A stretch of DNA of 64,000 nucleotides from Verrucomicrobiota bacterium (lineage in GTDB: Bacteria; Verrucomicrobiota; Verrucomicrobiia; Verrucomicrobiales; DEV007). The DNA lies in NCBI GenBank assembly GCA_020630975.1, contig JAHDID010000008.1:20823-84822 (forward strand). Reading direction: 5' to 3'. Every line of letters begins with the position of its first letter. The first letter of the stretch is position 1. A model generated the notes under the pieces. It was not told where the DNA came from. It did no database searches and saw only the letters and a list, made by a program, of their open reading frames with translations. This document shows, in pieces, positions 1-64,000 of the stretch. A program made the translations under genes and the position numbers.

Positions 1-61
1 GCGCTGCTTTTCAGATTCTCATTTTAGCTTTTCGCCGTAGCAAGAGTAGAATCCACTTAGA

Positions 62-459
62 ATGAGTGCGGTGGAAAAATGGCAATTAGTCTCTGAAAAC
101 GATTATCTCGCACGAGAGGCTCTGGCAAACCAAAAGCACGAGTACGTCGCAGGTGTGGTGTACGCCATGAGAATGACGCCTACCAAGAGAAACCTGAAGT
201 CGTGATCGAGGTACTCTCTGAGACAACTGCCCGCTCCGACGAAGGCGAGAAAAAAGAGGCCTACCTCTCCATCTCCAGTCTCAACACTTACTTACTCATC
301 GAGCAAGACGCACCTTTAATCGTGGCCTATCAGAGAGATACCGAAACTGGAGAGTTCACCCGTAAAGTCTACCACGGCATCGATACCACAGTGCCTATCC
401 CATCGATCTCATTAGAGCTATCGATGACTGAAATTTACGAGGGCATTGAATTTAGCTGA
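62..459 (+). pseudogene. Uma2-family (DUF820) protein, internally deleted
   Basis: Two halves of a Uma2-type PD-(D/E)XK protein are visible in different frames. The N-terminal half starts at ATG 62 (MSAVEKWQLVSENDYL, then QKHEYVAGVVYAM) and runs into a TGA at 203. The C-terminal half is open from about 166 in another frame and carries the typical PEVVIEVLSETTA and YLSISSLNTYLLIEQD motifs, ending at 459. Intact Uma2 proteins have roughly 75 more residues between these halves, holding part of the predicted nuclease core. The junction lies near 167-172, so one deletion with a frameshift explains the arrangement. The 85-residue piece beginning at GTG 202 could be translated alone but lacks the fold's first half. 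Uma2 genes are often multicopy and of uncertain function. The pseudogene call is firm; any residual role is unknown. Confidence 0.75.
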
Positions 460-495
460 GGGCAAGACAACGAGTACTCCTACAATTCGAGACAC

Positions 496-978
496 CTAGG
501 CGCTCGCAGCGAAGCGATTCGCAGCCTGCCAAAAACCACCATTTTCATTCTCTAGGAGCTCGGCAAACCGGTCCTCTTCTTCCAGCAAGGGAATCGCATC
601 CGCCCCAACCTCTTCATAAAATCGCTCAAAGACACCCTGTCTCGCTAGCCGAGAACGAGGGTAGGGATCTCCGAAAAACTTCATCGCTTTTGAAAGCTCT
701 ATAGCAGCCGCTCTCATTCCCAACGCTTTAAGCCCTTCAACAGCTTCCGGAGCTAACACGCCAGTATCATTATCGAAAAACTGTCCTAGGCCACCATTCA
801 TGACTTCAGACTGCAACCAATGAACTGTAAACAGAATTCTCGGGGCTTCGGCTGCTGTTAAAAAGTCATGCAGGAATTTATCTTCTCCGCTGTAAATATC
901 GATCTGATCCCAAACCAGTTCGACCAAAGCCCAATACCCACACTCCATCATAGATTCTCTGTCGATATTGCACCCCAC
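496..978 (-). CDS. DMP19/DUF4375-family protein
   Basis: This 160-residue soluble protein has the DUF4375 (DMP19-like) pattern: an all-helical domain with the signature VMNGGLGQFFDND around residues 60-72, followed by helices rich in Ala and Leu and an acidic stretch (PLLEEEDRFAELLENENGG) near the C terminus. Neisseria DMP19 is a DNA-mimic protein that antagonises a transcription factor, but most family members are uncharacterised, so no partner is inferred. The start is uncertain: GTG at 978 gives 160 residues, while an ATG pair about 27 bp inside (SMMECGYW) is an alternative. It lies 5 bp downstream of the DUF4085-like gene on the same strand, suggesting one transcript. Confidence 0.7.
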   Translation of the reverse strand: MGCNIDRESMMECGYWALVELVWDQIDIYSGEDKFLHDFLTAAEAPRILFTVHWLQSEVMNGGLGQFFDNDTGVLAPEAVEGLKALGMRAAAIELSKAMKFFGDPYPRSRLARQGVFERFYEEVGADAIPLLEEEDRFAELLENENGGFWQAANRFAASA

Positions 979-983
979 CTTAT

Positions 984-1427
984 TTAATCACCAAGTATCT
1001 CAAGCCTTACATCTTTAGCTTCAACGAAGCCTTCACACCCTGAAAACAAAATATCCAGACGAAACAATGAAGAATCTATCTGACTGATTTCCTCATATAA
1101 CCACCATTCGCCTCTCACCGAATCCGGCAATTCATACTGACTCACACCTTCGAAACAAATACGAGTTAGCACTGCACCAGGCCACGCCTTCAAGTTAATC
1201 TCCAACAAAGGCAATTTTGAATCAAACGTCACAGTACTGACGACTGCATCATGCAAATTGTAGTCCGCAAAATCCAAAACCGAAGCCGGCAAAGTCGAAG
1301 AAACCCTCTCAAAGTAATCTTCATACTCCTTAAGCCTCTGATCCCAGAGCCGTTCTGCATTAATAACTTTAGGCGAATCAGGTGGGCCTTGGAGCAAATC
1401 TTGTAACTCTCGGGTAAAATATTTCAT
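984..1427 (-). CDS. DUF4085-like hypothetical protein
   Basis: The reading frame extends to a TTG at 1445, but the ATG at 1427 is preferred because it gives MKYFTRELQDLL, the start typical of DUF4085-type proteins (MKYFT). The product has 147 residues. Its N-terminal half is charged and helical (RLWDQRLKEYEDYFERV); its C-terminal half looks like beta strands, with a central YNLHDAVV motif and an acidic tail. There is no signal peptide or membrane segment. It precedes the DMP19-like gene by 5 bp. Function is unknown; the family placement rests on the N-terminal motif and overall size. Confidence 0.6.
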   Translation of the reverse strand: MKYFTRELQDLLQGPPDSPKVINAERLWDQRLKEYEDYFERVSSTLPASVLDFADYNLHDAVVSTVTFDSKLPLLEINLKAWPGAVLTRICFEGVSQYELPDSVRGEWWLYEEISQIDSSLFRLDILFSGCEGFVEAKDVRLEILGD

Positions 1428-1478
1428 CAGTAACCAGTCAAACAAAGAGAGTCAACTCAGGGCGCGAAGCAAGAACAT

Positions 1479-2387
1479 TCACCCCCGATCAATCGTCAGT
1501 AGCGCACTATCGATCAGCTCCAAAACTGCCCGAAACTGCTCATCAGAATAGTCCACATAGTAGAGCGGCCACTCGACCTTTCCATCATCATCGATTTCTT
1601 TCTCAGGGTACCCCATCAGATCTAGCAGCTGAAAGGCTTGCGGGGCGGCATTGTCTATCTCCACCGCGTAAACCAGCGAGGGCTGATCATCCTGAGGTAG
1701 ATCTACCTCTATCAATAGACGATAGGGCATCGGATTGTCAGGATCCGCAGGAAGGATGTAGTCTTTCGGGTCAAATGAGCCATTGGGCGTATCGGAAGAG
1801 ATGATGTCTACCTCGGCAGTTTTCTCAGCCTCTTCTCGGGCCTTTTGCCAGCCCTCGCGCTTAAAGGACCAATACGTCAGGTGCCGAGCCGAGTCTGCCT
1901 CAGGTGCCAGCAACGTCTTGATGTGATATGCCCCCTGGTTCTCCAGCCAGATCGCGATCTGCGGTGGCTGCTCTAGACTGTAGGCTGTGCCAGTGCGGAC
2001 TCGCAGCTGCATCTTGTAGCTTGGCGCAGGGGTGTAGTGAAACACCATCTCATCCTCGAGCATCTCAAAGCGCTCCTGAGCTGGCCCCAGATTGCCACTG
2101 AGCCCGAGTATCGCGCGCACCGGCTGCGGCTGGAGCCAAAATAGCAGCGAAAGCACCACCGATACCGCTAGCGTGGCCCACAGGATCGGGCTGCGCAGGT
2201 GGCGCTTCATCGGCCCACGGCTATGCCCCACATGCAGCGCCACCAGAGCGATGAAGAGAAACCCCATCAGCGAATGCAGACCGATGATCTGCAGGGAGAA
2301 AGGCAAAATAAAAGCCAGCACTCCTGTGACCGCCAAGACGACGAAAGTCAGAGTGGTGAGCAGTGTGACCCAGCGGCGCGTCTTCAT
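1479..2387 (-). CDS. DUF4405/DUF2271-type membrane protein
   Basis: The 302-residue product has two parts. Residues 1-95 contain three hydrophobic helices with histidines at the GLHSLMGF and ALHVGHSRG motifs, the arrangement of DUF4405, a b-type cytochrome-like domain in which such histidines may bind haem. Residues 110-300 are a periplasmic beta-rich domain (QIAIWLENQGAYHIKTL, LTYWSF, YRLLIEVDLPQDD) resembling DUF2271, which occurs beside flavoprotein and PepSY-type electron-transfer proteins. The combination suggests a membrane electron-transfer or iron/redox accessory protein, but no partner gene is adjacent. It is transcribed divergently from nadA, with the triple 21-bp repeat in between. 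Confidence 0.6.
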   Translation of the reverse strand: MKTRRWVTLLTTLTFVVLAVTGVLAFILPFSLQIIGLHSLMGFLFIALVALHVGHSRGPMKRHLRSPILWATLAVSVVLSLLFWLQPQPVRAILGLSGNLGPAQERFEMLEDEMVFHYTPAPSYKMQLRVRTGTAYSLEQPPQIAIWLENQGAYHIKTLLAPEADSARHLTYWSFKREGWQKAREEAEKTAEVDIISSDTPNGSFDPKDYILPADPDNPMPYRLLIEVDLPQDDQPSLVYAVEIDNAAPQAFQLLDLMGYPEKEIDDDGKVEWPLYYVDYSDEQFRAVLELIDSALLTIDRG

Positions 2388-2541
2388 CAGCAGACCTTGA
2401 GGCTGGCGCCCCTGCTGAACAAGGGGTGGGTGTGCGCCACAGTATCCTCAAATCCTAGGACCCTCGGCAGATTGCCCCAAAAAACCAAAAAGTGACTCAC
2501 AGACCCTCTACGAGCTCTAAATTTGCGATTCTATCCGTAAT

Positions 2542-2599
2542 TTCAATAGGGTACAATCCTGATTGAATAGGGTACAATCTAATTTCAATAGGGTACAAT
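2542..2599 (+). repeat. Three copies of the 21-bp-period repeat TTCAATAGGGTACAAT
   Basis: Three near-identical 16-bp units start at 2542, 2563 and 2584, each exactly 21 bp from the next. The middle unit begins TTGAAT instead of TTCAAT. The block sits between the divergent DUF4405 gene and nadA, ending 34 bp before the chosen nadA start. The same unit with the same period occurs at 9946, 24970 (inverted) and 41597. Confidence 0.95.
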
Positions 2600-2633
2600 C
2601 GATGTTTTAGTGCCCACCTTTAGCAAATCATCC

Positions 2634-4103
2634 ATGAGCCAGACATTAGACACCTCCGTCGACATCCGCGAAGAGATCCTGCGCTGGAAAGAAAAGCGCA
2701 ACGCTGTGATCCTCGCGCACAACTACCAGATCCCTGAGATCCAAGATATCGCAGACTATGTCGGCGATTCTCTAGGCCTAGCGTTTCACGCGCAGGAGAC
2801 CGATGCCGATGTCATCGCATTCTGCGGAGTGCACTTCATGGCCGAGACGGCAAAGATCGTGAATCCCAAGAAAACAGTGATCCTGCCCGATGCCAATGCC
2901 GGCTGCTCGCTAGAGGAGTCGTGCCAGCCCGAAGATCTCGCTGCCTTTCTAAAGGAGAATGAGGAGAAAAACTACTATGTGATCACCTACATCAACTCCT
3001 CTGCTGCCGTGAAAGCCCTCTCCGATGTGATCTGCACCAGCGGCAATGCCGTGCAGATCGTAGAGGCTGCACCCAAAGACCGCCCCATCCTATTCGCACC
3101 CGATCAAAACCTGGGCGAGTGGGTATCGCGCCAGACTGGCCGCGAGATGGAGTACTGGGAGGGCAATTGCTACCTGCACGTCGAGTTCACCCGCGAGAGC
3201 ATCAGCCGTATCAAGGAGGAATACCCCGATGCAGCCGTGGTCGCCCACCCCGAGTGTACCAAAGCCGTGCGCCTACTCGCCGATGAGGTCTGCTCCACGG
3301 AGAAGATGGTGCACTACTGTCGCGACTGCGAGGCAGAGAATATCATCGTAGTCACCGAGGCAGGCATGCTGCACCGCCTGCGCAAAGAGTGCCCCGACAA
3401 GAATCTGATCGCTGGCCCTACCGACCGCTGTGCCTGTGCCGACTGCCGCTTCATGAAGCTGAATACCATGGAAAAACTGCTCAGCTGTCTAAAGACGCTG
3501 GAGCCAGAAGTGACCATGGACGAAGCCGAGCGTGCTGCCGCCGAGGCACCGTTACAGCTGATGCTCGATCTCAGCAAGACACCCGCATGGGACCAGCGTT
3601 TCCTCGGCCTATTCGATCGCTGCACCGAGAAATACCAGGGTGGCAATACCGATTTCAATACCTACTTCACCGATGTCGACCTCGAGCTACTCGAGTCGAT
3701 CGGCTACCGCACCCGCGAGCTATTCGACTTTGTCGAGGATCTGCAGGACTACGGCGAGCCCTCGCGCGAGATGGCTCTGCGTGTGGCCACAGTGCGCCGC
3801 GCCTACTACATCGATGAGATGGAGCGCCAAGCTGGAAAAAATACCGTACTACCCAGCGATCTACCCGAGCGTGGCGACGAGCTATCCGGCATCGCCTGGC
3901 TGCCCCGCATCCTCACCAAAGCTCGCGGCAAGCTGCGCGGCGAGCTGGATCCAGACATCATGTACGGCTGTGGTGGCGACCGAAAGTTTCTCGCTGAGCA
4001 TGGGCTGGATATGGCCGACTTTCTCCGCGCTGTGTGGCGTGCCGAGGGAGCCGACGATCCCGACCAGGCCATGGTCGACTATGTGAAATCCGCCTCTGCA
4101 TAA
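2634..4103 (+). CDS. nadA: Quinolinate synthase NadA fused to a DUF5069 domain
   Basis: NadA is a [4Fe-4S] enzyme that condenses iminoaspartate with dihydroxyacetone phosphate to quinolinate in NAD synthesis. Roughly the first 310 residues are NadA: the AHNYQ motif, DANAGCS, AHPECTK and the CACADC cluster supply the iron-sulfur cysteines. The remaining ~165 residues are not part of ordinary NadA. They contain a helical linker (DFNTYFTDVDLELLESIGYR) and a DUF5069-like segment with WLPRILTKARGKLRGEL, YGCGGDRKFL and an acidic end. Typical NadA proteins have 300-370 residues; this one has 489. ATG 2634 was chosen; GTG 2610 would add eight residues, and neither has a clear ribosome-binding site. 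No nadB or nadC is adjacent. The NadA assignment is firm; the fused domain's role is unknown. Confidence 0.93.
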   Translation: MSQTLDTSVDIREEILRWKEKRNAVILAHNYQIPEIQDIADYVGDSLGLAFHAQETDADVIAFCGVHFMAETAKIVNPKKTVILPDANAGCSLEESCQPEDLAAFLKENEEKNYYVITYINSSAAVKALSDVICTSGNAVQIVEAAPKDRPILFAPDQNLGEWVSRQTGREMEYWEGNCYLHVEFTRESISRIKEEYPDAAVVAHPECTKAVRLLADEVCSTEKMVHYCRDCEAENIIVVTEAGMLHRLRKECPDKNLIAGPTDRCACADCRFMKLNTMEKLLSCLKTLEPEVTMDEAERAAAEAPLQLMLDLSKTPAWDQRFLGLFDRCTEKYQGGNTDFNTYFTDVDLELLESIGYRTRELFDFVEDLQDYGEPSREMALRVATVRRAYYIDEMERQAGKNTVLPSDLPERGDELSGIAWLPRILTKARGKLRGELDPDIMYGCGGDRKFLAEHGLDMADFLRAVWRAEGADDPDQAMVDYVKSASA

Positions 4104-4114
4104 CGAAGAAACCT

Positions 4115-6526
4115 TTGAACCGCTTTTTCGCCAGACTGCTCCTCGTGCTGCCACTGTCACTGATGGCTGTGGCACACGCCAGTGTGGTCGATGAGCCGCG
4201 ATTTCAGGCTGGTAGTCGAGCCTTTCAGCAGGGGGACTACGTGACGGCAGCAGCCGAGTTTCTCGCTACCTGGTCGACACTACCACCCGACGCGACCTTC
4301 CAAAAATCGGTAGTCGCCTCGCGCCTACTCGAAGCCTGGTATCGCAGCGGCAACTACAAAGCTGCCGTGGTCTGGTATCGCGTGATCTGGCATCCCTCTC
4401 TAACAGATGATCTAGCCTACAATCGCCCCATCCAGCGCTGGGCCGCACTAGCCATGCTGGAGACCCGCGAATATGCAGAGTGTGCTGACATTTTCGCCAA
4501 GCTAAGCGAGCAATCGCAGCTCCCACCAAAAGAGAAGCGCTCGTTGTCAACCTATCGAGCTCACGCCCTGTTTCGCGAAGGTAAGTCCGAGCAGGCTTAC
4601 CGACAGATCTTTCCCGACTACGAAGTGCCGACCGATGCCAAAGAGGCATACTTCTACGCAGGCATCTGCTATGAGACAGAGCGCTGGCCCGAGGCCGAGA
4701 GCTACTGCAGACAGGCACTGGAGCTACCACCTCCTGCAGAAGACGAGGTCTTCCCCTTACGGGTATCCCTACTACAGGCACGCAGCCTAGCAAAGGCTGG
4801 CTACGCTGGTGAGGCTATCACCGCACTCATAGAGCTGATCGAGGAACGACACCACATCTTAACCATATACCCGGCATTCGATAGCATTATGCAAATGATC
4901 ACACTCGACGAGCGAGACCGAGTGGTGGCAAAATTCGATAAATGGGCGCACGATCCAATATCCCCAAATAGACAGCTCGCAGCTAAATACTATAGCATCC
5001 TGCTGATTCCCAGCCCTGATGAGTCGACTATGGTCGATAGATTGGAAAATTTTATCCTCGAAAACCGCGAGCACGCCCTAGCAAAGGAGGCTCAACTAAT
5101 GCTCAGTTCGATCAACCCCGAGCTCGCCGCAAAATACACTCACAACATACCCGAGCACGAGATTGATGAACTAACTGAAAGACTAATTTTTGAGAACGCC
5201 GTGAAGTTATTTCAGAATGAATCTTTTGAAACAGCAAAACAATCATTCCTTGAAATATCAACACGACTCCAGGGTAAAAAACGGGAACAAGCCCTCTTCA
5301 ACTCGGCTATCGCCGCTCTTTATGATGGAGACCAGACCACCTTCGACCGGCTAGAACGTGAAATCAGTCGCGACGATCAAGCAACCTCCGCTATCCATGC
5401 CGAACTGCTTTTCCTAGCCGGCCTATTCCACGCCTCCAAAGCCGATCCCCGCGCCTTTGCCCTACTGACCGATTTTTGCCAAGCCTACCCCGAACACTCC
5501 TCAAATAACGATGCCCGGCTAGCCTTGGCCGAACTACACCTCAATCAAGTGCCGGCCCAGACAGAGTCGGCCAAACAGATACTCCAGCAGCTGCGCAGCG
5601 AAGCCCTGTCGCCACAGCGTCGCGAACGACTGGACTACATACTGATCTGGGTAGAACTGCTGACACCAGGCTTTTCGCAGATCCGTGAGTCCGTGTATGA
5701 CTTTCTCGAGAGATGGCCCTCCTCCAATCTCCGCCCAGAGGTAACGATGCTACTGGCTACAGATCTCTATCGCTCTGGTGACTATGGTCATGCGGCTATT
5801 GCCTTCGCCGAGATCGTCGAGCACTACCCAGACTCCAGCTATCGAGATGCAGCGCTCTATTTCTCTGCCGAGGCAGAGGAAAGACAGGAGATCGAGATGG
5901 ATCGAATCAACCCTCGGCAAGACTACTGGGGACCGATACTAGAAAATGCAGGTAGCTTCACCGAATACGCTCGACACAGGCAAGCACTCAGCCTACTGCG
6001 GGTAGATCGATTCGATGAAGCCATCCGGATATTCGAACAAATCGCCAAAGCCGACATACCCCAGACCGAGCTCAAACTAGCGGCACAATGTGACAAAGCC
6101 TATGCCCTCTATATGAAAGGCCTAGCATTCGGCAATGACGCCCGCAGCCTACAGGCCGCAGCAGAGGCCTTTGCCGCTATCGAAAGCAACGCCACCGCCA
6201 GCCAGGCCTGGCGCTACCAGGCTGCAGTCCGTAGGGGTAAGTGTCTCGAGCTACTCGGCCTACGCGGCCAGGCTTTAGATATCTATCAAAAACTCACCAC
6301 CGAAGCCATCGCCAACCAAACCTCTATCAGCACCAGCGCACCGATCCAAGAAAGCCAATGGCTATATCGAGCCGGATTTTCTGCGATCGAAATGCTCGAA
6401 GCCAATAAAGACTGGAAGGGCGCTGTCTCCCTAGCCGAAGCTCTAGCAGACCAGGGTGGCCCTAGAGCTGTAGAGGCCGCACAGCGTGCTGAGGCACTAC
6501 GCCTGCGCTACTTCATTTGGGACTGA
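4115..6526 (+). CDS. Secreted TPR-repeat protein
   Basis: The frame is open from inside nadA, but TTG 4115 is the likely start: it lies 11 bp after the nadA stop and produces a clear signal peptide (MNRFFARLLLVLPLSLMAVAHA). The ~780-residue mature protein is a series of helical tetratricopeptide-like repeats, for example GDYVTAAAEFLATW, SGDYGHAAIAFAEIVEHYPDS and RFDEAIRIFEQIA, resembling the tol-pal/YbgF and BamD type of periplasmic TPR scaffold. No catalytic motif is visible. It probably works as a periplasmic protein-interaction scaffold and is likely co-transcribed with nadA. Its last 30 bp overlap the convergent histidine kinase gene. Confidence 0.8.
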   Translation: MNRFFARLLLVLPLSLMAVAHASVVDEPRFQAGSRAFQQGDYVTAAAEFLATWSTLPPDATFQKSVVASRLLEAWYRSGNYKAAVVWYRVIWHPSLTDDLAYNRPIQRWAALAMLETREYAECADIFAKLSEQSQLPPKEKRSLSTYRAHALFREGKSEQAYRQIFPDYEVPTDAKEAYFYAGICYETERWPEAESYCRQALELPPPAEDEVFPLRVSLLQARSLAKAGYAGEAITALIELIEERHHILTIYPAFDSIMQMITLDERDRVVAKFDKWAHDPISPNRQLAAKYYSILLIPSPDESTMVDRLENFILENREHALAKEAQLMLSSINPELAAKYTHNIPEHEIDELTERLIFENAVKLFQNESFETAKQSFLEISTRLQGKKREQALFNSAIAALYDGDQTTFDRLEREISRDDQATSAIHAELLFLAGLFHASKADPRAFALLTDFCQAYPEHSSNNDARLALAELHLNQVPAQTESAKQILQQLRSEALSPQRRERLDYILIWVELLTPGFSQIRESVYDFLERWPSSNLRPEVTMLLATDLYRSGDYGHAAIAFAEIVEHYPDSSYRDAALYFSAEAEERQEIEMDRINPRQDYWGPILENAGSFTEYARHRQALSLLRVDRFDEAIRIFEQIAKADIPQTELKLAAQCDKAYALYMKGLAFGNDARSLQAAAEAFAAIESNATASQAWRYQAAVRRGKCLELLGLRGQALDIYQKLTTEAIANQTSISTSAPIQESQWLYRAGFSAIEMLEANKDWKGAVSLAEALADQGGPRAVEAAQRAEALRLRYFIWD

Positions 6527-8482
6527 TGCCTGCGCCTTTCGCCCACTCTGTATTTGGGTAAATTCAGCTAGCATCCCCTCGATCTCGCCAGTCGTGAATG
6601 GCTTACTCAGTATCGCTGTGAAACCCGCCTCTTGGAAACGGCATAGACTATTCTGATCAGTATATCCAGAGCAGACTACCGCGTGCACATTGGGATCTAT
6701 CTCTTTGATCGTCGCTACAGCTTCCTCACCTCCCATACCGCCTGGTATCGTCAGATCTAGGATCACGATATCGAAAGGATCGCCATCGGCGACTGCGGTC
6801 TCTACCTGACCGATCGCCTCCACACCATCCTCTACCTGAACCACTCGCTGATCCAGTTTGGATAGTATCCGGCTAGCGACGATACGGATCGGCGCCTGAT
6901 CATCCATGATTAAGATTCGATTGCTCGCCACCTTTTCACTGATCACTTCTAGCGGCACATCGTGATGCGCCTGATCTTTAGTAGCCGGCAGCCAGATAGA
7001 AAAAGTCGTCCCGACTCCGAGCGTGCTCTCCACCGCCATTCTTCCATGGTGACGCTCCGCTATCGAGTGGCAGGTAGCTAGACCTAGTCCAGAGCCCTCC
7101 GCCTTGGTCGTGAAGTAGGGGTCCCAAATCTTTTTCAATACTTCGGAGGAAATACCAGGCCCATCATCTCGGATGTCGATACGCACATAGCGACCATCAT
7201 CCAGATACTTATCATTATCGACTTCGACATTGGTCACATCCACATCGATCCGACCATGCCCACCTAGCGCCTGTCTGGCATTCACGCATAGGTTATTGAT
7301 GATCTGGCTGATCTGCCCTTTATCGAAATCTGCCCGCCATAGCTCTGAGGGAGCTTTGACCTCCCAAGCGATGTCAGAACCACTGAGTGAAAACTTAACG
7401 GCATCCATCACCACAGGCTCGACCTCCTCGACTCTAGTCACAGGGTCTCCCCCCTTCGAAAAGGTCAGCAACTGCCGAGTCAACTGACGCGCGGCTTCAC
7501 AGGCCGTCTCTGCATCCTTCAGAGCTTCCTCGCACATCTCGGGATTATCCAGTCCCACAGAAATGTTGCCTAAAATACTCGCCAAATAGTTATTAAAATC
7601 GTGAGCGATACCACCGGCGAGATGCCCTACCGAATCGAGACGCTGCAGACGCTCTGCCTGACTACGGTGGTATAGATCTTCGGTGATATTTTGAAAAATA
7701 AGCAGCCATCTGGCCCGATGATTGTTCGGGTGAGGCAGATAGGACACCGCACAGCGATAGACTGAGTCCTTGTAGTCGTAAGTGATCGCCTCGTCGATAG
7801 GCACCTTGCCATCCAATATGGCTCGGATCTCGCCCACCCTGTCGCCAAAAATCGACTCCAGAGGCACACCCTCTTCTGAAAATCCGCACCTACCCTCGCA
7901 GGGCAGATCCATACCATCGGCCACTATCACTGAGCTATCCTGGCGCAGCAAAACCGCGCCACCCGATGGCAGATTCGCGATCAAGCTACTGAATAATCGG
8001 TCTCGGTAGTTGAGCGAGCTATTCTTTTCCTCGAGCTTCTCGACATAACGCCGCACATCAGCTGCTGTCTGCTCATGCGCATTGATGATCAGGAAGTACT
8101 CGGCAATATCCGACGTTTTAGGAAAGTCCGAAAACTTCAGCCCTAGTTCATTCAGCTCACTGGATGAACGAGCTGTCGGACTGCACAGTAAATAGTAACC
8201 AGGCGAGCCACACTCATGTCGCTCGGTTTTTAGTAGCTCGCCCTTCAGAGTGAGCGCTCGATTCTTACTCTCGAGTAGCAAGAACTGGTCCAACAGCCTC
8301 TCGGGCTCCCACTCGGTCACAGAATGAGGATTGACGATACGCAACTGATCCAGCACGGGCGACCCCACCTCCAGATCCAGCAGCTTGCGCATACCTGCGC
8401 CAGCTGCCCGCACTCGTCCATCAGAGTCCGTCTCGACTCGAAATGGGAATAGGGAATCACACTGTGCTTCGCTTAACTTCAT
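6497..8482 (-). CDS. HNOBA-domain hybrid histidine kinase (H-NOX partner)
   Basis: The 661-residue soluble kinase has the following order. Residues 10-135 resemble HNOBA, the H-NOX-associated PAS-like domain of soluble guanylate cyclases (LFPFRVETDSDGRV, GYYLLCSP, GLKFSDFP). Residues 140-160 are a coiled-coil linker and about 165-270 a PAS domain. HisKA has the H-box GIAHDFNN with His294. HATPase_c has an N-box near NNLCVNARQAL and the G1/G2 motifs DDGPGIS and GSGLGLA. A C-terminal receiver domain has phospho-acceptor Asp576 (VILDLTIPGG). It begins at the base next to the H-NOX stop codon, so the two are almost certainly co-translated. HNOBA normally contacts H-NOX, so the kinase should respond to NO bound by that protein. 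No separate regulator is adjacent; output may run through the fused receiver. Confidence 0.9.
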   Translation of the reverse strand: MKLSEAQCDSLFPFRVETDSDGRVRAAGAGMRKLLDLEVGSPVLDQLRIVNPHSVTEWEPERLLDQFLLLESKNRALTLKGELLKTERHECGSPGYYLLCSPTARSSSELNELGLKFSDFPKTSDIAEYFLIINAHEQTAADVRRYVEKLEEKNSSLNYRDRLFSSLIANLPSGGAVLLRQDSSVIVADGMDLPCEGRCGFSEEGVPLESIFGDRVGEIRAILDGKVPIDEAITYDYKDSVYRCAVSYLPHPNNHRARWLLIFQNITEDLYHRSQAERLQRLDSVGHLAGGIAHDFNNYLASILGNISVGLDNPEMCEEALKDAETACEAARQLTRQLLTFSKGGDPVTRVEEVEPVVMDAVKFSLSGSDIAWEVKAPSELWRADFDKGQISQIINNLCVNARQALGGHGRIDVDVTNVEVDNDKYLDDGRYVRIDIRDDGPGISSEVLKKIWDPYFTTKAEGSGLGLATCHSIAERHHGRMAVESTLGVGTTFSIWLPATKDQAHHDVPLEVISEKVASNRILIMDDQAPIRIVASRILSKLDQRVVQVEDGVEAIGQVETAVADGDPFDIVILDLTIPGGMGGEEAVATIKEIDPNVHAVVCSGYTDQNSLCRFQEAGFTAILSKPFTTGEIEGMLAEFTQIQSGRKAQASVPNEVAQA

Positions 8483-9064
8483 CTAGCAGGGGAGTGCCAC
8501 ATCGGCAGTTTCTTCGGCCCAGCGCACGAAAAATTCATCGTAGCCTCCGGTTTCGGTCTTTTCTTTCACTTGCTCAGCCTCGACAGGCGTCTCAAATCGC
8601 TCTCCCAGCCCCTCCAGCAATCCTACGACCATAGGAGCTAGGGCTGGACGATCGCTGAAATATTTCAGCGTCAGTGTCTTCTCTCTCGTATCCACATCTG
8701 TCACCTCAAATGATGGTGGCTGCAGCTGCGGCATGGCTAGACGAAGCCTGGCGTGGAGCGAGTTCAGACTATCGAGGAACTCGACCAAATTATCCCCCCA
8801 AGTATCCATCATTTCGCCATATCCGGATCTGGCGGTATACAGGACCCAGTGCCGCCCGAAAGCCTTTAGGATATCTTCTGCCGGCGTATCCAGCATCTCA
8901 GCAGCTGCACCGACTAGTTCATAGGTGAGAGAATCGGGGTAGCTCTCCATTGCGGAGAAGTCATTCCACTCCAGGCCTACTTTCTCACTAAGAGCGTCCC
9001 AAGCAGCGTCTCCACACTGCTTGATCACCATCTCTCTGATTCCGCGGTTTACTAATCCGTACAT
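8483..9064 (-). CDS. H-NOX haem nitric-oxide-binding sensor protein
   Basis: The 193-residue protein is a stand-alone H-NOX (HNOB) domain. The proximal haem ligand is His104 in LNSLHARLRLAM, the distorting proline follows in QPPSF, and the haem-propionate motif YxSxR is YFSDR (Tyr135, Ser137, Arg139). The stretch RPALAPMVVGLLEGLGE after it matches NO-specific bacterial H-NOX proteins; the distal tyrosine of O2-binding types is not evident. It should act in the cytoplasm by transmitting NO binding to the kinase encoded immediately downstream. The upstream 130-bp gap is AT-rich and probably holds the operon promoter, but no confident -35/-10 pair was assigned. Confidence 0.92.
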   Translation of the reverse strand: MYGLVNRGIREMVIKQCGDAAWDALSEKVGLEWNDFSAMESYPDSLTYELVGAAAEMLDTPAEDILKAFGRHWVLYTARSGYGEMMDTWGDNLVEFLDSLNSLHARLRLAMPQLQPPSFEVTDVDTREKTLTLKYFSDRPALAPMVVGLLEGLGERFETPVEAEQVKEKTETGGYDEFFVRWAEETADVALPC

Positions 9065-9194
9065 GTTTTTCGGGGTTTCGGGTTAGTAAAACTACTTCTT
9101 TTATTGAAATTATCAAAATTATAATAAAAGGTTTTACAAGAGCGGAGAATCAGGGTTTCCCCAACGTTCCTCTAACCGCCTGCAAACCAACAGA

Positions 9195-9857
9195 CTAGAC
9201 TGTGATAGCCTCGCGAAACTGCTCAGCGCATCCGACCAACTCTGCAGGCTGCTCGATGCAGTAGGCCGGCCCCTCTGTGACCATAGCCTCGCGCTCATTG
9301 GCCCCCCAGCAGACAGCTAGGGCCGAGACCTGCGACTTGCGCGCGGCCTCCATATCTCGAGTCTCATCTCCGATGTAGAGCACATTGCCAGAGTCGACAT
9401 CCTGCTCTTTCAGCACCTTCTGCAGGCGCTTCGATTTACCGAATAGAGACACTCCCGCCTCGACGAACTCGAAACAATGCTGCAGCCCAAAGCGATCGAT
9501 AAAGCTGGAGATGTTTTCCGTAGAATTCGAGCTAAGGATGCCCATGCGAAAACCATCCTCATGCAGCGTACGAATCGCCTCAGCTGCTCCGGGAAACATC
9601 TCCACCTCGTCCATGCGATTGTGGATCTCCTTTCGGATGCGAGCTGCTAGCTTGATAGCCTTCAGCTTGCTGATACCAATCCTGTCCAGCACTGCACGGA
9701 TGTTGAGCTTGCGCAGCTCACGCACATCCTCGCGGGTGAAAGGCTCCAGCCCATACTCCTCCGCGATTTCATTATAGATCTCTACACCGGTATCTATCGT
9801 GTTGGCGAGAGTACCGTCGAAATCAAAAATCAGCAGTGGGTGTGCCGCTCCAGTCAT
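9195..9857 (-). CDS. HAD-superfamily hydrolase, phosphoglycolate phosphatase-like
   Basis: This 220-residue protein has all four HAD motifs: DFDGTLANT (nucleophile Asp and acid/base Asp near residues 11-13), the serine of motif II in GILSSNS, a lysine at FGKSKRLQ and the acidic motif IGDETRDMEAA. A helical cap of about 65 residues follows motif I, as in class I phosphatases of the Gph/PGP type. It would hydrolyse a small phosphorylated metabolite; phosphoglycolate is the usual guess but the substrate cannot be read from the sequence. No clear operon partner is present. Confidence 0.85.
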   Translation of the reverse strand: MTGAAHPLLIFDFDGTLANTIDTGVEIYNEIAEEYGLEPFTREDVRELRKLNIRAVLDRIGISKLKAIKLAARIRKEIHNRMDEVEMFPGAAEAIRTLHEDGFRMGILSSNSTENISSFIDRFGLQHCFEFVEAGVSLFGKSKRLQKVLKEQDVDSGNVLYIGDETRDMEAARKSQVSALAVCWGANEREAMVTEGPAYCIEQPAELVGCAEQFREAITV

Positions 9858-9945
9858 AAAGTCAGTTCGTGCATCCTAAATGTCACGCTCTATCGAGCTT
9901 CTAGCAAGTTGCAAATTTGCTCCTATTTCGACCTAGAGGCCGAAT

Positions 9946-9982
9946 TTCAATAGGGTACAGTTTTGACTCAATAGGGTACAGT
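9946..9982 (+). repeat. Two copies of the 21-bp-period repeat, ACAGT variant
   Basis: Units TTCAATAGGGTACAGT at 9946 and CTCAATAGGGTACAGT at 9967 lie exactly 21 bp apart. Both carry G in place of A near the 3' end, unlike the other loci, so the pair shares a locus-specific variant. The position is between the HAD hydrolase start and the end of the TIM-barrel gene, both on the minus strand. Confidence 0.93.
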
Positions 9983-10053
9983 CCCCTCAGAAACATGGTA
10001 AAACCCCATGCCGGTAGATCCACACCCCGACCTTTGCACTAGGAAAAAGAGAA

Positions 10054-10962
10054 TCACTCCTCGTCGATATCGCACAGCTGTGCAGCGTGGCGCAGAGCTA
10101 GGAGAGGATCATCCCACTCCGGTATAAACTCCTGAGCCACAAAGCCTGTGTAACCTGTCTCGACGATCTCCCGCAAGATCGGTGGGTAGTTGATCTCCTG
10201 GCCATCATCCATCTCCGCACGACCAGGATTGCCTGCGGTATGGTAGTGCCCTATGATGTCTTTGTACTGGCGGATCCGGCGGATCACATCGCCATTCATC
10301 ACCGACACGTGATAGATGTCGAAAAGCAGCTTGAAGTGATCGCTGCCGATCGCCTCGATCATATCGATGCAGTGCTCGACATCGTCGCCAAAGTAGCCAG
10401 GATGCCCCTTCATCGGGTGCGAATCATCGCGAGAGTTTAGGTGCTCGAGCACGATCGTCACGCCAGCGGCTTCAGCCTTGGGCACCACCTTTTTCCAAGT
10501 GTCGATACAGGCCTGAGTCGCTTTCTCTCGGTCCATCCCGTCGAAATTCATCCCAGTAAAAGTGATGACATTGGGCGAGTTCACCGCCTTGGCCACTTCG
10601 ATCGCATCCTCCAGCTTAGCCACGACTTCGTCTTGGTATTTCGGATTACACGGGCCATTGGCAAAGCCATGACTGCCGACCAACGAGATCTCCAGCCCCA
10701 GCTTGCGCACTGCCGGATAAGCCTCTCTCGGTATCCCCTCCATTGCTACGATGCCGATCTCCTTGCAGTGATGCGCCAGCTCCTCCGCAGTGAAATGATC
10801 CTTAAATGTCCAGCCCATGATCGACTGTCGGATCAGACCATTCTTCACGACAAACTCGGGGTCGACATCGCTACGCTTTAGCTGAGCAAAAACATCTCCG
10901 CCCACAGCTAGCCCAGAGGCTGCTAGGACGGCCTGCTGGATGAGGCGGCGCCGATCTGTCAT
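10054..10962 (-). CDS. Tat-exported TIM-barrel protein, hydroxypyruvate isomerase-like
   Basis: The 302-residue product starts with a twin-arginine-type leader (MTDRRRLIQQAVLAASGLAVGG) and continues as a xylose-isomerase-like TIM barrel (AP endonuclease 2 family). Metal-binding residues are seen in TIVLEHLNSRDD (Glu), LLFDIYHVSVMNGD (Asp and His), GHYHTAG (His) and GFVAQEFIPEWDD (Glu). The arrangement matches hydroxypyruvate isomerase-like and sugar-phosphate isomerase proteins, which are abundant with Tat signals in Verrucomicrobiota and Planctomycetota. The likely role is periplasmic isomerisation or epimerisation of a small sugar or keto acid. The substrate is not determinable. Confidence 0.85.
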   Translation of the reverse strand: MTDRRRLIQQAVLAASGLAVGGDVFAQLKRSDVDPEFVVKNGLIRQSIMGWTFKDHFTAEELAHHCKEIGIVAMEGIPREAYPAVRKLGLEISLVGSHGFANGPCNPKYQDEVVAKLEDAIEVAKAVNSPNVITFTGMNFDGMDREKATQACIDTWKKVVPKAEAAGVTIVLEHLNSRDDSHPMKGHPGYFGDDVEHCIDMIEAIGSDHFKLLFDIYHVSVMNGDVIRRIRQYKDIIGHYHTAGNPGRAEMDDGQEINYPPILREIVETGYTGFVAQEFIPEWDDPLLALRHAAQLCDIDEE

Positions 10963-11025
10963 AGCTACAGGCTAGGGCCTCTACCAGTGCTAGAGCAAGT
11001 GCGATTTTGCGGCCTATTGCTGGAG

Positions 11026-12135
11026 CTACAGCCCCAGCATAGGCGCTGGTAGCATAAAGGCATGCTGCTCCAGCAGGCTATAGCTACCATGCCAGCTCAG
11101 ATACTGGGTGAGCCATACCACCAGCGCATAGATCAGCACAATGGGTAGGGATGCCACCCGCCCCAGCCAGGCAGGCGCCCAGTGCCCCTCAGTCTCGCGG
11201 CGACTCGCCCTCGATATCGCCCAGCCCAATACCAGCCTAGCAGGCAGCATAAAAGCGACGAACACCAGATTGGGCAACCAGGCCAAATCACTCGGCGCGA
11301 CCTCGATTTTCAGCACATAAAGCGGCAAAGCGAACAACACCGTAACCAGCAGAGCCAGCCACAAGGCCCCTGGCGCCTGGCGAAACATCCGACGCGACTC
11401 ACCCACACGGCGAAACTCGGCAAAATCTCGACTGATCGCATACCGAGTCTGCAAGGTCGGCAGATGCAAAACCACAAAGCCCAAGGCCACGCCACCTACC
11501 AGGGCCACCAGCAGAGACACACCTGGCTGCGCGATCTGCGCGGCACAATACAATACCACTGCAGGCACCAGCAGCCACATAGCCGCTCCCAAAAACCCGA
11601 AAAAACCCAGCACAAATAGACTAGCTACCCGCCGCACCCAGATGCAGACCTTCAGAAAAAATGCCCGCATATCCAACTCCACAGGCTGCCCCAGACGGCG
11701 AAGAAACCGCAAAGGAGCGAACCACAAAAAATCCCTGACCCGACCGCCCCGACAAATCGACCAAGCTATCACACACACTGCCAGAGCGATGGTCACCGCC
11801 AGCCACCAGCCCATACCGACCGAGCGACTGCCTCCGGGAGAAATGATCTGCGAGTCGGTCCAATAACTATGCAGCACACGGATCGGCAGAAAAATCACCC
11901 AACTCGCCGCGATCACTTTACCCAGCCAGGCTGCAGCCCTCAGGCCGATCAACCCATCTCGCCAGCGCCCCGAGCGCGCGATCCTAGCCGAGGCCTCGAG
12001 CAAGTAGCCGAGACTGATGAAGTGCAGCACCGGGATCGCCGACATCGCAGCCAGACACACCAAGATCACCGCCAGGCCGAACACCAGGTCGAACCCGTTC
12101 CTGATCCACCGGTAGGCTCTGCGCAGCACAGTCAT
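11026..12135 (-). CDS. Multi-pass membrane protein, DUF4013-like
   Basis: The frame extends to 12222, but ATG 12135 (MTVLRRAYRWIRNG) is preferred because it overlaps the stop of the upstream DUF2752 gene as ATGA, a usual translational-coupling arrangement. The 369-residue product has about seven hydrophobic helices. Its first segment, HFISLGYLLEASARIARSGR, resembles DUF4013 membrane proteins. No catalytic residues are apparent. Probably an inner-membrane protein of unknown role. Confidence 0.7.
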   Translation of the reverse strand: MTVLRRAYRWIRNGFDLVFGLAVILVCLAAMSAIPVLHFISLGYLLEASARIARSGRWRDGLIGLRAAAWLGKVIAASWVIFLPIRVLHSYWTDSQIISPGGSRSVGMGWWLAVTIALAVCVIAWSICRGGRVRDFLWFAPLRFLRRLGQPVELDMRAFFLKVCIWVRRVASLFVLGFFGFLGAAMWLLVPAVVLYCAAQIAQPGVSLLVALVGGVALGFVVLHLPTLQTRYAISRDFAEFRRVGESRRMFRQAPGALWLALLVTVLFALPLYVLKIEVAPSDLAWLPNLVFVAFMLPARLVLGWAISRASRRETEGHWAPAWLGRVASLPIVLIYALVVWLTQYLSWHGSYSLLEQHAFMLPAPMLGL

Positions 12136-12518
12136 TGATAGCGGTAGTCCGATACGACCAGATAGATCCAGTTTAGCACTAGCATAGCGCCCACCAGCCA
12201 GCCCACTGTGAGAGGCGAGCATCGCCAGCCCAGAGGACGCCCTCTCCGTATCACAGCCATCACACCCCAGCCCACACCCAGCGCCAGCCCTATGATCGCA
12301 GCAGGATTGAGCAAAAATGCAGCGATCGGTCGCCCACTGGCCAGCGCCCCGAGAGAGCGGGTACCACGGCAGGCGACACAGGGGACTCCGACGATTTTAT
12401 AAAACTGACACTCCGGCAATGGCAGCGGCCGAGTCCGATGGACACCCGCGATCACCACGAGGCTCAGCAGAGCGATGAGGACAATGATGGGAGCGACCAA
12501 TGCAGCACTAAACTTCAT
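12132..12518 (-). CDS. DUF2752 membrane protein
   Basis: The product has three or four hydrophobic helices and the DUF2752 signature around the first loop, CQFYKIVGVPCVACRGTRSL, corresponding to the usual CPFxxxTGxPCPGCGxTR pattern, followed by GRPIAAFLLNP. ATG 12518 (MKFSAALVAPII) was chosen; GTG 12533 is an alternative. The stop overlaps the start of the DUF4013-like gene, so the two form a coupled pair. Function unknown. Confidence 0.8.
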   Translation of the reverse strand: MKFSAALVAPIIVLIALLSLVVIAGVHRTRPLPLPECQFYKIVGVPCVACRGTRSLGALASGRPIAAFLLNPAAIIGLALGVGWGVMAVIRRGRPLGWRCSPLTVGWLVGAMLVLNWIYLVVSDYRYQ

Positions 12519-12615
12519 GAATAGATGGACCACAGACTAGCATGCAGTGTACCAAAATAGCAGCCCAAAACTATCCCTGCCCTTGCATTGCCTACCACCG
12601 ATGGTAGTAGCCTGA

Positions 12616-13506
12616 GTGCCTTGGTATCTCTGTCTGCCTCTAGCTTCGGCGCTACTCTACGCTTTAGCCTCGATCTTGATCAAACGTGCCCTGAAGGAAG
12701 GTGCTACCGCTGATCAGGCCTTCCACATCAGCAATCTGCTGATGGCCATCACCTTTCTACCCCTATGCCTGCTGGAGACCCGAGAGGTACAGTGGCAGTT
12801 GTGGTGGCGCCCTGTGGTGACTGCAGCCTTCTTTTTCGTCGGCAATCTGACCACCATCCTCGCGATCCATCGTAGCGATGTGTCGCTAGTCACCCCGCTC
12901 ATGGGGACCAAAGTCGTCTTCGTCGCATTGGCCGTGGTTTACTTGTTTGGCCAGCAAGTCAGCTCAGGGCTATGGATCGCAGCCGGACTCACCGCGATAG
13001 GCATCTTCCTCATGGGATACTCCGATTTTCGGAAGAATGCTCGCGGAGCGATAGGCTCTATCTGCACCGTGCTCTGCAGCGCGGTATTTTTTGCCATACA
13101 CGATGTACTGGTAGCCTACTGGGCGGTGTCTTTCGGACCTATGATGTTTCTCTCTATCGAGATGCAGCTCCTACTGCTCCTATCCACACTCTGGTGGGTG
13201 ATACAGGGTCGACCACGGCTACGCATGCCGCAGCTAAGCGCTCGCTTTGGCTGGTGGGGCTGCAGCCTGATTGGCATCCAAGCACTGCTATTAGCATTCG
13301 CCCTGAGTTTTTTCGACGATGCCACCGGTATCAATGTCGTCTTCTCCTCCCGCGGGCTATGGGCTATCGCTCTAGTGGCCCTACTCGGCACCAGACTCGG
13401 CAATGACGAGCGCCAAACTGCAGGAGACCGTTTTGCCTGGAGAGTCATCGGCTCCCTCCTCGTCACCATCGCCGTGGTACTAGCAGTCTTCAGCCGCGCA
13501 TCGTGA
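12616..13506 (+). CDS. EamA/DMT-family transporter
   Basis: The 296-residue inner-membrane protein has about ten hydrophobic helices in two EamA-like halves. The first half begins LASALLYALASILIKRAL, a typical DMT helix 1, and contains TPLMGTKVVFVALAVVYLFG, the characteristic end-of-domain helix pair. The second half repeats this pattern with SSRGLWAIALVALLG. Family members export amino acids, nucleosides or other metabolites; the substrate is not predictable here. GTG 12616 is the only suitable start near the first helix. It is divergent from the DUF2752 pair. Confidence 0.85.
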   Translation: MPWYLCLPLASALLYALASILIKRALKEGATADQAFHISNLLMAITFLPLCLLETREVQWQLWWRPVVTAAFFFVGNLTTILAIHRSDVSLVTPLMGTKVVFVALAVVYLFGQQVSSGLWIAAGLTAIGIFLMGYSDFRKNARGAIGSICTVLCSAVFFAIHDVLVAYWAVSFGPMMFLSIEMQLLLLLSTLWWVIQGRPRLRMPQLSARFGWWGCSLIGIQALLLAFALSFFDDATGINVVFSSRGLWAIALVALLGTRLGNDERQTAGDRFAWRVIGSLLVTIAVVLAVFSRAS

Positions 13507-13548
13507 GACTGCTTTAAAAACTGGATACACTCCTCCCTATCTATATAG

Positions 13549-13600
13549 CTCAAGGAGGAGCGCAGCAGCTAAAGAAGCTGGTGCCACGCTCCTCCTTGAG
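13549..13600. terminator. Long hairpin between convergent genes
   Basis: A perfect 14-bp inverted repeat (CTCAAGGAGGAGCG and its complement) with an inner CAGC/GCTG stem lies 42 bp after the DMT transporter stop and 50 bp beyond the end of the convergent OmpA-like gene. There is no strong T-run, so it may be a bidirectional terminator or transcript-stabilising hairpin. Confidence 0.6.
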
Positions 13601-13650
13601 ACTGCGCCTTTAACTATAGATTTCCTAAAAACTAATCTGACTAGTGTTGT

Positions 13651-14919
13651 CTAGTCCTGCACCTGGATGCTGACCCAGCGGTACTCATCTGGATCCGGTG
13701 GTAGAGTCGAGCCGCTAGCTCCTAGTCCCACGACTTTCATCATGTCGCGGTTGATACCACGCTCGGTCAGGCCATCGGCCACATTCTGTGCCCATGCCAA
13801 ACTGAGTAGACGATTGTATTCTGTCGAGCCATCTTCCTGAGAGTGGCCTTCGACCATGACGGTGGCATGCGACGGGGCCTCATAGATAGCCTGAGACGCC
13901 TCGTCCAAGACTGGGGCCGCATCGGTAGCGAGATTCCCCTCGGAGTCGACGAAAATATTGTAGACTGCCGGACAGGAGATATCCACATCGCCACCGTGGT
14001 AGTCGAAATCGTAGTCAGAAGAGACGCTTACGATATGGTTTTCCTCCACCTCGGAGTAGGCCACTTGCGGCACCTCCTTTCGGATTTCGCTTTCACTCCG
14101 CACCTCTTCCTCCTGCACGGATGAGACACTGACCAAGCTGCTCTCTGAGTTTGATTCGATCTTTAGATCGGCGCCCTCTCGACTCGATAAATTACTAAAC
14201 CAATCTTCCCAATGCGGCTGATAGATCCGGAACTTTCTCTCAAAGAAACTACGCCTACCCTCTTCCACCGCAGCGAGCTGCTCGACTTTGTAAATACCAC
14301 CGCGGTTCAGACGAGCTTCAGTGGAGGAGTTGATTCCCTCCAGCACCGTCAGATAGTCGGCATCTGCTGGCTTATCCACATAGACATGGATACCAAGCTT
14401 CTCCTCATAGTGCATCGGAGTGGAGCTAGCATCATCGCCGTCTGCATCGACGGATGGCACCTCGTGATGGTCAGCGACTGTTGCACTCGCAGCCACTAGC
14501 TCTGCCTCCTCTTCCACGTCCTCATCCGGCTCTTCCTCGGCTACTACCTGCTCTTCTTCCTCTATCGGCTCGTCGTCGCAATCAGCCTCGACCACGCTGG
14601 GCTGCGGCTCCTCCTCCGGTTCGGCGATTTCTTCATCCTCCACCTCATCTTCGACGATCTCTGGCTCTTTGATGAACTCGTCTTCCTCTGGCTCAGCTTT
14701 CTTCTCAGCAGAGCCGCCTAGGATAGAGTTCATCTGGCTGCCAGTCAGTTGATTCTGAATTCGCTTCTTCTCTGCCACTTGGTAGCTCCACTGCTTTGCC
14801 CACCGGTAGAATGTGGCGTGACCCAACCAAAAACCAATCAGCACACAGCCGATGATGTAGGGCCACAGGTAGGCAGAATGGCTTATAACAAAGCGAAAAT
14901 TATCTAGGGCAAGGTCCAT
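13651..14919 (-). CDS. Membrane-anchored acidic protein with HhH-like and OmpA-like domains
   Basis: The 422-residue product has one N-terminal membrane helix (YLWPYIIGCVLIGFWLG), then a very acidic Glu/Asp-rich linker (about residues 75-145). A short helix-hairpin-helix-like segment follows (YLTVLEGINSSTEARLNRGG, about residue 190), as in DUF4332-type modules. The C terminus (about 310-422) resembles OmpA: VMVEGHSQEDGSTEYNRLLS, then AQNVADGLTERGI and a VVGLGASGS motif, which corresponds to the peptidoglycan-binding NxxLSxxRA region in divergent form. It is downstream of a 63-residue TM protein and a larger OmpA protein on the same strand, so the three probably form an envelope assembly. Function unproven. 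Confidence 0.7.
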   Translation of the reverse strand: MDLALDNFRFVISHSAYLWPYIIGCVLIGFWLGHATFYRWAKQWSYQVAEKKRIQNQLTGSQMNSILGGSAEKKAEPEEDEFIKEPEIVEDEVEDEEIAEPEEEPQPSVVEADCDDEPIEEEEQVVAEEEPDEDVEEEAELVAASATVADHHEVPSVDADGDDASSTPMHYEEKLGIHVYVDKPADADYLTVLEGINSSTEARLNRGGIYKVEQLAAVEEGRRSFFERKFRIYQPHWEDWFSNLSSREGADLKIESNSESSLVSVSSVQEEEVRSESEIRKEVPQVAYSEVEENHIVSVSSDYDFDYHGGDVDISCPAVYNIFVDSEGNLATDAAPVLDEASQAIYEAPSHATVMVEGHSQEDGSTEYNRLLSLAWAQNVADGLTERGINRDMMKVVGLGASGSTLPPDPDEYRWVSIQVQD

Positions 14920-14983
14920 GGTGTGTGCTGCTATTGGAGCTTGTTGTCGTATTGAAAGTTATAAGGTCGGTCGGTATCACAGT

Positions 14984-15175
14984 TTAGGCCTTACTAGCCA
15001 GCCACTCATCGCGCAGGCGCTTGTTTTCCTGTTTCAACTTGATGGTTTTATGGCGTTTGCGGCCCCATACAATCCAAGCAATAAAGAAGCCCAGCAGGAT
15101 AGCCAACAAACCTACCACCACACTCGCGGTGATTTGGTATACCATGTAATAAGCTTTAGCATCTAAGGAACTCAT
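14984..15175 (-). CDS. Small single-pass membrane protein
   Basis: A 63-residue protein with one strongly hydrophobic helix (VVVGLLAILLGFFIAWIVWG) followed by a basic charged helix (KRHKTIKLKQENKRLRDEWL) likely to be cytoplasmic. It lies between the two OmpA-like genes with short gaps (53 bp and 64 bp) on the same strand, which supports it being expressed and perhaps part of the same membrane complex. No family recognised. Confidence 0.65.
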   Translation of the reverse strand: MSSLDAKAYYMVYQITASVVVGLLAILLGFFIAWIVWGRKRHKTIKLKQENKRLRDEWLASKA

Positions 15176-15228
15176 AAGACTATCAGTATCACTTTTCGTA
15201 TCTTATCGTACCAGTCGCCCGACTGGAC

Positions 15229-17607
15229 TTATTTAAAAATCTTCACTTCCACTCGTCTATCCCAGCTCTCATCACCGGTGGGATCACCATAGCTCACCTC
15301 ACCCTCGCCAGATAAAATGATACTACTGCGGGGCACTCCATTCTCAACTAGCCGCTGGGTAACTCCCTCTGCACGCTGGCGACTCAAAATAGCATTAGTG
15401 CCCTGATTGCCCGTGCGGCTGGCAAATCCTCGAACCTGTATCGTCGGTGAACCGCTCAGATCTTTGAGCATATCTGTAGCCTCTTGGAGTTTGGTCCGGC
15501 TATCCGGATTGATCCAAGTACTACCTGTAGCGAAAATTAATACCCAGCGCTTCACAAAATCCCCTTCTGGCTCTGGCGCAGGCTGAGGCTCTTCGCTGGC
15601 AGGCGGTATCGGCGGTGGCGTGATCGCTGGCGGCGTCGCTGCCGCTACCTCTACGGTCGACTCAGGCAGAGTTGGTGTAGGTGCGGCCTCTACCTTTGCC
15701 ACCATAGGCTCCTTTGTCTCGGCAGTCTCAGGGATAAATGGCTTAGCCTTGACCAAAGTCGTCTTTTCCTCTACTGGCTCGGGCTTAGTCGGCTCCACTT
15801 TGGCTACCATCGGCTCCTCCTTTTCGGGTGCGGGTGTAGACTCTGGCTCTGACTTGGCCTCGCTCATCGTCACGATCGGTGGCTCCGGTATTGCAGGTGG
15901 TGGAGTGACCGAAAGTTGATCGACAAAGTCTAGCGTGGGGAAGGTGGACTTCGCCAAGGCGGCCATAGTCAATCTTTCGTCCTGAGTTTCAAACTCACGC
16001 TTCAGTCTCAGTTTTTTTCCATCTAGCTCGAACTCCACATCGGACTGAGCCCCCTGCACAAAAGCGGCCAGAAACTCATCGACCTGATCCGCCCACTCGG
16101 GGTAAACCACATCGGTATCGACTGCGATCTGATTATCTGTCGAGATCTTTGGCTCGACGACGGGACCTATATTCAAACTATCCTTAAACTCCGGTGTCGG
16201 CACATACCCAGCTAGCTTCAGTACACCCTCATCTAGATTGACTAGCAAGCGAGCAGGCTTAGTCGGCAGTTTTGCGTTCGGAAATTCACGGCCAAAAGCA
16301 TTCAGTGCATGCTTATTCATACCTAGCTTGGCAAAGTAGTCCAACTCCGGAAGGGTGTAACCACTCGAAGTCAGGCTGACTGGCATATCCTTATCCAAAA
16401 CAGGCATACCAGCGATGAACTCCTCCAGAGCCGCAGGCTTTGCCCAGGATGCCAGTTTCACATTGGGTGCCACAGAGATCTTGTCATCCACCTCCTGACC
16501 ATCAAAACGCTTAGTAACCGCTGAGACCAACTGCTGCTTGATCTCCTCACTTGGCAGCCAGCCCTCTAGGCGCACGCTCTTGGTCTCCGTGCTGGGTGTT
16601 ATCGCCAGCTCAAAGTCGCGTCTGGCATCGGAAAAATGCAGCTGATTATCGAGACTTCCATCTGGGTAAATAGTCGCAGCCAACTCGGTCAGCTTGGCCA
16701 TCTCCTCGTCGGTCTCGACTGCGCGATCGACTCGCACCGACTGATTGCTAATCTCGACTTCGCCCGACTTGGCTCCTTTGAAGAAATCGGTGATAAATGC
16801 AGGCGTGCTCTCGGCCCAGTCAGCCTTTGGCAGATCACTACGCACATCGATGTAGTTTTCCACTTTCGCAGCTCCACTCGCTGTAGCTGCAGCCTCTAGA
16901 GCCGTGCTAGTCTCGCTATCCGGCACAGTCCCCCACAGAGATAGCGTACCATCCTGGAGGCGCAGTCTCAGCGCATTGCTCACTACCTCGATCTGGTCGA
17001 TCACCTTCTTCGAGCCTAGCTTTTTAGCAAAACTCAACAGTTCGCTTTTGTGACCGGCATCTGGGGTGGTGCGCATCAGACGGATCCTATCGGAATCAGC
17101 ATCCAGCTCGGCAATATCTGTATTCGCTACTAGTCGAGCTAGCAGCTTTGGCATGTCAGCCGCCCACTCAGGGAGCATGACATTGGGATCGATATTTAGC
17201 TTATTCTCGATATGCCCGCCGAAGCTAGTCGCCACCGCATTCTGCAGGCTCTCACTCAGAGCAGTAGTAGGTATTTCACCCGCTAGAGTCAGCATATCGT
17301 CGGACAGGCGAACCTGAAGCGATGCTGGCAACTCAGGGAGAGAGATATGATTAAAAATGCGTCCAGCAGGCTTCACTGCAGCGGCTTCTTCCCCCAGAGC
17401 AGTGCGAGCTTCCGCGCTCAGAGCATAGCCTTCGATATGACCATCGAGGTAATCATAGCGCACAGCCACATTCGGATGACTTTCCTTTAGCTGAGATGCG
17501 ACAGCATCCGCCAAAATCATCTCGTTTTTCCCATCGTGCAGTCGGCTAGAAAACAGGATGTGGACACTGATAAAAATAAGGGCCAGCAGCCAGATCAAAT
17601 ATCTCAT
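15229..17607 (-). CDS. OmpA-family protein with four BON-like/FW repeats
   Basis: The 792-residue product begins with an uncleaved or signal helix (MRYLIWLLALIFISVHILF). Most of the protein is a series of similar ~110-residue units, each with beta-strand LRLQDGTLSLWG-type hairpins (LTLAGEIPTTAL, LSLWGTVPDSET, VRLEGWLPSEEI, LKLAGYVPTPEF) and a WA-containing helix (LPEWAADMPKLL, ADWAESTPAFI, ASWAKPAALEEF, PEWADQVDEFL). A Pro/Glu/Thr-rich linker follows and then a C-terminal OmpA domain with IQVRGFASRTGNQGTNAILS and RVEVKIF for peptidoglycan binding. The repeats resemble BON/OmpA-associated domains of envelope proteins. It is the first gene of the three-gene cluster and probably links outer membrane and peptidoglycan. 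Confidence 0.8.
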   Translation of the reverse strand: MRYLIWLLALIFISVHILFSSRLHDGKNEMILADAVASQLKESHPNVAVRYDYLDGHIEGYALSAEARTALGEEAAAVKPAGRIFNHISLPELPASLQVRLSDDMLTLAGEIPTTALSESLQNAVATSFGGHIENKLNIDPNVMLPEWAADMPKLLARLVANTDIAELDADSDRIRLMRTTPDAGHKSELLSFAKKLGSKKVIDQIEVVSNALRLRLQDGTLSLWGTVPDSETSTALEAAATASGAAKVENYIDVRSDLPKADWAESTPAFITDFFKGAKSGEVEISNQSVRVDRAVETDEEMAKLTELAATIYPDGSLDNQLHFSDARRDFELAITPSTETKSVRLEGWLPSEEIKQQLVSAVTKRFDGQEVDDKISVAPNVKLASWAKPAALEEFIAGMPVLDKDMPVSLTSSGYTLPELDYFAKLGMNKHALNAFGREFPNAKLPTKPARLLVNLDEGVLKLAGYVPTPEFKDSLNIGPVVEPKISTDNQIAVDTDVVYPEWADQVDEFLAAFVQGAQSDVEFELDGKKLRLKREFETQDERLTMAALAKSTFPTLDFVDQLSVTPPPAIPEPPIVTMSEAKSEPESTPAPEKEEPMVAKVEPTKPEPVEEKTTLVKAKPFIPETAETKEPMVAKVEAAPTPTLPESTVEVAAATPPAITPPPIPPASEEPQPAPEPEGDFVKRWVLIFATGSTWINPDSRTKLQEATDMLKDLSGSPTIQVRGFASRTGNQGTNAILSRQRAEGVTQRLVENGVPRSSIILSGEGEVSYGDPTGDESWDRRVEVKIFK

Positions 17608-17759
17608 GAAAGTGATTTGGGATGTGGGGGCCTTTTATAAAGGGGGAAATTGGTTATATCATCAATAACCAGTTCCTATTATTGGGTAAAATCTCTAAAA
17701 ACCAAACAAAATTGTATTTTTTAGGTAGATTATCTTATTTTCTTCCCTGACACCGCGTT

Positions 17760-19346
17760 TTAAGGACTCTCAGAAACGAACTCTATGGTACGTGCTAAAT
17801 GCTGATTCCAAGCGGCTTGCAGCGCTTTTAAGCGGTCTTTTTCACTGCCTGCCAGATCGCGAATTTCCGATCTATCAGTAGCCAAATGATAAAGTTCCCA
17901 TGGCTGGTTCTTGCTCGAAACTAGCTTCCAATCTCCTTGGCGGATCGCTCGATGCCCATCGTGATACCACCACAAATGCTCGCGCTCGACCACCGTATCC
18001 ACCGCCAAAGTCGGCACCAGACTCTGGCCTGGCATAGCGATCGGAGCCTCTGGCCAATCGGCCGGGCGCTGCGCGGCCGCTAGCTCGATGATAGTCGGCG
18101 GTATATCGATCACATGGCCAGCCGTGCGGCGCAGCGCGCCTTTATCAGAGATACCCTCCGGCCAGTGCACGATCAGCGGAGTGGCGGTGCCCCCCTCGTG
18201 CACCCACGTCTTGTGTTTGCGGAAAGGGGTATTGCACGCCGTCGAAAAACCCGGGCCCAAGCAAAGGTAAGACGCACTGCTACCCAGTGGCACCGACGGG
18301 TCGTGGCCTCCAGAGCGCACCATGATCTCTGCGCTCGCACCATTATCCGATGCGAAAAAGATCACCGTATTTTCAAACTCGCCCATCGCCTTCAACTGAT
18401 CGACGACTCTACCGATCTCTCGATCCATCCGGTCGATCATCGCGGCATGGATCGCCATCTTTGTCGCCTGAAATCGCCGCTGCTCAGCCGTCAGCTCATC
18501 CCAGTGCAGCGGGTATTTCACCTCCCCCGCCCCCAGCCTCTCAAAGGCATCGGGAAAATCATAAGGAGGGCGGAGATCTCGCTCCGGCTCCGATAGGGCA
18601 GCTGCAGGCAGTAGATCCATCTGCTGCTGGCGCTCATACCGCTGCTGTCGCATCACCTCCCAGCCACCGAGGTAGCGGTCGCGATACTTATCGATATCGC
18701 TCTGCCTAGCGTGCAAAGGAAAATGCGGGGCTATGAATGCCAGGTAATGAAAGAATGGCTGCCCCTCGTAATGCTGCTGATGATCGCGTAGACACTCGAT
18801 CGCATGATCCGCGGTGGCCTCCGTACAGTAGTAATCATTCGCATCAAAGTCGTCCGGATAAGGCCGATCATTAAGGCGATTGCCCGCATTTGTAAAAAAA
18901 TCGCCCTGGTTATTCACCAGCCGCGACCGGTGAAACCCTGCCGCCAATACTGGGCCATCGATATGCCATTTACCACTGTGATAGCTGCGGTAGCCAAGGG
19001 GATTCAGGTAATCGGGCAATAGTTTGGCCCACTCCTGGCGCCGCCCTCTATTACCCCCGGCATGATCTGGCAACTTATCGCGATGGATCTGATGAGGGTA
19101 ATACCCCGAAAGAATCGAAGCTCGAGTCGGCCAGCAACGGCCAGTATTGTAAAACTGAGTGTACCTCAGCCCTCCTGCAGCGAGAGCATCTAGCTGTGGC
19201 GTGTCGATCTCGCCACCGTAGCAGCCGAGATCGGAGAACCCCATATCATCGACTAGGATGAGTAGAAAATTGGGCTTCTCTGCAGCGGCAGCTCCTACAT
19301 ACGAAACCAGCAGTAGCAATAGAACGAAAAACAACCTCTTCTCCAT
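17760..19346 (-). CDS. Secreted sulfatase (arylsulfatase A-like)
   Basis: A 528-residue alkaline-phosphatase-superfamily sulfatase with signal peptide (MEKRLFFVLLLLLVSYVGAAAA). Metal residues occur in LILVDDMGFSDLG. The formylglycine motif is CWPTRASILSGYYP with Cys71, the form matured by formylglycine-generating enzyme. FASDNGAS supplies the second metal-binding pair and HKTWVHEGG is a usual sulfatase segment. Such enzymes remove sulfate esters from algal polysaccharides or glycans in the periplasm or outside the cell. No glycoside hydrolase or anaerobic/FGE maturase gene is adjacent. Confidence 0.93.
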   Translation of the reverse strand: MEKRLFFVLLLLLVSYVGAAAAEKPNFLLILVDDMGFSDLGCYGGEIDTPQLDALAAGGLRYTQFYNTGRCWPTRASILSGYYPHQIHRDKLPDHAGGNRGRRQEWAKLLPDYLNPLGYRSYHSGKWHIDGPVLAAGFHRSRLVNNQGDFFTNAGNRLNDRPYPDDFDANDYYCTEATADHAIECLRDHQQHYEGQPFFHYLAFIAPHFPLHARQSDIDKYRDRYLGGWEVMRQQRYERQQQMDLLPAAALSEPERDLRPPYDFPDAFERLGAGEVKYPLHWDELTAEQRRFQATKMAIHAAMIDRMDREIGRVVDQLKAMGEFENTVIFFASDNGASAEIMVRSGGHDPSVPLGSSASYLCLGPGFSTACNTPFRKHKTWVHEGGTATPLIVHWPEGISDKGALRRTAGHVIDIPPTIIELAAAQRPADWPEAPIAMPGQSLVPTLAVDTVVEREHLWWYHDGHRAIRQGDWKLVSSKNQPWELYHLATDRSEIRDLAGSEKDRLKALQAAWNQHLARTIEFVSESP

Positions 19347-19398
19347 GGTGCCACCTTGCTACCACCACGCAGACAAGCCAACCGGCGTATCTACGACG

Positions 19399-19423
19399 CA
19401 AAAAGAGGAGCCGCAGCCCCTCT
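19399..19423 (-). terminator. Rho-independent terminator of the DUF481 gene
   Basis: On the minus strand a GC-rich 8-bp stem (AGAGGGGC/GCTCCTCT, one G-U pair) is followed directly by a T-run. It lies 38 bp past the DUF481 stop and upstream of the sulfatase start. Confidence 0.75.
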
Positions 19424-19460
19424 CCATCGTTTCTTTTCTATAGAGGGCGTCTCTCAGCCA

Positions 19461-20903
19461 CTAGAAAGTCCACTTCAGACCACTCACGATAGCAGTGTCG
19501 GTATCCTTCAGGCCTGCTGCAGGCGTGTTGTCATAGGTGTGCACATAGGAGCTAGTCCACGCCCAGCCAGACCATAGTGCGGCATCGAATCCGACTTTAT
19601 TGATCATCAGGTAGTCATCGCTATCGTCGAAAGAGCCTGTGTAGTTAAAGGATTGAAACACTTTGAACGTATCGTTGAACTGGTGTTCCAGAGACTCGCC
19701 GAAACGGTAGGCCATGTAGGTATCAGAGATACCACTCTGCTTTTCGAAAGTGTAGCCAGGACCCGCCTCCAGCTTGAGCTGGGTGCGATCCGTATCGATC
19801 ACACGGTAGCCGAAGTGTGGCCCCACTGTGACTCGGTAGTCGAGATCGGCGATGGTATCGTGAAAACCATCGATCCGCACACCCGCATAGGCTCTCTCGC
19901 TGATGTCGTAGTTGTAGAAACCGTAGGTAGCGACTTGCTGCGCAGTCTTCACACCTGCCGTCTTGGCATAGGTAGCACCCGTACCGACTCCAGCCTCGCG
20001 ACCATCCCAGCGGCGCGCCCCGTCCAGAGCTGCGGTAAAGGTATCGGAATCGGTATTTCCACTCAACATGGTAGCACCAGCCGTTCCGGAAAATTTCCAA
20101 GCATCATCCGGCTTGCTCTCACCTGCTTCGGCAGCCACATCCGGACGCACAGCTCCGTAGGATAGGGCCAGGAACACTCCTAGATCGTTCTCTTCTTTGC
20201 CTGCATCAGGCTCGGAGTCATAGCGATTCTGAGCAAACGCTTTCACCGAAACGTACGGCGATACCCATGTCTGAATACCGGCCTCGCCGATGAGTAGGTA
20301 ATTGCCAAAATCAGATGCCTCGGGTGTCCACTCGAAGCTCTGCCACACGCGAGAGTGGTCACCTACCTTGCGCTCATAGCGCTGCGCAAATCGCAGGGCC
20401 AGATACCCATCGGTGATACCACCCTGCTCCTGCCACACATAGGCAGGACCAGCCTCGAGAGCCAGTGTCGACAGCTCGTTTTTGAAAACATAATAACCCA
20501 GTAGCGGATTGACTCGGAAACGGTAAGAGAGGTCGGCCACCTCATCGTGCCAAAAATCGGTGAACAGACCGCCATAAAATGGCTCGGCAAAATTGTAGTT
20601 ATACTGTGTGTACCCGTGGATCCACTCCTTGTCCTTGATGCCGTTGGTCTTGCCATAGACACCCTCCAGCCCGAGGCGTAGGGTGCTATCATCGACTTCG
20701 CGCTCACCTTTGATACCGGCGTAGATCTGCTGCACATCAGAGTTACCACTGAGGTAAGAGCCACCGATATCCACCCCGCCCGACCACGGACCGAATAGCG
20801 GGATAGCTCCCACAGGTGGCTCTTGAGCATTAATACTGGAAACTGAGATACCGCCAGCGAGTGATAGCGCCGCGAAAGCCTTCAAAACAGATGTTTTTAT
20901 CAT
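19461..20903 (-). CDS. Outer-membrane protein with two tandem DUF481 domains
   Basis: The 480-residue product has a signal peptide and then two similar ~215-residue halves. Half one: GGVDIGGSYLSGNSDVQQ, GGLFTDFWHDEVADLSYRFR, LEAGPAYVWQEQGGITDGYL. Half two: SGTAGATMLSGNTDSDTF, GVRIDGFHDTIADLDYRVTV, LEAGPGYTFEKQSGISDTYM. Each is a DUF481 (YdiY-like) beta-barrel unit that in most bacteria is a separate protein. The C terminus ends in SGLKWTF, with the terminal Phe typical of BAM substrates. It is likely a double barrel, or one enlarged barrel, in the outer membrane. It is a monocistronic gene with its own terminator. Confidence 0.88.
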   Translation of the reverse strand: MIKTSVLKAFAALSLAGGISVSSINAQEPPVGAIPLFGPWSGGVDIGGSYLSGNSDVQQIYAGIKGEREVDDSTLRLGLEGVYGKTNGIKDKEWIHGYTQYNYNFAEPFYGGLFTDFWHDEVADLSYRFRVNPLLGYYVFKNELSTLALEAGPAYVWQEQGGITDGYLALRFAQRYERKVGDHSRVWQSFEWTPEASDFGNYLLIGEAGIQTWVSPYVSVKAFAQNRYDSEPDAGKEENDLGVFLALSYGAVRPDVAAEAGESKPDDAWKFSGTAGATMLSGNTDSDTFTAALDGARRWDGREAGVGTGATYAKTAGVKTAQQVATYGFYNYDISERAYAGVRIDGFHDTIADLDYRVTVGPHFGYRVIDTDRTQLKLEAGPGYTFEKQSGISDTYMAYRFGESLEHQFNDTFKVFQSFNYTGSFDDSDDYLMINKVGFDAALWSGWAWTSSYVHTYDNTPAAGLKDTDTAIVSGLKWTF

Positions 20904-21050
20904 GTGTGATTGAGTGGTGAGGGGTGTTTAGATTTCGTGAAATATCTGCTCCACCGAACCATTTAGAGAAGAATCCACCCAGGGCAAGACTTTTAATTTC
21001 CAGAATTTACTGGTCCTCAGTGACTTTTCAGATTTGCCCAAAAATGGGGA

Positions 21051-21929
21051 CTAGGAGGAAGCCGCGTCGCAACACTCCTCGGAGCAGTACTTGCCTTGCT
21101 TTTCCTGACAATCAGGGCAGATGAAGAACTGCCGATTGCAGTCTGGCCAGCCACAGTTGCTGTAGTCAGGCACAGTCGTGTCGCAGTAGACACAGGTAGA
21201 AATGATCTTGCGCGTCTCAGTGAAGTTAGCCTCCACGCCGACCCGCTTATCGAAGACATAGCAGAGCCCCTCAAAGTCGCGACCGCGCACCTCGGGATCT
21301 TTGCCATATTTCACGATACCACCGTCTAGCTGAGAGACATCACTGCAGCCTTCGCGCTTCAGAAAGCCGGACAGCTTTTCACAGCGGATACCGCCAGTGC
21401 AGTAGGTGAGCACCTTCTTATCGCGGATCTCATCGGCATTGTCGCGAAACCACTGGGGAAACTCGCGAAAGCTCTCGATATCCGGCACGATGGCGTTTTT
21501 GAACTTACCCATGTCCGCCTCGTACTTGTTGCGCCCATCGATGATGACCACATCGTCGCCCTGCATCGCTTCGTAAAACTGCTGGGCATCGAGACGATCG
21601 CCAGTGATCTCATTGGGGTCGATATCATCCTCACGACCGAGGCCGAGCGTCACGATCTCGTCGCGGACTTTGATCGATAGCTTGGGGAAAAGATGCTCCT
21701 CACAGGGATCGATTTTAAACTCGATCGCAGCTGTGAGCGGATCGTCCTGCAGCGCCTGCATATAGGCCTCGGTCTGCTCGATAGTGCCCGATACCGTGCC
21801 ATTGATCCCCTCGCGCCCGATGAGTATGCGGCCGCGCAACTCCAGTCGCTCGCACAGCTCGCGATGAGCCTGCATGTACTCAGCCGGATCAGGCACCGGG
21901 AAGTACAAGTAATAAAGCAGCACCTGCAT
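21051..21929 (-). CDS. trhO: tRNA uridine-34 hydroxylase TrhO (UPF0176 rhodanese family)
   Basis: TrhO makes 5-hydroxyuridine at the wobble position 34 of certain tRNAs using O2. The 292-residue form starting at ATG 21929 (MQVLLYYLYFPVPDP) is preferred over an upstream start at 22028, since the family begins at this point. The N-terminal acylphosphatase-like domain (LRGRILIGREGINGTVSG) is followed by a rhodanese domain with IIDGRNKYEADMGKF and the catalytic loop YCTGGIRCEK. A cysteine-rich tail (CVYCDTTVPDYSNC, CPDC, CSEECC) probably binds zinc and is common in longer TrhO proteins. No operon partner. Confidence 0.92.
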   Translation of the reverse strand: MQVLLYYLYFPVPDPAEYMQAHRELCERLELRGRILIGREGINGTVSGTIEQTEAYMQALQDDPLTAAIEFKIDPCEEHLFPKLSIKVRDEIVTLGLGREDDIDPNEITGDRLDAQQFYEAMQGDDVVIIDGRNKYEADMGKFKNAIVPDIESFREFPQWFRDNADEIRDKKVLTYCTGGIRCEKLSGFLKREGCSDVSQLDGGIVKYGKDPEVRGRDFEGLCYVFDKRVGVEANFTETRKIISTCVYCDTTVPDYSNCGWPDCNRQFFICPDCQEKQGKYCSEECCDAASS

Positions 21930-22076
21930 CGCAGGTAGGGTCTGGACAATCTCTGACACGGGACGGGACTTTACGAAAGTTTTGCCATTCCTCAAACAGA
22001 CATTTTTTGTATAAAATCTTTCCCACACTGATCCACGTAGGGTGCACTAGACTGGGGGACACAGTAGGATCTACCC

Positions 22077-24347
<2,271 letters not shown>

Positions 24348-24408
24348 CCTGCCGACTCTCGGGTAGAATTTGCTGGCTATATCAGAGCTGCCCTGTACCA
24401 TCGCAAGC

Positions 24409-24957
24409 ATGCGTACACACCACTTAACTACCGCTTCACTCCTCATTCTCACCATCACCGCATGGGCCCCGGCCAGCCTAGCGCAGGAGCCAGATGGCGA
24501 GCGAAAGAAGCTGGAAGCGGTGGTGAAGAAATTCAAAACCGACTTCGATAGTGGCAACTACCAGGGCGTGATCGACGCGGTCCCACCCAAAGTCATCGCC
24601 ACTATCGCCAAAAATGCCGGTGCTCCAGAGGCCGAGCTCAAAAAATTTCTAGTCGAGCAGACCACACAGATGATGCAGCAGGTGAAAGTCGTGTCATTCG
24701 CAATGGACCTCGATGGCGTAAAGATCGAGAAAACCTCGAGCGGCAGACACTACGCTCTGATCCCTACCTCGACCATCATGGAGGTGCCAGGCGCAGGAAA
24801 ACTGAAAGCGGAAAACACCACCGTAGGTCTAGTAGACGATGGGAAGTGGTACCTAGCCAGAGTCGAATCGGACCAACAGCAAGGCATGCTGATTAATGCC
24901 TTCCCAGACTTCAAAACCATCGACATCCCCAGCGGCACGATGGACCCTATGGAGTAG
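24409..24957 (+). CDS. Small secreted protein of unknown function
   Basis: ATG 24409 gives a clean signal peptide (MRTHHLTTASLLILTITAWA), whereas the open frame upstream of it has no leader. The mature ~155 residues form an alpha/beta fold with an N-terminal helix pair (KKFKTDFDSGNYQGVIDAVP) and several beta strands (VVSFAMDLDGVKIEK, TTVGLVDDGKWYLARVE), reminiscent of the cystatin-like/NTF2-like DUF4878 proteins. No catalytic residues were recognised. It may be co-transcribed with the oxidoreductase 61 bp upstream. Confidence 0.7.
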   Translation: MRTHHLTTASLLILTITAWAPASLAQEPDGERKKLEAVVKKFKTDFDSGNYQGVIDAVPPKVIATIAKNAGAPEAELKKFLVEQTTQMMQQVKVVSFAMDLDGVKIEKTSSGRHYALIPTSTIMEVPGAGKLKAENTTVGLVDDGKWYLARVESDQQQGMLINAFPDFKTIDIPSGTMDPME

Positions 24958-24969
24958 CAAAGTACGGCG

Positions 24970-25006
24970 ATTGTACCCTATTGAATCAAAATTGTACCCT
25001 ATTGAA
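24970..25006 (-). repeat. Two inverted-orientation copies of the 21-bp-period repeat
   Basis: ATTGTACCCTATTGAA occurs at 24970 and 24991, 21 bp apart. It is the reverse complement of the unit at 2542 and 41597. It lies between two co-directional plus-strand genes, so it cannot be a feature of divergent promoters only. Confidence 0.95.
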
Positions 25007-25099
25007 TTCGAGCAGTAGGAGCCACACAGAGCAACCCAAGATGCGCCTTTCAGCCTATACGCAAACAGATCGGTAGAATTTTTTGGAAAAACCCACCCT

Positions 25100-25609
25100 A
25101 TGAACATACAGATCGCAGGCTCCGACTGTATCATGTGTGCAGAGCGCATCATGATAGAAAAGGAAGGCACCTACTGCTATAGGTGTGACACACCACTCTG
25201 CCGTGAGTGCGCCCAGCCAGACTGCATATGCCCAGTATGCCGCAAAGCGTGGGATGACCCAGCATCCCATTACTACTTTTCAGAGTTTTGCCCCGGCTGT
25301 ATGCAGAAAAACCACAACCACGAATACTGTGGCCACTGCGACAGTCCCACTCGATGGCCCGACAAATCCTCTTATGACCAATTCTTCGTCGCACACCACG
25401 CTTGGGTGCGCAGATCACCTCTAGTCGGCTCACTCATGGCGGCTGGAGGCCTACTGGTTATCGCTTCACCTTTTCTGATCGCAGCCTTGGGGATCAGTAT
25501 CGGCATTGGGATCTTCTTTCTCTATGGGCTGATATTTGTCGGCATCCCCATCGTCGCCAATGGCTTGGCCCGTATCATAAAAGGGAATCGACGGAGTGGC
25601 TTCCGTTAG
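25100..25609 (+). CDS. Cysteine-rich zinc-binding membrane protein
   Basis: The N-terminal ~90 residues contain many CxxC pairs (CIMC, CYRC, CREC, CICPVC, CPGC, CGHC) typical of zinc-ribbon or RING/FYVE-like treble-clef arrangements, with interspersed histidines. The C terminus has two hydrophobic helices (SLMAAGGLLVIASPFLIAAL and GIFFLYGLIFVGIPIVANGL) and a basic tail. A cytoplasmic metal-binding domain tethered to the inner membrane is likely. No named family recognised. It converges with the response-regulator gene, their stops being 2 bp apart. Confidence 0.7.
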   Translation: MNIQIAGSDCIMCAERIMIEKEGTYCYRCDTPLCRECAQPDCICPVCRKAWDDPASHYYFSEFCPGCMQKNHNHEYCGHCDSPTRWPDKSSYDQFFVAHHAWVRRSPLVGSLMAAGGLLVIASPFLIAALGISIGIGIFFLYGLIFVGIPIVANGLARIIKGNRRSGFR

Positions 25610-25611
25610 CT

Positions 25612-26277
25612 TTACCTAGCCAGAGTCAGATTCCTCTCCACCCAGCACACCGCTCGGTAGGTGAGCTCCGCGGCGTCTTTCAGCCCTAGGCGCTCTTTGA
25701 TGTGAGTGCGGTGGGTATCCACGGTGCGGATGCTGATACCTAGCTGACCAGCGATCTCACGAGAGGTCTTGCCGCAGCCGATCAGGCGGTAGACTTCCAA
25801 TTCACGGTCGGACAGGCGATCCTCCTCCAGAGTGCTACCCGCACCACTGGTGACAGCCTCCATCATCCGCGATGTCATCAGCGAACTAAGATAGACCCCG
25901 CCCGAGAGCACGGTCTCCACTGCCGACTCGAGAGAAGCCATGCTTCGGTCCTTCATGAGGTAACCTCTTGCGCCTGCTTTCAGCACTCGCACAGCATAGA
26001 TCTTCTCATCAGCTCCCGACACCACCAGACATTTTAGGTCTTTATTGATGTGATGGATCTCTTTCACCAATTCCAGCCCACAATTATCCGGCAGCCCCAG
26101 ATCGATGATGGCGACATCATACTTCTCAGGCTGATCACGAACCAATTCCTTGGCTTCGGCTGCGGTAGAGGCGATATCTGACACTTCAAAGTCAGAATTT
26201 CGCTTCATCAACACTTGGAACCCCATAGCGACTATGGGGTGATCGTCTACGATGAGGACTTGGAGGTTTCGGGGCAT
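25612..26277 (-). CDS. NarL/FixJ-family response regulator
   Basis: A 221-residue regulator with an N-terminal receiver domain (acidic pair in LIVDDHP, phospho-acceptor Asp59 in AIIDLGLPD, Lys in YLMKDRS) and a C-terminal LuxR-type helix-turn-helix (LSDRELEVYRLIGCGKTSRE, then GISIRTVDTHRTHI). It should bind DNA when phosphorylated by a sensor kinase. No kinase is adjacent, so it is an orphan; the hybrid kinase at 6.5-8.5 kb is one candidate partner but there is no sequence evidence for this. Confidence 0.93.
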   Translation of the reverse strand: MPRNLQVLIVDDHPIVAMGFQVLMKRNSDFEVSDIASTAAEAKELVRDQPEKYDVAIIDLGLPDNCGLELVKEIHHINKDLKCLVVSGADEKIYAVRVLKAGARGYLMKDRSMASLESAVETVLSGGVYLSSLMTSRMMEAVTSGAGSTLEEDRLSDRELEVYRLIGCGKTSREIAGQLGISIRTVDTHRTHIKERLGLKDAAELTYRAVCWVERNLTLAR

Positions 26278-26311
26278 CTCAACCCCTTAATATAATATAA
26301 TTTCTATAATT

Positions 26312-27076
26312 TCACCAATTAATTTGTGACAATAATTTGGTAATCCTTGCCACTGGTATCACCAGACTAGAGTGTACATCATTCCTAGCGATCGCCACTC
26401 CGACCAGCTCGCCACCGATACTAAAGGCTCCGATCCCCTCCTGTCCAGGATTGATCCTCATATCGGTGATCAGCGCACAGGGATAGCCACTGCGGATCTC
26501 GCTCACCTGCAGCCCGAGATTTTTCCAGTGCTGCTGTAGAGACTTTACGACGCCCTTAGGCGGGGCGAGCACTTCTCCCGGTAGACTGGTGATAGCTCCT
26601 ACCTTCCAATCGCATCCAACACCGGAGCAAAAGGCAATGTAGTAGCCATTGTTCAGAGAAGCGTGCCGCTTCCATTCCACCCTTTTACTGGCGGGCAGAT
26701 AGGCTAAATTGTCCACTTTAGAGAGCAGTTTAGGCACGCCTCCAGCGATCTTTTGCCCTGCCCAGGAGTGGATCTCCACCTTTTGGGCCAATGTCTTGTG
26801 AGCCGGCATGACCCAAACTCCAGCTATCAAAGTGGCTGCCGCAATCCTTTGACCACCAACAATTTTCACATCCCCGGTTAGTTCTTCAGCGCTGACTCCA
26901 CAGTTGCTGGCAAAAACTCCTTTCAGGCTATTTTCCAGCTGTTTTATTCGATTCGTAGCACGCTTTTCTCCGTCCACTATCCAGCTAAACAATCTGTCCC
27001 CCTCTGCCTGTGCACTTGAGCTAAAAGCGGCGACGCAGATGATCAAAGCTAGGAAATCGGCAATGTCTTTTCTCAT
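26312..27076 (-). CDS. Secreted trypsin-like protein lacking catalytic residues
   Basis: The 254-residue product has a signal peptide (LALIICVAAFSSSAQA) and a chymotrypsin-fold domain aligned with the neighbouring active protease. A histidine remains (WVMPAHKTLA), but the serine loop reads NPGQEGIGAFSIGGELVGV where the neighbour has TKGDSGGGIFSANGELLGI, so both the nucleophile and the preceding Asp are gone. The domain has extra cysteines (CSGVGC). It is therefore probably a pseudoprotease that binds ligand or regulates its active partner. It lies 6 bp downstream of the active gene on the same strand. Confidence 0.75.
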   Translation of the reverse strand: MRKDIADFLALIICVAAFSSSAQAEGDRLFSWIVDGEKRATNRIKQLENSLKGVFASNCGVSAEELTGDVKIVGGQRIAAATLIAGVWVMPAHKTLAQKVEIHSWAGQKIAGGVPKLLSKVDNLAYLPASKRVEWKRHASLNNGYYIAFCSGVGCDWKVGAITSLPGEVLAPPKGVVKSLQQHWKNLGLQVSEIRSGYPCALITDMRINPGQEGIGAFSIGGELVGVAIARNDVHSSLVIPVARITKLLSQINW

Positions 27077-27082
27077 GATTGT

Positions 27083-27793
27083 TTAGGATGTGTGGGGTTT
27101 GGGGAAGACCTCCTGCACCAGATCCGGCCAGAGGCGGAAAAAGATGTCCACAGACAGGTGCTCCGAAGCTCCATTGTTTTTACTCATTGCGATATTGATG
27201 CCTAGTAGCTCGCCATTGGCGCTGAAAATGCCGCCGCCAGAGTCACCTTTGGTGATGGCACAGGACGAAACCAGACGCTGCTGGTTCGCCCCGATATAGC
27301 CAAATCCGAGGCGCACTTCGGCAGGCCTCGAGCTGCAAAATCCAGAGGCATGACCGACGGCTAGCATCGTAGTGGGCTCCTTGTAGACCGCCGTGCTATG
27401 AGCCACAGGCGCGACAGCCACTCCCATCGAAGCTCTCAGGCGAAGCACGGCCGCATCCATAGCCACATTCTCGCCGATCACCACAGCATAGCAGTCGTGC
27501 TTCTGGTAGCTGCGGACTTTTACCACCTCGCCGACATTTCTGACCAAGTGAGCTGCGGAGAAAATCAAACCCGACTCCGACACCATCACCCCGCTGCCTA
27601 TCTGGCCATATCTGGTCTCCAGAGCCACGCAGCTATCGGCTACCTGACCGATGTGCATGGACACCTGCGCCTGCAGCTTAGCCCAGCCCTGTGCGGCATC
27701 TGTATCCTGCCCATCAGACTCTGCCCAAAGCAGGCCCACCGCCAAAATCCCAAACAGTGCAATTTTTGATCCTAGGCTGCTTCTCTGCTTCAT
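27083..27793 (-). CDS. Secreted trypsin-like serine protease
   Basis: The 236-residue protein has a signal segment (IALFGILAVGLLWA) and a complete S1-type catalytic triad: His82 in IFSAAHLV, Asp113 in MDAAVLRL and Ser185 in ITKGDSGGGIF. No PDZ domain is present, so it is a short HtrA-like or trypsin-like enzyme acting in the periplasm or outside. Expressed with the dead paralogue immediately downstream. Substrate unknown. Confidence 0.85.
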   Translation of the reverse strand: MKQRSSLGSKIALFGILAVGLLWAESDGQDTDAAQGWAKLQAQVSMHIGQVADSCVALETRYGQIGSGVMVSESGLIFSAAHLVRNVGEVVKVRSYQKHDCYAVVIGENVAMDAAVLRLRASMGVAVAPVAHSTAVYKEPTTMLAVGHASGFCSSRPAEVRLGFGYIGANQQRLVSSCAITKGDSGGGIFSANGELLGINIAMSKNNGASEHLSVDIFFRLWPDLVQEVFPKPHTS

Positions 27794-27902
27794 AAGTTCC
27801 CCGGTCCTGTTTTGTGACCATAGAAACCCTAGCTGAGCGAGCCCCAGAATGAAATGGGTGGAACCGGAGATTGTCCCGTAGGGGGATCTGCGAACTCCGC
27901 TT

Positions 27903-27938
27903 TACGAAAATTTCGTATCGGGGTATCGGGGCTACCCC
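27903..27938. terminator. Two adjacent hairpins after the LRR gene
   Basis: A 15-bp palindrome (TACGAAA, one base, TTTCGTA) at 27903-27917 is followed by a GGGGTA/TACCCC stem at 27920-27938. They lie in the 216-bp gap between the end of the LRR gene and the start of the protease gene, both on the minus strand. A termination or processing role is likely but there is no strong T-run. Confidence 0.4.
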
Positions 27939-28009
27939 CAACTGCTTTATACAGCTATTCTTACAACCTGCTAACACTGAGCCACCCGCTATCAGCCCAC
28001 GTCTCACGG

Positions 28010-29539
28010 CTACCGGATTGAGATCAATCGACGGACCGTAGCCTCGTATTCCTGCGTGACCATGATCCTATCTGGATAGATCCAGACAGTGAAGTCATCT
28101 TCCGCCTCGACCTCGTCGGATTGAAAGTAAATGATCCAATCTTTCTTCGCCCACCCGAGCACCTCCTGTATAGCTAAAACCAACCGTGGAAATGCCTCTA
28201 CAGCCCGCTCGCCGTACAAAACAACGGTTCTCGATCTAGCACCATTCCATTGGTAGGGAATAGCGTAGTCCTCATCTTCATCGAAATCGACACACAGAAT
28301 GTCATCGATCTGCTCATCCAGCCAATCCAACTCTGATGAGAGCAATCCATGGTTCTCCCCCTCTTTCTCCACATTGAATGGCTCGATACTATCGTAGAGA
28401 TCGAACACATCTTGCTCGACTACCTCCAGAGCTAAAGAAGGCGTATGCCGAGATGCCGCAGCGCGAAACTCCACATCCCAAGCAGGTAAAGTAGCCCGGA
28501 GTTTATCCAGCCCAGGTACCTCTTCGCTATCACACTTTATCACCACCTCGTGGAGCGCGGGCAATCCATCTAGAGGAGTGAAATCGGGCGCTTCAGTCTC
28601 AGCATATAGAGAGAAATCTCGCAGTCTATATAACTTAGATAAAGGCTCCAGCGACTCTACGCTGATACAAAAAATATTGGCATGGGTCAGATGGGTCACC
28701 GCTCTCAAAGGCTCCAAGGAAGCCCCTGCCTCAGCTAAAGTCAGATTCGTTAAATTTTCGAGTTTAGGAAATTTCTCAACGCCCTCTAGACTTCTCACAT
28801 CCGCTCCCCAAATCGCCCTAAGCTCGGGCATTTCTGGGAAATTTTCGAACGATTGAAAAGAACCCAAACCTAATTCCAGCTTTCTCAGAGAAGGCACTCT
28901 AGCTACTTGTTTGAAGTACAAAAGCTGCGCCGCGGAGATAGATAGCTCTCGCAAGCCAACCATCGACTCGAGAGCTGAAAAATTCTCTATCGGCGTGCTA
29001 CCCAACTCCAACTCCTCGAGTCGATCACATCCCGCTAGCGCCGAAATATCCTTTACCCCGTCTTCCCGCAGAAATATCCGCCTCAGATCTCGGCAATGCG
29101 CTAGGGGAGAAATATCGGTAATCTCATTGCCCGCTAGCGCTACCCCTCTCAATGCAGACAGGTAGCGCAGCGCCGTCAGATCTCGGACTGGCCGCCCCTT
29201 CTCCCCCTGAAAACTCAACCACGTCAGCCCCTGCAACACCCGCTCTGCAGGCTCCAAATGCTCAGTAAAAAACTGCGGCTGATAGTCTGCCCGCAGACGA
29301 AGCTCCCCCACTCTATTGCGCTCGTCCCAAGTGTAGGCCTCATCAAATCGACTCCTCACACGGTCGATCAACAGCTCGATGGTGTAGATCTCATCCAAAG
29401 TCAGATCAGCCGAAGACGCATACTCGACAAACGAAGTCGCACTCATAGGATCTGCTAAGCTCACACCACTACCTATCGAGAACCACGATAGAATTCCTAA
29501 TACCAAAGAATGGATCAGGCCCTCACACGCTCTCACCAC
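28010..29539 (-). CDS. Secreted leucine-rich-repeat protein
   Basis: The 509-residue product has a signal peptide (LVLGILSWFSIGSGVSLA), a helical region, then about ten internalin-like LRRs between residues 110 and 340 (LRGVALAGNEITDISPLAHC, LRRIFLREDGVKDISALAGC, LEELELGSTPIENFSALESM). The last ~150 residues form a separate acidic alpha/beta domain ending in IMVTQEYEATVRRLISIR. LRR proteins of this type bind proteins or glycans at the cell surface; no enzyme motif is visible. It starts 14 bp after the zwf stop on the same strand, so it may be co-transcribed. Confidence 0.8.
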   Translation of the reverse strand: MVRACEGLIHSLVLGILSWFSIGSGVSLADPMSATSFVEYASSADLTLDEIYTIELLIDRVRSRFDEAYTWDERNRVGELRLRADYQPQFFTEHLEPAERVLQGLTWLSFQGEKGRPVRDLTALRYLSALRGVALAGNEITDISPLAHCRDLRRIFLREDGVKDISALAGCDRLEELELGSTPIENFSALESMVGLRELSISAAQLLYFKQVARVPSLRKLELGLGSFQSFENFPEMPELRAIWGADVRSLEGVEKFPKLENLTNLTLAEAGASLEPLRAVTHLTHANIFCISVESLEPLSKLYRLRDFSLYAETEAPDFTPLDGLPALHEVVIKCDSEEVPGLDKLRATLPAWDVEFRAAASRHTPSLALEVVEQDVFDLYDSIEPFNVEKEGENHGLLSSELDWLDEQIDDILCVDFDEDEDYAIPYQWNGARSRTVVLYGERAVEAFPRLVLAIQEVLGWAKKDWIIYFQSDEVEAEDDFTVWIYPDRIMVTQEYEATVRRLISIR

Positions 29540-29553
29540 AAACCACCCCTACA

Positions 29554-31104
29554 CTACAGCCTACGCCACTTGCGACCATCCTCGCCGAGTAGATCGTCGG
29601 ACTCGATCGGCCCCCAAGAGCCAGCTGGGTATTCGGCCATCGCGGGTGGTTCCTCGCTCTGGTGCCAGGCATCCTCGATATAGTCGATGAATTTCCAGGC
29701 CTCTTCGACTTCGTCTTTACGAGCAAAAAGCGTAGCATCGCCAGCGATGGCATCGAGTAGCAGACGCTCGTAGGCCTCCGGGCTGCTCTTGCCAAACGCG
29801 GTCTGATAGCGGAAATCCATCTTCACCGGCTGGATGCGTACATTCGCGCCAGGGCGCTTCGAGCAGATCCCCAGAGAGATGCCCTCATTTGGCTGGATAC
29901 GGATTACCAGCACATTGCCGGGATTTTCACCACCCTGATCCATGGCATTGAATAGCACGCCAGGTGGCTTCTTGAAATGGATAGAGATCTCGGTCGCCTT
30001 CTTCGGCAGTCGCTTACCCATACGCACGTAGAATGGCACATCTGCCCAGCGCCAGTTATCGATGAGTAGGCGCAGAGCCACATAGCTCTCCGTCTCAGAC
30101 TCAGGATTCACCCGATCTTCCTGACGATAGCCGACCACCTCGTCACCAGCTACAGTGCCATTGGTGTATTGGGCGCGAACCACATTCTCAGCGACTTTAT
30201 CGACGGTGTCGAAAGCGCGAAGCGACTTGAGCACTTTCACCTTCTCATCGCGCACGCCATCGGCGCTGAGATCGGCTGGCGGCTCCATGGCGATCAGGCT
30301 GACTAGCTGCAGCAGGTGATTTTGCACCATGTCGCGTAGAGCTCCAGACTTATCATAGTAGCCCCCACGACCACCCTCCATACCGAGATGCTCCGCACAA
30401 GTGATCTGCACATGATCGATGAAACGATTGTTCCACAGCAGCTCGAGGATACTGTTGGCAAAGCGCAGGACCATGATGTTTTGCGCTGTCTCCTTGCCGA
30501 GGTAATGATCGATCCGGTAGGTATCCGCCTCTTCAAAAGTCTCATTCACCACCTCATTGAGATGCTTGGCTGTAGCCAGATCAGTGCCAAAAGGCTTCTC
30601 CACGATCACCCGTGCCCAGCCATTGGGCGCTGTGTTCAGACCCGATTTCTTCAGATTCAGCAGGATATCGTCGAAAAACTCCGGTGCCGAGGCGATGTAA
30701 AAAAGCCGGTTCCCACTGCCGCCCTCAGCCTCGATAGCGTCGAGACGCTCACGTAGCGCGTCGTAGCCAGCCTCATCGGTGAAGGTGCTCTGGTGGTAAT
30801 GGATATTCTGCGAAAACTGCTCCCAGGCAGCTTCGTCGTGGCCCTGGCGAGAGACTTTCTCATTCAGCTCGCGCAGGCCTTCGCGAAAGACTTCGTCGCT
30901 CTTGTCACGACGGGCAAAGCCGATCACTTTCAGTCCAGCGGGCAGCTCACCATCGATGGCGATGTTGTAGAGAGCCGGTATCAGCTTGCGATGAGTCAGG
31001 TCACCTGTGGCACCAAAGATCACGAGATTGCACGGCTCTGCGAAGCGGCGAGCATTCAGATCGTCCTCTCGAAACGGGTTTCCCCCATCACCATCATTAT
31101 CCAT
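29554..31104 (-). CDS. zwf: Glucose-6-phosphate 1-dehydrogenase
   Basis: Zwf oxidises glucose-6-phosphate with NADP to 6-phosphogluconolactone, the entry to the oxidative pentose-phosphate pathway. Diagnostic motifs are the coenzyme-binding FGATGDLTHRKLIPALYN, VIVEKPFGTDL and the active-site YRIDHYLGKETAQNIM. ATG 31104 (MDNDGDGGNPF) is preferred; a GTG at 31152 would add 16 residues not typical of the family. The 516-residue length is normal. No 6-phosphogluconolactonase or gnd gene is adjacent. Confidence 0.96.
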   Translation of the reverse strand: MDNDGDGGNPFREDDLNARRFAEPCNLVIFGATGDLTHRKLIPALYNIAIDGELPAGLKVIGFARRDKSDEVFREGLRELNEKVSRQGHDEAAWEQFSQNIHYHQSTFTDEAGYDALRERLDAIEAEGGSGNRLFYIASAPEFFDDILLNLKKSGLNTAPNGWARVIVEKPFGTDLATAKHLNEVVNETFEEADTYRIDHYLGKETAQNIMVLRFANSILELLWNNRFIDHVQITCAEHLGMEGGRGGYYDKSGALRDMVQNHLLQLVSLIAMEPPADLSADGVRDEKVKVLKSLRAFDTVDKVAENVVRAQYTNGTVAGDEVVGYRQEDRVNPESETESYVALRLLIDNWRWADVPFYVRMGKRLPKKATEISIHFKKPPGVLFNAMDQGGENPGNVLVIRIQPNEGISLGICSKRPGANVRIQPVKMDFRYQTAFGKSSPEAYERLLLDAIAGDATLFARKDEVEEAWKFIDYIEDAWHQSEEPPAMAEYPAGSWGPIESDDLLGEDGRKWRRL

Positions 31105-31217
31105 GGCGATTGGGTCGCCTAGAGCACAGGGTTTTTCAAGAGAAGTTATCACCCCTTATCCCGACCAAAAGCTGCGGAAAAATAGTAAGATCTGCCATTT
31201 TTAGGTCATCCTTCTTT

Positions 31218-33074
31218 ATGAGCAGTAGGCCGAATCACAAGCCGTATCGACAGAGGGTCTTACTCTGGCTAACTGCATTCTTCTTAGTGTCTGGCCTAGA
31301 GGCACTTGCAGCTTTAGATCTGCGCCTACCAGCCGATGGCTCCAAACTGGGCAACGCCGGCCTAGAGAAAACCATCGCCACCAGAGTGCGCAGCGGCGAT
31401 ATCGATCGCCTAGCCGACCGCATCCACGACAAACTGCTAGATACCCTACAAACCGAGGATGGCGCCCCGCCTGCAGTGCAGGAGCTACTCAACACACCTG
31501 GCTGGCGGCACGCGCTCATCCTGCATCGATTCTTCCAGATCGTGCCGCTATCCCAGATCGAGGAAAACCTGGCCAACTCGGAGACGGCCATACACTTCTG
31601 GGTATGGCTACTCACCCACCCCCAGATGCCACAAACCTTTGTCGATCAGGTCAGCGAGCACGATGATCTGACTCGAGTCTTCTCGATCTGGGAAACCATC
31701 TTCTCCAAAGAAACGGCCGAACAACGCGAGACCTATCGCAACCTGGCACTCGCCACCGCTCTCGTGCACGATCGCCCCATCCACGCGATGAACGCCTCCG
31801 AAGAAGAGACGATCGATCCCCTAGCCCGCTACCAGCTATTTCGCAGCAACGCAGAGCGCAAACGCCTGAAAACCCGACTACATGACATGAGCGTATCCGA
31901 TCTGGTATGGGTAGTCGACGTCGCTCTCGATGATACCGAGATCGAGTGGGCACTGACGCGTGTCAGCTACAATCGCAGGAAATGGGGCAAAGCCTACTCC
32001 GATATCGACTACCTCATGGAGCGTGCCGTGCTGGGGGAAGATCCCTACGAGGTCTACAGCCTCTCCGAGATCGAGCGACACGGTGGTATCTGTGGCGACC
32101 AGACCTACTTCTCGAAAAACACCGCTAAAGCCAATGGCGTACCCGCCACTGGCATCATCGGGACCGGAGCTAGAGGCGCCCACGCCTGGCTAGCCTACAA
32201 ACCCGACAGCGATGAGTGGGACACCTCTACCGGCCGCTACGAAGACTACTCCAATGGATCGACCAGACACCCGCAGACCCACCAACCTTTCGCCGAATTT
32301 GATCTGCTGATTTCCTCCGATAGGAAGATGCGCCCCGAGGCCATCGAAAGAGCGGAGATGATGATCGCCACCGCTCAACTGATGGAGAAAAACAACCTTT
32401 CTACAGCAGTGAGATCGCAACTGATCGAGCAAGCAATCGCCACCGCTCCCCTACACGCTCCCAATTGGCTAGCCTACATCACCTACCTAGAGAGCAATCA
32501 GGAGCCCTCCACCACGCAAGCGCAGTGGCAAGACGTCGTCGACGATATCGAGCGCACCTTCAAAGCTCACCCCACGATGTGGCTGACCGCTCGCGACATC
32601 ACCCTCAAACACCTACTGAAAGACGCAGATAAAGAAACCCTCGAGAAAAACCACAGTCGATTTCGCAAAGAACTAGCCCGCCGATTCCCCGCCCGTACCG
32701 ATCTGATCCGGCAGGTATTTGAGGAGCAGGTCAAGTCGCTCCCAGAGAACACTTCATACGACGATTTGCGGAAGTTTTTCAGAGACACTCTATCCGACTT
32801 TGGTGAAGACTCGGAGAACTTCAAACTGATCAGCAGAACCTATTTCGACAAAACCAAAAAACTAGGGAATCAGAGTAAAGAAGTCGTCGATGATATCCAC
32901 AAATCTTTCTCTCGTCACATCGACCAGGAGTCTTCCGACTTCTTCCGAGCCGGAGTCGAGATCGGTATACTACGCGATATCGCAAGCTTCTACGGCCAAG
33001 CCGGCGAAGCCCGCATGCGCGAGAAGCTCGAAAAAGAAGCCGATAAGCGCGAGGCAAATTCCTCAAAGATATAG
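31218..33074 (+). CDS. Secreted protein with transglutaminase-like domain
   Basis: ATG 31218 gives a signal peptide (RVLLWLTAFFLVSGLEALAA). Of the ~618 residues, the middle contains a transglutaminase-like (papain-fold) site: Cys in HGGICGDQTYF, His in GARGAHAWLAY and Asp in DEWDTSTGRY. The N-terminal ~250 and C-terminal ~230 residues are helical. Bacterial relatives act as peptidases or amidases in the envelope, not usually true transglutaminases. The triad appears intact, so enzymatic activity is likely. The gene is divergent from zwf. Confidence 0.78.
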   Translation: MSSRPNHKPYRQRVLLWLTAFFLVSGLEALAALDLRLPADGSKLGNAGLEKTIATRVRSGDIDRLADRIHDKLLDTLQTEDGAPPAVQELLNTPGWRHALILHRFFQIVPLSQIEENLANSETAIHFWVWLLTHPQMPQTFVDQVSEHDDLTRVFSIWETIFSKETAEQRETYRNLALATALVHDRPIHAMNASEEETIDPLARYQLFRSNAERKRLKTRLHDMSVSDLVWVVDVALDDTEIEWALTRVSYNRRKWGKAYSDIDYLMERAVLGEDPYEVYSLSEIERHGGICGDQTYFSKNTAKANGVPATGIIGTGARGAHAWLAYKPDSDEWDTSTGRYEDYSNGSTRHPQTHQPFAEFDLLISSDRKMRPEAIERAEMMIATAQLMEKNNLSTAVRSQLIEQAIATAPLHAPNWLAYITYLESNQEPSTTQAQWQDVVDDIERTFKAHPTMWLTARDITLKHLLKDADKETLEKNHSRFRKELARRFPARTDLIRQVFEEQVKSLPENTSYDDLRKFFRDTLSDFGEDSENFKLISRTYFDKTKKLGNQSKEVVDDIHKSFSRHIDQESSDFFRAGVEIGILRDIASFYGQAGEARMREKLEKEADKREANSSKI

Positions 33075-33128
33075 GCCCCGGGACCGCCGCGACGTCCCCG
33101 TCGGCTTACGAGCAATCCAAACATCAAA

Positions 33129-34097
33129 TCAACGAATCCGCTTGCGAATAATCTCCCCTCCAGAAAGCTCTACTAGCTTTGCCAAATTCTTATCCGGCCG
33201 CCGATCGGATGAATGTAGATAAAACTTCACTCCATTTGCCTCTAAAGCAGCCCAAAGGATACGAACCGCATCCAAAGATATATCATCCTGGCAATTTGAG
33301 AACCAGTACAACGTGTCCACTTTGTGTAGTTGGATCAAAGCCATTAGTGCCGCCAGCTCATTCCGGATCAGACTGTTGTGCCTCAGATGAGGCTCTTCGC
33401 GATAGATCTGAGGCTCATGCCACTTAGGATCAAATGGGTTAACATCGGGCGGTAACACGCCATAAAACCACGAATCATCAGCCGACACATGCTCACCCAT
33501 CTCTCCGTCCGGCGGCACTAGTGTCCAAAAGCCATCCACCGACAGCCCCGATCCCGCAGCTTCTCTAAAATGGGCATCTGGAAAAGACTTTTGAATTTCG
33601 GCCCGGACCGCATCGATGTGGTCTCTCATGCTGCCAGAATTGTCGAGTACCACACCCAAGTTGGAGCTCTTCATTTCCGTGCCATACACTTTGCCACTCA
33701 GAGCCACGACGCGCTCTTTGATCCTTCCATCCGACTTGCCCTTGTTCTGAGCTTCCCACAGCTGAAATGCCTTTTGCTCAGCCTCCGCCAGACGGATCCG
33801 CACTTCCTCCAATTCGATCAATGATTGAAAGAAAAGACGCGCTCGATCCTTTTCCTTTGCTTTATCTCTGAGGAACTTATCGTAAATCTCCTGCTCGTCC
33901 TCGGTCAGCGCACGATACTCAATCTCCTCGGGAAACTCCAAGTACTCAGCCACTCTCTTAGCCCTATCTGCAAAGCGCTCTTTGACTCAAGCAAGATAGT
34001 CTAGCGTATACTTTCTGACCTTCGCTTCACTCCAGTCTTCACCATGCAAAGACCCAAAGATGAGTGAAACACAAACGCACAATAGAAGAGACTTCAT
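33129..34097 (-). pseudogene. Secreted VWA-like protein interrupted by in-frame TGA
   Basis: An ATG at 34097 preceded by a strong ribosome-binding site (GGAGGG) starts a signal peptide (MKSLLLCVCVSLIFGSLHGE). The frame meets a TGA at 33989-33987 after 36 codons and then continues open for 285 codons to 33129. The downstream part has a coiled coil (residues ~80-125) and a von Willebrand A-like domain with the MIDAS start VVLDNSGSMRD, so the full reading frame is a secreted VWA protein. A GTG at 33953 could start a shorter cytosolic product of 274 residues without a leader. The TGA does not replace a recognisable cysteine and no SECIS-like hairpin follows, so a nonsense mutation is most likely. 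Confidence 0.7.
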
Positions 34098-34187
34098 ATC
34101 CCTCCAGCAAATCACAAACCCAAATCGGTGTAAATGTAAGAAGTCTTTAATTTAGAGCCAGACAAGGTCATAATTATCAAATACTTA

Positions 34188-34200
34188 TGACCCCTTATTT
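34188..34200 (-). repeat. TGACCCCTTATT-type terminal repeat, island left boundary
   Basis: One copy of TGACCCCTTATTT marks the first occurrence of the motif after the VWA gene. The same 12-mer, in direct or inverted form, recurs at 34473-34502, 35478-35517 and at the start of each truncated transposase copy. Orientation relative to the copies at 35.5-35.9 kb is inverted. Confidence 0.75.
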
Positions 34201-34352
34201 TCAACCGCCGCAGGCGCAAGATTGAGGTGCCCCGCCCACTGTCCATCCTGCGCGAAAAGAGGGTGAGCTAGGCTGGTTCCGTGCTGATAAGCCAGCGGTT
34301 CGGCGATCGGCCAGGCTTTACCTGGGGAGAGAGCGCCGACACCCGGCACTTA

Positions 34353-34401
34353 CCCTAACGTCTAGGCCCCAGCGCTTGCGTTAGCCTGGTGACCGTTAGG
34401 G
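34353..34401. repeat. Imperfect two-part hairpin, attC/REP-like
   Basis: Outer arms CCCTAACG (34353) and CGTTAGGG (34394) are exact complements. Inner arms CTAGGC and GCCTGG pair with one wobble or mismatch, leaving a 16-nt loop. This two-segment layout resembles a small integron attC site or a REP hairpin. No integrase gene is present. The surrounding 34200-34470 sequence is GC-rich and contains no convincing gene. Confidence 0.4.
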
Positions 34402-34472
34402 AACGTGACTCGGGTAGGCTGGTTGCGGTTGAGGCGAGACCCTAACATTACCAAACGTCAGAAGATTAGACC

Positions 34473-34502
34473 TGACCCCTTATTTCCATGACCCCTTATT
34501 TC
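34473..34502 (-). repeat. Two further TGACCCCTTATTTC repeats
   Basis: Two copies of TGACCCCTTATTTC start at 34473 and 34489, 16 bp apart, directly before the end of the low-GC YwqK-like gene. They face the inverted AATAAGGGGTCA copies at 35478-35517 on the far side of that gene, so the low-GC segment is bracketed by inverted copies. Confidence 0.8.
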
Positions 34503-34557
34503 ACAGCCCGGTATCATTTATTTCTGGCGCAACACGTATACTATTTCTTCTGCGTTC

Positions 34558-35127
34558 CTATTTTTGGTAATTAACAGTTTCTAGTTTTATGCCATTTTCT
34601 TGCCAATAATACCATACTCCAATCTTTTTATTATTGGAGTAAAGACCTGCTGATTTCGGTTTACCATTAGGATGAAACAAGACGTTTTGCCCATTGAGTT
34701 TGCCATCTTGATAATTGGAAATTGAAGTTACGACTCCCATCTTGTTGTAGCGAACAAAAGGGCCTTCGTTTTGTCCTTTATTGTACTGCCCCATAGAAGA
34801 TAATTCTCCAGTCTGGCTGTTCCATCCTAAAAAGTCTCCGTGTTTTTTACCAGCTTTATATGAAATTGAATAGATTTTAACATGTTTCTTCTTTGATAGC
34901 CAGATTAGCTGGGTGCCTTCTCGGAGTTCAGACTTGATTGGTGTTTCTGAATATTGGTGTAAAGTTTCTTTAGTAAGCAGTCCCGTAAACAATGATCCAT
35001 TTTCTGTTCTAAAAAAGCCATCTATCTCTTTTGGTTCTTCTAAATTCGGCGGTTTAGCGCGCGCACCCTCCATAGCAACAACAATGAAAATACTTAGAAT
35101 TATTACTAAAAAAAATGTATTTTTCAT
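34558..35127 (-). CDS. YwqK/MORN-like lipoprotein or exoprotein (possible immunity protein)
   Basis: The 189-residue product has a signal peptide (FFLVIILSIFIVVAMEGARA) and several MORN-like YwqK repeats (GKKHGDFLGWNSQTGELSSM, GQNEGPFVRYNKMG, GKLNGQNVLFHPNGKPKSAG, NNKKIGVWYYWQENG). YwqK-type proteins act as antitoxins or immunity proteins in some polymorphic toxin systems, though many have no toxin. Its base composition is clearly AT-richer than neighbouring genes, which indicates horizontal transfer. The ATG at 35127 overlaps the stop of the truncated upstream frame by one base (TAATG), so the two were once translationally coupled. Confidence 0.7.
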   Translation of the reverse strand: MKNTFFLVIILSIFIVVAMEGARAKPPNLEEPKEIDGFFRTENGSLFTGLLTKETLHQYSETPIKSELREGTQLIWLSKKKHVKIYSISYKAGKKHGDFLGWNSQTGELSSMGQYNKGQNEGPFVRYNKMGVVTSISNYQDGKLNGQNVLFHPNGKPKSAGLYSNNKKIGVWYYWQENGIKLETVNYQK

Positions 35128-35486
35128 TAATTTTCCTTTTCTGGTGTATAATGGGGAATTGTCCCTCCGTTAGATAAAATACTATCAATGCTCCGTTGAA
35201 TCTCAACACTGAAATTATTAGTTAGAATTCCTGTATTTCTATCCCTTAGTATTCTAATAAAGCGAAGATTCTCCTTCCTAATCCATGATGATGCAGTGTT
35301 CGCTCCAAAGAACGGAGTATTGCCTGCTTCCCTGTATAACTCAATATCTTCATCTCTTTTCGCGACTCTGCGATTCCAAAAGTCGTACGTTTGTTGAGGT
35401 GTTGAGTAAAACCACCTTTTATTCTCATTCTGCGTAGCGCGGTATCCGTTTGCTTCATTTACGGCATCATATTCTGTAATAAGGGG
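35127..35486 (-). pseudogene. 5'-truncated coding fragment coupled to the YwqK-like gene
   Basis: The frame is open for about 119 codons from a stop within the AATAAGGGGTCA repeat to TAA at 35127-35129 but has no ATG, GTG or TTG start. The translation is coherent and hydrophilic, with no signal or membrane segment (EYDAVNEANGYRATQNENKR, WFYSTPQQTYDFWNR, GGTIPHYTPEKEN). It looks like the C-terminal domain of a larger protein cut off by the repeat insertion. A polymorphic-toxin C terminus is possible given the coupled downstream gene, but no known toxin family was recognised. A 70-residue frame inside it at 35246-35458 is out of frame with this reading and is considered a shadow. Confidence 0.6.
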
Positions 35487-35517
35487 TCAGGTAATAAGGG
35501 GTCATAATAAGGGGGCA
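35478..35517 (+). repeat. Three AATAAGGGGTCA repeats
   Basis: Copies start at 35478, 35493 and 35506 (the last reads AATAAGGGGGCA). They cut off the truncated frame described for 35127-35486 and lead directly into the truncated transposase array. They are inverted relative to the copies at 34188 and 34473. Confidence 0.85.
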
Positions 35518-36176
35518 GGTTTAATTTCTTGACATTTTGAGAAACTCACGAATCGGCTTCGGTAGTTTTCGCTTATCCATTTTACAAAACCGATTGATGT
35601 ATAACTAAGGGGTCAGGTGTATTTTCTTGACACTTTGAGAAATTCACGAATCAGCTTAGGTAGTTTTCGCTTATCCATTTTACTAAATCGATTGATGCGT
35701 TGGCTTGCATTGGCTGTAACTAAGGGGTCAGGTGTATTTTCTTGACACTTTGAGAAATTCACGAATCAGCTTAGGTAGTTTTCGCTTATCCATTTTACTA
35801 AATCGATTGATGCGTTGGCTTGCATTGGCTGTGCTGCTCAATTCTAATAACTCCGCGATTCGCTGATGACGCAGCGTCGTGTATAACTAAGGGGTCAGGT
35901 GTATTTTCTTGACACTTTGAGAAATTCACGAATCAGCTTAGGTAGTTTTCGCTTATCCATTTTACTAAATCGATTGATGCGTTGGCTTGCATTGGCTGTG
36001 CTGCTCAATTCTAATAACTCCGCGATTCGCTGATGACGCAGCGTCGTGTGAGTCGCCAGTACATAAGCGACTGCGTTGCGCCGTTTATCACCATACTGAT
36101 CCAAACACCGGAGACTTACAAACGTCAGACGGCCGGGAAGCGCCTGATGGGCTTTACTGTCTGAACTTTCAGAAGT
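35508..36176 (-). mobile_element. Staircase array of truncated RAYT/Y1-like transposase copies
   Basis: Four copies of one sequence lie head to tail on the minus strand and share the same gene 3' end (motif TAAGGGGTCAGG then TTCTTGACA on the plus strand). Their lengths rise stepwise: 35508-35599 (92 bp), 35606-35717 (112 bp), 35721-35882 (162 bp) and 35888 to about 36176. Each is cut at a different point of the coding sequence and followed by a short TATAAC, AAC or ATAAC linker. Copies 2-4 match across their shared parts; copy 1 has several substitutions. The longest copy encodes the end of a transposase-like protein. Confidence 0.85.
35895..36176 (-). pseudogene. C-terminal remnant of a RAYT/Y1-type transposase
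   Basis: The fourth copy is open for about 94 codons to a stop at 35895; an in-frame TGA lies upstream at 36179-36177. Its end (RRNAVAYVLATHTTLRHQRI, then a helix pair and KLPKLIREFLKVSRK) resembles the DnaA-like helix-turn-helix tail that follows the Y1 catalytic domain in many REP-associated tyrosine transposases. The HUH and tyrosine catalytic motifs are absent, so it cannot be active. A TTG at 36104 could start a 69-residue peptide. An 8-bp hairpin (CTGAACTT, TCAG loop) lies at 36161-36180. Family assignment is by resemblance of a short tail and is moderate. Confidence 0.5.
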
Positions 36177-36254
36177 TCAGCTACGGCGGTTTGTTCTGTA
36201 TACTTGTTCGCCGTCGAAATTGCGGCTTAATTAATTAAACTAGCGCCATTCAGC

Positions 36255-36644
36255 CTACCCGCCCTTGCCCCGAGTCATCTGCTCTGCCTGGCGGATAAGA
36301 TCGCTGGTGTCGGGACTACCGGTTTTCAGAATGGTGGTCGGGATCGGCTTCCACTCGGGGCGTGGCACTAGGACGATGCCATTGCACTCAGGATGCGGGC
36401 ATGGCATCTCTTTGCCAAACTGGTGACTGACCGCCGAGAGACGATTTTCACAATGCGGGCAGAGAAACTTGATCACCTCATCCTGCGTGGGATCGACCAT
36501 CGGTGCGGTCGGCGTGTTTGGGCTCGGGGGCTTGGGCACTGTCAGGGCTTGGCTGCACTGAGGGCAGTCCACCGCTTGACCATATTGCTCAGAGCCTGCA
36601 GAGAGGTAAGCCTGACAGTGAGGACAGTAGAAGTTCATGCTCAT
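36255..36644 (-). CDS. Double zinc-ribbon protein
   Basis: The ~129-residue protein has two zinc-ribbon-like units: CPHCQAYLSAGSEQYGQAVD followed by CPQC near the N terminus, and CPHCENRLSAVSHQFGKEMP followed by CPHPEC about 50 residues later. A Pro/Thr-rich linker separates them. ATG 36644 is chosen over TTG 36653; ATG 36638 is also possible. No enzymatic domain or membrane helix is seen. Similar small zinc-ribbon proteins are common in this phylum. It follows the htrA gene by 37 bp on the same strand and is probably co-transcribed. Confidence 0.7.
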   Translation of the reverse strand: MSMNFYCPHCQAYLSAGSEQYGQAVDCPQCSQALTVPKPPSPNTPTAPMVDPTQDEVIKFLCPHCENRLSAVSHQFGKEMPCPHPECNGIVLVPRPEWKPIPTTILKTGSPDTSDLIRQAEQMTRGKGG

Positions 36645-36681
36645 ACTGATCAAACACTCAATCCGAGAAAAAGTTTTGCAA

Positions 36682-38172
36682 CTACGGGTTCAAAGCTGCG
36701 GCAAATCGCTCGCCATCGCGGCTGAGGATCATCATCGACCGCTTATTCTGCGGCAGAGAGCCTAGCAGATCATAAAATGTGGCGACATTACTGACTCGAT
36801 TTCGATTGATGATATGGATCAGATCACCGGGCTTAAATTGGGCTGCAGCCTGCGATCCACGCTGGACATCAGAGATCAGAATAGCTGGCACATCCTCAGG
36901 GATATTCATCACCTGCCGCTCCTGAGCGGTAAGATTTTGCACCTGAATCCCTAGGGCCTGAGCGATCTCAAAGCCGCTTTTGCTAGCCATATCTTTTTTA
37001 AATGTTAGCGAATTCATCGCCGATTTAGAGACAAACTGTGGCTCTACCTTCAGCACTTTCCCGTCGCGAAGCAGCTCGATCTTGGCCACATCGCCGCCCT
37101 TTTTCTTGCGGATACGAGAGATGAAATCCTCTGAGCTAGCGATTTTTTTGCCATCGAACTTCACGATCTGATCTCCTGGCTGCAGCCCAGATAGCGCTGC
37201 GGGTGAATCGACCGCGACATCGACCACCACCGGCGCGCGGCTCGCCAGCCCCACACCGAGGTACCCGCGCTCCAGCGGCTTATCCAGAGCGATCGCCTCA
37301 TAGATCTCTCTAGCTTCATTCGCCGGGATAGCCAGCCCCACACCCTGCCACGCTTTGACATTCTGATCGCCGGTAAAGATCGCCACATTCACCCCGATGA
37401 TCTCGCCACGGATATTCACCAGCGGACCACCCGAGTTACCCGGATTGATCACCGCATCGACTTGGAAATACTCATTGGTATTGTCACTGAGCTGGCGCTG
37501 CTTGGCGCTGATGATGCCGCGGGTCACCGTCTCGCTCAGGCCAAAGGGATTACCGATGGCGAGAGCCATCTCGCCGACTCGCACTTGATTGGAGTCGCCA
37601 AATGGCAGCGGCTTAAAGCGCACCACCGGCTCGCCCTCGGGCTGGATGATCTTTAGCACGGCCACATCGGCACGCGGGTCGCTACCGATCCACTCGGCCT
37701 CGTAGCTCTTGCCGCCATGAAGTGTCACCATGATCTCGGACACATCGGATACCACGTGATGATTCGTCACGATATAGCCGTCCTCCGACACGATCGCTCC
37801 CGAGCCTAGGCCCGCCGGTATCTCTGCCCGCTCATTCAGCGAGCGCCACGATAGACCAAAGGGATCTGCGGGCACATAGCGGCGGCGGTTGACGGTGCGC
37901 TTGGTATCGATGCTGACCACCGATGGCACCACCGACTCCGTCAGATCAGCCAGGGCCGAATTCACCTGCGATAGCACGGCAAAACTATTCACATCCATGA
38001 CCGGCTCGCCGCGCAGCGTAGGCGTAGGAGTCGTCGCTACCGTAGGTGCCTGGCCGCGGAATAGGTCGAATACATTGTAGACCTTGTCGGAGTCGGCCAT
38101 CGCTCGGTAGGCGAGGATAGCCACTGCCACGGCTACCGTAGCGATCATGAGATTGGTGAAAAATCGGCTCAT
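36682..38172 (-). CDS. HtrA/DegP-family serine protease with two PDZ domains
   Basis: The 496-residue periplasmic protease has an N-terminal membrane/signal helix (LMIATVAVAVAILAYRAM), a trypsin-like domain with His in VTNHHVV, Asp in RADVAVLKI and Ser in NPGNSGGPLVN, and two C-terminal PDZ domains (GYLGVGLASRAPVVVDVAV..., and one near IQVQNLTAQERQVMNIPED with RGSQAAAQFKPGDLIHIINR). It degrades or refolds misfolded envelope proteins. A thioredoxin-fold protein gene lies 40 bp upstream on the same strand, consistent with an envelope-quality-control operon. Confidence 0.93.
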   Translation of the reverse strand: MSRFFTNLMIATVAVAVAILAYRAMADSDKVYNVFDLFRGQAPTVATTPTPTLRGEPVMDVNSFAVLSQVNSALADLTESVVPSVVSIDTKRTVNRRRYVPADPFGLSWRSLNERAEIPAGLGSGAIVSEDGYIVTNHHVVSDVSEIMVTLHGGKSYEAEWIGSDPRADVAVLKIIQPEGEPVVRFKPLPFGDSNQVRVGEMALAIGNPFGLSETVTRGIISAKQRQLSDNTNEYFQVDAVINPGNSGGPLVNIRGEIIGVNVAIFTGDQNVKAWQGVGLAIPANEAREIYEAIALDKPLERGYLGVGLASRAPVVVDVAVDSPAALSGLQPGDQIVKFDGKKIASSEDFISRIRKKKGGDVAKIELLRDGKVLKVEPQFVSKSAMNSLTFKKDMASKSGFEIAQALGIQVQNLTAQERQVMNIPEDVPAILISDVQRGSQAAAQFKPGDLIHIINRNRVSNVATFYDLLGSLPQNKRSMMILSRDGERFAAALNP

Positions 38173-38212
38173 ATCAGTTTGGTCGATGGATGATTAGAGA
38201 AAAAATGAAACT

Positions 38213-39235
38213 TCACTGCGCAGCCTGCCACTCACTCGGCGGCAGTTGCTGATTGCGCAGCACTTGGTCGATGCGAGGGAAAGAGCGGCTCATCTTCTGA
38301 TCTGGCGGCGCTAGCTGATTGATCTGTAGGGTCCACTCCTGACCACGACAGTCTCTAAGCGTCATCAGATGGTCGCCTCGTCTAATAAATCGGGCAAAAA
38401 TATAGCGCCCCTCACTGTTGTGCCATTTGCGGTAGCCCTGATTGATCAGCGATGCCTTCTGCTGCTCGATATCGGCGAGAATCGGTGCGCAGGCGGCCTT
38501 CAGCTCGTTGAAATAATCGACGGGGCGATCCTTCTTGTAGCCACGCATCGAGCGCTGCACCTCGCCATGCGGATTAAAAATCAGAATCGACGGGTAACCC
38601 GCCACCTTGAACTCCTTCTTCACCCAGCGTTTGGCCTCGCCCGCTTCGGTGATGTTGCGCGGGTAGGTCATGTAGCAGATCACCAGATTCTCCTTCACAT
38701 ATTCATTGAAGCTGCGCGAGGAAAACACCTGCTCGGATAGCTGCATCGCCTCGGGAGCCCAGACTGCGGTGAAAAGCAGCATCATTGGGCGCATCTCGCG
38801 CTGGGCACGGGCGAAAGCGTAGCGCGGATTGGTCTCCCACCAGGCAGACTGTGGATCGTCGGGGTAGACGAGCGCCTTTTGATCGGGGTTTTTCTCCTTT
38901 TTATCGACTAGCGAGGATCGACCGATCTGTCGACCGATGCTCTTACCATTGCCCAAGTCCTCCTCGCTAGACTCGGGAAATTCCACGATATTTACCTCGC
39001 CTAGCTTGGGCCTATCCTGCTGGCCCTGAGGCGGCAGCATCCCCTGACTGCGAGCGACCTGATAGGGCAACGGAGCCCCGGGCTGGCTCAGATCGATCAT
39101 CTGCGGTTTGTCATTGGAGACAGGCATCGGCCCAAAACGAGCCGCAGCAGCCGCATCGTCGCTACTCTCCTGAGCACACAGCCACATAGCTGTGCTCAGA
39201 GATAGTAGAAGGGAGATGTGTGTCAGGCGGACCAT
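38213..39235 (-). CDS. Secreted thioredoxin-fold protein without CxxC plus SHD1-like domain
   Basis: The 340-residue product has a signal peptide (HISLLLSLSTAMWLCAQ). A thioredoxin-like domain spans about residues 135-240 (RPMMLLFTAVWAPEAMQLSE, then VAGYPSILIFNPHGEV with the cis-Pro region), but the usual WCxxC position reads WAPEAM, so it has no redox cysteines. The C terminus (RKWHNSEGRYIFARFIRRGD, then LRDCRGQEWTLQINQL) matches the SHD1-like domain often fused to secreted proteins in Planctomycetota and Verrucomicrobiota. It likely binds client proteins or acts as a chaperone-like partner of the downstream HtrA. Confidence 0.75.
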   Translation of the reverse strand: MVRLTHISLLLSLSTAMWLCAQESSDDAAAAARFGPMPVSNDKPQMIDLSQPGAPLPYQVARSQGMLPPQGQQDRPKLGEVNIVEFPESSEEDLGNGKSIGRQIGRSSLVDKKEKNPDQKALVYPDDPQSAWWETNPRYAFARAQREMRPMMLLFTAVWAPEAMQLSEQVFSSRSFNEYVKENLVICYMTYPRNITEAGEAKRWVKKEFKVAGYPSILIFNPHGEVQRSMRGYKKDRPVDYFNELKAACAPILADIEQQKASLINQGYRKWHNSEGRYIFARFIRRGDHLMTLRDCRGQEWTLQINQLAPPDQKMSRSFPRIDQVLRNQQLPPSEWQAAQ

Positions 39236-39281
39236 GTTTCTTCTCCTAGTAGAAAAGCACGGCTTTCGCCAAAAAGCGAGC

Positions 39282-40292
39282 CTACAGCTGTGCGAGAAAG
39301 AAATGGATCATCTCCTCGTAGAGATCATCTCCTCCTGCACGCAGCACATCGTAGTGATGGGCCTCCGGCAGCTCGCGCCAGATATGGTGATCGCCGGGCA
39401 GGTTTTGGTAGATCCGGCTCGCCTGCTCGATAGGGATCACCTCGTCGAGCCTGCCGTGGGCGATCATCACCGGCACCTGGATCGAGCTAGCAGCAGTCGC
39501 GGGCGAGAGCTCAGCCGCCGGCAGCCCCGCCCGCCAGCTGGCGAGATCTACGATAGCAGTGCGCAGCCAGCCAGGGCAGCGCCCCTCAGTGACATTGCCG
39601 ATGGCGTGGCGTACCACCTCTCGATAGTCTGCAAACGGTGCCACCGCCACACCTGCTCGGATACGTGTCTCCCCTCTCTCTGCTAGAGTCAGCAGTACCG
39701 TGGCCGCACCCATGGAATTGCCAAACGCAAAGACCGGCCCCAGCTGCTCGCCACTGTGTGAGAGATTGCTATCGACCTGATCGAGAATCGTGCGCAGATC
39801 CTGCGCCTCACGCCAGCCATAGGTCGAGTAGCGGCCCCCGCTCTCCCCCTGCCCTCTGGCATCATACACGATGCAGCGCAGATCTGCTGCCACCAGCCGC
39901 TGGGCGATGACTAGCATGTTCTCTTTTTTCCCGCCGCGACCGTGGTGCAGGATCACCGTGCCACGAGGCTGATTTTGGCGGCTCACACCAGCTTTCTCCA
40001 GCCGCTGCCACATCCGGCGAGTACGCTCGGCTGCTCCCGGCTGCGGATGCGGGTTCACGAGGTAGCCTTTTAGCTCCAGCCCGTCTGCTGTCGCAAAGGT
40101 CATCGCCTCGAGAGCGATACCATACTCTGCCGACTGCTCTCGATAGGCGATATGCCTCTCCTCCAGAGGGCGATGCGGTGGCTTCAGCACCAGCCCAGAG
40201 CTGATCCATAGCCCAGCGGCCGCAGCCATGACTAGCAGGACGACTAGCGATATGGAGATGACGAGTAGCAAAACCTTTTTCCTCGATGTCAT
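39282..40292 (-). CDS. Membrane-anchored alpha/beta hydrolase
   Basis: The 336-residue product starts with a membrane helix (VLLLVISISLVVLLVMAAAA) and continues as an alpha/beta hydrolase of the Abhydrolase/BD-FAE type. The oxyanion region is LHHGRGGKK, the nucleophile elbow GNSMG contains the serine, the acid is probably in IAHGRLDEVIP and the histidine in LPEAHHYDVL. Esterase, lipase or peptidase activity at the inner membrane is probable; the substrate is unknown. It is 46 bp upstream of the Trx/SHD1 gene on the same strand. Confidence 0.85.
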   Translation of the reverse strand: MTSRKKVLLLVISISLVVLLVMAAAAGLWISSGLVLKPPHRPLEERHIAYREQSAEYGIALEAMTFATADGLELKGYLVNPHPQPGAAERTRRMWQRLEKAGVSRQNQPRGTVILHHGRGGKKENMLVIAQRLVAADLRCIVYDARGQGESGGRYSTYGWREAQDLRTILDQVDSNLSHSGEQLGPVFAFGNSMGAATVLLTLAERGETRIRAGVAVAPFADYREVVRHAIGNVTEGRCPGWLRTAIVDLASWRAGLPAAELSPATAASSIQVPVMIAHGRLDEVIPIEQASRIYQNLPGDHHIWRELPEAHHYDVLRAGGDDLYEEMIHFFLAQL

Positions 40293-40399
40293 GTCTCGGC
40301 TATACGCCGCTGATGCAAGTTATCTTTCATAAGGGGCGAACCTGAGGGCCTCCGCCTATAGTTTGACAAGCCCTAGGGCTCTCGCCAGTGTGCCCTACC

Positions 40400-40912
40400 A
40401 TGAGGTACTCCCTACTCGCTCTCTCCAGCCTCCTACTCGCCTCGTGCGGCGCGCCCGACGATATCGAGTACAATGACGACGGCGTGGTGAAAGCGCAGAA
40501 AGTCGGGACTCAACTGATCCAAACCCAGCTGCATCGCCACAATGGCCGAAACTTTTCCCCCGTGCAGATCCATCAAGAGCCACGCTACTACATACTCTAC
40601 TACTCTGCCTCGTGGTGAGGCCCCTGCCGCGTGAGTGCTCCACAGGTGGTGGACCTATATCAGCGCTATGTCGCGAGCAATCCCCGAGTCGAGATGGTAC
40701 ATATATCTCTCGATAAAGATAATCTAGCTGCCTCGCGCTGGGCGAGTAGTAGCAGATTTCCCTGGCTGACCGTGCTCCCCGAGAATGTGAAAGCCAGTGG
40801 ACTCGAGCGCTATCGCAATGGCAAATTCGTCCCCGACTACACCCTGCTCAGCTACGATGGTAAGAAACTAGGCAGCGGCCAAGGGGTATTCCAGCAGGCT
40901 GGAAAGCTATGA
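40400..40912 (+). CDS. Thioredoxin-like lipoprotein with TGA (selenocysteine) in WxGPC active site
   Basis: Read through the TGA at 40616-40618, the frame gives a 170-residue protein. It has a lipoprotein signal (MRYSLLALSSLLLASC, lipobox Cys at 16), then a TlpA/nucleoredoxin-like thioredoxin domain with YYILYYSASW, the TGA as residue 73, then GPCRVSAPQVVDLYQ, VEMVHISLDKDN and RFPWLTVLPEN. The TGA stands exactly where the first catalytic Cys of WCGPC belongs; Cys76 remains. Frame and homology are continuous across it. A SECIS-like hairpin begins 10 nt after the TGA. Sec in the thioredoxin active site is known in other selenoproteins. Function would be periplasmic thiol-disulfide or peroxide reduction. 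A nonsense mutation (TGC or TGT to TGA) is the alternative; without selABCD in view this stays an inference. Confidence 0.8.
40629..40666 (+). promoter_or_regulatory. Candidate bacterial SECIS hairpin after the TGA
   Basis: Counting the first base after TGA as +1, an outer stem pairs GCGTGA (+11 to +16) with TCAGCGC (+42 to +48, one bulged G). An apical stem pairs TCCAC (+21 to +25) with GTGGA (+31 to +35), with loop AGGTG. Bacterial SECIS loops lie about 16-37 nt after the UGA and carry a G in the first two loop positions; both conditions hold. The pairing was made by eye. Confidence 0.6.
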
Positions 40913-40985
40913 TCAGATCGGAGAGCTTATGCCGCTCGACAGAGTCATCCAACTATGATACACCTTAAACCAATAACTGAATGAT

Positions 40986-41513
40986 ATGAGAGTGGTCTTA
41001 TTTCTAGTGGTGCTCACCATAACCATCGACGGTTTTTCTGAAGATCAATTACCCAATAGGTATCAATTACTCAAATCGAATTACCAAACGGCCATTGAAA
41101 GAGTATCAAAACCTATCACTGCAAAATACATTCAGGAACTCAAAAATTTGCGAAGTGAAATGACAGCCAGCGGGAACCTGAACATCGCCCTAGATGTTGA
41201 GGAAGAGCTAAAGCGGCTCGGTGTGATAGCCGTCACTTTAGAAGAGGTTTTAATGACCAAAGCCTGGGTTTTGAATAACTCTCACAAAAAGTACCCTGTT
41301 ACGTTTCTTACAGGCGGGAAAGGCATTATTTCTGGCTTTGGAACCTCAGATTGCAAATGGGAAATAAAGAAAGAAAACATTCTTAAAATCACCTGCCCGA
41401 ACCCAGAAAACTATTTTGAATTCGAGTTTAGCTCTTTGGATAGTCAAAGAATCCAAGGAAAAAATAGTAAAGGCAAGACTCGGTTCTTGGAAGTAGTCAA
41501 ACCGGCTCAATGA
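40986..41513 (+). CDS. Secreted protein of unknown function
   Basis: The 175-residue product has a short signal peptide (MRVVLFLVVLTITIDGFS), a helical segment (LLKSNYQTAIERVSKPITAK, YIQELKNLRSEMTASGNLNI, ALDVEEELKRL) and a beta-rich C-terminal half (WVLNNSHKKYPVTFLTGGKG, CKWEIKKENILKITCP, NYFEFEFSS). This helix-then-lipocalin-like pattern occurs in many secreted Planctomycetota/Verrucomicrobiota proteins but I cannot name a family. Its GC content is lower than its neighbours, hinting at different origin. Confidence 0.65.
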   Translation: MRVVLFLVVLTITIDGFSEDQLPNRYQLLKSNYQTAIERVSKPITAKYIQELKNLRSEMTASGNLNIALDVEEELKRLGVIAVTLEEVLMTKAWVLNNSHKKYPVTFLTGGKGIISGFGTSDCKWEIKKENILKITCPNPENYFEFEFSSLDSQRIQGKNSKGKTRFLEVVKPAQ

Positions 41514-41596
41514 TCGGATACCAAAACAGTAAAAACATCACCACAAGCTACTTATTGCGGCTCCTTTAAAATACCCATCTAGAATCTTCCACCCAT

Positions 41597-41633
41597 TTCA
41601 ATAGGGTACAATTTTGACTCAATAGGGTACAAT
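41597..41633 (+). repeat. Two copies of the 21-bp-period repeat
   Basis: TTCAATAGGGTACAAT at 41597 and CTCAATAGGGTACAAT at 41618, 21 bp apart, joined by TTTGA. The pair is almost identical to the one at 9946, including the linker. It lies in the gap after a plus-strand gene and before the end of convergent pdxH, so no promoter is expected here. Confidence 0.95.
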
Positions 41634-41686
41634 TCGCCGGCCTGAAGGAACGCGGGGAGTAACTTTACAACGTTCTAGGTCGAATA

Positions 41687-41934
41687 GTCCCAGAGGGACA
41701 ACAGAAAATAGCCGGTGGTGTAGCGCAGCGAAACCACCGGATTTCTAGCGTCTCATCAGGCAAGTCCCGGCAGGGACGACAGAAGCGGGCTGTTTCCTTA
41801 CCGAATGGAATGATGGCTTGCCGTCGATTGGCCTAGGCGCGCTTCTGTCGTCCCTGCCGGGACTGAAAATGGTTCTGAACCCGTCTCCGGTGGTTTCACC
41901 ACCGGCTACTTTCTGTCGTGCCTCCGGCACTGGG
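41687..41934. repeat. Nested inverted-repeat element
   Basis: The outer arms (41687-41741 and 41885-41934) are imperfect complements, each with its own CCGGTGGT/ACCACCGG hairpin and the ACAGAAA-TAGCC motif. Inside them is a perfect 25-bp inverted repeat (41763-41787 and 41840-41864) enclosing 52 bp. Both arms carry the theme GTCCC, AGGGAC, ACAGAA. It fills the otherwise geneless 41514-42008 gap together with the 21-bp repeats. No coding frame is credible here. Confidence 0.85.
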
Positions 41935-42008
41935 GAGGCGCTCCGATTAAGTTAGTTCCACACGAAAGGGGAAATTTGTTATTCAAGGGGCTCCAATCGC
42001 CCTATCAA

Positions 42009-42686
42009 TCACGGACTGAGCCGGACAATGGTCCAGTCTCCATCTGCGCCACTCTCACCTCCCCGAGTGTAGCGAAAGCGATCGTGTAGGCGGCCTGGGC
42101 CACCTTTCCAAAACTCGATACTGATCGGCACCACGCGGTAGCCACCCCAGTGATCGGGGATGGGCACACAGTCGGGACCTCCATCATCTGGGTAGCGCTG
42201 GCGCATCTCGGCATCCTGCTGCTCGAGGTGCTCACGGCTGGGGATCTGCTCGCTCTGGCGCGATGCCCACGCGCCGATCCGGCTGGCGTAGGGGCGACTG
42301 TAGAAGTAAGCCTCCGACTCCTCGCGGCTGACTTTCTCCACACGACCTCGGATCTGTACCTGCCGCTCGAGAGCCTTCCACAGAAAGGTCAGTGCCGCCT
42401 GCGGATGCGCCTCGATCTCCTGCGCCTTTCGGCTCTGGTAGTTGGTGTAGAAGGTGAACCCTCGATCGTCGAGATCTTTCAGCAGCACCGTGCGGCTGGA
42501 TGGCAACTGATCGAGCCCTAGGGTGGACAGCGTCATCGCATTCACCTCGCGGATGCCAGCGTCTCTCGCATCGGCAAACCAAGCATGAAACTGCGCAAAA
42601 GGATCGCCGACCAGATCTCCACGGCGGAGTGGTCGGAGCTGGTAGTCCTCGCGCAAGTCAGCGATGTCTTTTTCGGTATCGGACAT
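42009..42686 (-). CDS. pdxH: Pyridoxamine 5'-phosphate oxidase
   Basis: PdxH uses FMN and O2 to convert pyridoxamine or pyridoxine phosphate to pyridoxal 5'-phosphate. The 225-residue protein has the normal length and motifs: DPFAQFHAWFADA at the start, SSRTVLLKDLDDRGFTFYTN and SRKAQEIEAHPQAALTF (FMN and substrate binding), EAYFYSRPYASRIGAWASRQ, and the C-terminal signature EFWKGGPGRLHDRFRYTR. It lies just downstream of the RodZ-like gene on the same strand. Confidence 0.96.
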   Translation of the reverse strand: MSDTEKDIADLREDYQLRPLRRGDLVGDPFAQFHAWFADARDAGIREVNAMTLSTLGLDQLPSSRTVLLKDLDDRGFTFYTNYQSRKAQEIEAHPQAALTFLWKALERQVQIRGRVEKVSREESEAYFYSRPYASRIGAWASRQSEQIPSREHLEQQDAEMRQRYPDDGGPDCVPIPDHWGGYRVVPISIEFWKGGPGRLHDRFRYTRGGESGADGDWTIVRLSP

Positions 42687-42720
42687 ACACTGATGGTACG
42701 CCTGAGACAGCCTGTGCGGC

Positions 42721-43305
42721 CTACTCAGGTAGAGGATCTAGCTTCACCCGAGGTGTCTGAGTGCCTGAGACTGTCGTCTCTACCGTGCCGACCGGTGGGC
42801 TAGGCAGAGTGACGGGGATGCTGCTGTTGGTCAGGGTCTCTGAGCTATCGAAAGTCTGAGCAATCTGATTGGGACCCTCGATCGGCGCAGCTGCGCGCGA
42901 GCCGAGGTAGTAGAAAATACCCAGGGCACCAGCGAAGACCAAAGTCGCCGCCATGAGGAATACCGGCGAGCCCTTGCGAGTGTCCATGCGGCGGTAGCGG
43001 CGGTTTTTCTGAGAAAACTGCGAGGACTCCAGATTCTCCCGAATCTTGTCCGGCGGGATGTAAGTCGCCGACTCGTCTGTGACCAACATGAGCTGATCCA
43101 GATCCACACCCAAATCGACATCGAGAAACTCACTGTACTTCTTCAGGTAAGAGCGAAGGTAAGCAGCACTAGGGATATCTGCATAATGATCGGCCTCGAG
43201 ATCCATGATGACACTGGCGGCAATCTTGGATTTGAAGCTAACGTAGTCGATACTCCATTCGCGAGCCTCGCGGGCTTCGCGTAAAAGAGGTCCAAATAGT
43301 TTCAT
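42721..43305 (-). CDS. RodZ-like helix-turn-helix membrane protein
   Basis: The 194-residue product has an N-terminal HTH_25 domain (LLREAREAREWSIDYVSFKS, then MDLEADHYADIPSAAYLRSY), a short basic segment, one membrane helix (FLMAATLVFAGALGIFYYLG) and a Pro/Thr-rich periplasmic tail. This is the layout of RodZ, which links the MreB cytoskeleton to cell-wall synthesis, but the periplasmic domain is much shorter than in E. coli. The gene is 75 bp downstream of ftsK. Confidence 0.75.
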   Translation of the reverse strand: MKLFGPLLREAREAREWSIDYVSFKSKIAASVIMDLEADHYADIPSAAYLRSYLKKYSEFLDVDLGVDLDQLMLVTDESATYIPPDKIRENLESSQFSQKNRRYRRMDTRKGSPVFLMAATLVFAGALGIFYYLGSRAAAPIEGPNQIAQTFDSSETLTNSSIPVTLPSPPVGTVETTVSGTQTPRVKLDPLPE

Positions 43306-43337
43306 TGTAGGTGGTAGCTGGTGGTGCGTTGAATTGT

Positions 43338-43370
43338 GTTTCAGGGATGGAAGGGGACCCTACCTGAAAC
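43338..43370. terminator. Hairpin between ftsK and the RodZ-like gene
   Basis: GTTTCAGG at 43338-43345 pairs exactly with CCTGAAAC at 43363-43370 across a 17-nt GC-rich loop. It follows the ftsK stop by 11 bp on the minus strand. No T-run is present, so attenuation or termination is only suggested. Confidence 0.4.
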
Positions 43371-43380
43371 TAGACTAGGG

Positions 43381-45972
43381 TTATTCCGTGGAAAGATCGA
43401 TCAAAATTTCACGGGGTTTTGCGCCATCTCCTGGACTGATGACTCCGCGGCTCTCCAAGATATCGATCATCCTAGCCGCTCGAGTGTAGCCCAGCCTAAG
43501 TCTACGCTGGAGGAGGGATGTGGAGGCTCTGCCTTCGGTGGTGATGACGTCGATGCAGCGCTCGATGAGCTCTTCGTCTTCGTCCGATACGGCATCGTCT
43601 GTAGAGCTGGCGAGAGTATCCGCCAGCGAAGATCCTAAATGAGCAGGGCCAGCCCCTGTAGCAACAGGCTGCTCCAGCTCCTGCGGGCACTGACTGGCGC
43701 ACGCCTCTACCAGTGCCTGAGCCTCATCATCTGTGATCAGAGCACCCTGAGCACGAGTGAGTTGCGCGCTACCCGGCGGCAGGTACAGCATGTCACCTTT
43801 GCCCACCAAATTCTCGGCACCATTCTCATCTAGGATGATGCGACTGTCGGTTTTTGAGGAAACCTGAAAGGCTATCCGCGATGGGATGTTGGCCTTGATG
43901 ATACCAGTCACCACATCGGCACGTGGCGTCTGAGTGGCCACGATCAGGTGGATACCAGCCGCCCGGGCCTTTTGAGCGATGCGGGCAATCGCTGTCTCGA
44001 CGTCTGCCGGAGCGGTCTGCATGAGATCGGCGAGCTCGTCGATGATCACCACTATATAGGGCAGCGAGTCAGGCATCGGCTCGGGCGAGCCTTTTGATTT
44101 TTTGGCCTTGGACACCTCTGAGGCCGCTACAGCTTCGTCCGCAAAATCATCAAAAAGCTGTCCCTGGACGAGGGACTCATCGGTATCGACGTCATCAGGG
44201 CTACCGCCGGCCTGCTTCTCATTGAAGCCCTCAAAATTTCTGACGCCTAGCTCGGCAAACCACGTGTAGCGCCGCTCCATCTCGGTGATGACCCAGCGCA
44301 GCGCCATGAGCACTTTCTTTGGCTCGGTGACCACTGGTACGACCATATGTGGCAGCGCATTGTAGAGCTGCATCTCGACCACCTTGGGGTCGATCATGAT
44401 GAATTTCAGCTGATCTGGCGTGAACCGATAGAGCAGGCTAGCGATGATGGTATTGATGCAGACGCTCTTACCGCTCCCTGTCGCCCCAGCGACTAGCAGG
44501 TGCGGCATTTTCGCCAGATCACCGATCACCGTGTTGCCATAGACATCTTTGCCCAGGGCCAGCGGCAGCTTGGCCCCAGCGTCGCAGAAGGCATCGGTCT
44601 CGAATAGCTCACGCAGAGCCACTGGAATCCGATCGCTATTAGCTATCTCGATACCGACGGTGTCTTTGCCCGGGATCGGTGCCAGGATATTGATGCGCTC
44701 GGCGCGAGTCGCCCTAGCTATATCGGCCTTTAGTGCTGTGATCTTCGAGACTCGCAGACCAGTGCTCGGGTAGACCTCAAAGCGGGTGATGGTGGGACCT
44801 TTGGTGATGTCGCCAGCATCGACCTGGACATTGAAGCTATTCAGCGTATCTACGATGGTATTCTGCAGAGCGATGAGCTGCCCCTGATCGGTCTCCGGAG
44901 TATCGGCTGGCAGCTCGGCGTAGCTGAGCAAATCGAGAGAGGGCAGCTGGTAATCGGCAAACGACAGCGATGCCTCTGAGGCAGGAGTCACGACCTCCTG
45001 ATCGAACTGGCCGAAATCGAGTGGCTTCAGACGCGGCCGCTGAGTGACCTGCGACGCGTCGATGATCTTCCGCTCACGCTCGGCACTGCTCGCCGACTGT
45101 GGCTCAGTAACAGGTTTAGCCTGCGACTTTTTCTCTGTCTGAGGCGCCGTATCTGCTGCTGTCTTTTGCTGTTTCTCTTTCAGCTTGGCAGCGACCGCTT
45201 TGTCGATCCGAGAGGAGTCTGGCGTCTGCTTCTTGCGACGAGACTGGGCGCATGTCGGCTTGGGGATCGGCTGCAAGTCATCACCATTTATCCACTGCAT
45301 CAATCGGTGCAGCGGACGATGAGCACGCCAGTGGTGGACGATCCTAGTTTTTACCAAAATCAAAAACCGCCATGGGTGGATACCTGTGATGGCCAGCAAT
45401 GTGGTGATGTAAAACAGCGACATCAAAAACAGAGAACCCACATGCCCCAGCAAGTGAGCAAAGATCTGCCTACCCAGGGTGTAACCGACCAGCCCTCCTG
45501 CACTCTTCGGTAAATTGTAGAGGCTGACCCAGTTTTGGAACAACACCTTCTGATATTCGATCAAACAAGCCGCTGACAGCAGGAATATCACCAAAAGAGG
45601 AAATTTCTTACTATGAACACGCTCGCCAGTCGAGACGACCTGCACAGCCCACCAGAGCAAAACCGCTGGCGCGAGAAAGCTCGCTGCACCAAGGAAAAAA
45701 AACGCATAACCAGCCACCAGCGCACCGATAGGACCGACAAAGTTTGCTGGCACCGATTGCCCCACCCCTCCAGCACGAGCGAATGGCACCCAATCTGGGA
45801 GCTGCTGAGGAGAGTACGAGACTAGGGATAAAATCAATAGCGTAGCGGTGCCCCCTAGTAGCAGGGCACTGACCTCTCGCGAGCCGACTCCACCTATCCA
45901 AGAAGCCGAATCGCCAGTCTCGCCTCTGCGCGACTTCTGCGCGGAGCGGTGTCTAGCTGTCTTGGTCGCCAT
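43381..45972 (-). CDS. ftsK: DNA translocase FtsK/SpoIIIE
   Basis: FtsK pumps chromosomal DNA at the division septum and helps resolve dimers. The 863-residue product has four or five N-terminal membrane helices (residues ~30-200), a basic/Pro-rich linker (to ~370), the alpha/beta motor with Walker A in VAGATGSGKSVCINTIIASL and Walker B in YIVVIIDELADLM, and a C-terminal gamma winged helix (IDVITTEGRASTSLLQRRLR, LGYTRAARMIDILESRGVI) that reads polarity sequences. An insertion rich in acidic residues (GGSPDDVDTDESLVQGQLFD) sits in the motor. Length is in the normal range. Confidence 0.95.
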   Translation of the reverse strand: MATKTARHRSAQKSRRGETGDSASWIGGVGSREVSALLLGGTATLLILSLVSYSPQQLPDWVPFARAGGVGQSVPANFVGPIGALVAGYAFFFLGAASFLAPAVLLWWAVQVVSTGERVHSKKFPLLVIFLLSAACLIEYQKVLFQNWVSLYNLPKSAGGLVGYTLGRQIFAHLLGHVGSLFLMSLFYITTLLAITGIHPWRFLILVKTRIVHHWRAHRPLHRLMQWINGDDLQPIPKPTCAQSRRKKQTPDSSRIDKAVAAKLKEKQQKTAADTAPQTEKKSQAKPVTEPQSASSAERERKIIDASQVTQRPRLKPLDFGQFDQEVVTPASEASLSFADYQLPSLDLLSYAELPADTPETDQGQLIALQNTIVDTLNSFNVQVDAGDITKGPTITRFEVYPSTGLRVSKITALKADIARATRAERINILAPIPGKDTVGIEIANSDRIPVALRELFETDAFCDAGAKLPLALGKDVYGNTVIGDLAKMPHLLVAGATGSGKSVCINTIIASLLYRFTPDQLKFIMIDPKVVEMQLYNALPHMVVPVVTEPKKVLMALRWVITEMERRYTWFAELGVRNFEGFNEKQAGGSPDDVDTDESLVQGQLFDDFADEAVAASEVSKAKKSKGSPEPMPDSLPYIVVIIDELADLMQTAPADVETAIARIAQKARAAGIHLIVATQTPRADVVTGIIKANIPSRIAFQVSSKTDSRIILDENGAENLVGKGDMLYLPPGSAQLTRAQGALITDDEAQALVEACASQCPQELEQPVATGAGPAHLGSSLADTLASSTDDAVSDEDEELIERCIDVITTEGRASTSLLQRRLRLGYTRAARMIDILESRGVISPGDGAKPREILIDLSTE

Positions 45973-46069
45973 TAATTTGAAATTTATGGGGGTTCTAATA
46001 TTAAATCATTTTAATAAATTAGCTACCAAAATATTTAAGACATCCTTAATAAATTTCAGAAAAACGAAA

Positions 46070-46097
46070 AAGGCGCAGCCCTTTCGGACTGCGCCTT
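46070..46097 (-). terminator. Rho-independent terminator after tsf
   Basis: Stem AAGGCGCAG/CTGCGCCTT with a 10-nt loop, followed on the minus strand by a T-rich run. It lies 53 bp past the tsf stop, and the A/T tracts on both sides may allow bidirectional function toward ftsK. Confidence 0.8.
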
Positions 46098-46150
46098 CAA
46101 AATTTTCAGGAAAGCCTAAAAACTTCCCTTCGAGCTGGTAGCTATGCGGA

Positions 46151-47029
46151 CTACGCCTCTTCGCCTACTGCGAAGCGGTCGAAACGCACCACCTTGAGCT
46201 TGTCGTCGCCGATCTCTTTGCCGACTTCTTCCAGCAGGCCACCGATGGTCTTGTCGCCATCTTTGATGAACGCCTGCTCGAGTAGGCACTTCTGTGAGAA
46301 GAATTTGCCCATCTTGCCCTGAATGATGTTTTCGATGATGTTGGCTGGCTTGTCCTTCATCTGCTCGCGGAAGATGTCTTTCTCTGCCTCTACGAGGTCA
46401 GCAGGCACACCATCGCGATCGATGCAGATAGGAGTCGAAGCTGCGACCTGCATAGAGATATCTTTGAGCAGGGTCTGGAGAGACTCAGACTCAGCGGACT
46501 TCGCATCGCCTACCTCTACCTCAGTGAGCACGCCTACGCGGCCTGCCATGTGGATGTAGGTGCCGACAGCAGCGTCGCCAGTGTATTTCACGAAACGAGC
46601 GATGCCCATGTTCTCACCGAGCTCACCCACCTTGGCTTTGATGAAGTCACCGAAAGTGGTGCCAGCATCTGCCACGTGATCTTCAGCAAGCAGCTTGTCC
46701 AGATCGCCAGTCTCGCTGCTAGCAGCGATTTGGTCGAGGATCTGCTCCACGAATGCGACGAAATTTTCGTTCTTAGCCACGAAGTCGGTCTCGCAGTTTA
46801 CCTCTACGAGGATACCGCTTCCGTCTTCGAGGATACGAGATGCTACGACACCTTCTTTGGCATCGCGACCAGCCTTCTTCTCAGCATCAGCGATGCCTTT
46901 TTTACGAAGGATAGTCTCAGCGGCCTCGAGATCGCCATCGGCTTCGGCCAGGGCGCTCTTACAGTCCATCATGCCTGCGTTTGTCTTATCACGCAGCTCT
47001 TTCACCATTGCAGCAGTTATTGCAGCCAT
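46151..47029 (-). CDS. tsf: Translation elongation factor Ts
   Basis: EF-Ts exchanges GDP for GTP on EF-Tu. The 292-residue protein has the N-terminal UBA-like domain (ITAAMVKELRDKTNAGMMDC, KSALAEADGDLEAAETILRK) and the core signature GVVASRILEDGSGILVEVNC and TDFVAKNENF. The second core half ends IGDDKLKVVRFDRFAVGEEA. It is directly downstream of rpsB, the standard bacterial arrangement. Confidence 0.97.
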   Translation of the reverse strand: MAAITAAMVKELRDKTNAGMMDCKSALAEADGDLEAAETILRKKGIADAEKKAGRDAKEGVVASRILEDGSGILVEVNCETDFVAKNENFVAFVEQILDQIAASSETGDLDKLLAEDHVADAGTTFGDFIKAKVGELGENMGIARFVKYTGDAAVGTYIHMAGRVGVLTEVEVGDAKSAESESLQTLLKDISMQVAASTPICIDRDGVPADLVEAEKDIFREQMKDKPANIIENIIQGKMGKFFSQKCLLEQAFIKDGDKTIGGLLEEVGKEIGDDKLKVVRFDRFAVGEEA

Positions 47030-47071
47030 TTTATTATTGGTTGGTTGGTTTCGATTCGGTTGGAAAAAACA

Positions 47072-47752
47072 TTACGGCTTGGCAGCGATCACAGGCTCGA
47101 TAAGCTTGGATAGCACCACACGGATCGAGCGGATCGCATCGTCGTTGGAGACGATAGGATACTGGACCTGCTCTGGATCAGCATTGGTATCGACCATGGC
47201 CACGATCGGGATGCGCAGCTTGATTGCCTCGTTCACCGCATTGTACTCACGAGCGGAGTCGACGATGACGAGAGCGTCAGGTGCCTTCTCCATGGTACGG
47301 ATACCATTGAGACGCAGATTGAGCTTATTGCGCAGACGGTTCAGAGAAGCGATCTCCTTCTTACTCATCTTCTTGAAGTCAGGTGACTTCGAAAGATTCT
47401 CCAAATACTCCATGCGATTCACACTCTTACGCACGGTCTCGAGATTGGTCATGGTACCACCGAGCCAGCGGTGATTCACATAGAACTGGCCAGTCGCCTC
47501 AGCCGCCTCACGCACAGCATCCTGCGCCTGACGCTTACATCCTACGAAGAGGATCTTCTTGTTCTTGGAGACCAGATCAGCCAGGTAATTTCCGGCCTCG
47601 TCGATCTGCTCGATCGTCTTCTCGAGGTTGATCAGGTGCACGTTGTTCTTTTCGCCCAGGATGTAGTTTCTGATCCTTGGGTTCCACTTGCGGCTCTGGT
47701 GACCAAAGTGGACACCTGCTTCGACGAGTTCAGTCAGTAGTTCTGTAGACAT
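47072..47752 (-). CDS. rpsB: 30S ribosomal protein S2
   Basis: S2 binds the 30S head-body junction. The 226-residue protein shows all family marks: LVEAGVHFGHQSRKWNPRIR, YILGEKNNVHLINLEKTIEQ, ILFVGCKRQAQDAVREAAEA, YVNHRWLGGTMTN and the C-terminal IPIVAMVDTNADPEQVQYPI followed by SNDDAIRS. It leads the rpsB-tsf operon; the 185-bp upstream region contains a hairpin of the preceding gene and presumably the promoter or an autoregulatory leader. Confidence 0.97.
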   Translation of the reverse strand: MSTELLTELVEAGVHFGHQSRKWNPRIRNYILGEKNNVHLINLEKTIEQIDEAGNYLADLVSKNKKILFVGCKRQAQDAVREAAEATGQFYVNHRWLGGTMTNLETVRKSVNRMEYLENLSKSPDFKKMSKKEIASLNRLRNKLNLRLNGIRTMEKAPDALVIVDSAREYNAVNEAIKLRIPIVAMVDTNADPEQVQYPIVSNDDAIRSIRVVLSKLIEPVIAAKP

Positions 47753-47854
47753 ATTATTTTGGTGGATCCTTTACGCAGGGATTCCGGTTTGCGTCGAAAG
47801 ACACCGTAGTAGCGGAGTCGTCTTGTCTTTCTTATCAGTTCAGTTCTACGGAAA

Positions 47855-47876
47855 GATCCAGCAAACCTGCTGGATC
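47855..47876 (-). terminator. Hairpin between aminotransferase and rpsB
   Basis: A perfect 9-bp inverted repeat (GATCCAGCA and complement, AACC loop). On the minus strand it is followed by a short TTT run, so it probably terminates the aminotransferase transcript, though it might also form part of the rpsB leader. Confidence 0.6.
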
Positions 47877-47937
47877 TCAGACGGCGGGAACAATCCTAGA
47901 TAAATTTTTTATTTCAAGGGACAAACGGCATAAAAAA

Positions 47938-49137
47938 TCAGCCCGCAGCCCGCAATCTATCGACAAACGCGGCGATTCGGTCCAGAGCGACCTCCAACTC
48001 CTGGAAAGAAGTCGCGTAACAGCAGCGCACACAGCCCTGCCCCGCCTCGCCAAAGGCATCGCCAGGGACCACAGCGACATTCTCCTCCTCCAGCAGGCGA
48101 AAGGCAAAATCCTTACTGCTGATGCCGAACTGGCTAATATCTGGAAAAGCATAAAACGCTCCCCCAGGTGTGAAACATGGGACCCCCATCGCCTCGAATC
48201 TGCGTAACAACAGATTGCGACGTTCCGCATAAGAGCGGCGCATCTTTTCCACCTCGGGAGCTCCATTTTTCAAAGCTTCGATGGCAGCCATCTGGCTCAA
48301 AATCGGCGCACAGAGCATCGAGTACTGATGGATCTTCATCATCGCCTCGGTCAATACCACTGGCGCGCAGCTATAGCCCAGACGGAAGCCAGTCATAGCA
48401 AAGGCTTTGGAAAAGCCATGGAGCAAGATAGTGCGCTCCTTCATACCCGGCAGACTAGCGATAGAGGTATGCTCCGGCACCTCGAAGCCATCGTGACCAT
48501 CGTAGATCAATTCACTATAGATCTCATCGCTGATCACGATCAAATCATGCTCGATAGCAAGTTTTGCTATCTTTTCCAGCTCTTCACGCGGCTCTACCCC
48601 ACCAGTCGGATTGGTTGGGAAGTTGAGTAGCAGTAGTTTAGTCTTATCCGTGATAGCGGCCTCCACATCGGCAGCCATCAGAGCAAACTTATCCTCTAGT
48701 CGAGTCTGGATCGGTACCGCCTTGCCATAAGCCATCACGATACTCGGGCTATAGCTGACGTAGCATGGCTCGTGATAGATCACCTCATCGCCGGGGTCCA
48801 GCAGTGCTCTGCAGGCGATATCTAAAGCCTCTGATACACCTACGGTGACGAGCACTTCACTACCCGCTTCGTACCGAACGGAAAACTTATCCTCCACATA
48901 GTCTGCAATATGTTCGCGCAGAGAGGGTAAGCCTAGATTGGAAGTGTAGCTGGTCAGGCCTTTCTCCAACGAAATAATAGCAGCCTCTCTGATATGCCAT
49001 GGCGCCGAAAAATCCGGCTCCCCCACACCGAGAGAGATCACATCATCCCTCCCCTGCACGAGCTCAAAGAAGTCTCTGATACCCGATCTGGGTATGCTAT
49101 CGATCTGCTTGGCAATGCGATCCTCGAGCGGTCTCAT
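47938..49137 (-). CDS. PLP-dependent class I/II aminotransferase
   Basis: The 399-residue fold-type I aminotransferase shows VISLGVGEPDF, TSNLGLPSLREHIADY, TNPTGGVEPREELEKIAKLA, the aspartate of VISDEIYSELIYDG that contacts the PLP ring nitrogen, and the PLP lysine in LHGFSKAFAMTGFRLGY. It resembles aspartate/aromatic aminotransferases of the MalY-like and AspC subgroup I-gamma. An Lrp/AsnC regulator gene lies 53 bp upstream on the same strand, a frequent pairing that suggests regulation by an amino-acid signal. Exact substrate not determinable. Confidence 0.88.
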   Translation of the reverse strand: MRPLEDRIAKQIDSIPRSGIRDFFELVQGRDDVISLGVGEPDFSAPWHIREAAIISLEKGLTSYTSNLGLPSLREHIADYVEDKFSVRYEAGSEVLVTVGVSEALDIACRALLDPGDEVIYHEPCYVSYSPSIVMAYGKAVPIQTRLEDKFALMAADVEAAITDKTKLLLLNFPTNPTGGVEPREELEKIAKLAIEHDLIVISDEIYSELIYDGHDGFEVPEHTSIASLPGMKERTILLHGFSKAFAMTGFRLGYSCAPVVLTEAMMKIHQYSMLCAPILSQMAAIEALKNGAPEVEKMRRSYAERRNLLLRRFEAMGVPCFTPGGAFYAFPDISQFGISSKDFAFRLLEEENVAVVPGDAFGEAGQGCVRCCYATSFQELEVALDRIAAFVDRLRAAG

Positions 49138-49190
49138 TGTAAATTTCTGTTTCGAGATTTAAAGAATCGTTATCGATCCTCTCAAATACA

Positions 49191-49664
49191 TCAGCTGACA
49201 GCAGGTCTTTCGCCTTCTGCACTATCCTTGGCGATGAAGCCACTGTCTTTATAAGCCTTTAGCTGAAAGTGAGTCGAAGTGGCGATGACACCATCGATAG
49301 TACTCAACTTCTCACTGACGAACTTTGCGACCTCTTGCAAGGTATCAGCCTGCACGATCGCAGCCAGATCATAGCCACCACTCATCAGATAGCAGCTGGT
49401 GACTTGGCTAAACTTAGCAATTCGCTTAGCTAAAAGATTGAAGCCCCCCTCGCCCTGTGGAGTCAGCTTGATCTCAATCAGAGCCGATACAGCGGTATCT
49501 CCGGCTTTTTCCTTATCGACCACAGCGTGATATCCGAGAATGGTGCCATTCTCTTCCATCGCAGCGATTTCGCGCTCGACGTCCTCGACCGACAGATTGA
49601 GGTGATCCGCCAGTTCGCTAGTCGTGTAGCGGGCATTCTGCTGGAGTAGGTCTAAAATAGAATT
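49191..49664 (-). CDS. Lrp/AsnC-family transcriptional regulator
   Basis: ATG 49664 (MNSILDLLQQNARYTTSELA) is the natural start; the frame extends 45 bp further upstream without homology. The N-terminal winged helix-turn-helix (DHLNLSVEDVEREIAAMEEN, GTILGYHAVVDKEK) is followed by an RAM domain (VSALIEIKLTPQGEGGFNLL, VTSCYLMSGGYDLAAIVQAD, TLQEVAKFVSEKLSTIDGV). The 157-residue length fits. It probably senses an amino acid and controls itself and the downstream aminotransferase. Confidence 0.92.
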   Translation of the reverse strand, partial: NSILDLLQQNARYTTSELADHLNLSVEDVEREIAAMEENGTILGYHAVVDKEKAGDTAVSALIEIKLTPQGEGGFNLLAKRIAKFSQVTSCYLMSGGYDLAAIVQADTLQEVAKFVSEKLSTIDGVIATSTHFQLKAYKDSGFIAKDSAEGERPAVS

Positions 49665-49734
49665 CATCTGGTAGAAGGTATCAGTCGCTAATCTAACGGC
49701 AAAAAGCAACAGGTGATATGTGAGCTAAGTAACT

Positions 49735-49772
49735 AAGAAAAAAGCCGCTGCAGGCTCCCCCACAGCGGCTTT
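49735..49772 (-). terminator. Rho-independent terminator of the AT-hook protein gene
   Basis: Stem AAAGCCGCTG pairs with CAGCGGCTTT across an 11-13-nt loop and ends in a long T-run on the minus strand (plus-strand AAGAAAAAAG). It is 43 bp past the stop of the AT-hook gene. Confidence 0.85.
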
Positions 49773-49814
49773 GTGAAAACCTTTAGGTGTTGGTGTTTAA
49801 ACCAACCCCAGTCT

Positions 49815-50288
49815 TTAGAGCTGACCTTTCAGAGACTTGTACTCTGCCTGAAGGCTGTCGATCTGCTCCTGAATCTTAATCATACGATTAAGAGTAGCAG
49901 CTGGAGATCCGCTCTTAGCTGCTACTGCAGTAGTAGCTGCTGCTGGCTTACGACCTGGCTTGCGGCCTGGCTTACGACCCGGCTTTGGTCCTGGCTTGCG
50001 GCCAGCCTTACGACCTGGCTTTGGTCCTGGCTTAGCCTTACGGCCTGGCTTTGGTCCTGGCTTAGCTTTAGCTGCAGGTGCCTTAGCGGCGGCTGCTTTC
50101 TTACCAGCTTTTTTCTTTGAAGTGTAACCCTCAGCTTCGCACCACTTGTTAATCGAGATCGGATTGATCTTGTATTTCTTGTGCGCAGCGGATTTACCAC
50201 CTCTTCCATTGTTAGCGGCGTCATGTTTCTTAACGAAATCGACGACCTCCTTCTTCATTGCATCGGAGTATTTTGCTCGAGTTGCCAT
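49815..50288 (-). CDS. HTH protein with AT-hook/histone-H1-like repeats
   Basis: The 157-residue product has an N-terminal helix-turn-helix (YSDAMKKEVVDFVKKHDAAN, then KSAAHKKYKINPISINKWCE) of the kind found in transposase-like DNA-binding domains. The middle is a strongly basic repeat of KPGPKPGRK and GRKPGRK units (residues ~72-115), the AT-hook/histone-H1-like minor-groove binding pattern. A C-terminal helix (LNRMIKIQEQIDSLQAEYKS) may dimerise. It probably acts as a nucleoid-associated protein. The gene is monocistronic with a good terminator, suggesting strong expression. Confidence 0.75.
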   Translation of the reverse strand: MATRAKYSDAMKKEVVDFVKKHDAANNGRGGKSAAHKKYKINPISINKWCEAEGYTSKKKAGKKAAAAKAPAAKAKPGPKPGRKAKPGPKPGRKAGRKPGPKPGRKPGRKPGRKPAAATTAVAAKSGSPAATLNRMIKIQEQIDSLQAEYKSLKGQL

Positions 50289-50473
50289 AATCTAATCAGT
50301 ATTGAGTTGAGTAGCGAGCCATGATAATACCTAAATAGTTTTTTCAAAGGGAAAAATAACAATTTAACGAAATAATTCTAATTTACATAACTTATCACTC
50401 TAACTGATTATTATTTATTAAAAGATAGACTGCAGAAGTGATAGTATTTTGCAGCTTTGGTAAGCTTTTTGTT

Positions 50474-51067
50474 ATGTCGACACTTCGTTATTTGATTCCC
50501 ACTGTCTGCTTTACCCTCGTCTCGCTTCTTTCATTTGGAGTTTGGGCATTTGGCAGATCCCTATGGCAGGGCTCGACCACAGCTCTGTATAGCGGCTGTG
50601 CGATAGTGTTTGTCGTGCTCGGCGGTATCGCCTTACTGCCTTATTCAAAGGGTAGTTTTTCCAGCATACGCAGAGATATACTCTGGGTTTTCCCAGTAGC
50701 GTTTATCGCATATTCCGCTCTGTGGTGCGTCGGGTGGTTTGCGCTAAAGAACCACCATGGGGAACTCCTAGGCTCTGCTCTAGGCTTACTAGCTATGACC
50801 TCTATCTTTCGGCTATGCCTCGGCTGGGGGCAGGGTGGTAGCCATATCTTGAGCCCTTTCGCCGTAGTCTTTCTATGCTACACGCTGGGCTACTATGCAG
50901 GGGAGTATGGCTACCAAGCTGTGGGGAAAACAGCGGGAAAACTCTGCTGGGGAGCAGGTTTCGGTATGGGATTAGGGCTGGGAATCAGCCACCTGATTCA
51001 GCTATCTGCAGCTGCCAGATACCCCGCTAAATGCTCCAGACACAGTGCAGACCAAGTCTCCAACTGA
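50474..51067 (+). CDS. Multi-pass membrane protein of unknown function
   Basis: ATG 50474 (MSTLRYLIPTVCFTLVSLLS) is preferred over a GTG at 50438. The 197-residue protein has about six hydrophobic helices with glycine-rich turns (CWGAGFGMGLGLGISHL). No family recognised. Its last 70 bp overlap the end of the convergent Nudix gene, and the C-terminal tail encoded there is polar (SAAARYPAKCSRHSADQVSN). Confidence 0.6.
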   Translation: MSTLRYLIPTVCFTLVSLLSFGVWAFGRSLWQGSTTALYSGCAIVFVVLGGIALLPYSKGSFSSIRRDILWVFPVAFIAYSALWCVGWFALKNHHGELLGSALGLLAMTSIFRLCLGWGQGGSHILSPFAVVFLCYTLGYYAGEYGYQAVGKTAGKLCWGAGFGMGLGLGISHLIQLSAAARYPAKCSRHSADQVSN

Positions 51068-51627
51068 TCGCTATCTGCCTGTAGTTCGGCCAGGGTACGA
51101 AAGCTGAGATCCGCGATATTATCCTCACCAGCCTGCACATCCTGACTATCTAGGCTGACCAGATGGACCACTCCTAGGTGCACCTTGCCGACATCATTAC
51201 TATCGTCATTGATCAGGCCTATGATCTTCTGGGTGTAGCCGCAGCCGATGTTTAGCTCCTCCTCGATCTCCCTCTCCACACCCACGCTGTAGGTGTCTTT
51301 ATCCAGCGATGCTGCTGCATGATCCGTATCATTGATATGCCCACCGATACCGATTGAGCCTTTCGATGCTAGACGCTTCTCTCCAGATCCACCGCCTCGA
51401 TAGTAGTGCAGCACCGAGTCCCCACAGTGGAAGATGGCATATGGGATGATCTGCTTGTGCGAAGGATCATCCTCGGCCAGATCTCTCTGTAGAAAGTGGT
51501 TATTCTGAGGGTCCAGTATCGATGGCAAATAGTCTGCTGCCCGATCGCAAAATCCCTCAAATGCCCCCAGCTCGTCGAACAAACTACGGGTAATCACTAG
51601 AACATTCTCATCGGCATATCGGCTCAT
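50998..51627 (-). CDS. Nudix-family hydrolase
   Basis: The 209-residue protein contains a Nudix domain around residues 60-190. The Nudix helix is recognisable in GGHINDTDHAAASLDKDTYS followed by VGVEREIEEELNIGCGY, corresponding to Gx5Ex7REUxEExGU with a longer loop. An N-terminal ~50-residue extension (NVLVITRSLFDELGAFEGFC) precedes it, as in proteins annotated phosphoesterase/Nudix. It should hydrolyse a nucleoside-diphosphate-linked compound. ATG 51627 is a natural start. Confidence 0.8.
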   Translation of the reverse strand: MSRYADENVLVITRSLFDELGAFEGFCDRAADYLPSILDPQNNHFLQRDLAEDDPSHKQIIPYAIFHCGDSVLHYYRGGGSGEKRLASKGSIGIGGHINDTDHAAASLDKDTYSVGVEREIEEELNIGCGYTQKIIGLINDDSNDVGKVHLGVVHLVSLDSQDVQAGEDNIADLSFRTLAELQADSDQLETWSALCLEHLAGYLAAADS

Positions 51628-51720
51628 AGCGTCAATCCCTCAGCTTCGTTGCTGGTAAGTCAACGGGGAAAAGTCACATTTTTAATGCCATTAATATGGG
51701 AATCTCGGAAACTCCCTAAA

Positions 51721-51748
51721 TTGACAAGCGACTGCACCGAAATATGAT
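51721..51748 (+). promoter_or_regulatory. Sigma-70-type promoter for kamA
   Basis: A consensus -35 TTGACA (51721-51726) and a near-consensus -10 TATGAT (51743-51748) are separated by 16 bp in the gap upstream of kamA. Transcription would start near 51755, about 50 bp before the chosen ATG. Confidence 0.7.
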
Positions 51749-51805
51749 CGTAGGGACGTAAGCCCCCACTGCAAAGCAGCGTCGGACTGCGTGAATACCC
51801 AATTG

Positions 51806-52984
51806 ATGAAGCACGATACCTCTCTAGACCTGAAAAAGACTTTTCGTTCATCGGCGCCTGGCTATTGGGCAGATCGAGATGTGTCCGAAGAGCAGTGGAA
51901 TGACCACGTGTGGCAGCTAAAGAACCGGATCAATTCGCTATCCCAGCTGGAAGAGCACCTAATCCTATCCGAGGAAGAAAGAAGCGGTGTGATCCTATCG
52001 GGAAACAAGCTCGCTATGTCGATAACCCCACATTTCTTCAATCTCATCGATCGAGAAGACCCCAATTGCCCAATCCGACGTCAGGTCATACCGCGAATAG
52101 AAGAGACATGGAAGGCCGATTATGAACTAGCGGACCCATGCGGAGAAGACTCCCACATGCCGGTGCCAGGCCTGGTTCATCGCTACCCAGACCGTGTGCT
52201 ATTCCTAGTCACAACTCAGTGCGCCTCCTACTGCCGCTACTGCACCCGTAGCCGGGTAGTCAGCGGAGCCGGCGAGCAGAGCCTATCGACCGACTACGAA
52301 GCCGCATTTCGCTATCTGGAGGAGCACACCGAGGTCCGCGATGTTTTGCTATCTGGTGGCGATCCATTGCTGTTTTCCGACAAAAAGCTCGAAAAGATCC
52401 TCGAGCGTCTCCACGCCATCGAGCATATCGAATTTATCCGGATCGGCTCTCGAGTTCCACTATTCCTACCTCAGCGTATCACGCCGGAGCTATGCGAGAT
52501 GCTGCAAAAGTATCACCCGCTATTCATCAGCGTGCATGCCAATCACCCTAGAGAGCTCACTACCGAGGTCAAAGCAGGCCTAGAAAGACTGGCCAACACC
52601 GGCATCCCACTAGGCAACCAGAGCGTGCTGCTAAAAGGCGTGAACGACGATGTGGAAACCATGAAATCTCTGGTCCACAAACTACTGATGTGCCGAGTCC
52701 GCCCCTACTACCTCTACCAGCTAGACTTGATCAAAGGTTCTGCTCACCTGCAAGCTGCCGTGGCCAAAGGCCTAGAAATCATCGAAGGCCTACGTGGGCA
52801 CACTACGGGATACGCTGTGCCCCAGTATGTGATCGATGCACCCGGTGGTGGCGGCAAAGTCCCTGTGAATCCCGAATACATCCTACAGCGCAACGATGAG
52901 CGAGTGATGGTGCGCAACTACGAGGGCAATCAGTATGAGTACCCTGAGCCTGCTGTGTCTCCTGAATTGATCCTAGATTATTGA
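51806..52984 (+). CDS. kamA: Lysine 2,3-aminomutase-family radical SAM protein
   Basis: Radical SAM, PLP-dependent enzymes of this family move the alpha-amino group of lysine to the beta position. The [4Fe-4S] motif is CASYCRYC (Cys139, 143, 146 from ATG 51806); the glycine-rich SAM region is VRDVLLSGGDPLLF. The C-terminal DAPGGGGKVPVNPEY carries the PLP lysine, as in true KamA, with a following dimer-forming tail (VRNYEGNQYEYPEP). GTG 51791 is an alternative start. The protein may make beta-lysine for osmolyte synthesis or modify elongation factor P (EpmB-like); neither ablB, epmA nor efp is adjacent. The downstream glycosyltransferase overlaps its stop by 4 bp. Confidence 0.9.
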   Translation: MKHDTSLDLKKTFRSSAPGYWADRDVSEEQWNDHVWQLKNRINSLSQLEEHLILSEEERSGVILSGNKLAMSITPHFFNLIDREDPNCPIRRQVIPRIEETWKADYELADPCGEDSHMPVPGLVHRYPDRVLFLVTTQCASYCRYCTRSRVVSGAGEQSLSTDYEAAFRYLEEHTEVRDVLLSGGDPLLFSDKKLEKILERLHAIEHIEFIRIGSRVPLFLPQRITPELCEMLQKYHPLFISVHANHPRELTTEVKAGLERLANTGIPLGNQSVLLKGVNDDVETMKSLVHKLLMCRVRPYYLYQLDLIKGSAHLQAAVAKGLEIIEGLRGHTTGYAVPQYVIDAPGGGGKVPVNPEYILQRNDERVMVRNYEGNQYEYPEPAVSPELILDY

Positions 52985-53988
52985 AAATAGCCATCACCAG
53001 CCCTTTCCCAGTCGATTCGACTCAGGGAAATTCGGTATCAGCCAGACGCATCGCTCGCCTGATCGAGCAATCTGGACATTCTGTCGTCAATTTACACAAG
53101 AGCCACTGTTGCGATGCTGATATCGGCATCTTCCTCAATGCCTGGCGCAGTTCAGAAGAGATCGCTCGATTTGCGAGTGAGAGCAGCGGCAAACTAGTGG
53201 TAGTCCTGACTGGCTCCGATATTTACCCACTAGATGGAAAAATATCGGCCCAAACCAGACACTCTCTATCTCTAGCAGACGCCATAGTAATCACTCACAA
53301 TCAAGGGATTACAAAACTAGAACACCCCTGTATCGTCGAGATAGGGAAATCTATCGACCCTCTAACCATCGCTACCGAAACGAATCCCGCCGATCAGCAG
53401 CGAAAGTGGAGTGAAGGCGTGATGGTATCTCACCTGAGAGAGCAAAAGAACCCGTTTCTCTATCTACGAGCCCTCCCCCACATCGGTTCACATCTATCGA
53501 TAAGCCACTACGGCACTGCGACCGACACGACCTATGCTGAAGAAGCTGCCAGTGCAGAAAGTGCTGCCTACCAATGGCTAGGTGCTATACCTAGGGAAGA
53601 GCTACTGAAGCAGCTAGCCAACGCAGGCTTCCTCCTGAATACATCCTATCTGGAGGGTAGCTCCAATGCGATCTGTGAGGCTCTTTGGCTAGGTGTACCC
53701 GTGATCGCATCGGCAATCCCCGGAAATATCGGTGTATTGGGCTCGGATTACCCTGGCCTATTTCGCAGCGACGACCCTATCGATCTCGCTCGTGTACTCA
53801 ATCAATACGCCAGCGAACCGGTATTTCGCGAGGAGTTGATGGGGCACACGCAAAGGCTAGCGCACCATCTCGACCCCACTCGCGAGCAATCCGACTGGCA
53901 CACACTACTCAGCATCCTCGGTAGCAGCGACTGGAGCGCTAGTCACCCTGGGCTCGATACGCTGCGCCCAGATATAGCGACGGAATAA
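52981..53988 (+). CDS. Glycosyltransferase resembling selenosugar synthase SenB (TIGR04348-like)
   Basis: The start is TTG 52981, overlapping the kamA stop as TTGA, indicating coupled translation. The 335-residue protein has a GT-B/GT4-like fold: SPFPVDSTQGNSVSARRIAR at the N terminus, the motif VVVLTGSDIYPL, then YQWLGAIPREELLKQLANAG, SYLEGSSNAICEALWLGVPV and IPGNIGVLGSDYPGLFRSDD. These segments resemble TIGR04348 proteins, including SenB, which joins UDP-sugar and selenophosphate in selenoneine synthesis. senA and selD/senC are not adjacent, so function is by family resemblance only. The last 84 bp overlap the convergent transporter gene. Confidence 0.7.
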   Translation: MKIAITSPFPVDSTQGNSVSARRIARLIEQSGHSVVNLHKSHCCDADIGIFLNAWRSSEEIARFASESSGKLVVVLTGSDIYPLDGKISAQTRHSLSLADAIVITHNQGITKLEHPCIVEIGKSIDPLTIATETNPADQQRKWSEGVMVSHLREQKNPFLYLRALPHIGSHLSISHYGTATDTTYAEEAASAESAAYQWLGAIPREELLKQLANAGFLLNTSYLEGSSNAICEALWLGVPVIASAIPGNIGVLGSDYPGLFRSDDPIDLARVLNQYASEPVFREELMGHTQRLAHHLDPTREQSDWHTLLSILGSSDWSASHPGLDTLRPDIATE

Positions 53989-55524
53989 TACCTTCAAAGA
54001 GGCCGTAAGCGGGATCGCCAACAGCGCTCCCAGTAGACCGCCGAGCAGAAACGACCAAAACAGAACGGAAAAAATCACATTCAATGGGTGTAACCCCACC
54101 GAATCGCCGACAATCATCGGCGCTGTGACCAGACCATTTATCTGCTGTAGGATGACAAAGATCGCGATCACTATCAGCGGGTAAAACCACATATTAGGCA
54201 GGTAAGACCACGCATTCTGCATCACCTCGACACGTTTCTCCGATTTGATCACCGCTTCGATGGTACGCTTTTGCTCCAAGCCATTCGGCATTTTGACGAT
54301 CATCACACGCCCTACCTCCGCCGGTATACCGCTAGCCAGTTCAGCCCCTTCAGTCTTCAAAACCTCTTCACCATCGACGTTTGTCACCTCCGCTGCCGAC
54401 TCTTTGCCCGGCTCGATGTATGGCACCTGGCCTTCGACCATTTTTCCACTATCATCCTTCACCATGACACGGGTGATGGCCTCCACTTTGGCCACATACT
54501 TTCGCTCCGGCTTAGAGTAGCCAGCTAGCTGGACATATTTCACCTGGCCAGTCTCGATATCAGAATCCAGCGGCCGATAGATATCCTCTCGATCACCAAA
54601 GTGAGCGATCGCTATCAATACCGCAGGAATCATCACCAACAGATTGCCGATATAGGGGATCAAACCCAGAATCGCCAGAAATACCCCGATAAGCAGGGCA
54701 TGAGGCAAGCCCAGCAAGGTAAGAGCCACTGCCACCAGCGCCCCATCGATGATACTCACGATCATCTGCCCACGGAAGAATGACACCAGGTATTGATTGA
54801 TCTCCTGTAGCGTACTGACCACTTCATCTTTGAAATTCGAAGCTCGCAGAGGCAGGAAGTCGCTCCACTTCCTTTTGATATTGTGCCCTTCTTTGAGGAA
54901 AAAGAACAAATAGATCGGTACTAATACCAAACCCAACAGATAACCGAGGAAACCAAATGCCCCGCGCAGTCGTCCCAGCGTCCATGAGCCGACTTTCTGT
55001 CCCAGATCAGGCGCCTCTTGGGTGATCCAATCGAGACCTCGATCATAGTATTTCTGGGTGTATTCGCGCAGCGCTGGATTATCGAAGCGCTTCTGGAAAT
55101 CGTCCAAGGTATCACGAGCCACCTCGGTCATCTGTATCTGGTAGCGATCCCAGTCCGCCAGAAACTGCTGCCCCTGCCGGACACTCGGCACCACCACCGC
55201 TATGATAAGCAGTACGATAGCCACCAGAAAGGCGACAAATACTAGCAGCATGCACCATTTCTGCTTCCAGCGGGTCTTTCTACGTAGCCATGTGATGATC
55301 GGCTCTAACAAATAAGCCAAAATACCCGCTACCGCGATCGGCACCAAGATCGGCTGAAGATAGGCCAGGACCTTTCCTCCTAGGACGATGGCTCCCACCG
55401 AAATCGCTGCGATGGTGACGATACACACTGCCGTCAAAGCCGCCCAAAAGGTCTTTCTCTGGAATTCAGAGGGCATTCTCAATTTTTCTTCGGGCTCGTT
55501 GGTATCGCTCTTGGGATCACTCAT
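53905..55524 (-). CDS. AI-2E family transporter with a soluble insertion
   Basis: The 539-residue protein belongs to the AI-2E/PerM family: eight hydrophobic helices, including VLAYLQPILVPIAVAGILAY near residues 52-71, GALVAVALTLLGLPHALLIG near 261 and the conserved QINGLVTAPMIVGDSVGLHP after the insertion. Ordinary members have about 350 residues. Here residues ~310-440 form an extra hydrophilic, beta-rich domain (YVAKVEAITRVMVKDDSGKM) inside the region of the last helices. Substrate is unknown; family members include autoinducer-2 exporters and ion antiporters. Its end overlaps the SenB-like gene tail to tail. Confidence 0.85.
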   Translation of the reverse strand: MSDPKSDTNEPEEKLRMPSEFQRKTFWAALTAVCIVTIAAISVGAIVLGGKVLAYLQPILVPIAVAGILAYLLEPIITWLRRKTRWKQKWCMLLVFVAFLVAIVLLIIAVVVPSVRQGQQFLADWDRYQIQMTEVARDTLDDFQKRFDNPALREYTQKYYDRGLDWITQEAPDLGQKVGSWTLGRLRGAFGFLGYLLGLVLVPIYLFFFLKEGHNIKRKWSDFLPLRASNFKDEVVSTLQEINQYLVSFFRGQMIVSIIDGALVAVALTLLGLPHALLIGVFLAILGLIPYIGNLLVMIPAVLIAIAHFGDREDIYRPLDSDIETGQVKYVQLAGYSKPERKYVAKVEAITRVMVKDDSGKMVEGQVPYIEPGKESAAEVTNVDGEEVLKTEGAELASGIPAEVGRVMIVKMPNGLEQKRTIEAVIKSEKRVEVMQNAWSYLPNMWFYPLIVIAIFVILQQINGLVTAPMIVGDSVGLHPLNVIFSVLFWSFLLGGLLGALLAIPLTASLKVLFRRYIWAQRIEPRVTSAPVAATEDAE

Positions 55525-55656
55525 AGGTCTGTGGGTCTGGGATTTTGCAACAGACTAACTAAAAAACGATTACAAAATCCACCCTGAATTATCAGCCAGG
55601 CATCATGGCAGGTTTACTTTTCGCCATAGACGCCGTTTATTGGCCGGTTTCTTAAG

Positions 55657-56910
55657 ATGTTCGTCGATCATATCAAGATTTTCGTCAAAGCTGGCGATGG
55701 AGGGAATGGATGCTGTAGCTTCCGCCGAGAAAAGTTCGTGCCCAAAGGCGGGCCCGACGGTGGAGATGGGGGTAGAGGTGCGGATGTGATCCTGCAAGTC
55801 GATCACCACACCGATAACCTGAAGGAATTTTTCTATCGCTCCCATCACAAAGCCGACAAAGGCCGCCCAGGTGAGGGACAGCGCAAAACCGGTAAATCCG
55901 GCAAACACCTGATCCTCAAAGTACCTCCAGGCACTATCGTCTACCGCTGCGAGTCTCCCGAGCCCAAAGTCGAGGACGAATTCGAGCTGCCCAAAGATCT
56001 CGACTGGGTCGGCGATTACGACTCTGACGATGAAGGCCGCATGGTACTGATGGACCGCGACGAAGGTCTCGAAGATGAAGGCGAGGAGGATATCGCCGAA
56101 GACGCCGGGACCGATTGTATGGTCGAGGGTGAGGAAGCCGAGGCCTACGACTTCAGCGCAGAAGAGGAGGTAGATACCGAGGAAGACGAAGAAGAGGAAG
56201 AGTCTCCCTTTGGAGAGATCGTCGCAGACCTGACCGAAGTCGGCGAAAAATTTGTGCTCTGTAGTGGTGGCACTGGTGGCAAGGGTAACTGGAACTTCCG
56301 CACCGATACCAATCAGGCTCCCATCGAGTACACTCCTGGGGAAAAAGGCGAATCTGGCTGGTACTACCTAGAATTGCGCAAAATCGCCGACGTCGGGCTA
56401 GTCGGCTTTCCCAATGCAGGCAAATCCACTCTACTCAGTGCTTTATCCAATGCGACCCCCAAAGTCGCTGCCTATCCTTTCACGACTTTGAAACCCATGG
56501 TCGGCGTGGTCGAGTTTCCAGGATTCATCCGCTCGACTGTGGCCGATATCCCAGGACTGATCGAAGGAGCCCACCGCAATGTAGGCCTCGGCCACGACTT
56601 TTTGCGCCACATCAGCCGCTGCAGTATCTTTCTATTCGTAGTCGATACCGCATCAGTCGATCAGCGAGACCCGATATCGGACATCCAGATTCTCCGAAAA
56701 GAGCTCAAGCTTTTCGATGAGGAACTCAGCCAGCGGCCTTGGTTGATCATCGCCAATAAAATCGATCTAGAGGAGGCAGAGCTATTTCTCGAACCGCTGA
56801 AAACTCGCTTTCCCAACCAAGAGATCATACCAATCTCAGCTAAAGAAGGTGAAGGTATCGATGACCTGCGCCGCAAACTCTGCGAGATGGTCGGCACACG
56901 GCCAGAGTAG
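55657..56910 (+). CDS. obg: GTPase Obg/CgtA with a long acidic insertion
   Basis: Obg is a ribosome-associated GTPase. The N-terminal glycine-rich Obg fold (FVKAGDGGNGCCSFRREKFV, GGPDGGDGGRGADV, RPGEGQRKTGKSGKHLILKV) is interrupted after PPGTIVYRC by about 85 residues, very rich in Glu and Asp (residues 101-185), before the fold resumes at GEIVADLTEVGEKFV. The G domain is intact: GFPNAGKST (250-258), YPFTTLKPMVGVV, DIPGLIEGAH, NKID, and SAKEGEG. There is no C-terminal OCT domain. ATG 55657 begins the conserved MFVDHIKIFV. No rplU/rpmA precedes it, unlike the common arrangement. Confidence 0.94.
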   Translation: MFVDHIKIFVKAGDGGNGCCSFRREKFVPKGGPDGGDGGRGADVILQVDHHTDNLKEFFYRSHHKADKGRPGEGQRKTGKSGKHLILKVPPGTIVYRCESPEPKVEDEFELPKDLDWVGDYDSDDEGRMVLMDRDEGLEDEGEEDIAEDAGTDCMVEGEEAEAYDFSAEEEVDTEEDEEEEESPFGEIVADLTEVGEKFVLCSGGTGGKGNWNFRTDTNQAPIEYTPGEKGESGWYYLELRKIADVGLVGFPNAGKSTLLSALSNATPKVAAYPFTTLKPMVGVVEFPGFIRSTVADIPGLIEGAHRNVGLGHDFLRHISRCSIFLFVVDTASVDQRDPISDIQILRKELKLFDEELSQRPWLIIANKIDLEEAELFLEPLKTRFPNQEIIPISAKEGEGIDDLRRKLCEMVGTRPE

Positions 56911-56919
56911 CAACGAAAA

Positions 56920-56967
56920 ATCGGGAGGTAACCCAGAGACTTAAAACCAAACTGGGTTAATCCCGAT
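56920..56967. terminator. Two-step hairpin between convergent obg and TPR genes
   Basis: Two stems stack in one hairpin: ATCGGGA with TCCCGAT, and TAACCCAG with CTGGGTTA, separated by a two-base bulge. It starts 10 bp after the obg stop and contains the stop of the convergent TPR gene. An A-run lies just before it on the plus strand, supplying a T-run for the minus-strand transcript. Confidence 0.7.
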
Positions 56968-58006
56968 CTGTTCGATCGCCATCCACATCGTGGAGGCTCT
57001 TTGGCTGAGGGACTTTACCCGATACCACGTCTGCGATCTGTTTCTCCAGATGCCGCGTGATCTGGTCCATCGGATTCATACTGATCGCTCGCTGTACCTG
57101 GGAAGCGGCATCATCGAGCCGTCCAGCTATCAAATAGGCTAGCGCCAGATTCGAAGCCAGCCCATCGTCCTCTGGGTAGATATCGACCGCTTTCTGCGCA
57201 GCTACCACACCCTCGCTGGCCAGCCCCAGATTCAGGCATTCAAACATATACTCACGCCAGGGGTTGGGATTTTCCTCCCTACAGCGTAGAGCTGATTCTT
57301 TGAAGGCTTTATAGGCCTCGCGATGGTCACCCATCAGTTGCCAGCATTTGCCCAGTATCCACCAAGCATTCCAAAAGGCCTTTTGCACCGCGACCGATTG
57401 CTCCAGCATCTCGATCGCACGATCGACTTCTCGCTCAGCCTTCCCATCGGGTAGCTCCGTATAGGATAAGTAAGGACGGACCAGTTGTACGGCATCCTCA
57501 AACAGGCGCATCGGTGTCGACTTGGTACGCGCGGAATAGACCGTTTCTCCGGTCTGCTTATCGTAATAGACCTCCACCCCGTCTTCCTCTTTGACGAACT
57601 CCAGACGCTCGCGCACCTCTTCTGGGCTGAAATGCGTCATCGGCTCAGCTGTCGGATCCCAGCCCTCGGGAGCCACTACCGACTTAGGCTCAGTGCCTGC
57701 CAGCCATACGATCTGAGCCTTTTCATAGTGAGCAAAGGCCAGCCAATCAATCGCCTGCTCGGAAAATGGCACATGCACCTTTACGATAGCGAAATCGATT
57801 TCCGGCTGCATACCATAGTGCTTGAGCTCTTGCGCAAAGAGTTCTGCATCCGACTCGCTCATGAAAGACACTCGGCCGATGTCCCCATCATGACAAAATG
57901 TCGTATTGGGAACAATCGTCTCGAATCCATCTACCCCGCCAGCAAAATTTGCTTCCAGGGGCGATAGTTTAATCACAAGCGTAGTGGCCTCTAGGGGTAT
58001 TGCCAT
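56957..58006 (-). CDS. TPR-containing cytoplasmic protein
   Basis: The 349-residue protein has no signal peptide. The first ~170 residues form an alpha/beta domain (ATTLVIKLSPLEANFAGGVD, VSFMSESDAELFAQEL, VEVYYDKQTGETVYSARTKS) of no recognised family. The C-terminal half is three or four TPRs (AFWNAWWILGKCWQLMGDHR, PWREYMFECLNLGLASEGVV, DGLASNLALAYLIAGRLDDA). A protein-interaction role is probable. Confidence 0.7.
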   Translation of the reverse strand: MAIPLEATTLVIKLSPLEANFAGGVDGFETIVPNTTFCHDGDIGRVSFMSESDAELFAQELKHYGMQPEIDFAIVKVHVPFSEQAIDWLAFAHYEKAQIVWLAGTEPKSVVAPEGWDPTAEPMTHFSPEEVRERLEFVKEEDGVEVYYDKQTGETVYSARTKSTPMRLFEDAVQLVRPYLSYTELPDGKAEREVDRAIEMLEQSVAVQKAFWNAWWILGKCWQLMGDHREAYKAFKESALRCREENPNPWREYMFECLNLGLASEGVVAAQKAVDIYPEDDGLASNLALAYLIAGRLDDAASQVQRAISMNPMDQITRHLEKQIADVVSGKVPQPKSLHDVDGDRTDRD

Positions 58007-58064
58007 CTAGCAATAAATTACGATAATTATGAAAATTTTACTATTTATTTTTTCTGAAATTACT

Positions 58065-60623
58065 TCACTCAGATGTAAGTCGCACAATTACGCGATTCTC
58101 ATCCGTGAGGTATTTCTCCGCGACTTCCGCCACTTGCTGCCTAGTCAGCTTGCTGATGCGGTCCGAAGTCGAACGATAATGATCCCAACCCAAGCCTACA
58201 AGCTCGTCGATCGAAGCAGAGGTCGCGAGCTCGCGCACGCCCTGCAAATGGATAACATCTCGGCCTATCCATGAAGCCTGAGCCCTCTCGAACTCATCTT
58301 TGTGCAACCCCTCCGAAGCCAGCTTTGCGATCTCGTCGACCATCTCGGTCTGGACGAGATCGAGCTGCTCAGGAGCAGTCGCCACATAAAATGCCAAATA
58401 CCCCGTATCCAGCCCCAGCATCCGCATGGAGCCTACGGAGTACGCCAGTCCTAGCTCCTCGCGTATCCGAATAAACATACGCGAGGCCATATCGCTACAG
58501 GCCTCGTCGATCAGGCCCAGCGCATCGGAGTCTTCACTAGCGAGATCGGTGGTGCGATAGCCAATCAAGAGGATGGCTTGCTCCTTGTCATGAGTCTCCT
58601 CGACGATCTGTCCATAGCTAGCAGGCAGACTGTGCTCGGTACTCTGGAGTAGCCTATCGCCACTAGCTAATCCCTCGAACTGGGCACGGATCAAATCCTC
58701 GGCATGAGATAGATCCAGATCTCCGAAGACACCCACTACCCCATTGCCCCCTCTCACGATCGAGCTGCGAAAGTCATGCAAATCTTCAGCCCCGATACCC
58801 GCTATCGCCTTTGCCGTGCCTTTCTCAGGTAGACCATAAGGGTGCTCGCCGAATATCTCCTTGCCCAAGCGATTCATCGCTATAGTAAAGGGGTGATCGG
58901 CCTCGGCTTTGAGAGCAGATAGCTGAAATACTTTTTCTCTATCGATACTGCCTTTGAGAAAAGCGGGCTTCAGGATCGACTGGCCGAGCAGATCGATGAC
59001 TAGCGGTAGATCCGTCTTCAGCGCACCCACCGCACTACCCACTGTGTTATTACCCACGGTAGCAGAGATGCCGCCACCTGCAGATTCGATCAGATTGGCG
59101 ATCTCTTGTGCCGAGCGCTTTTCGGTATCCTTAGTGAGCAGACGCCCCATCAGCCGGGAGATACCACAGTTCTCCGCAGTCTCTAGCAATCGCCCACCTC
59201 GAAAGGCACTAGTAGCCTGGACAAAAGGCAGACGATGATCTGCCAGCAGCAAAACCGTCAGCCCATTGTCGAGCACCACTCGGCGGATATCTTCGGAGCG
59301 TTGGGTCGACTTCTTGGTCGCTTTTTCAGCCTCCTCCACCTTGGGCACTAGGGCGACTCGAGTGGTAGGTGCATCGCTGGCTAGGTATTTCTGCGCGACT
59401 CGCTGGATATCATCAGTCGTGACGGCCTGCACATCGCTCACATAGTCTCGTGTGTACTCGAGATTGCGCGTCGATAGCCAGTTGGATCCCAGATCCGATG
59501 CCACCCCACTCATATTCGTCAGGGTAGAAAATTGTGCACTGAGAGATTGGTTTCTCACACGGGCCAACTCATCTTCGGTCACTCCCTCGCTCTTGAGTCG
59601 CTCGATACATTCAGCAGCCCCTTTCTCTGCGGCGGCGATATTTTCAGGCTCAGCATCGATAGCGAGCACGAAGATACCACGATGCTCTGGCGTATAGGCA
59701 TAGGTGGAGACACTCATCGCCAGCTGCTGCTCCTCGCGCAGACTCTGGTAGAGACGCGAACTCCTACCACCACCGAGTAGCGCAGCCAGGAGATCCAATG
59801 CCGCCATGTCCGGGTGAGTCTGGTCTGGCACTTGCCAGGAGATCCGAGAGCGACTCAGCTCTGTGGGAAATTCGCGCACCTCCTCGCGCTGCCCGATCTG
59901 AGATGGCTCATCTGGTAGCGAGATAGCCGATCTCCGCCTGCGCTCTATCCCACCGAGATGCCCCTCTATGAGAGTGCGCACCTCTTCGGTATCCACATCG
60001 CCAGCGATCACCAAAAACAAATTATCCGGTGAATACTGCTCTCGGTAGTACTGGTAGAGATCGTCGCGGCTCAGCTGATTGAATAAATCAATATGACCTA
60101 TCACCGGGTGCCGACATGGATGCGTCGCATAGGCATTTTCAAAAAGCATCTTGCTGACCACCTGCGAAGGACTGTCATCTCCCATCGCAAACTCACGCCG
60201 GATGACTTCCTGCTCTTTGTCGAATTCCTCTTTAGGTATCGTAGCCCTACCGACCACATCACAGAGGATATCCAGGCAATCTTCGAACCCGGTAGACGGG
60301 CAATCAATCCAATACACCGTCCGATCATAAGACGTGTAGGCATTGATGTAGCCGCCTTTCTCCTGCACCTCGCGGGCCACATCGCTAGCGGAGCGATTCT
60401 CTGTGCCCTTGAATAGCATGTGCTCCAGGAAGTGCGACATGCCTGCGCCGAGCCAATCCCCCTCGTGGATACTACCGGCTCGACACCACGCCTGTAGGCT
60501 CACCACAGGCGCTGAGTGATCTTCTTTTACGATGACCTCCAGACCATTGTCTAGAGACCAGACTTTGGCTCCACTGAGTGGAAATACCAAAGCATCAGGA
60601 TTTGGATCTTTAGGTGAGCTCAC
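58065..60623 (-). CDS. M16-family zinc metallopeptidase (two tandem domains)
   Basis: The 852-residue protein has the pitrilysin-type inverted zinc motif HFLEH (residues 64-68) in GAGMSHFLEHMLFKG and the downstream glutamate in the ELCDILCDVV-type helix, with EFAMGDDSP and RYPGPR-type segments. A second M16 domain (residues ~440-850) lacks the HxxEH motif, as usual for these clamshell peptidases. No signal peptide is evident, so it may act in the cytoplasm or be exported by other means. Substrates are typically peptides. Its start overlaps the Minf_1886 gene by 14 bp. Confidence 0.9.
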   Translation of the reverse strand: MSSPKDPNPDALVFPLSGAKVWSLDNGLEVIVKEDHSAPVVSLQAWCRAGSIHEGDWLGAGMSHFLEHMLFKGTENRSASDVAREVQEKGGYINAYTSYDRTVYWIDCPSTGFEDCLDILCDVVGRATIPKEEFDKEQEVIRREFAMGDDSPSQVVSKMLFENAYATHPCRHPVIGHIDLFNQLSRDDLYQYYREQYSPDNLFLVIAGDVDTEEVRTLIEGHLGGIERRRRSAISLPDEPSQIGQREEVREFPTELSRSRISWQVPDQTHPDMAALDLLAALLGGGRSSRLYQSLREEQQLAMSVSTYAYTPEHRGIFVLAIDAEPENIAAAEKGAAECIERLKSEGVTEDELARVRNQSLSAQFSTLTNMSGVASDLGSNWLSTRNLEYTRDYVSDVQAVTTDDIQRVAQKYLASDAPTTRVALVPKVEEAEKATKKSTQRSEDIRRVVLDNGLTVLLLADHRLPFVQATSAFRGGRLLETAENCGISRLMGRLLTKDTEKRSAQEIANLIESAGGGISATVGNNTVGSAVGALKTDLPLVIDLLGQSILKPAFLKGSIDREKVFQLSALKAEADHPFTIAMNRLGKEIFGEHPYGLPEKGTAKAIAGIGAEDLHDFRSSIVRGGNGVVGVFGDLDLSHAEDLIRAQFEGLASGDRLLQSTEHSLPASYGQIVEETHDKEQAILLIGYRTTDLASEDSDALGLIDEACSDMASRMFIRIREELGLAYSVGSMRMLGLDTGYLAFYVATAPEQLDLVQTEMVDEIAKLASEGLHKDEFERAQASWIGRDVIHLQGVRELATSASIDELVGLGWDHYRSTSDRISKLTRQQVAEVAEKYLTDENRVIVRLTSE

Positions 60624-61077
60624 GCTTCGTCTGTGTAGCGGGTTGATTGGCAGTAGCCACCGCTAGCGTGCCCACCTGGGTAGTCAGCACAGGGCGACTC
60701 GGGCTGTAAGGATCGCGAAATACACGCTCGAATGGCTGAAAGTTCTCAAAATCGGTGGGATGATCTTCCTCAGATCGACCAAAGGCTTTTTCATTGATCA
60801 GATTGTAGACCATAGCTCCGACATCTTTGCCGGAGTGGATCCCCCACGACTCCAGCACAGGGAGTGCCATAGAGCCGAATTCCTTCATAGCGAAGTCTTT
60901 GAATCCCTCCAGGAGCTCAGCTCCTGATACATGCGCTTGGCCGATCAGCTCGTCGTCATGCAGGGCCTTCACTGTGAAGTCTAAAGAATCTTTGATGAAG
61001 TAATAGCCATCTTTTTTGAAGCGAAAATCTTTTGCGAGAATAGCAGAAACCGCATCCTCAAATTGGATATTGGGCAT
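60610..61077 (-). CDS. Minf_1886-family protein
   Basis: ATG 61077 (MPNIQFEDAVSAILAKDFRF) fits the family better than an earlier start at 61113. The ~155-residue protein has the pattern of Minf_1886, named from Methylacidiphilum: GYYFIKDSLDFTVKALHDDE, HVSGAELLEGFKDFAMKEFG, LPVLESWGIHSGKDVGAMVY, and NLINEKAFGRSEEDHPTDFE. The family is strongly associated with Verrucomicrobiota and Planctomycetota and its function is unknown. It overlaps the M16 gene start, suggesting coupled expression. Confidence 0.85.
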   Translation of the reverse strand: MPNIQFEDAVSAILAKDFRFKKDGYYFIKDSLDFTVKALHDDELIGQAHVSGAELLEGFKDFAMKEFGSMALPVLESWGIHSGKDVGAMVYNLINEKAFGRSEEDHPTDFENFQPFERVFRDPYSPSRPVLTTQVGTLAVATANQPATQTKRELT

Positions 61078-61127
61078 AGGTGGTGGACAGAAGTGTAGGT
61101 GGAATAGATACAAAATCGTGGTCTAGC

Positions 61128-61146
61128 GACCTGCTCGGGGCAGGTC
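61128..61146. terminator. Hairpin downstream of dnaN
   Basis: Perfect 7-bp arms GACCTGC and GCAGGTC around a 5-nt loop in the gap between dnaN and the Minf_1886 gene. No T-run follows, so efficiency is doubtful. Confidence 0.4.
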
Positions 61147-61212
61147 TCCCACTGATGATTTCTTTGGGGAAAAATGGTATAGGTATTACTAACAAAACTC
61201 CAAGCTAGGGAA

Positions 61213-62310
61213 TTAGCTCGTCACTCGCATCGGCATGATCACGTATAGGAATGGTTCGTCGATCTTGATCACACCAGGGCTCGCCTCATCGATGAGGTCG
61301 AGGAATACCTCGTCCTGATCGATATTTCTGAGCGGTGCCATGACGAACTCTGGATTAAACGCCAGAGAGATCTCGGGACCATCATACTTGATGTCGAGGC
61401 TTTCTTTAGCCTCACCGACTTCGGGAGAATTCGTTGATATGGTCAACAGATTATCACCAAAGGTAAATTTGATTGAGTTGGTCTTCTCATTGACCAGCAG
61501 GGCGACACGTTTCACCGCATTATGCAGCACCTCGCGCTCGAGCGTGATGCGGTGCTTAGCCTCGTCTGGGATCACCTGCTTGTAGTTCGGGTAGTTACCC
61601 TCGATCAGCTTGGTCACTAGGAAGCTATTATCCAGCGAGAAAGCAGCCTGGCTCGCTGTCAGCTGTACTTTGATCTCGCCCTCGTCTCCGAGTAGACGCT
61701 GCAGCTCCATCACCGCTTTGGTCGGTATGATCACTGCAGTCTCGACATCGCCAGGTATCTCGAGGCTCTGCTCTACCATCGCCAGACGGCGACCATCGGT
61801 AGCGACTAGAGTCAGACTCCCCTCACCTAGCACAAAGTTCACACCATTCAGCACGTAGCGCGTCTCATCGGTAGAGATCGCATAGGCCGTCTTGCGCAGG
61901 GCATCGCGCAGCGTGCGCTGATCCATGGTGAATTCCTTGGCATCGCCAAACTCACCGATCTTTGGAAACTCGCTCTCACTCAGACCGAGGATCTTGAAGA
62001 AACTGGGACCACTCTTCACCGAGGCAGTATTGCTTTCATCCACGGCGATCTGCACCTCGGTGCCAGCCAGCTCGCGGACGATCATACCCAGCCTACGTGC
62101 AGGTAGGGTCGTCTTGCCAGTCTCCTCCACATTGGCAGGCACCCGCACCGACATCGCCACATCGAGATTCGTGGTGGACAGCTCCAGCCCCAGCTCATCG
62201 GCTACGATCAATACATTCGACAGGATCGGCAGGGTAGTCTTGGTCCCTACCACGTGCTGGACCTGCGATAGGGCCTCCTGAAACACATCTCTCTCTATCT
62301 GAAATTTCAT
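61213..62310 (-). CDS. dnaN: DNA polymerase III beta sliding clamp
   Basis: ATG 62310 (MKFQIERDVFQEALSQVQHV) is the family-standard start; the frame extends 42 bp upstream without homology. The three clamp domains follow, with TLPILSNVLIVADELGLELS, LPARRLGMIVRELAGTEVQI, VLNGVNFVLGEGSLTLVATD and GRRLAMVEQ, and the C-terminal ending LDEASPGVIKIDEPFLYVIM with PMRV, typical of DnaN. The 365-residue length is normal. It lies 90 bp downstream of dnaA. Confidence 0.97.
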   Translation of the reverse strand: MKFQIERDVFQEALSQVQHVVGTKTTLPILSNVLIVADELGLELSTTNLDVAMSVRVPANVEETGKTTLPARRLGMIVRELAGTEVQIAVDESNTASVKSGPSFFKILGLSESEFPKIGEFGDAKEFTMDQRTLRDALRKTAYAISTDETRYVLNGVNFVLGEGSLTLVATDGRRLAMVEQSLEIPGDVETAVIIPTKAVMELQRLLGDEGEIKVQLTASQAAFSLDNSFLVTKLIEGNYPNYKQVIPDEAKHRITLEREVLHNAVKRVALLVNEKTNSIKFTFGDNLLTISTNSPEVGEAKESLDIKYDGPEISLAFNPEFVMAPLRNIDQDEVFLDLIDEASPGVIKIDEPFLYVIMPMRVTS

Positions 62311-62400
62311 CGATTGTTTTCTGACTCTGAATGGTACTATCGCCACTGTCACCCCAAATCTGGGCCCTCATGGCTATTATCGTGAGTTTTTATGTGCGAT

Positions 62401-63972
62401 TTACAGGCCTGGGTAGCGAAAATCCCCTGATTGATCGGGGCGATCCTCTTCTCTAAACGATTTCGCACTCTGCGATACCGAGCTCTGACTCCCTCTCCCG
62501 CCTCGAGTGATGCGGCGGCGCAGGGATTCCACCGTGTTTTTCATCGACTCAGAGTCCTCGCACTTCTTTTTGGTGTTCTTCACCGCATAGACCACAGAGG
62601 CGTGGTCCTTGGCAAAAGACATTGCGATCTCCTTGAGCGAACTACTGGTCAGCTCGCGGCACAGATACATCGCCACTTGGCGAGCCTGACTAACCTTTGC
62701 CATCCGTCTTTTGCTTTCCAGATCTTTCACCTCGACCCCGTAGTGATCGGCCACCACATCTTTGATATCGTCCAGGCGCAGCTGCTTGCTCGCCTCGGGC
62801 GCGACCATATCAGCCAACAGCTCATCTAGCTCCATATCATCTATGGACCCATTGTTCAGCGAGGTCACCATGGCGGCGCGGATCAGAGCTCCCTCCAGCT
62901 GGCGGACGTTGTTCGAGACGCGGCCGACGATCTTGCCGATCACCTCGTCGTTCACTTTCAGACTCCAGTCATCGCGCTTCTGGCGCAGGATCGCCTGGCT
63001 AGTCTCATCGTCCGGTGCATGGATCTGCACTGTCATCCCCCACTGCAGCCTGGATACCAGACGCTCCTCCAGTTGGGTGATCTCGGTGGCCAGACAGTCA
63101 CTAGCGATCACGATCTGATTGCGCTGATCCATGATGCTATTGAAAGTGTGGAAAAACTCCCTCTGGAAGCCACTCTTTCCACCGAGGAACTGCACATCGT
63201 CGAGCAGCAGCAGGTCGACATTGCGGTATTTCTTGCGAAACTCAACTTCCTTGGAATTGCGAATCGCCTCGATATACTCGTTGGCGTAGGACTCCGAGGA
63301 GACATACACGATCTTCGAGTGAGGTCGGCGGCGCAGAAATGACCACCCGATAGCATGCAGCAGGTGAGTCTTGCCCAGACCAGACTTGGCATGGAAAAAC
63401 AGAGGCTGATAAGTCGTGCCAGGACTATCGACCACAGAGTGCGAGGCCGCATAGGCGAGGCGAGAGTTCCCCCCCTCGACGAACGTTTCAAAAGTCAGCG
63501 TCTCATTGAGACCGGCAGCCTTACCCTTCTCGATCAGCTCATCCTCGGTCAGAGGACGTTTGGCTCTCTTGCGCTTTTTCGGTCGGCCAAGAGCCTCGGG
63601 CTCAGCCACTTCACCATCTCTGGCAGCATTATCCGAGAGCGGCAACATCACCGGACCGGGCGAGCTATCCGCCTCCTCCTCGGCAGCGTTCAAATCGAAG
63701 GAAAATCCCTTCAGATCGGTTAGATACTTTTGCAGGTTGAGTTTCAGGATTTCGCGGAAATTCTCCTCGATCCAAATGGCGTACATCGCTCCTGGTGAAC
63801 TAAGTACGGCATGAAAATCCTCAACTTTGATAAGCCGACTATGACCAAACCAAAGGTCAAAAGTGGACTCTCCTAGGGCTTCTTTTAGGTCTTCAGAAAC
63901 CCAGGTCCAAGCAGCGGCAAGCTGCTCTTTTCCAAGGGCGACATCTGATGGGAATGGTGAGCGTGGTGACAT
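62401..63972 (-). CDS. dnaA: Chromosomal replication initiator DnaA
   Basis: The 523-residue protein has the N-terminal DnaB-interacting domain I (AWTWVSEDLKEALGESTFDL), a charged linker with basic KKRKRAKRPL, the AAA+ domain with Walker A in FHAKSGLGKTHLLHAIGWSF and Walker B in VDLLLLDDVQFLGGK, and the DNA-binding domain IV (VSQARQVAMYLCRELTSSSL, AKDHASVVYAVKNTKKK). It initiates replication at oriC and regulates transcription. No obvious DnaA-box cluster was found in the flanking gaps seen here, so oriC is not located. Confidence 0.97.
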   Translation of the reverse strand: MSPRSPFPSDVALGKEQLAAAWTWVSEDLKEALGESTFDLWFGHSRLIKVEDFHAVLSSPGAMYAIWIEENFREILKLNLQKYLTDLKGFSFDLNAAEEEADSSPGPVMLPLSDNAARDGEVAEPEALGRPKKRKRAKRPLTEDELIEKGKAAGLNETLTFETFVEGGNSRLAYAASHSVVDSPGTTYQPLFFHAKSGLGKTHLLHAIGWSFLRRRPHSKIVYVSSESYANEYIEAIRNSKEVEFRKKYRNVDLLLLDDVQFLGGKSGFQREFFHTFNSIMDQRNQIVIASDCLATEITQLEERLVSRLQWGMTVQIHAPDDETSQAILRQKRDDWSLKVNDEVIGKIVGRVSNNVRQLEGALIRAAMVTSLNNGSIDDMELDELLADMVAPEASKQLRLDDIKDVVADHYGVEVKDLESKRRMAKVSQARQVAMYLCRELTSSSLKEIAMSFAKDHASVVYAVKNTKKKCEDSESMKNTVESLRRRITRGGRGSQSSVSQSAKSFREEDRPDQSGDFRYPGL

Positions 63973-64000
63973 GGGTGCAAAGCGGCGGTGGACGCAGAAT

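Follow-up and report, generated by a model that had tools for sequence, protein, structure and literature searches.

The window analysed in this study, a stretch of 64,000 nucleotides from a Verrucomicrobiota genome, carries on its forward strand a gene (40400-40912) that starts with ATG at 40400, ends with a final TGA stop at 40910-40912 and encodes 170 residues in a single frame, interrupted solely by a TGA at 40616-40618. The first-pass annotation had described two open reading frames (40400-40618 and 40631-40912) as one protein split by this TGA, and direct reading bears this out. With the codon read as selenocysteine (Sec, residue 73), the GGC CCC TGC that follows gives the motif W-U-G-P-C in the context ILYYSASW-U-GPCRVSAPQ, placing Sec in the first position of a UxxC motif (U73-G-P-C76) and Cys76 (TGC, 40625-40627), which is invariant in 45 aligned relatives, in the resolving position. 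A 33-base pattern spanning the TGA site had a single match in the window, and 100 shuffles gave none. Upstream of the motif, a predicted lipoprotein signal peptide was read from the sequence (MRYSLLALSSLLLASC, 40400-40447), with a lipobox L-A-S-C at residues 13-16 (40436-40447); by inspection, LLLASC (residues 11-16) matches the lipoprotein pattern [LVI][ASTVI][GAS]C. Downstream lies a putative bacterial Sec insertion hairpin (bSECIS, 40638-40654), and residues 32-170 (40493-40909) form a thioredoxin-like domain (PF13905) that includes the Pro145 codon (40832-40834). No promoter or terminator consensus was found near the gene. A neighbouring gene on the reverse strand (38213-39235), divergent from the Sec gene and free of in-frame TGA, encodes a protein whose Thioredoxin_7 domain scores 28.3 bits against a cut-off of 27.

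The domain assignment was supported by Pfam, by an AlphaFold2 model (mean pLDDT 89.5, pTM 0.80) and by fold matches. The best Pfam match was PF13905 (Thioredoxin_8), which at 42.5 bits against a cut-off of 27 fitted better than PF00085, while no NCBIfam model reached its cut-off for the window's protein, with the ResA model (NF002854) scoring 25.1 bits against 170 and the thioredoxin model (TIGR01068) 26.9 bits against 96.8. The nearest solved structures were a nematode thioredoxin and tryparedoxins (Z 12.7-14.9), followed by StoA/ResA-type proteins (Z of approximately 11-12). Tryparedoxins and nucleoredoxins (3s9f, 1o81) are the closest solved relatives by both profile and fold and carry a WCPPC/WCGPC-type site; however, they are eukaryotic Cys proteins of roughly 20% identity that have neither Sec nor a signal peptide nor a lipobox. 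The ResA, StoA and TlpA proteins share the membrane-tethered, outward-facing thioredoxin fold with a CxxC site, but carry Cys in place of Sec, and the window's protein falls far below their NCBIfam cut-offs. Selenoprotein thioredoxins of the UxxC type (PF00085) likewise place Sec first in UGPC, but belong to the small thioredoxin family, whereas the window's protein starts with a signal peptide and matches PF13905 more closely. Residues Y67, S71, W72, U73, P75, C76, Q82, S103, P145 and Y147 were invariant in alignment A2; by analogy with the thioredoxin fold, Pro145 is presumably the cis-proline facing the active site.

Taken together, the product is best explained as an exported, lipid-anchored selenoprotein thiol-disulfide oxidoreductase with a tryparedoxin/ResA fold. 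As judged from the signal sequence, the signal peptide would direct export across the inner membrane, and lipidation of the lipobox Cys16 would tether the thioredoxin-fold domain in the envelope. The first-pass annotation had called the protein a lipoprotein; the sole basis of that call is the lipobox, which is common to several relatives. Starts resembling the window's lipobox occur at seven related loci (L093, L099, L107, L110, L127, L130 and L134). The relatives as a whole include several such short lipobox proteins, while the majority carry an additional N-terminal region and a signal peptide that looks cleavable. This region, which in many relatives reads ARTWTS...LSEAD, has a likeness to an SHD1-type domain, but it had no Pfam match and is given no name here.

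Once in the envelope, Sec73 would attack oxidised substrates such as disulfides, and the selenosulfide would be resolved by Cys76. A reductase or isomerase role is moderately favoured, in which the protein would be re-reduced through a DsbD-type partner, both the direction of electron flow and the partner being predictions; the source genome encodes one DsbD_TM protein. A true selenoprotein acting instead as an oxidant, a peroxidase or a selenium- or metal-handling protein is less probable, at something like one chance in four. Glutathione peroxidases did appear in the fold search (Z 10.6-11.7) and the search for a conserved neighbour gene pointed to no substrate, as no gene neighbour was found to be common to the window and the other Sec loci and no neighbour family besides the Sec gene itself was present in more than 11 loci, mostly of Roseibacillus type. 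The glutathione peroxidases, however, ranked lower than the top sequence and fold matches (tryparedoxins, ResA and StoA), which are thiol-disulfide oxidoreductases, and the UxxC motif with its resolving Cys and the invariant Pro145 also argue for the reductase or isomerase role.

The status of the TGA was addressed through homologues, found by protein similarity alone in a search against 384 Verrucomicrobiae genomes. A further 12 genomes of the order, several with two or three copies, contained homologues with exactly one in-frame TGA, and in each of these homologues the TGA falls at the same residue, in agreement with the earlier proposal that it occupies the position of the first catalytic Cys of WxGPC. 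All 13 TGA-form genomes, the source genome included, encode selA and a tRNA-Sec above cut-off (13/13 for each). Across the order, the TGA form was present in 13 of 14 selA-positive genomes vs. 0 of approximately 60 selA-negative genomes (Fisher p of about 1e-13, with species that are not independent). Beyond these 13 genomes, in the rest of the class and phylum, the homologues listed have open frames, apart from two with TAG and one with TGA in genus g2, where none of the 10 selA-negative genomes tested had a tRNA-Sec above cut-off. Cys occupies the Sec position in those open-frame or selA-negative relatives whose sequences were read, including Akkermansia-like ones. Residue 73 thus corresponds to TGA in genomes that encode selA and to Cys in those selA-negative relatives that were read, as expected of bacterial selenoproteins, in which the redox-site UGA has Cys counterparts among homologues. 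The search found nothing closely related to the window's protein, the best match being approximately 46% identical. One further genome of the same order (G292) has selA and tRNA-Sec without the Sec form, and gave a weak open-frame match only.

The machinery for Sec incorporation was complete in the source genome (7.1 Mb in 158 contigs), where all four of selA, selB, selC and selD were located. The tRNA-Sec scored 58.6 bits, above the Rfam cut-off, and was also called by ARAGORN as tRNA-SeC with anticodon TCA; SelA scored 522 bits, SelB 272.6 bits (296.5 with its C-terminal piece) and SelD 301 bits, the last as part of a longer, 763-residue frame (L048) whose N-terminal portion resembles NAD(P)/FAD oxidoreductases. 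The same genome encodes a formate dehydrogenase alpha subunit (FdhA) with one TGA in the context NCSRA-U-HAPTVAGLA, which is taken here to be the canonical FdhA Sec site (SRAUHAP). FdhA is thus likely a second selenoprotein of the source genome, indicating that Sec is used elsewhere in it.

The hairpin downstream of the TGA reads TCCAC-AGGTG-GTGGA (40639-40653) in the window, with five base pairs (40639-40643 with 40649-40653) and a loop AGGTG at 40644-40648, that is, +26 to +30 after the TGA, as the first-pass annotation had described it. Published bSECIS rules specify a loop of 3-9 nt, a stem of at least 4 bp and a distance of 16-37 nt from the UGA, with a G at loop position 1 or 2 and a G or U after it (PMC13188914). 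The window's hairpin, with its 5-nt loop, G at position 2, 25-nt spacing and 5 bp, conforms to these rules. Folding was less decisive than position and loop. Against the bSECIS energy limit of -7.5 kcal/mol, the region from +1 to +48 gave -14.8 and the family median was -8.9, but the window's hairpin taken alone, at -5.9 to -6.6, misses the limit, and the window sequence alone folded no better than shuffles (z = +0.48). The case for the hairpin therefore rests on comparison among relatives.

This comparison used an alignment of 70 distinct sequences (A1), in which the stem extends up to 6 bp within 40638-40654. For the six-pair stem, 91% of cells were paired, vs. 85.7% in shuffles and 30-61% in controls with the pairing slid along the alignment. 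Double-sided changes in the stem numbered 21 cells vs. 3.7 in shuffles, in columns drawn from related sequences, and included the compensatory replacements CCAC/GTGG to CCGC/GCGG, TCCAC/GTGGA to TTCAC/GTGAA and, at the fifth pair from the loop, T-A to G-C. Loops across the family read AGUUR, AGGUU, AGUUU or AGGUG. Local folds recovered the central hairpin pair in 69 of the 70 sequences, the one exception being a divergent paralogue, which forms a six-pair hairpin of its own slightly displaced from that position. RNAalifold retained the inner three pairs only, so the six-pair stem rests on the cell-pairing count in A1. No Rfam family matched the hairpin region.

Codon choice and selection within the gene point in the same direction. 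The Leu codon within the hairpin was TTR in 62 of 62 cases, compared with 13% elsewhere in the same genes, and the Val-11 codon was GTG in 69 of 69, compared with 25% elsewhere in the same genes; since the sequences are related, binomial values for these biases do not represent independent trials. The pattern used in the motif scan described below fixed the Pro and Gln codons along with some of the loop, but neither the Leu choice nor the third base of Val; the signal at the Gln and Pro codons and part of that at the Ala codon, being forced by the pattern or linked, was set aside. Among 27 pairs of relatives, the median dN/dS was 0.07 downstream of the TGA vs. 0.28 upstream, and none of the pairs listed showed synonymous changes in the six hairpin codons.

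To capture the recurrence of the site more widely, the pattern TGGTGA-NNN-CCN-TGY-...-YCRCAG-NTN-G was scanned over the genomes of 84,980 species. In total, 74 stretches matched, of which 68 were real homologues by translation, whereas an almost identical but marginally stricter pattern, in which motif and hairpin stood one base further apart, gave no match in a genome-wide scan and serves as a control for spacing. All but one of the real matches came from Verrucomicrobiota (Roseibacillus, Rubritalea, Persicirhabdus, Akkermansiaceae and other Verrucomicrobiales); the exception, from a record titled 'Bacterium' (L079), groups with verrucomicrobial sequences in the tree. The remaining six stretches, from two Streptomyces, a Parabacteroides, an actinomycete and two Rhodobacteraceae-type genomes, showed no homology on translation and were discarded as chance matches. 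Overall, the TGA recurs at the redox residue in about 75 distinct homologues, and the TGA gene with the same RNA insertion signal is found in dozens of related marine and sediment bacteria, including the cultured strains Rubritalea marina, Rubritalea profundi, Roseibacillus persicicus, Roseibacillus ishigakijimensis and Persicirhabdus sediminis.

From these findings, the TGA at 40616-40618 is read as recoded to Sec, with the locus encoding a selenoprotein at an estimated probability of about 0.94, as judged from sequence comparison. SelB, acting on the hairpin 25 nt downstream, would deliver Sec-tRNA(Sec) to the UGA and yield the W-Sec-G-P-C site. No reading other than recoding by SelB accounts at once for the TGA, the hairpin, the correlation with the Sec machinery and the Cys relatives. 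Readthrough of the UGA, whether regulated or at a low level, with insertion of a normal amino acid such as Trp to give a short lipopeptide alongside the full-length protein, would produce the same open frame and is inseparable from recoding on DNA alone, but it predicts neither a TGA at the redox residue, nor a hairpin obeying the SECIS rules, nor Cys in the relatives read that lack the Sec genes, and is considered very improbable. A pseudogene, in which nonsense mutation or a sequencing error has placed a stop at the redox position of an otherwise ordinary thioredoxin-like lipoprotein with WCGPC, is equally improbable here and is already refuted for the family, which does show nonsense elsewhere (a TGA for Trp next to the site in the selA-negative genome G157) but carries this same TGA in about 75 homologues, tracking selA and tRNA-Sec, with the hairpin conserved and the downstream frame under strong purifying selection among relatives. 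The argument of the first-pass annotation that a nonsense mutation at precisely this residue would be an unlikely coincidence is accordingly upheld, the site pattern being absent from shuffles and the TGA, hairpin and downstream frame being conserved in homologues. The change in G157, a g2 genome without selA, lies in a paralogue (L066) in which TGG has become TGA at the Trp before CGPC, and is apparently an ordinary nonsense mutation.

Those checks proposed in the first-pass annotation that were run all favoured its reading. The earlier proposal of a probable new selenoprotein is therefore supported as to the selenoprotein but only partly as to its being new, because a PF13905 UxxC selenoprotein family has been on record since the 2005 Sargasso Sea survey, in which four fragments were described as 'thiol-disulfide isomerase-like' (Zhang et al. 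2005, PMC1088965), and it also appears in later lists (PMC9312934, PMC13188914). That family shares with the window's protein both the Pfam domain and the UxxC motif with Sec first; by the published naming rule of domain plus motif, the window's protein thus belongs to the PF13905 UxxC kind. Domain and motif are also the extent of the comparison, as the part of the survey considered gives the Sargasso fragments without a description of host or export, and the window's protein may or may not belong to the same branch as that family (MAK15852.1), the two having been compared by description only. What appears to be novel is a verrucomicrobial, exported and repeatedly duplicated branch that is present in cultured strains; no report of this protein in Verrucomicrobia was found in the openly available literature searched. 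A stronger proposal, held tentatively and at slightly under even odds, is that these proteins form a family, distinct from those catalogued, of envelope-exported, tryparedoxin-like Sec oxidoreductases, with several copies per genome in free-living Verrucomicrobiales, that has reverted to Cys in gut Akkermansia-like lineages upon loss of the Sec machinery. In the core tree, the Akkermansia-like Cys forms nest among the Sec forms, on a long branch with weak support, while the window's protein groups with another short lipobox form (L110; support 98/92).

As no NCBIfam model covers the protein, these genes are probably annotated in many genomes as two broken frames or as a truncated lipoprotein. 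Once recognised, they bring a recurrent envelope selenoprotein to a group that has seen little selenoprotein work in the literature searched. With Sec homologues present in cultured strains, both selenium incorporation and envelope function are directly testable, and the Sec/Cys split between these genomes and the Akkermansia-like ones offers a natural system in which to study when selenium is abandoned.

Several individual loci show further variation. In the Akkermansia-like genomes (L031-L042), the motif of the Cys form is immediately followed by one more Cys, giving WCGPCC. Sec copies occur in tandem or clustered at four loci (L051, at 4932-4982 and 7206-8387; L121; L127; L134), and the copy at 4931 in L051 carries a membrane segment at its C-terminus as well as a six-pair hairpin of another sequence (GACACC/GGTGTC), spaced almost identically from the TGA. 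In Roseibacillus persicicus (L056, 5880-6599 and 6799-6892), the tRNA-Sec gene lies approximately 200 bp upstream of, and divergent from, a Sec homologue of the window's protein.
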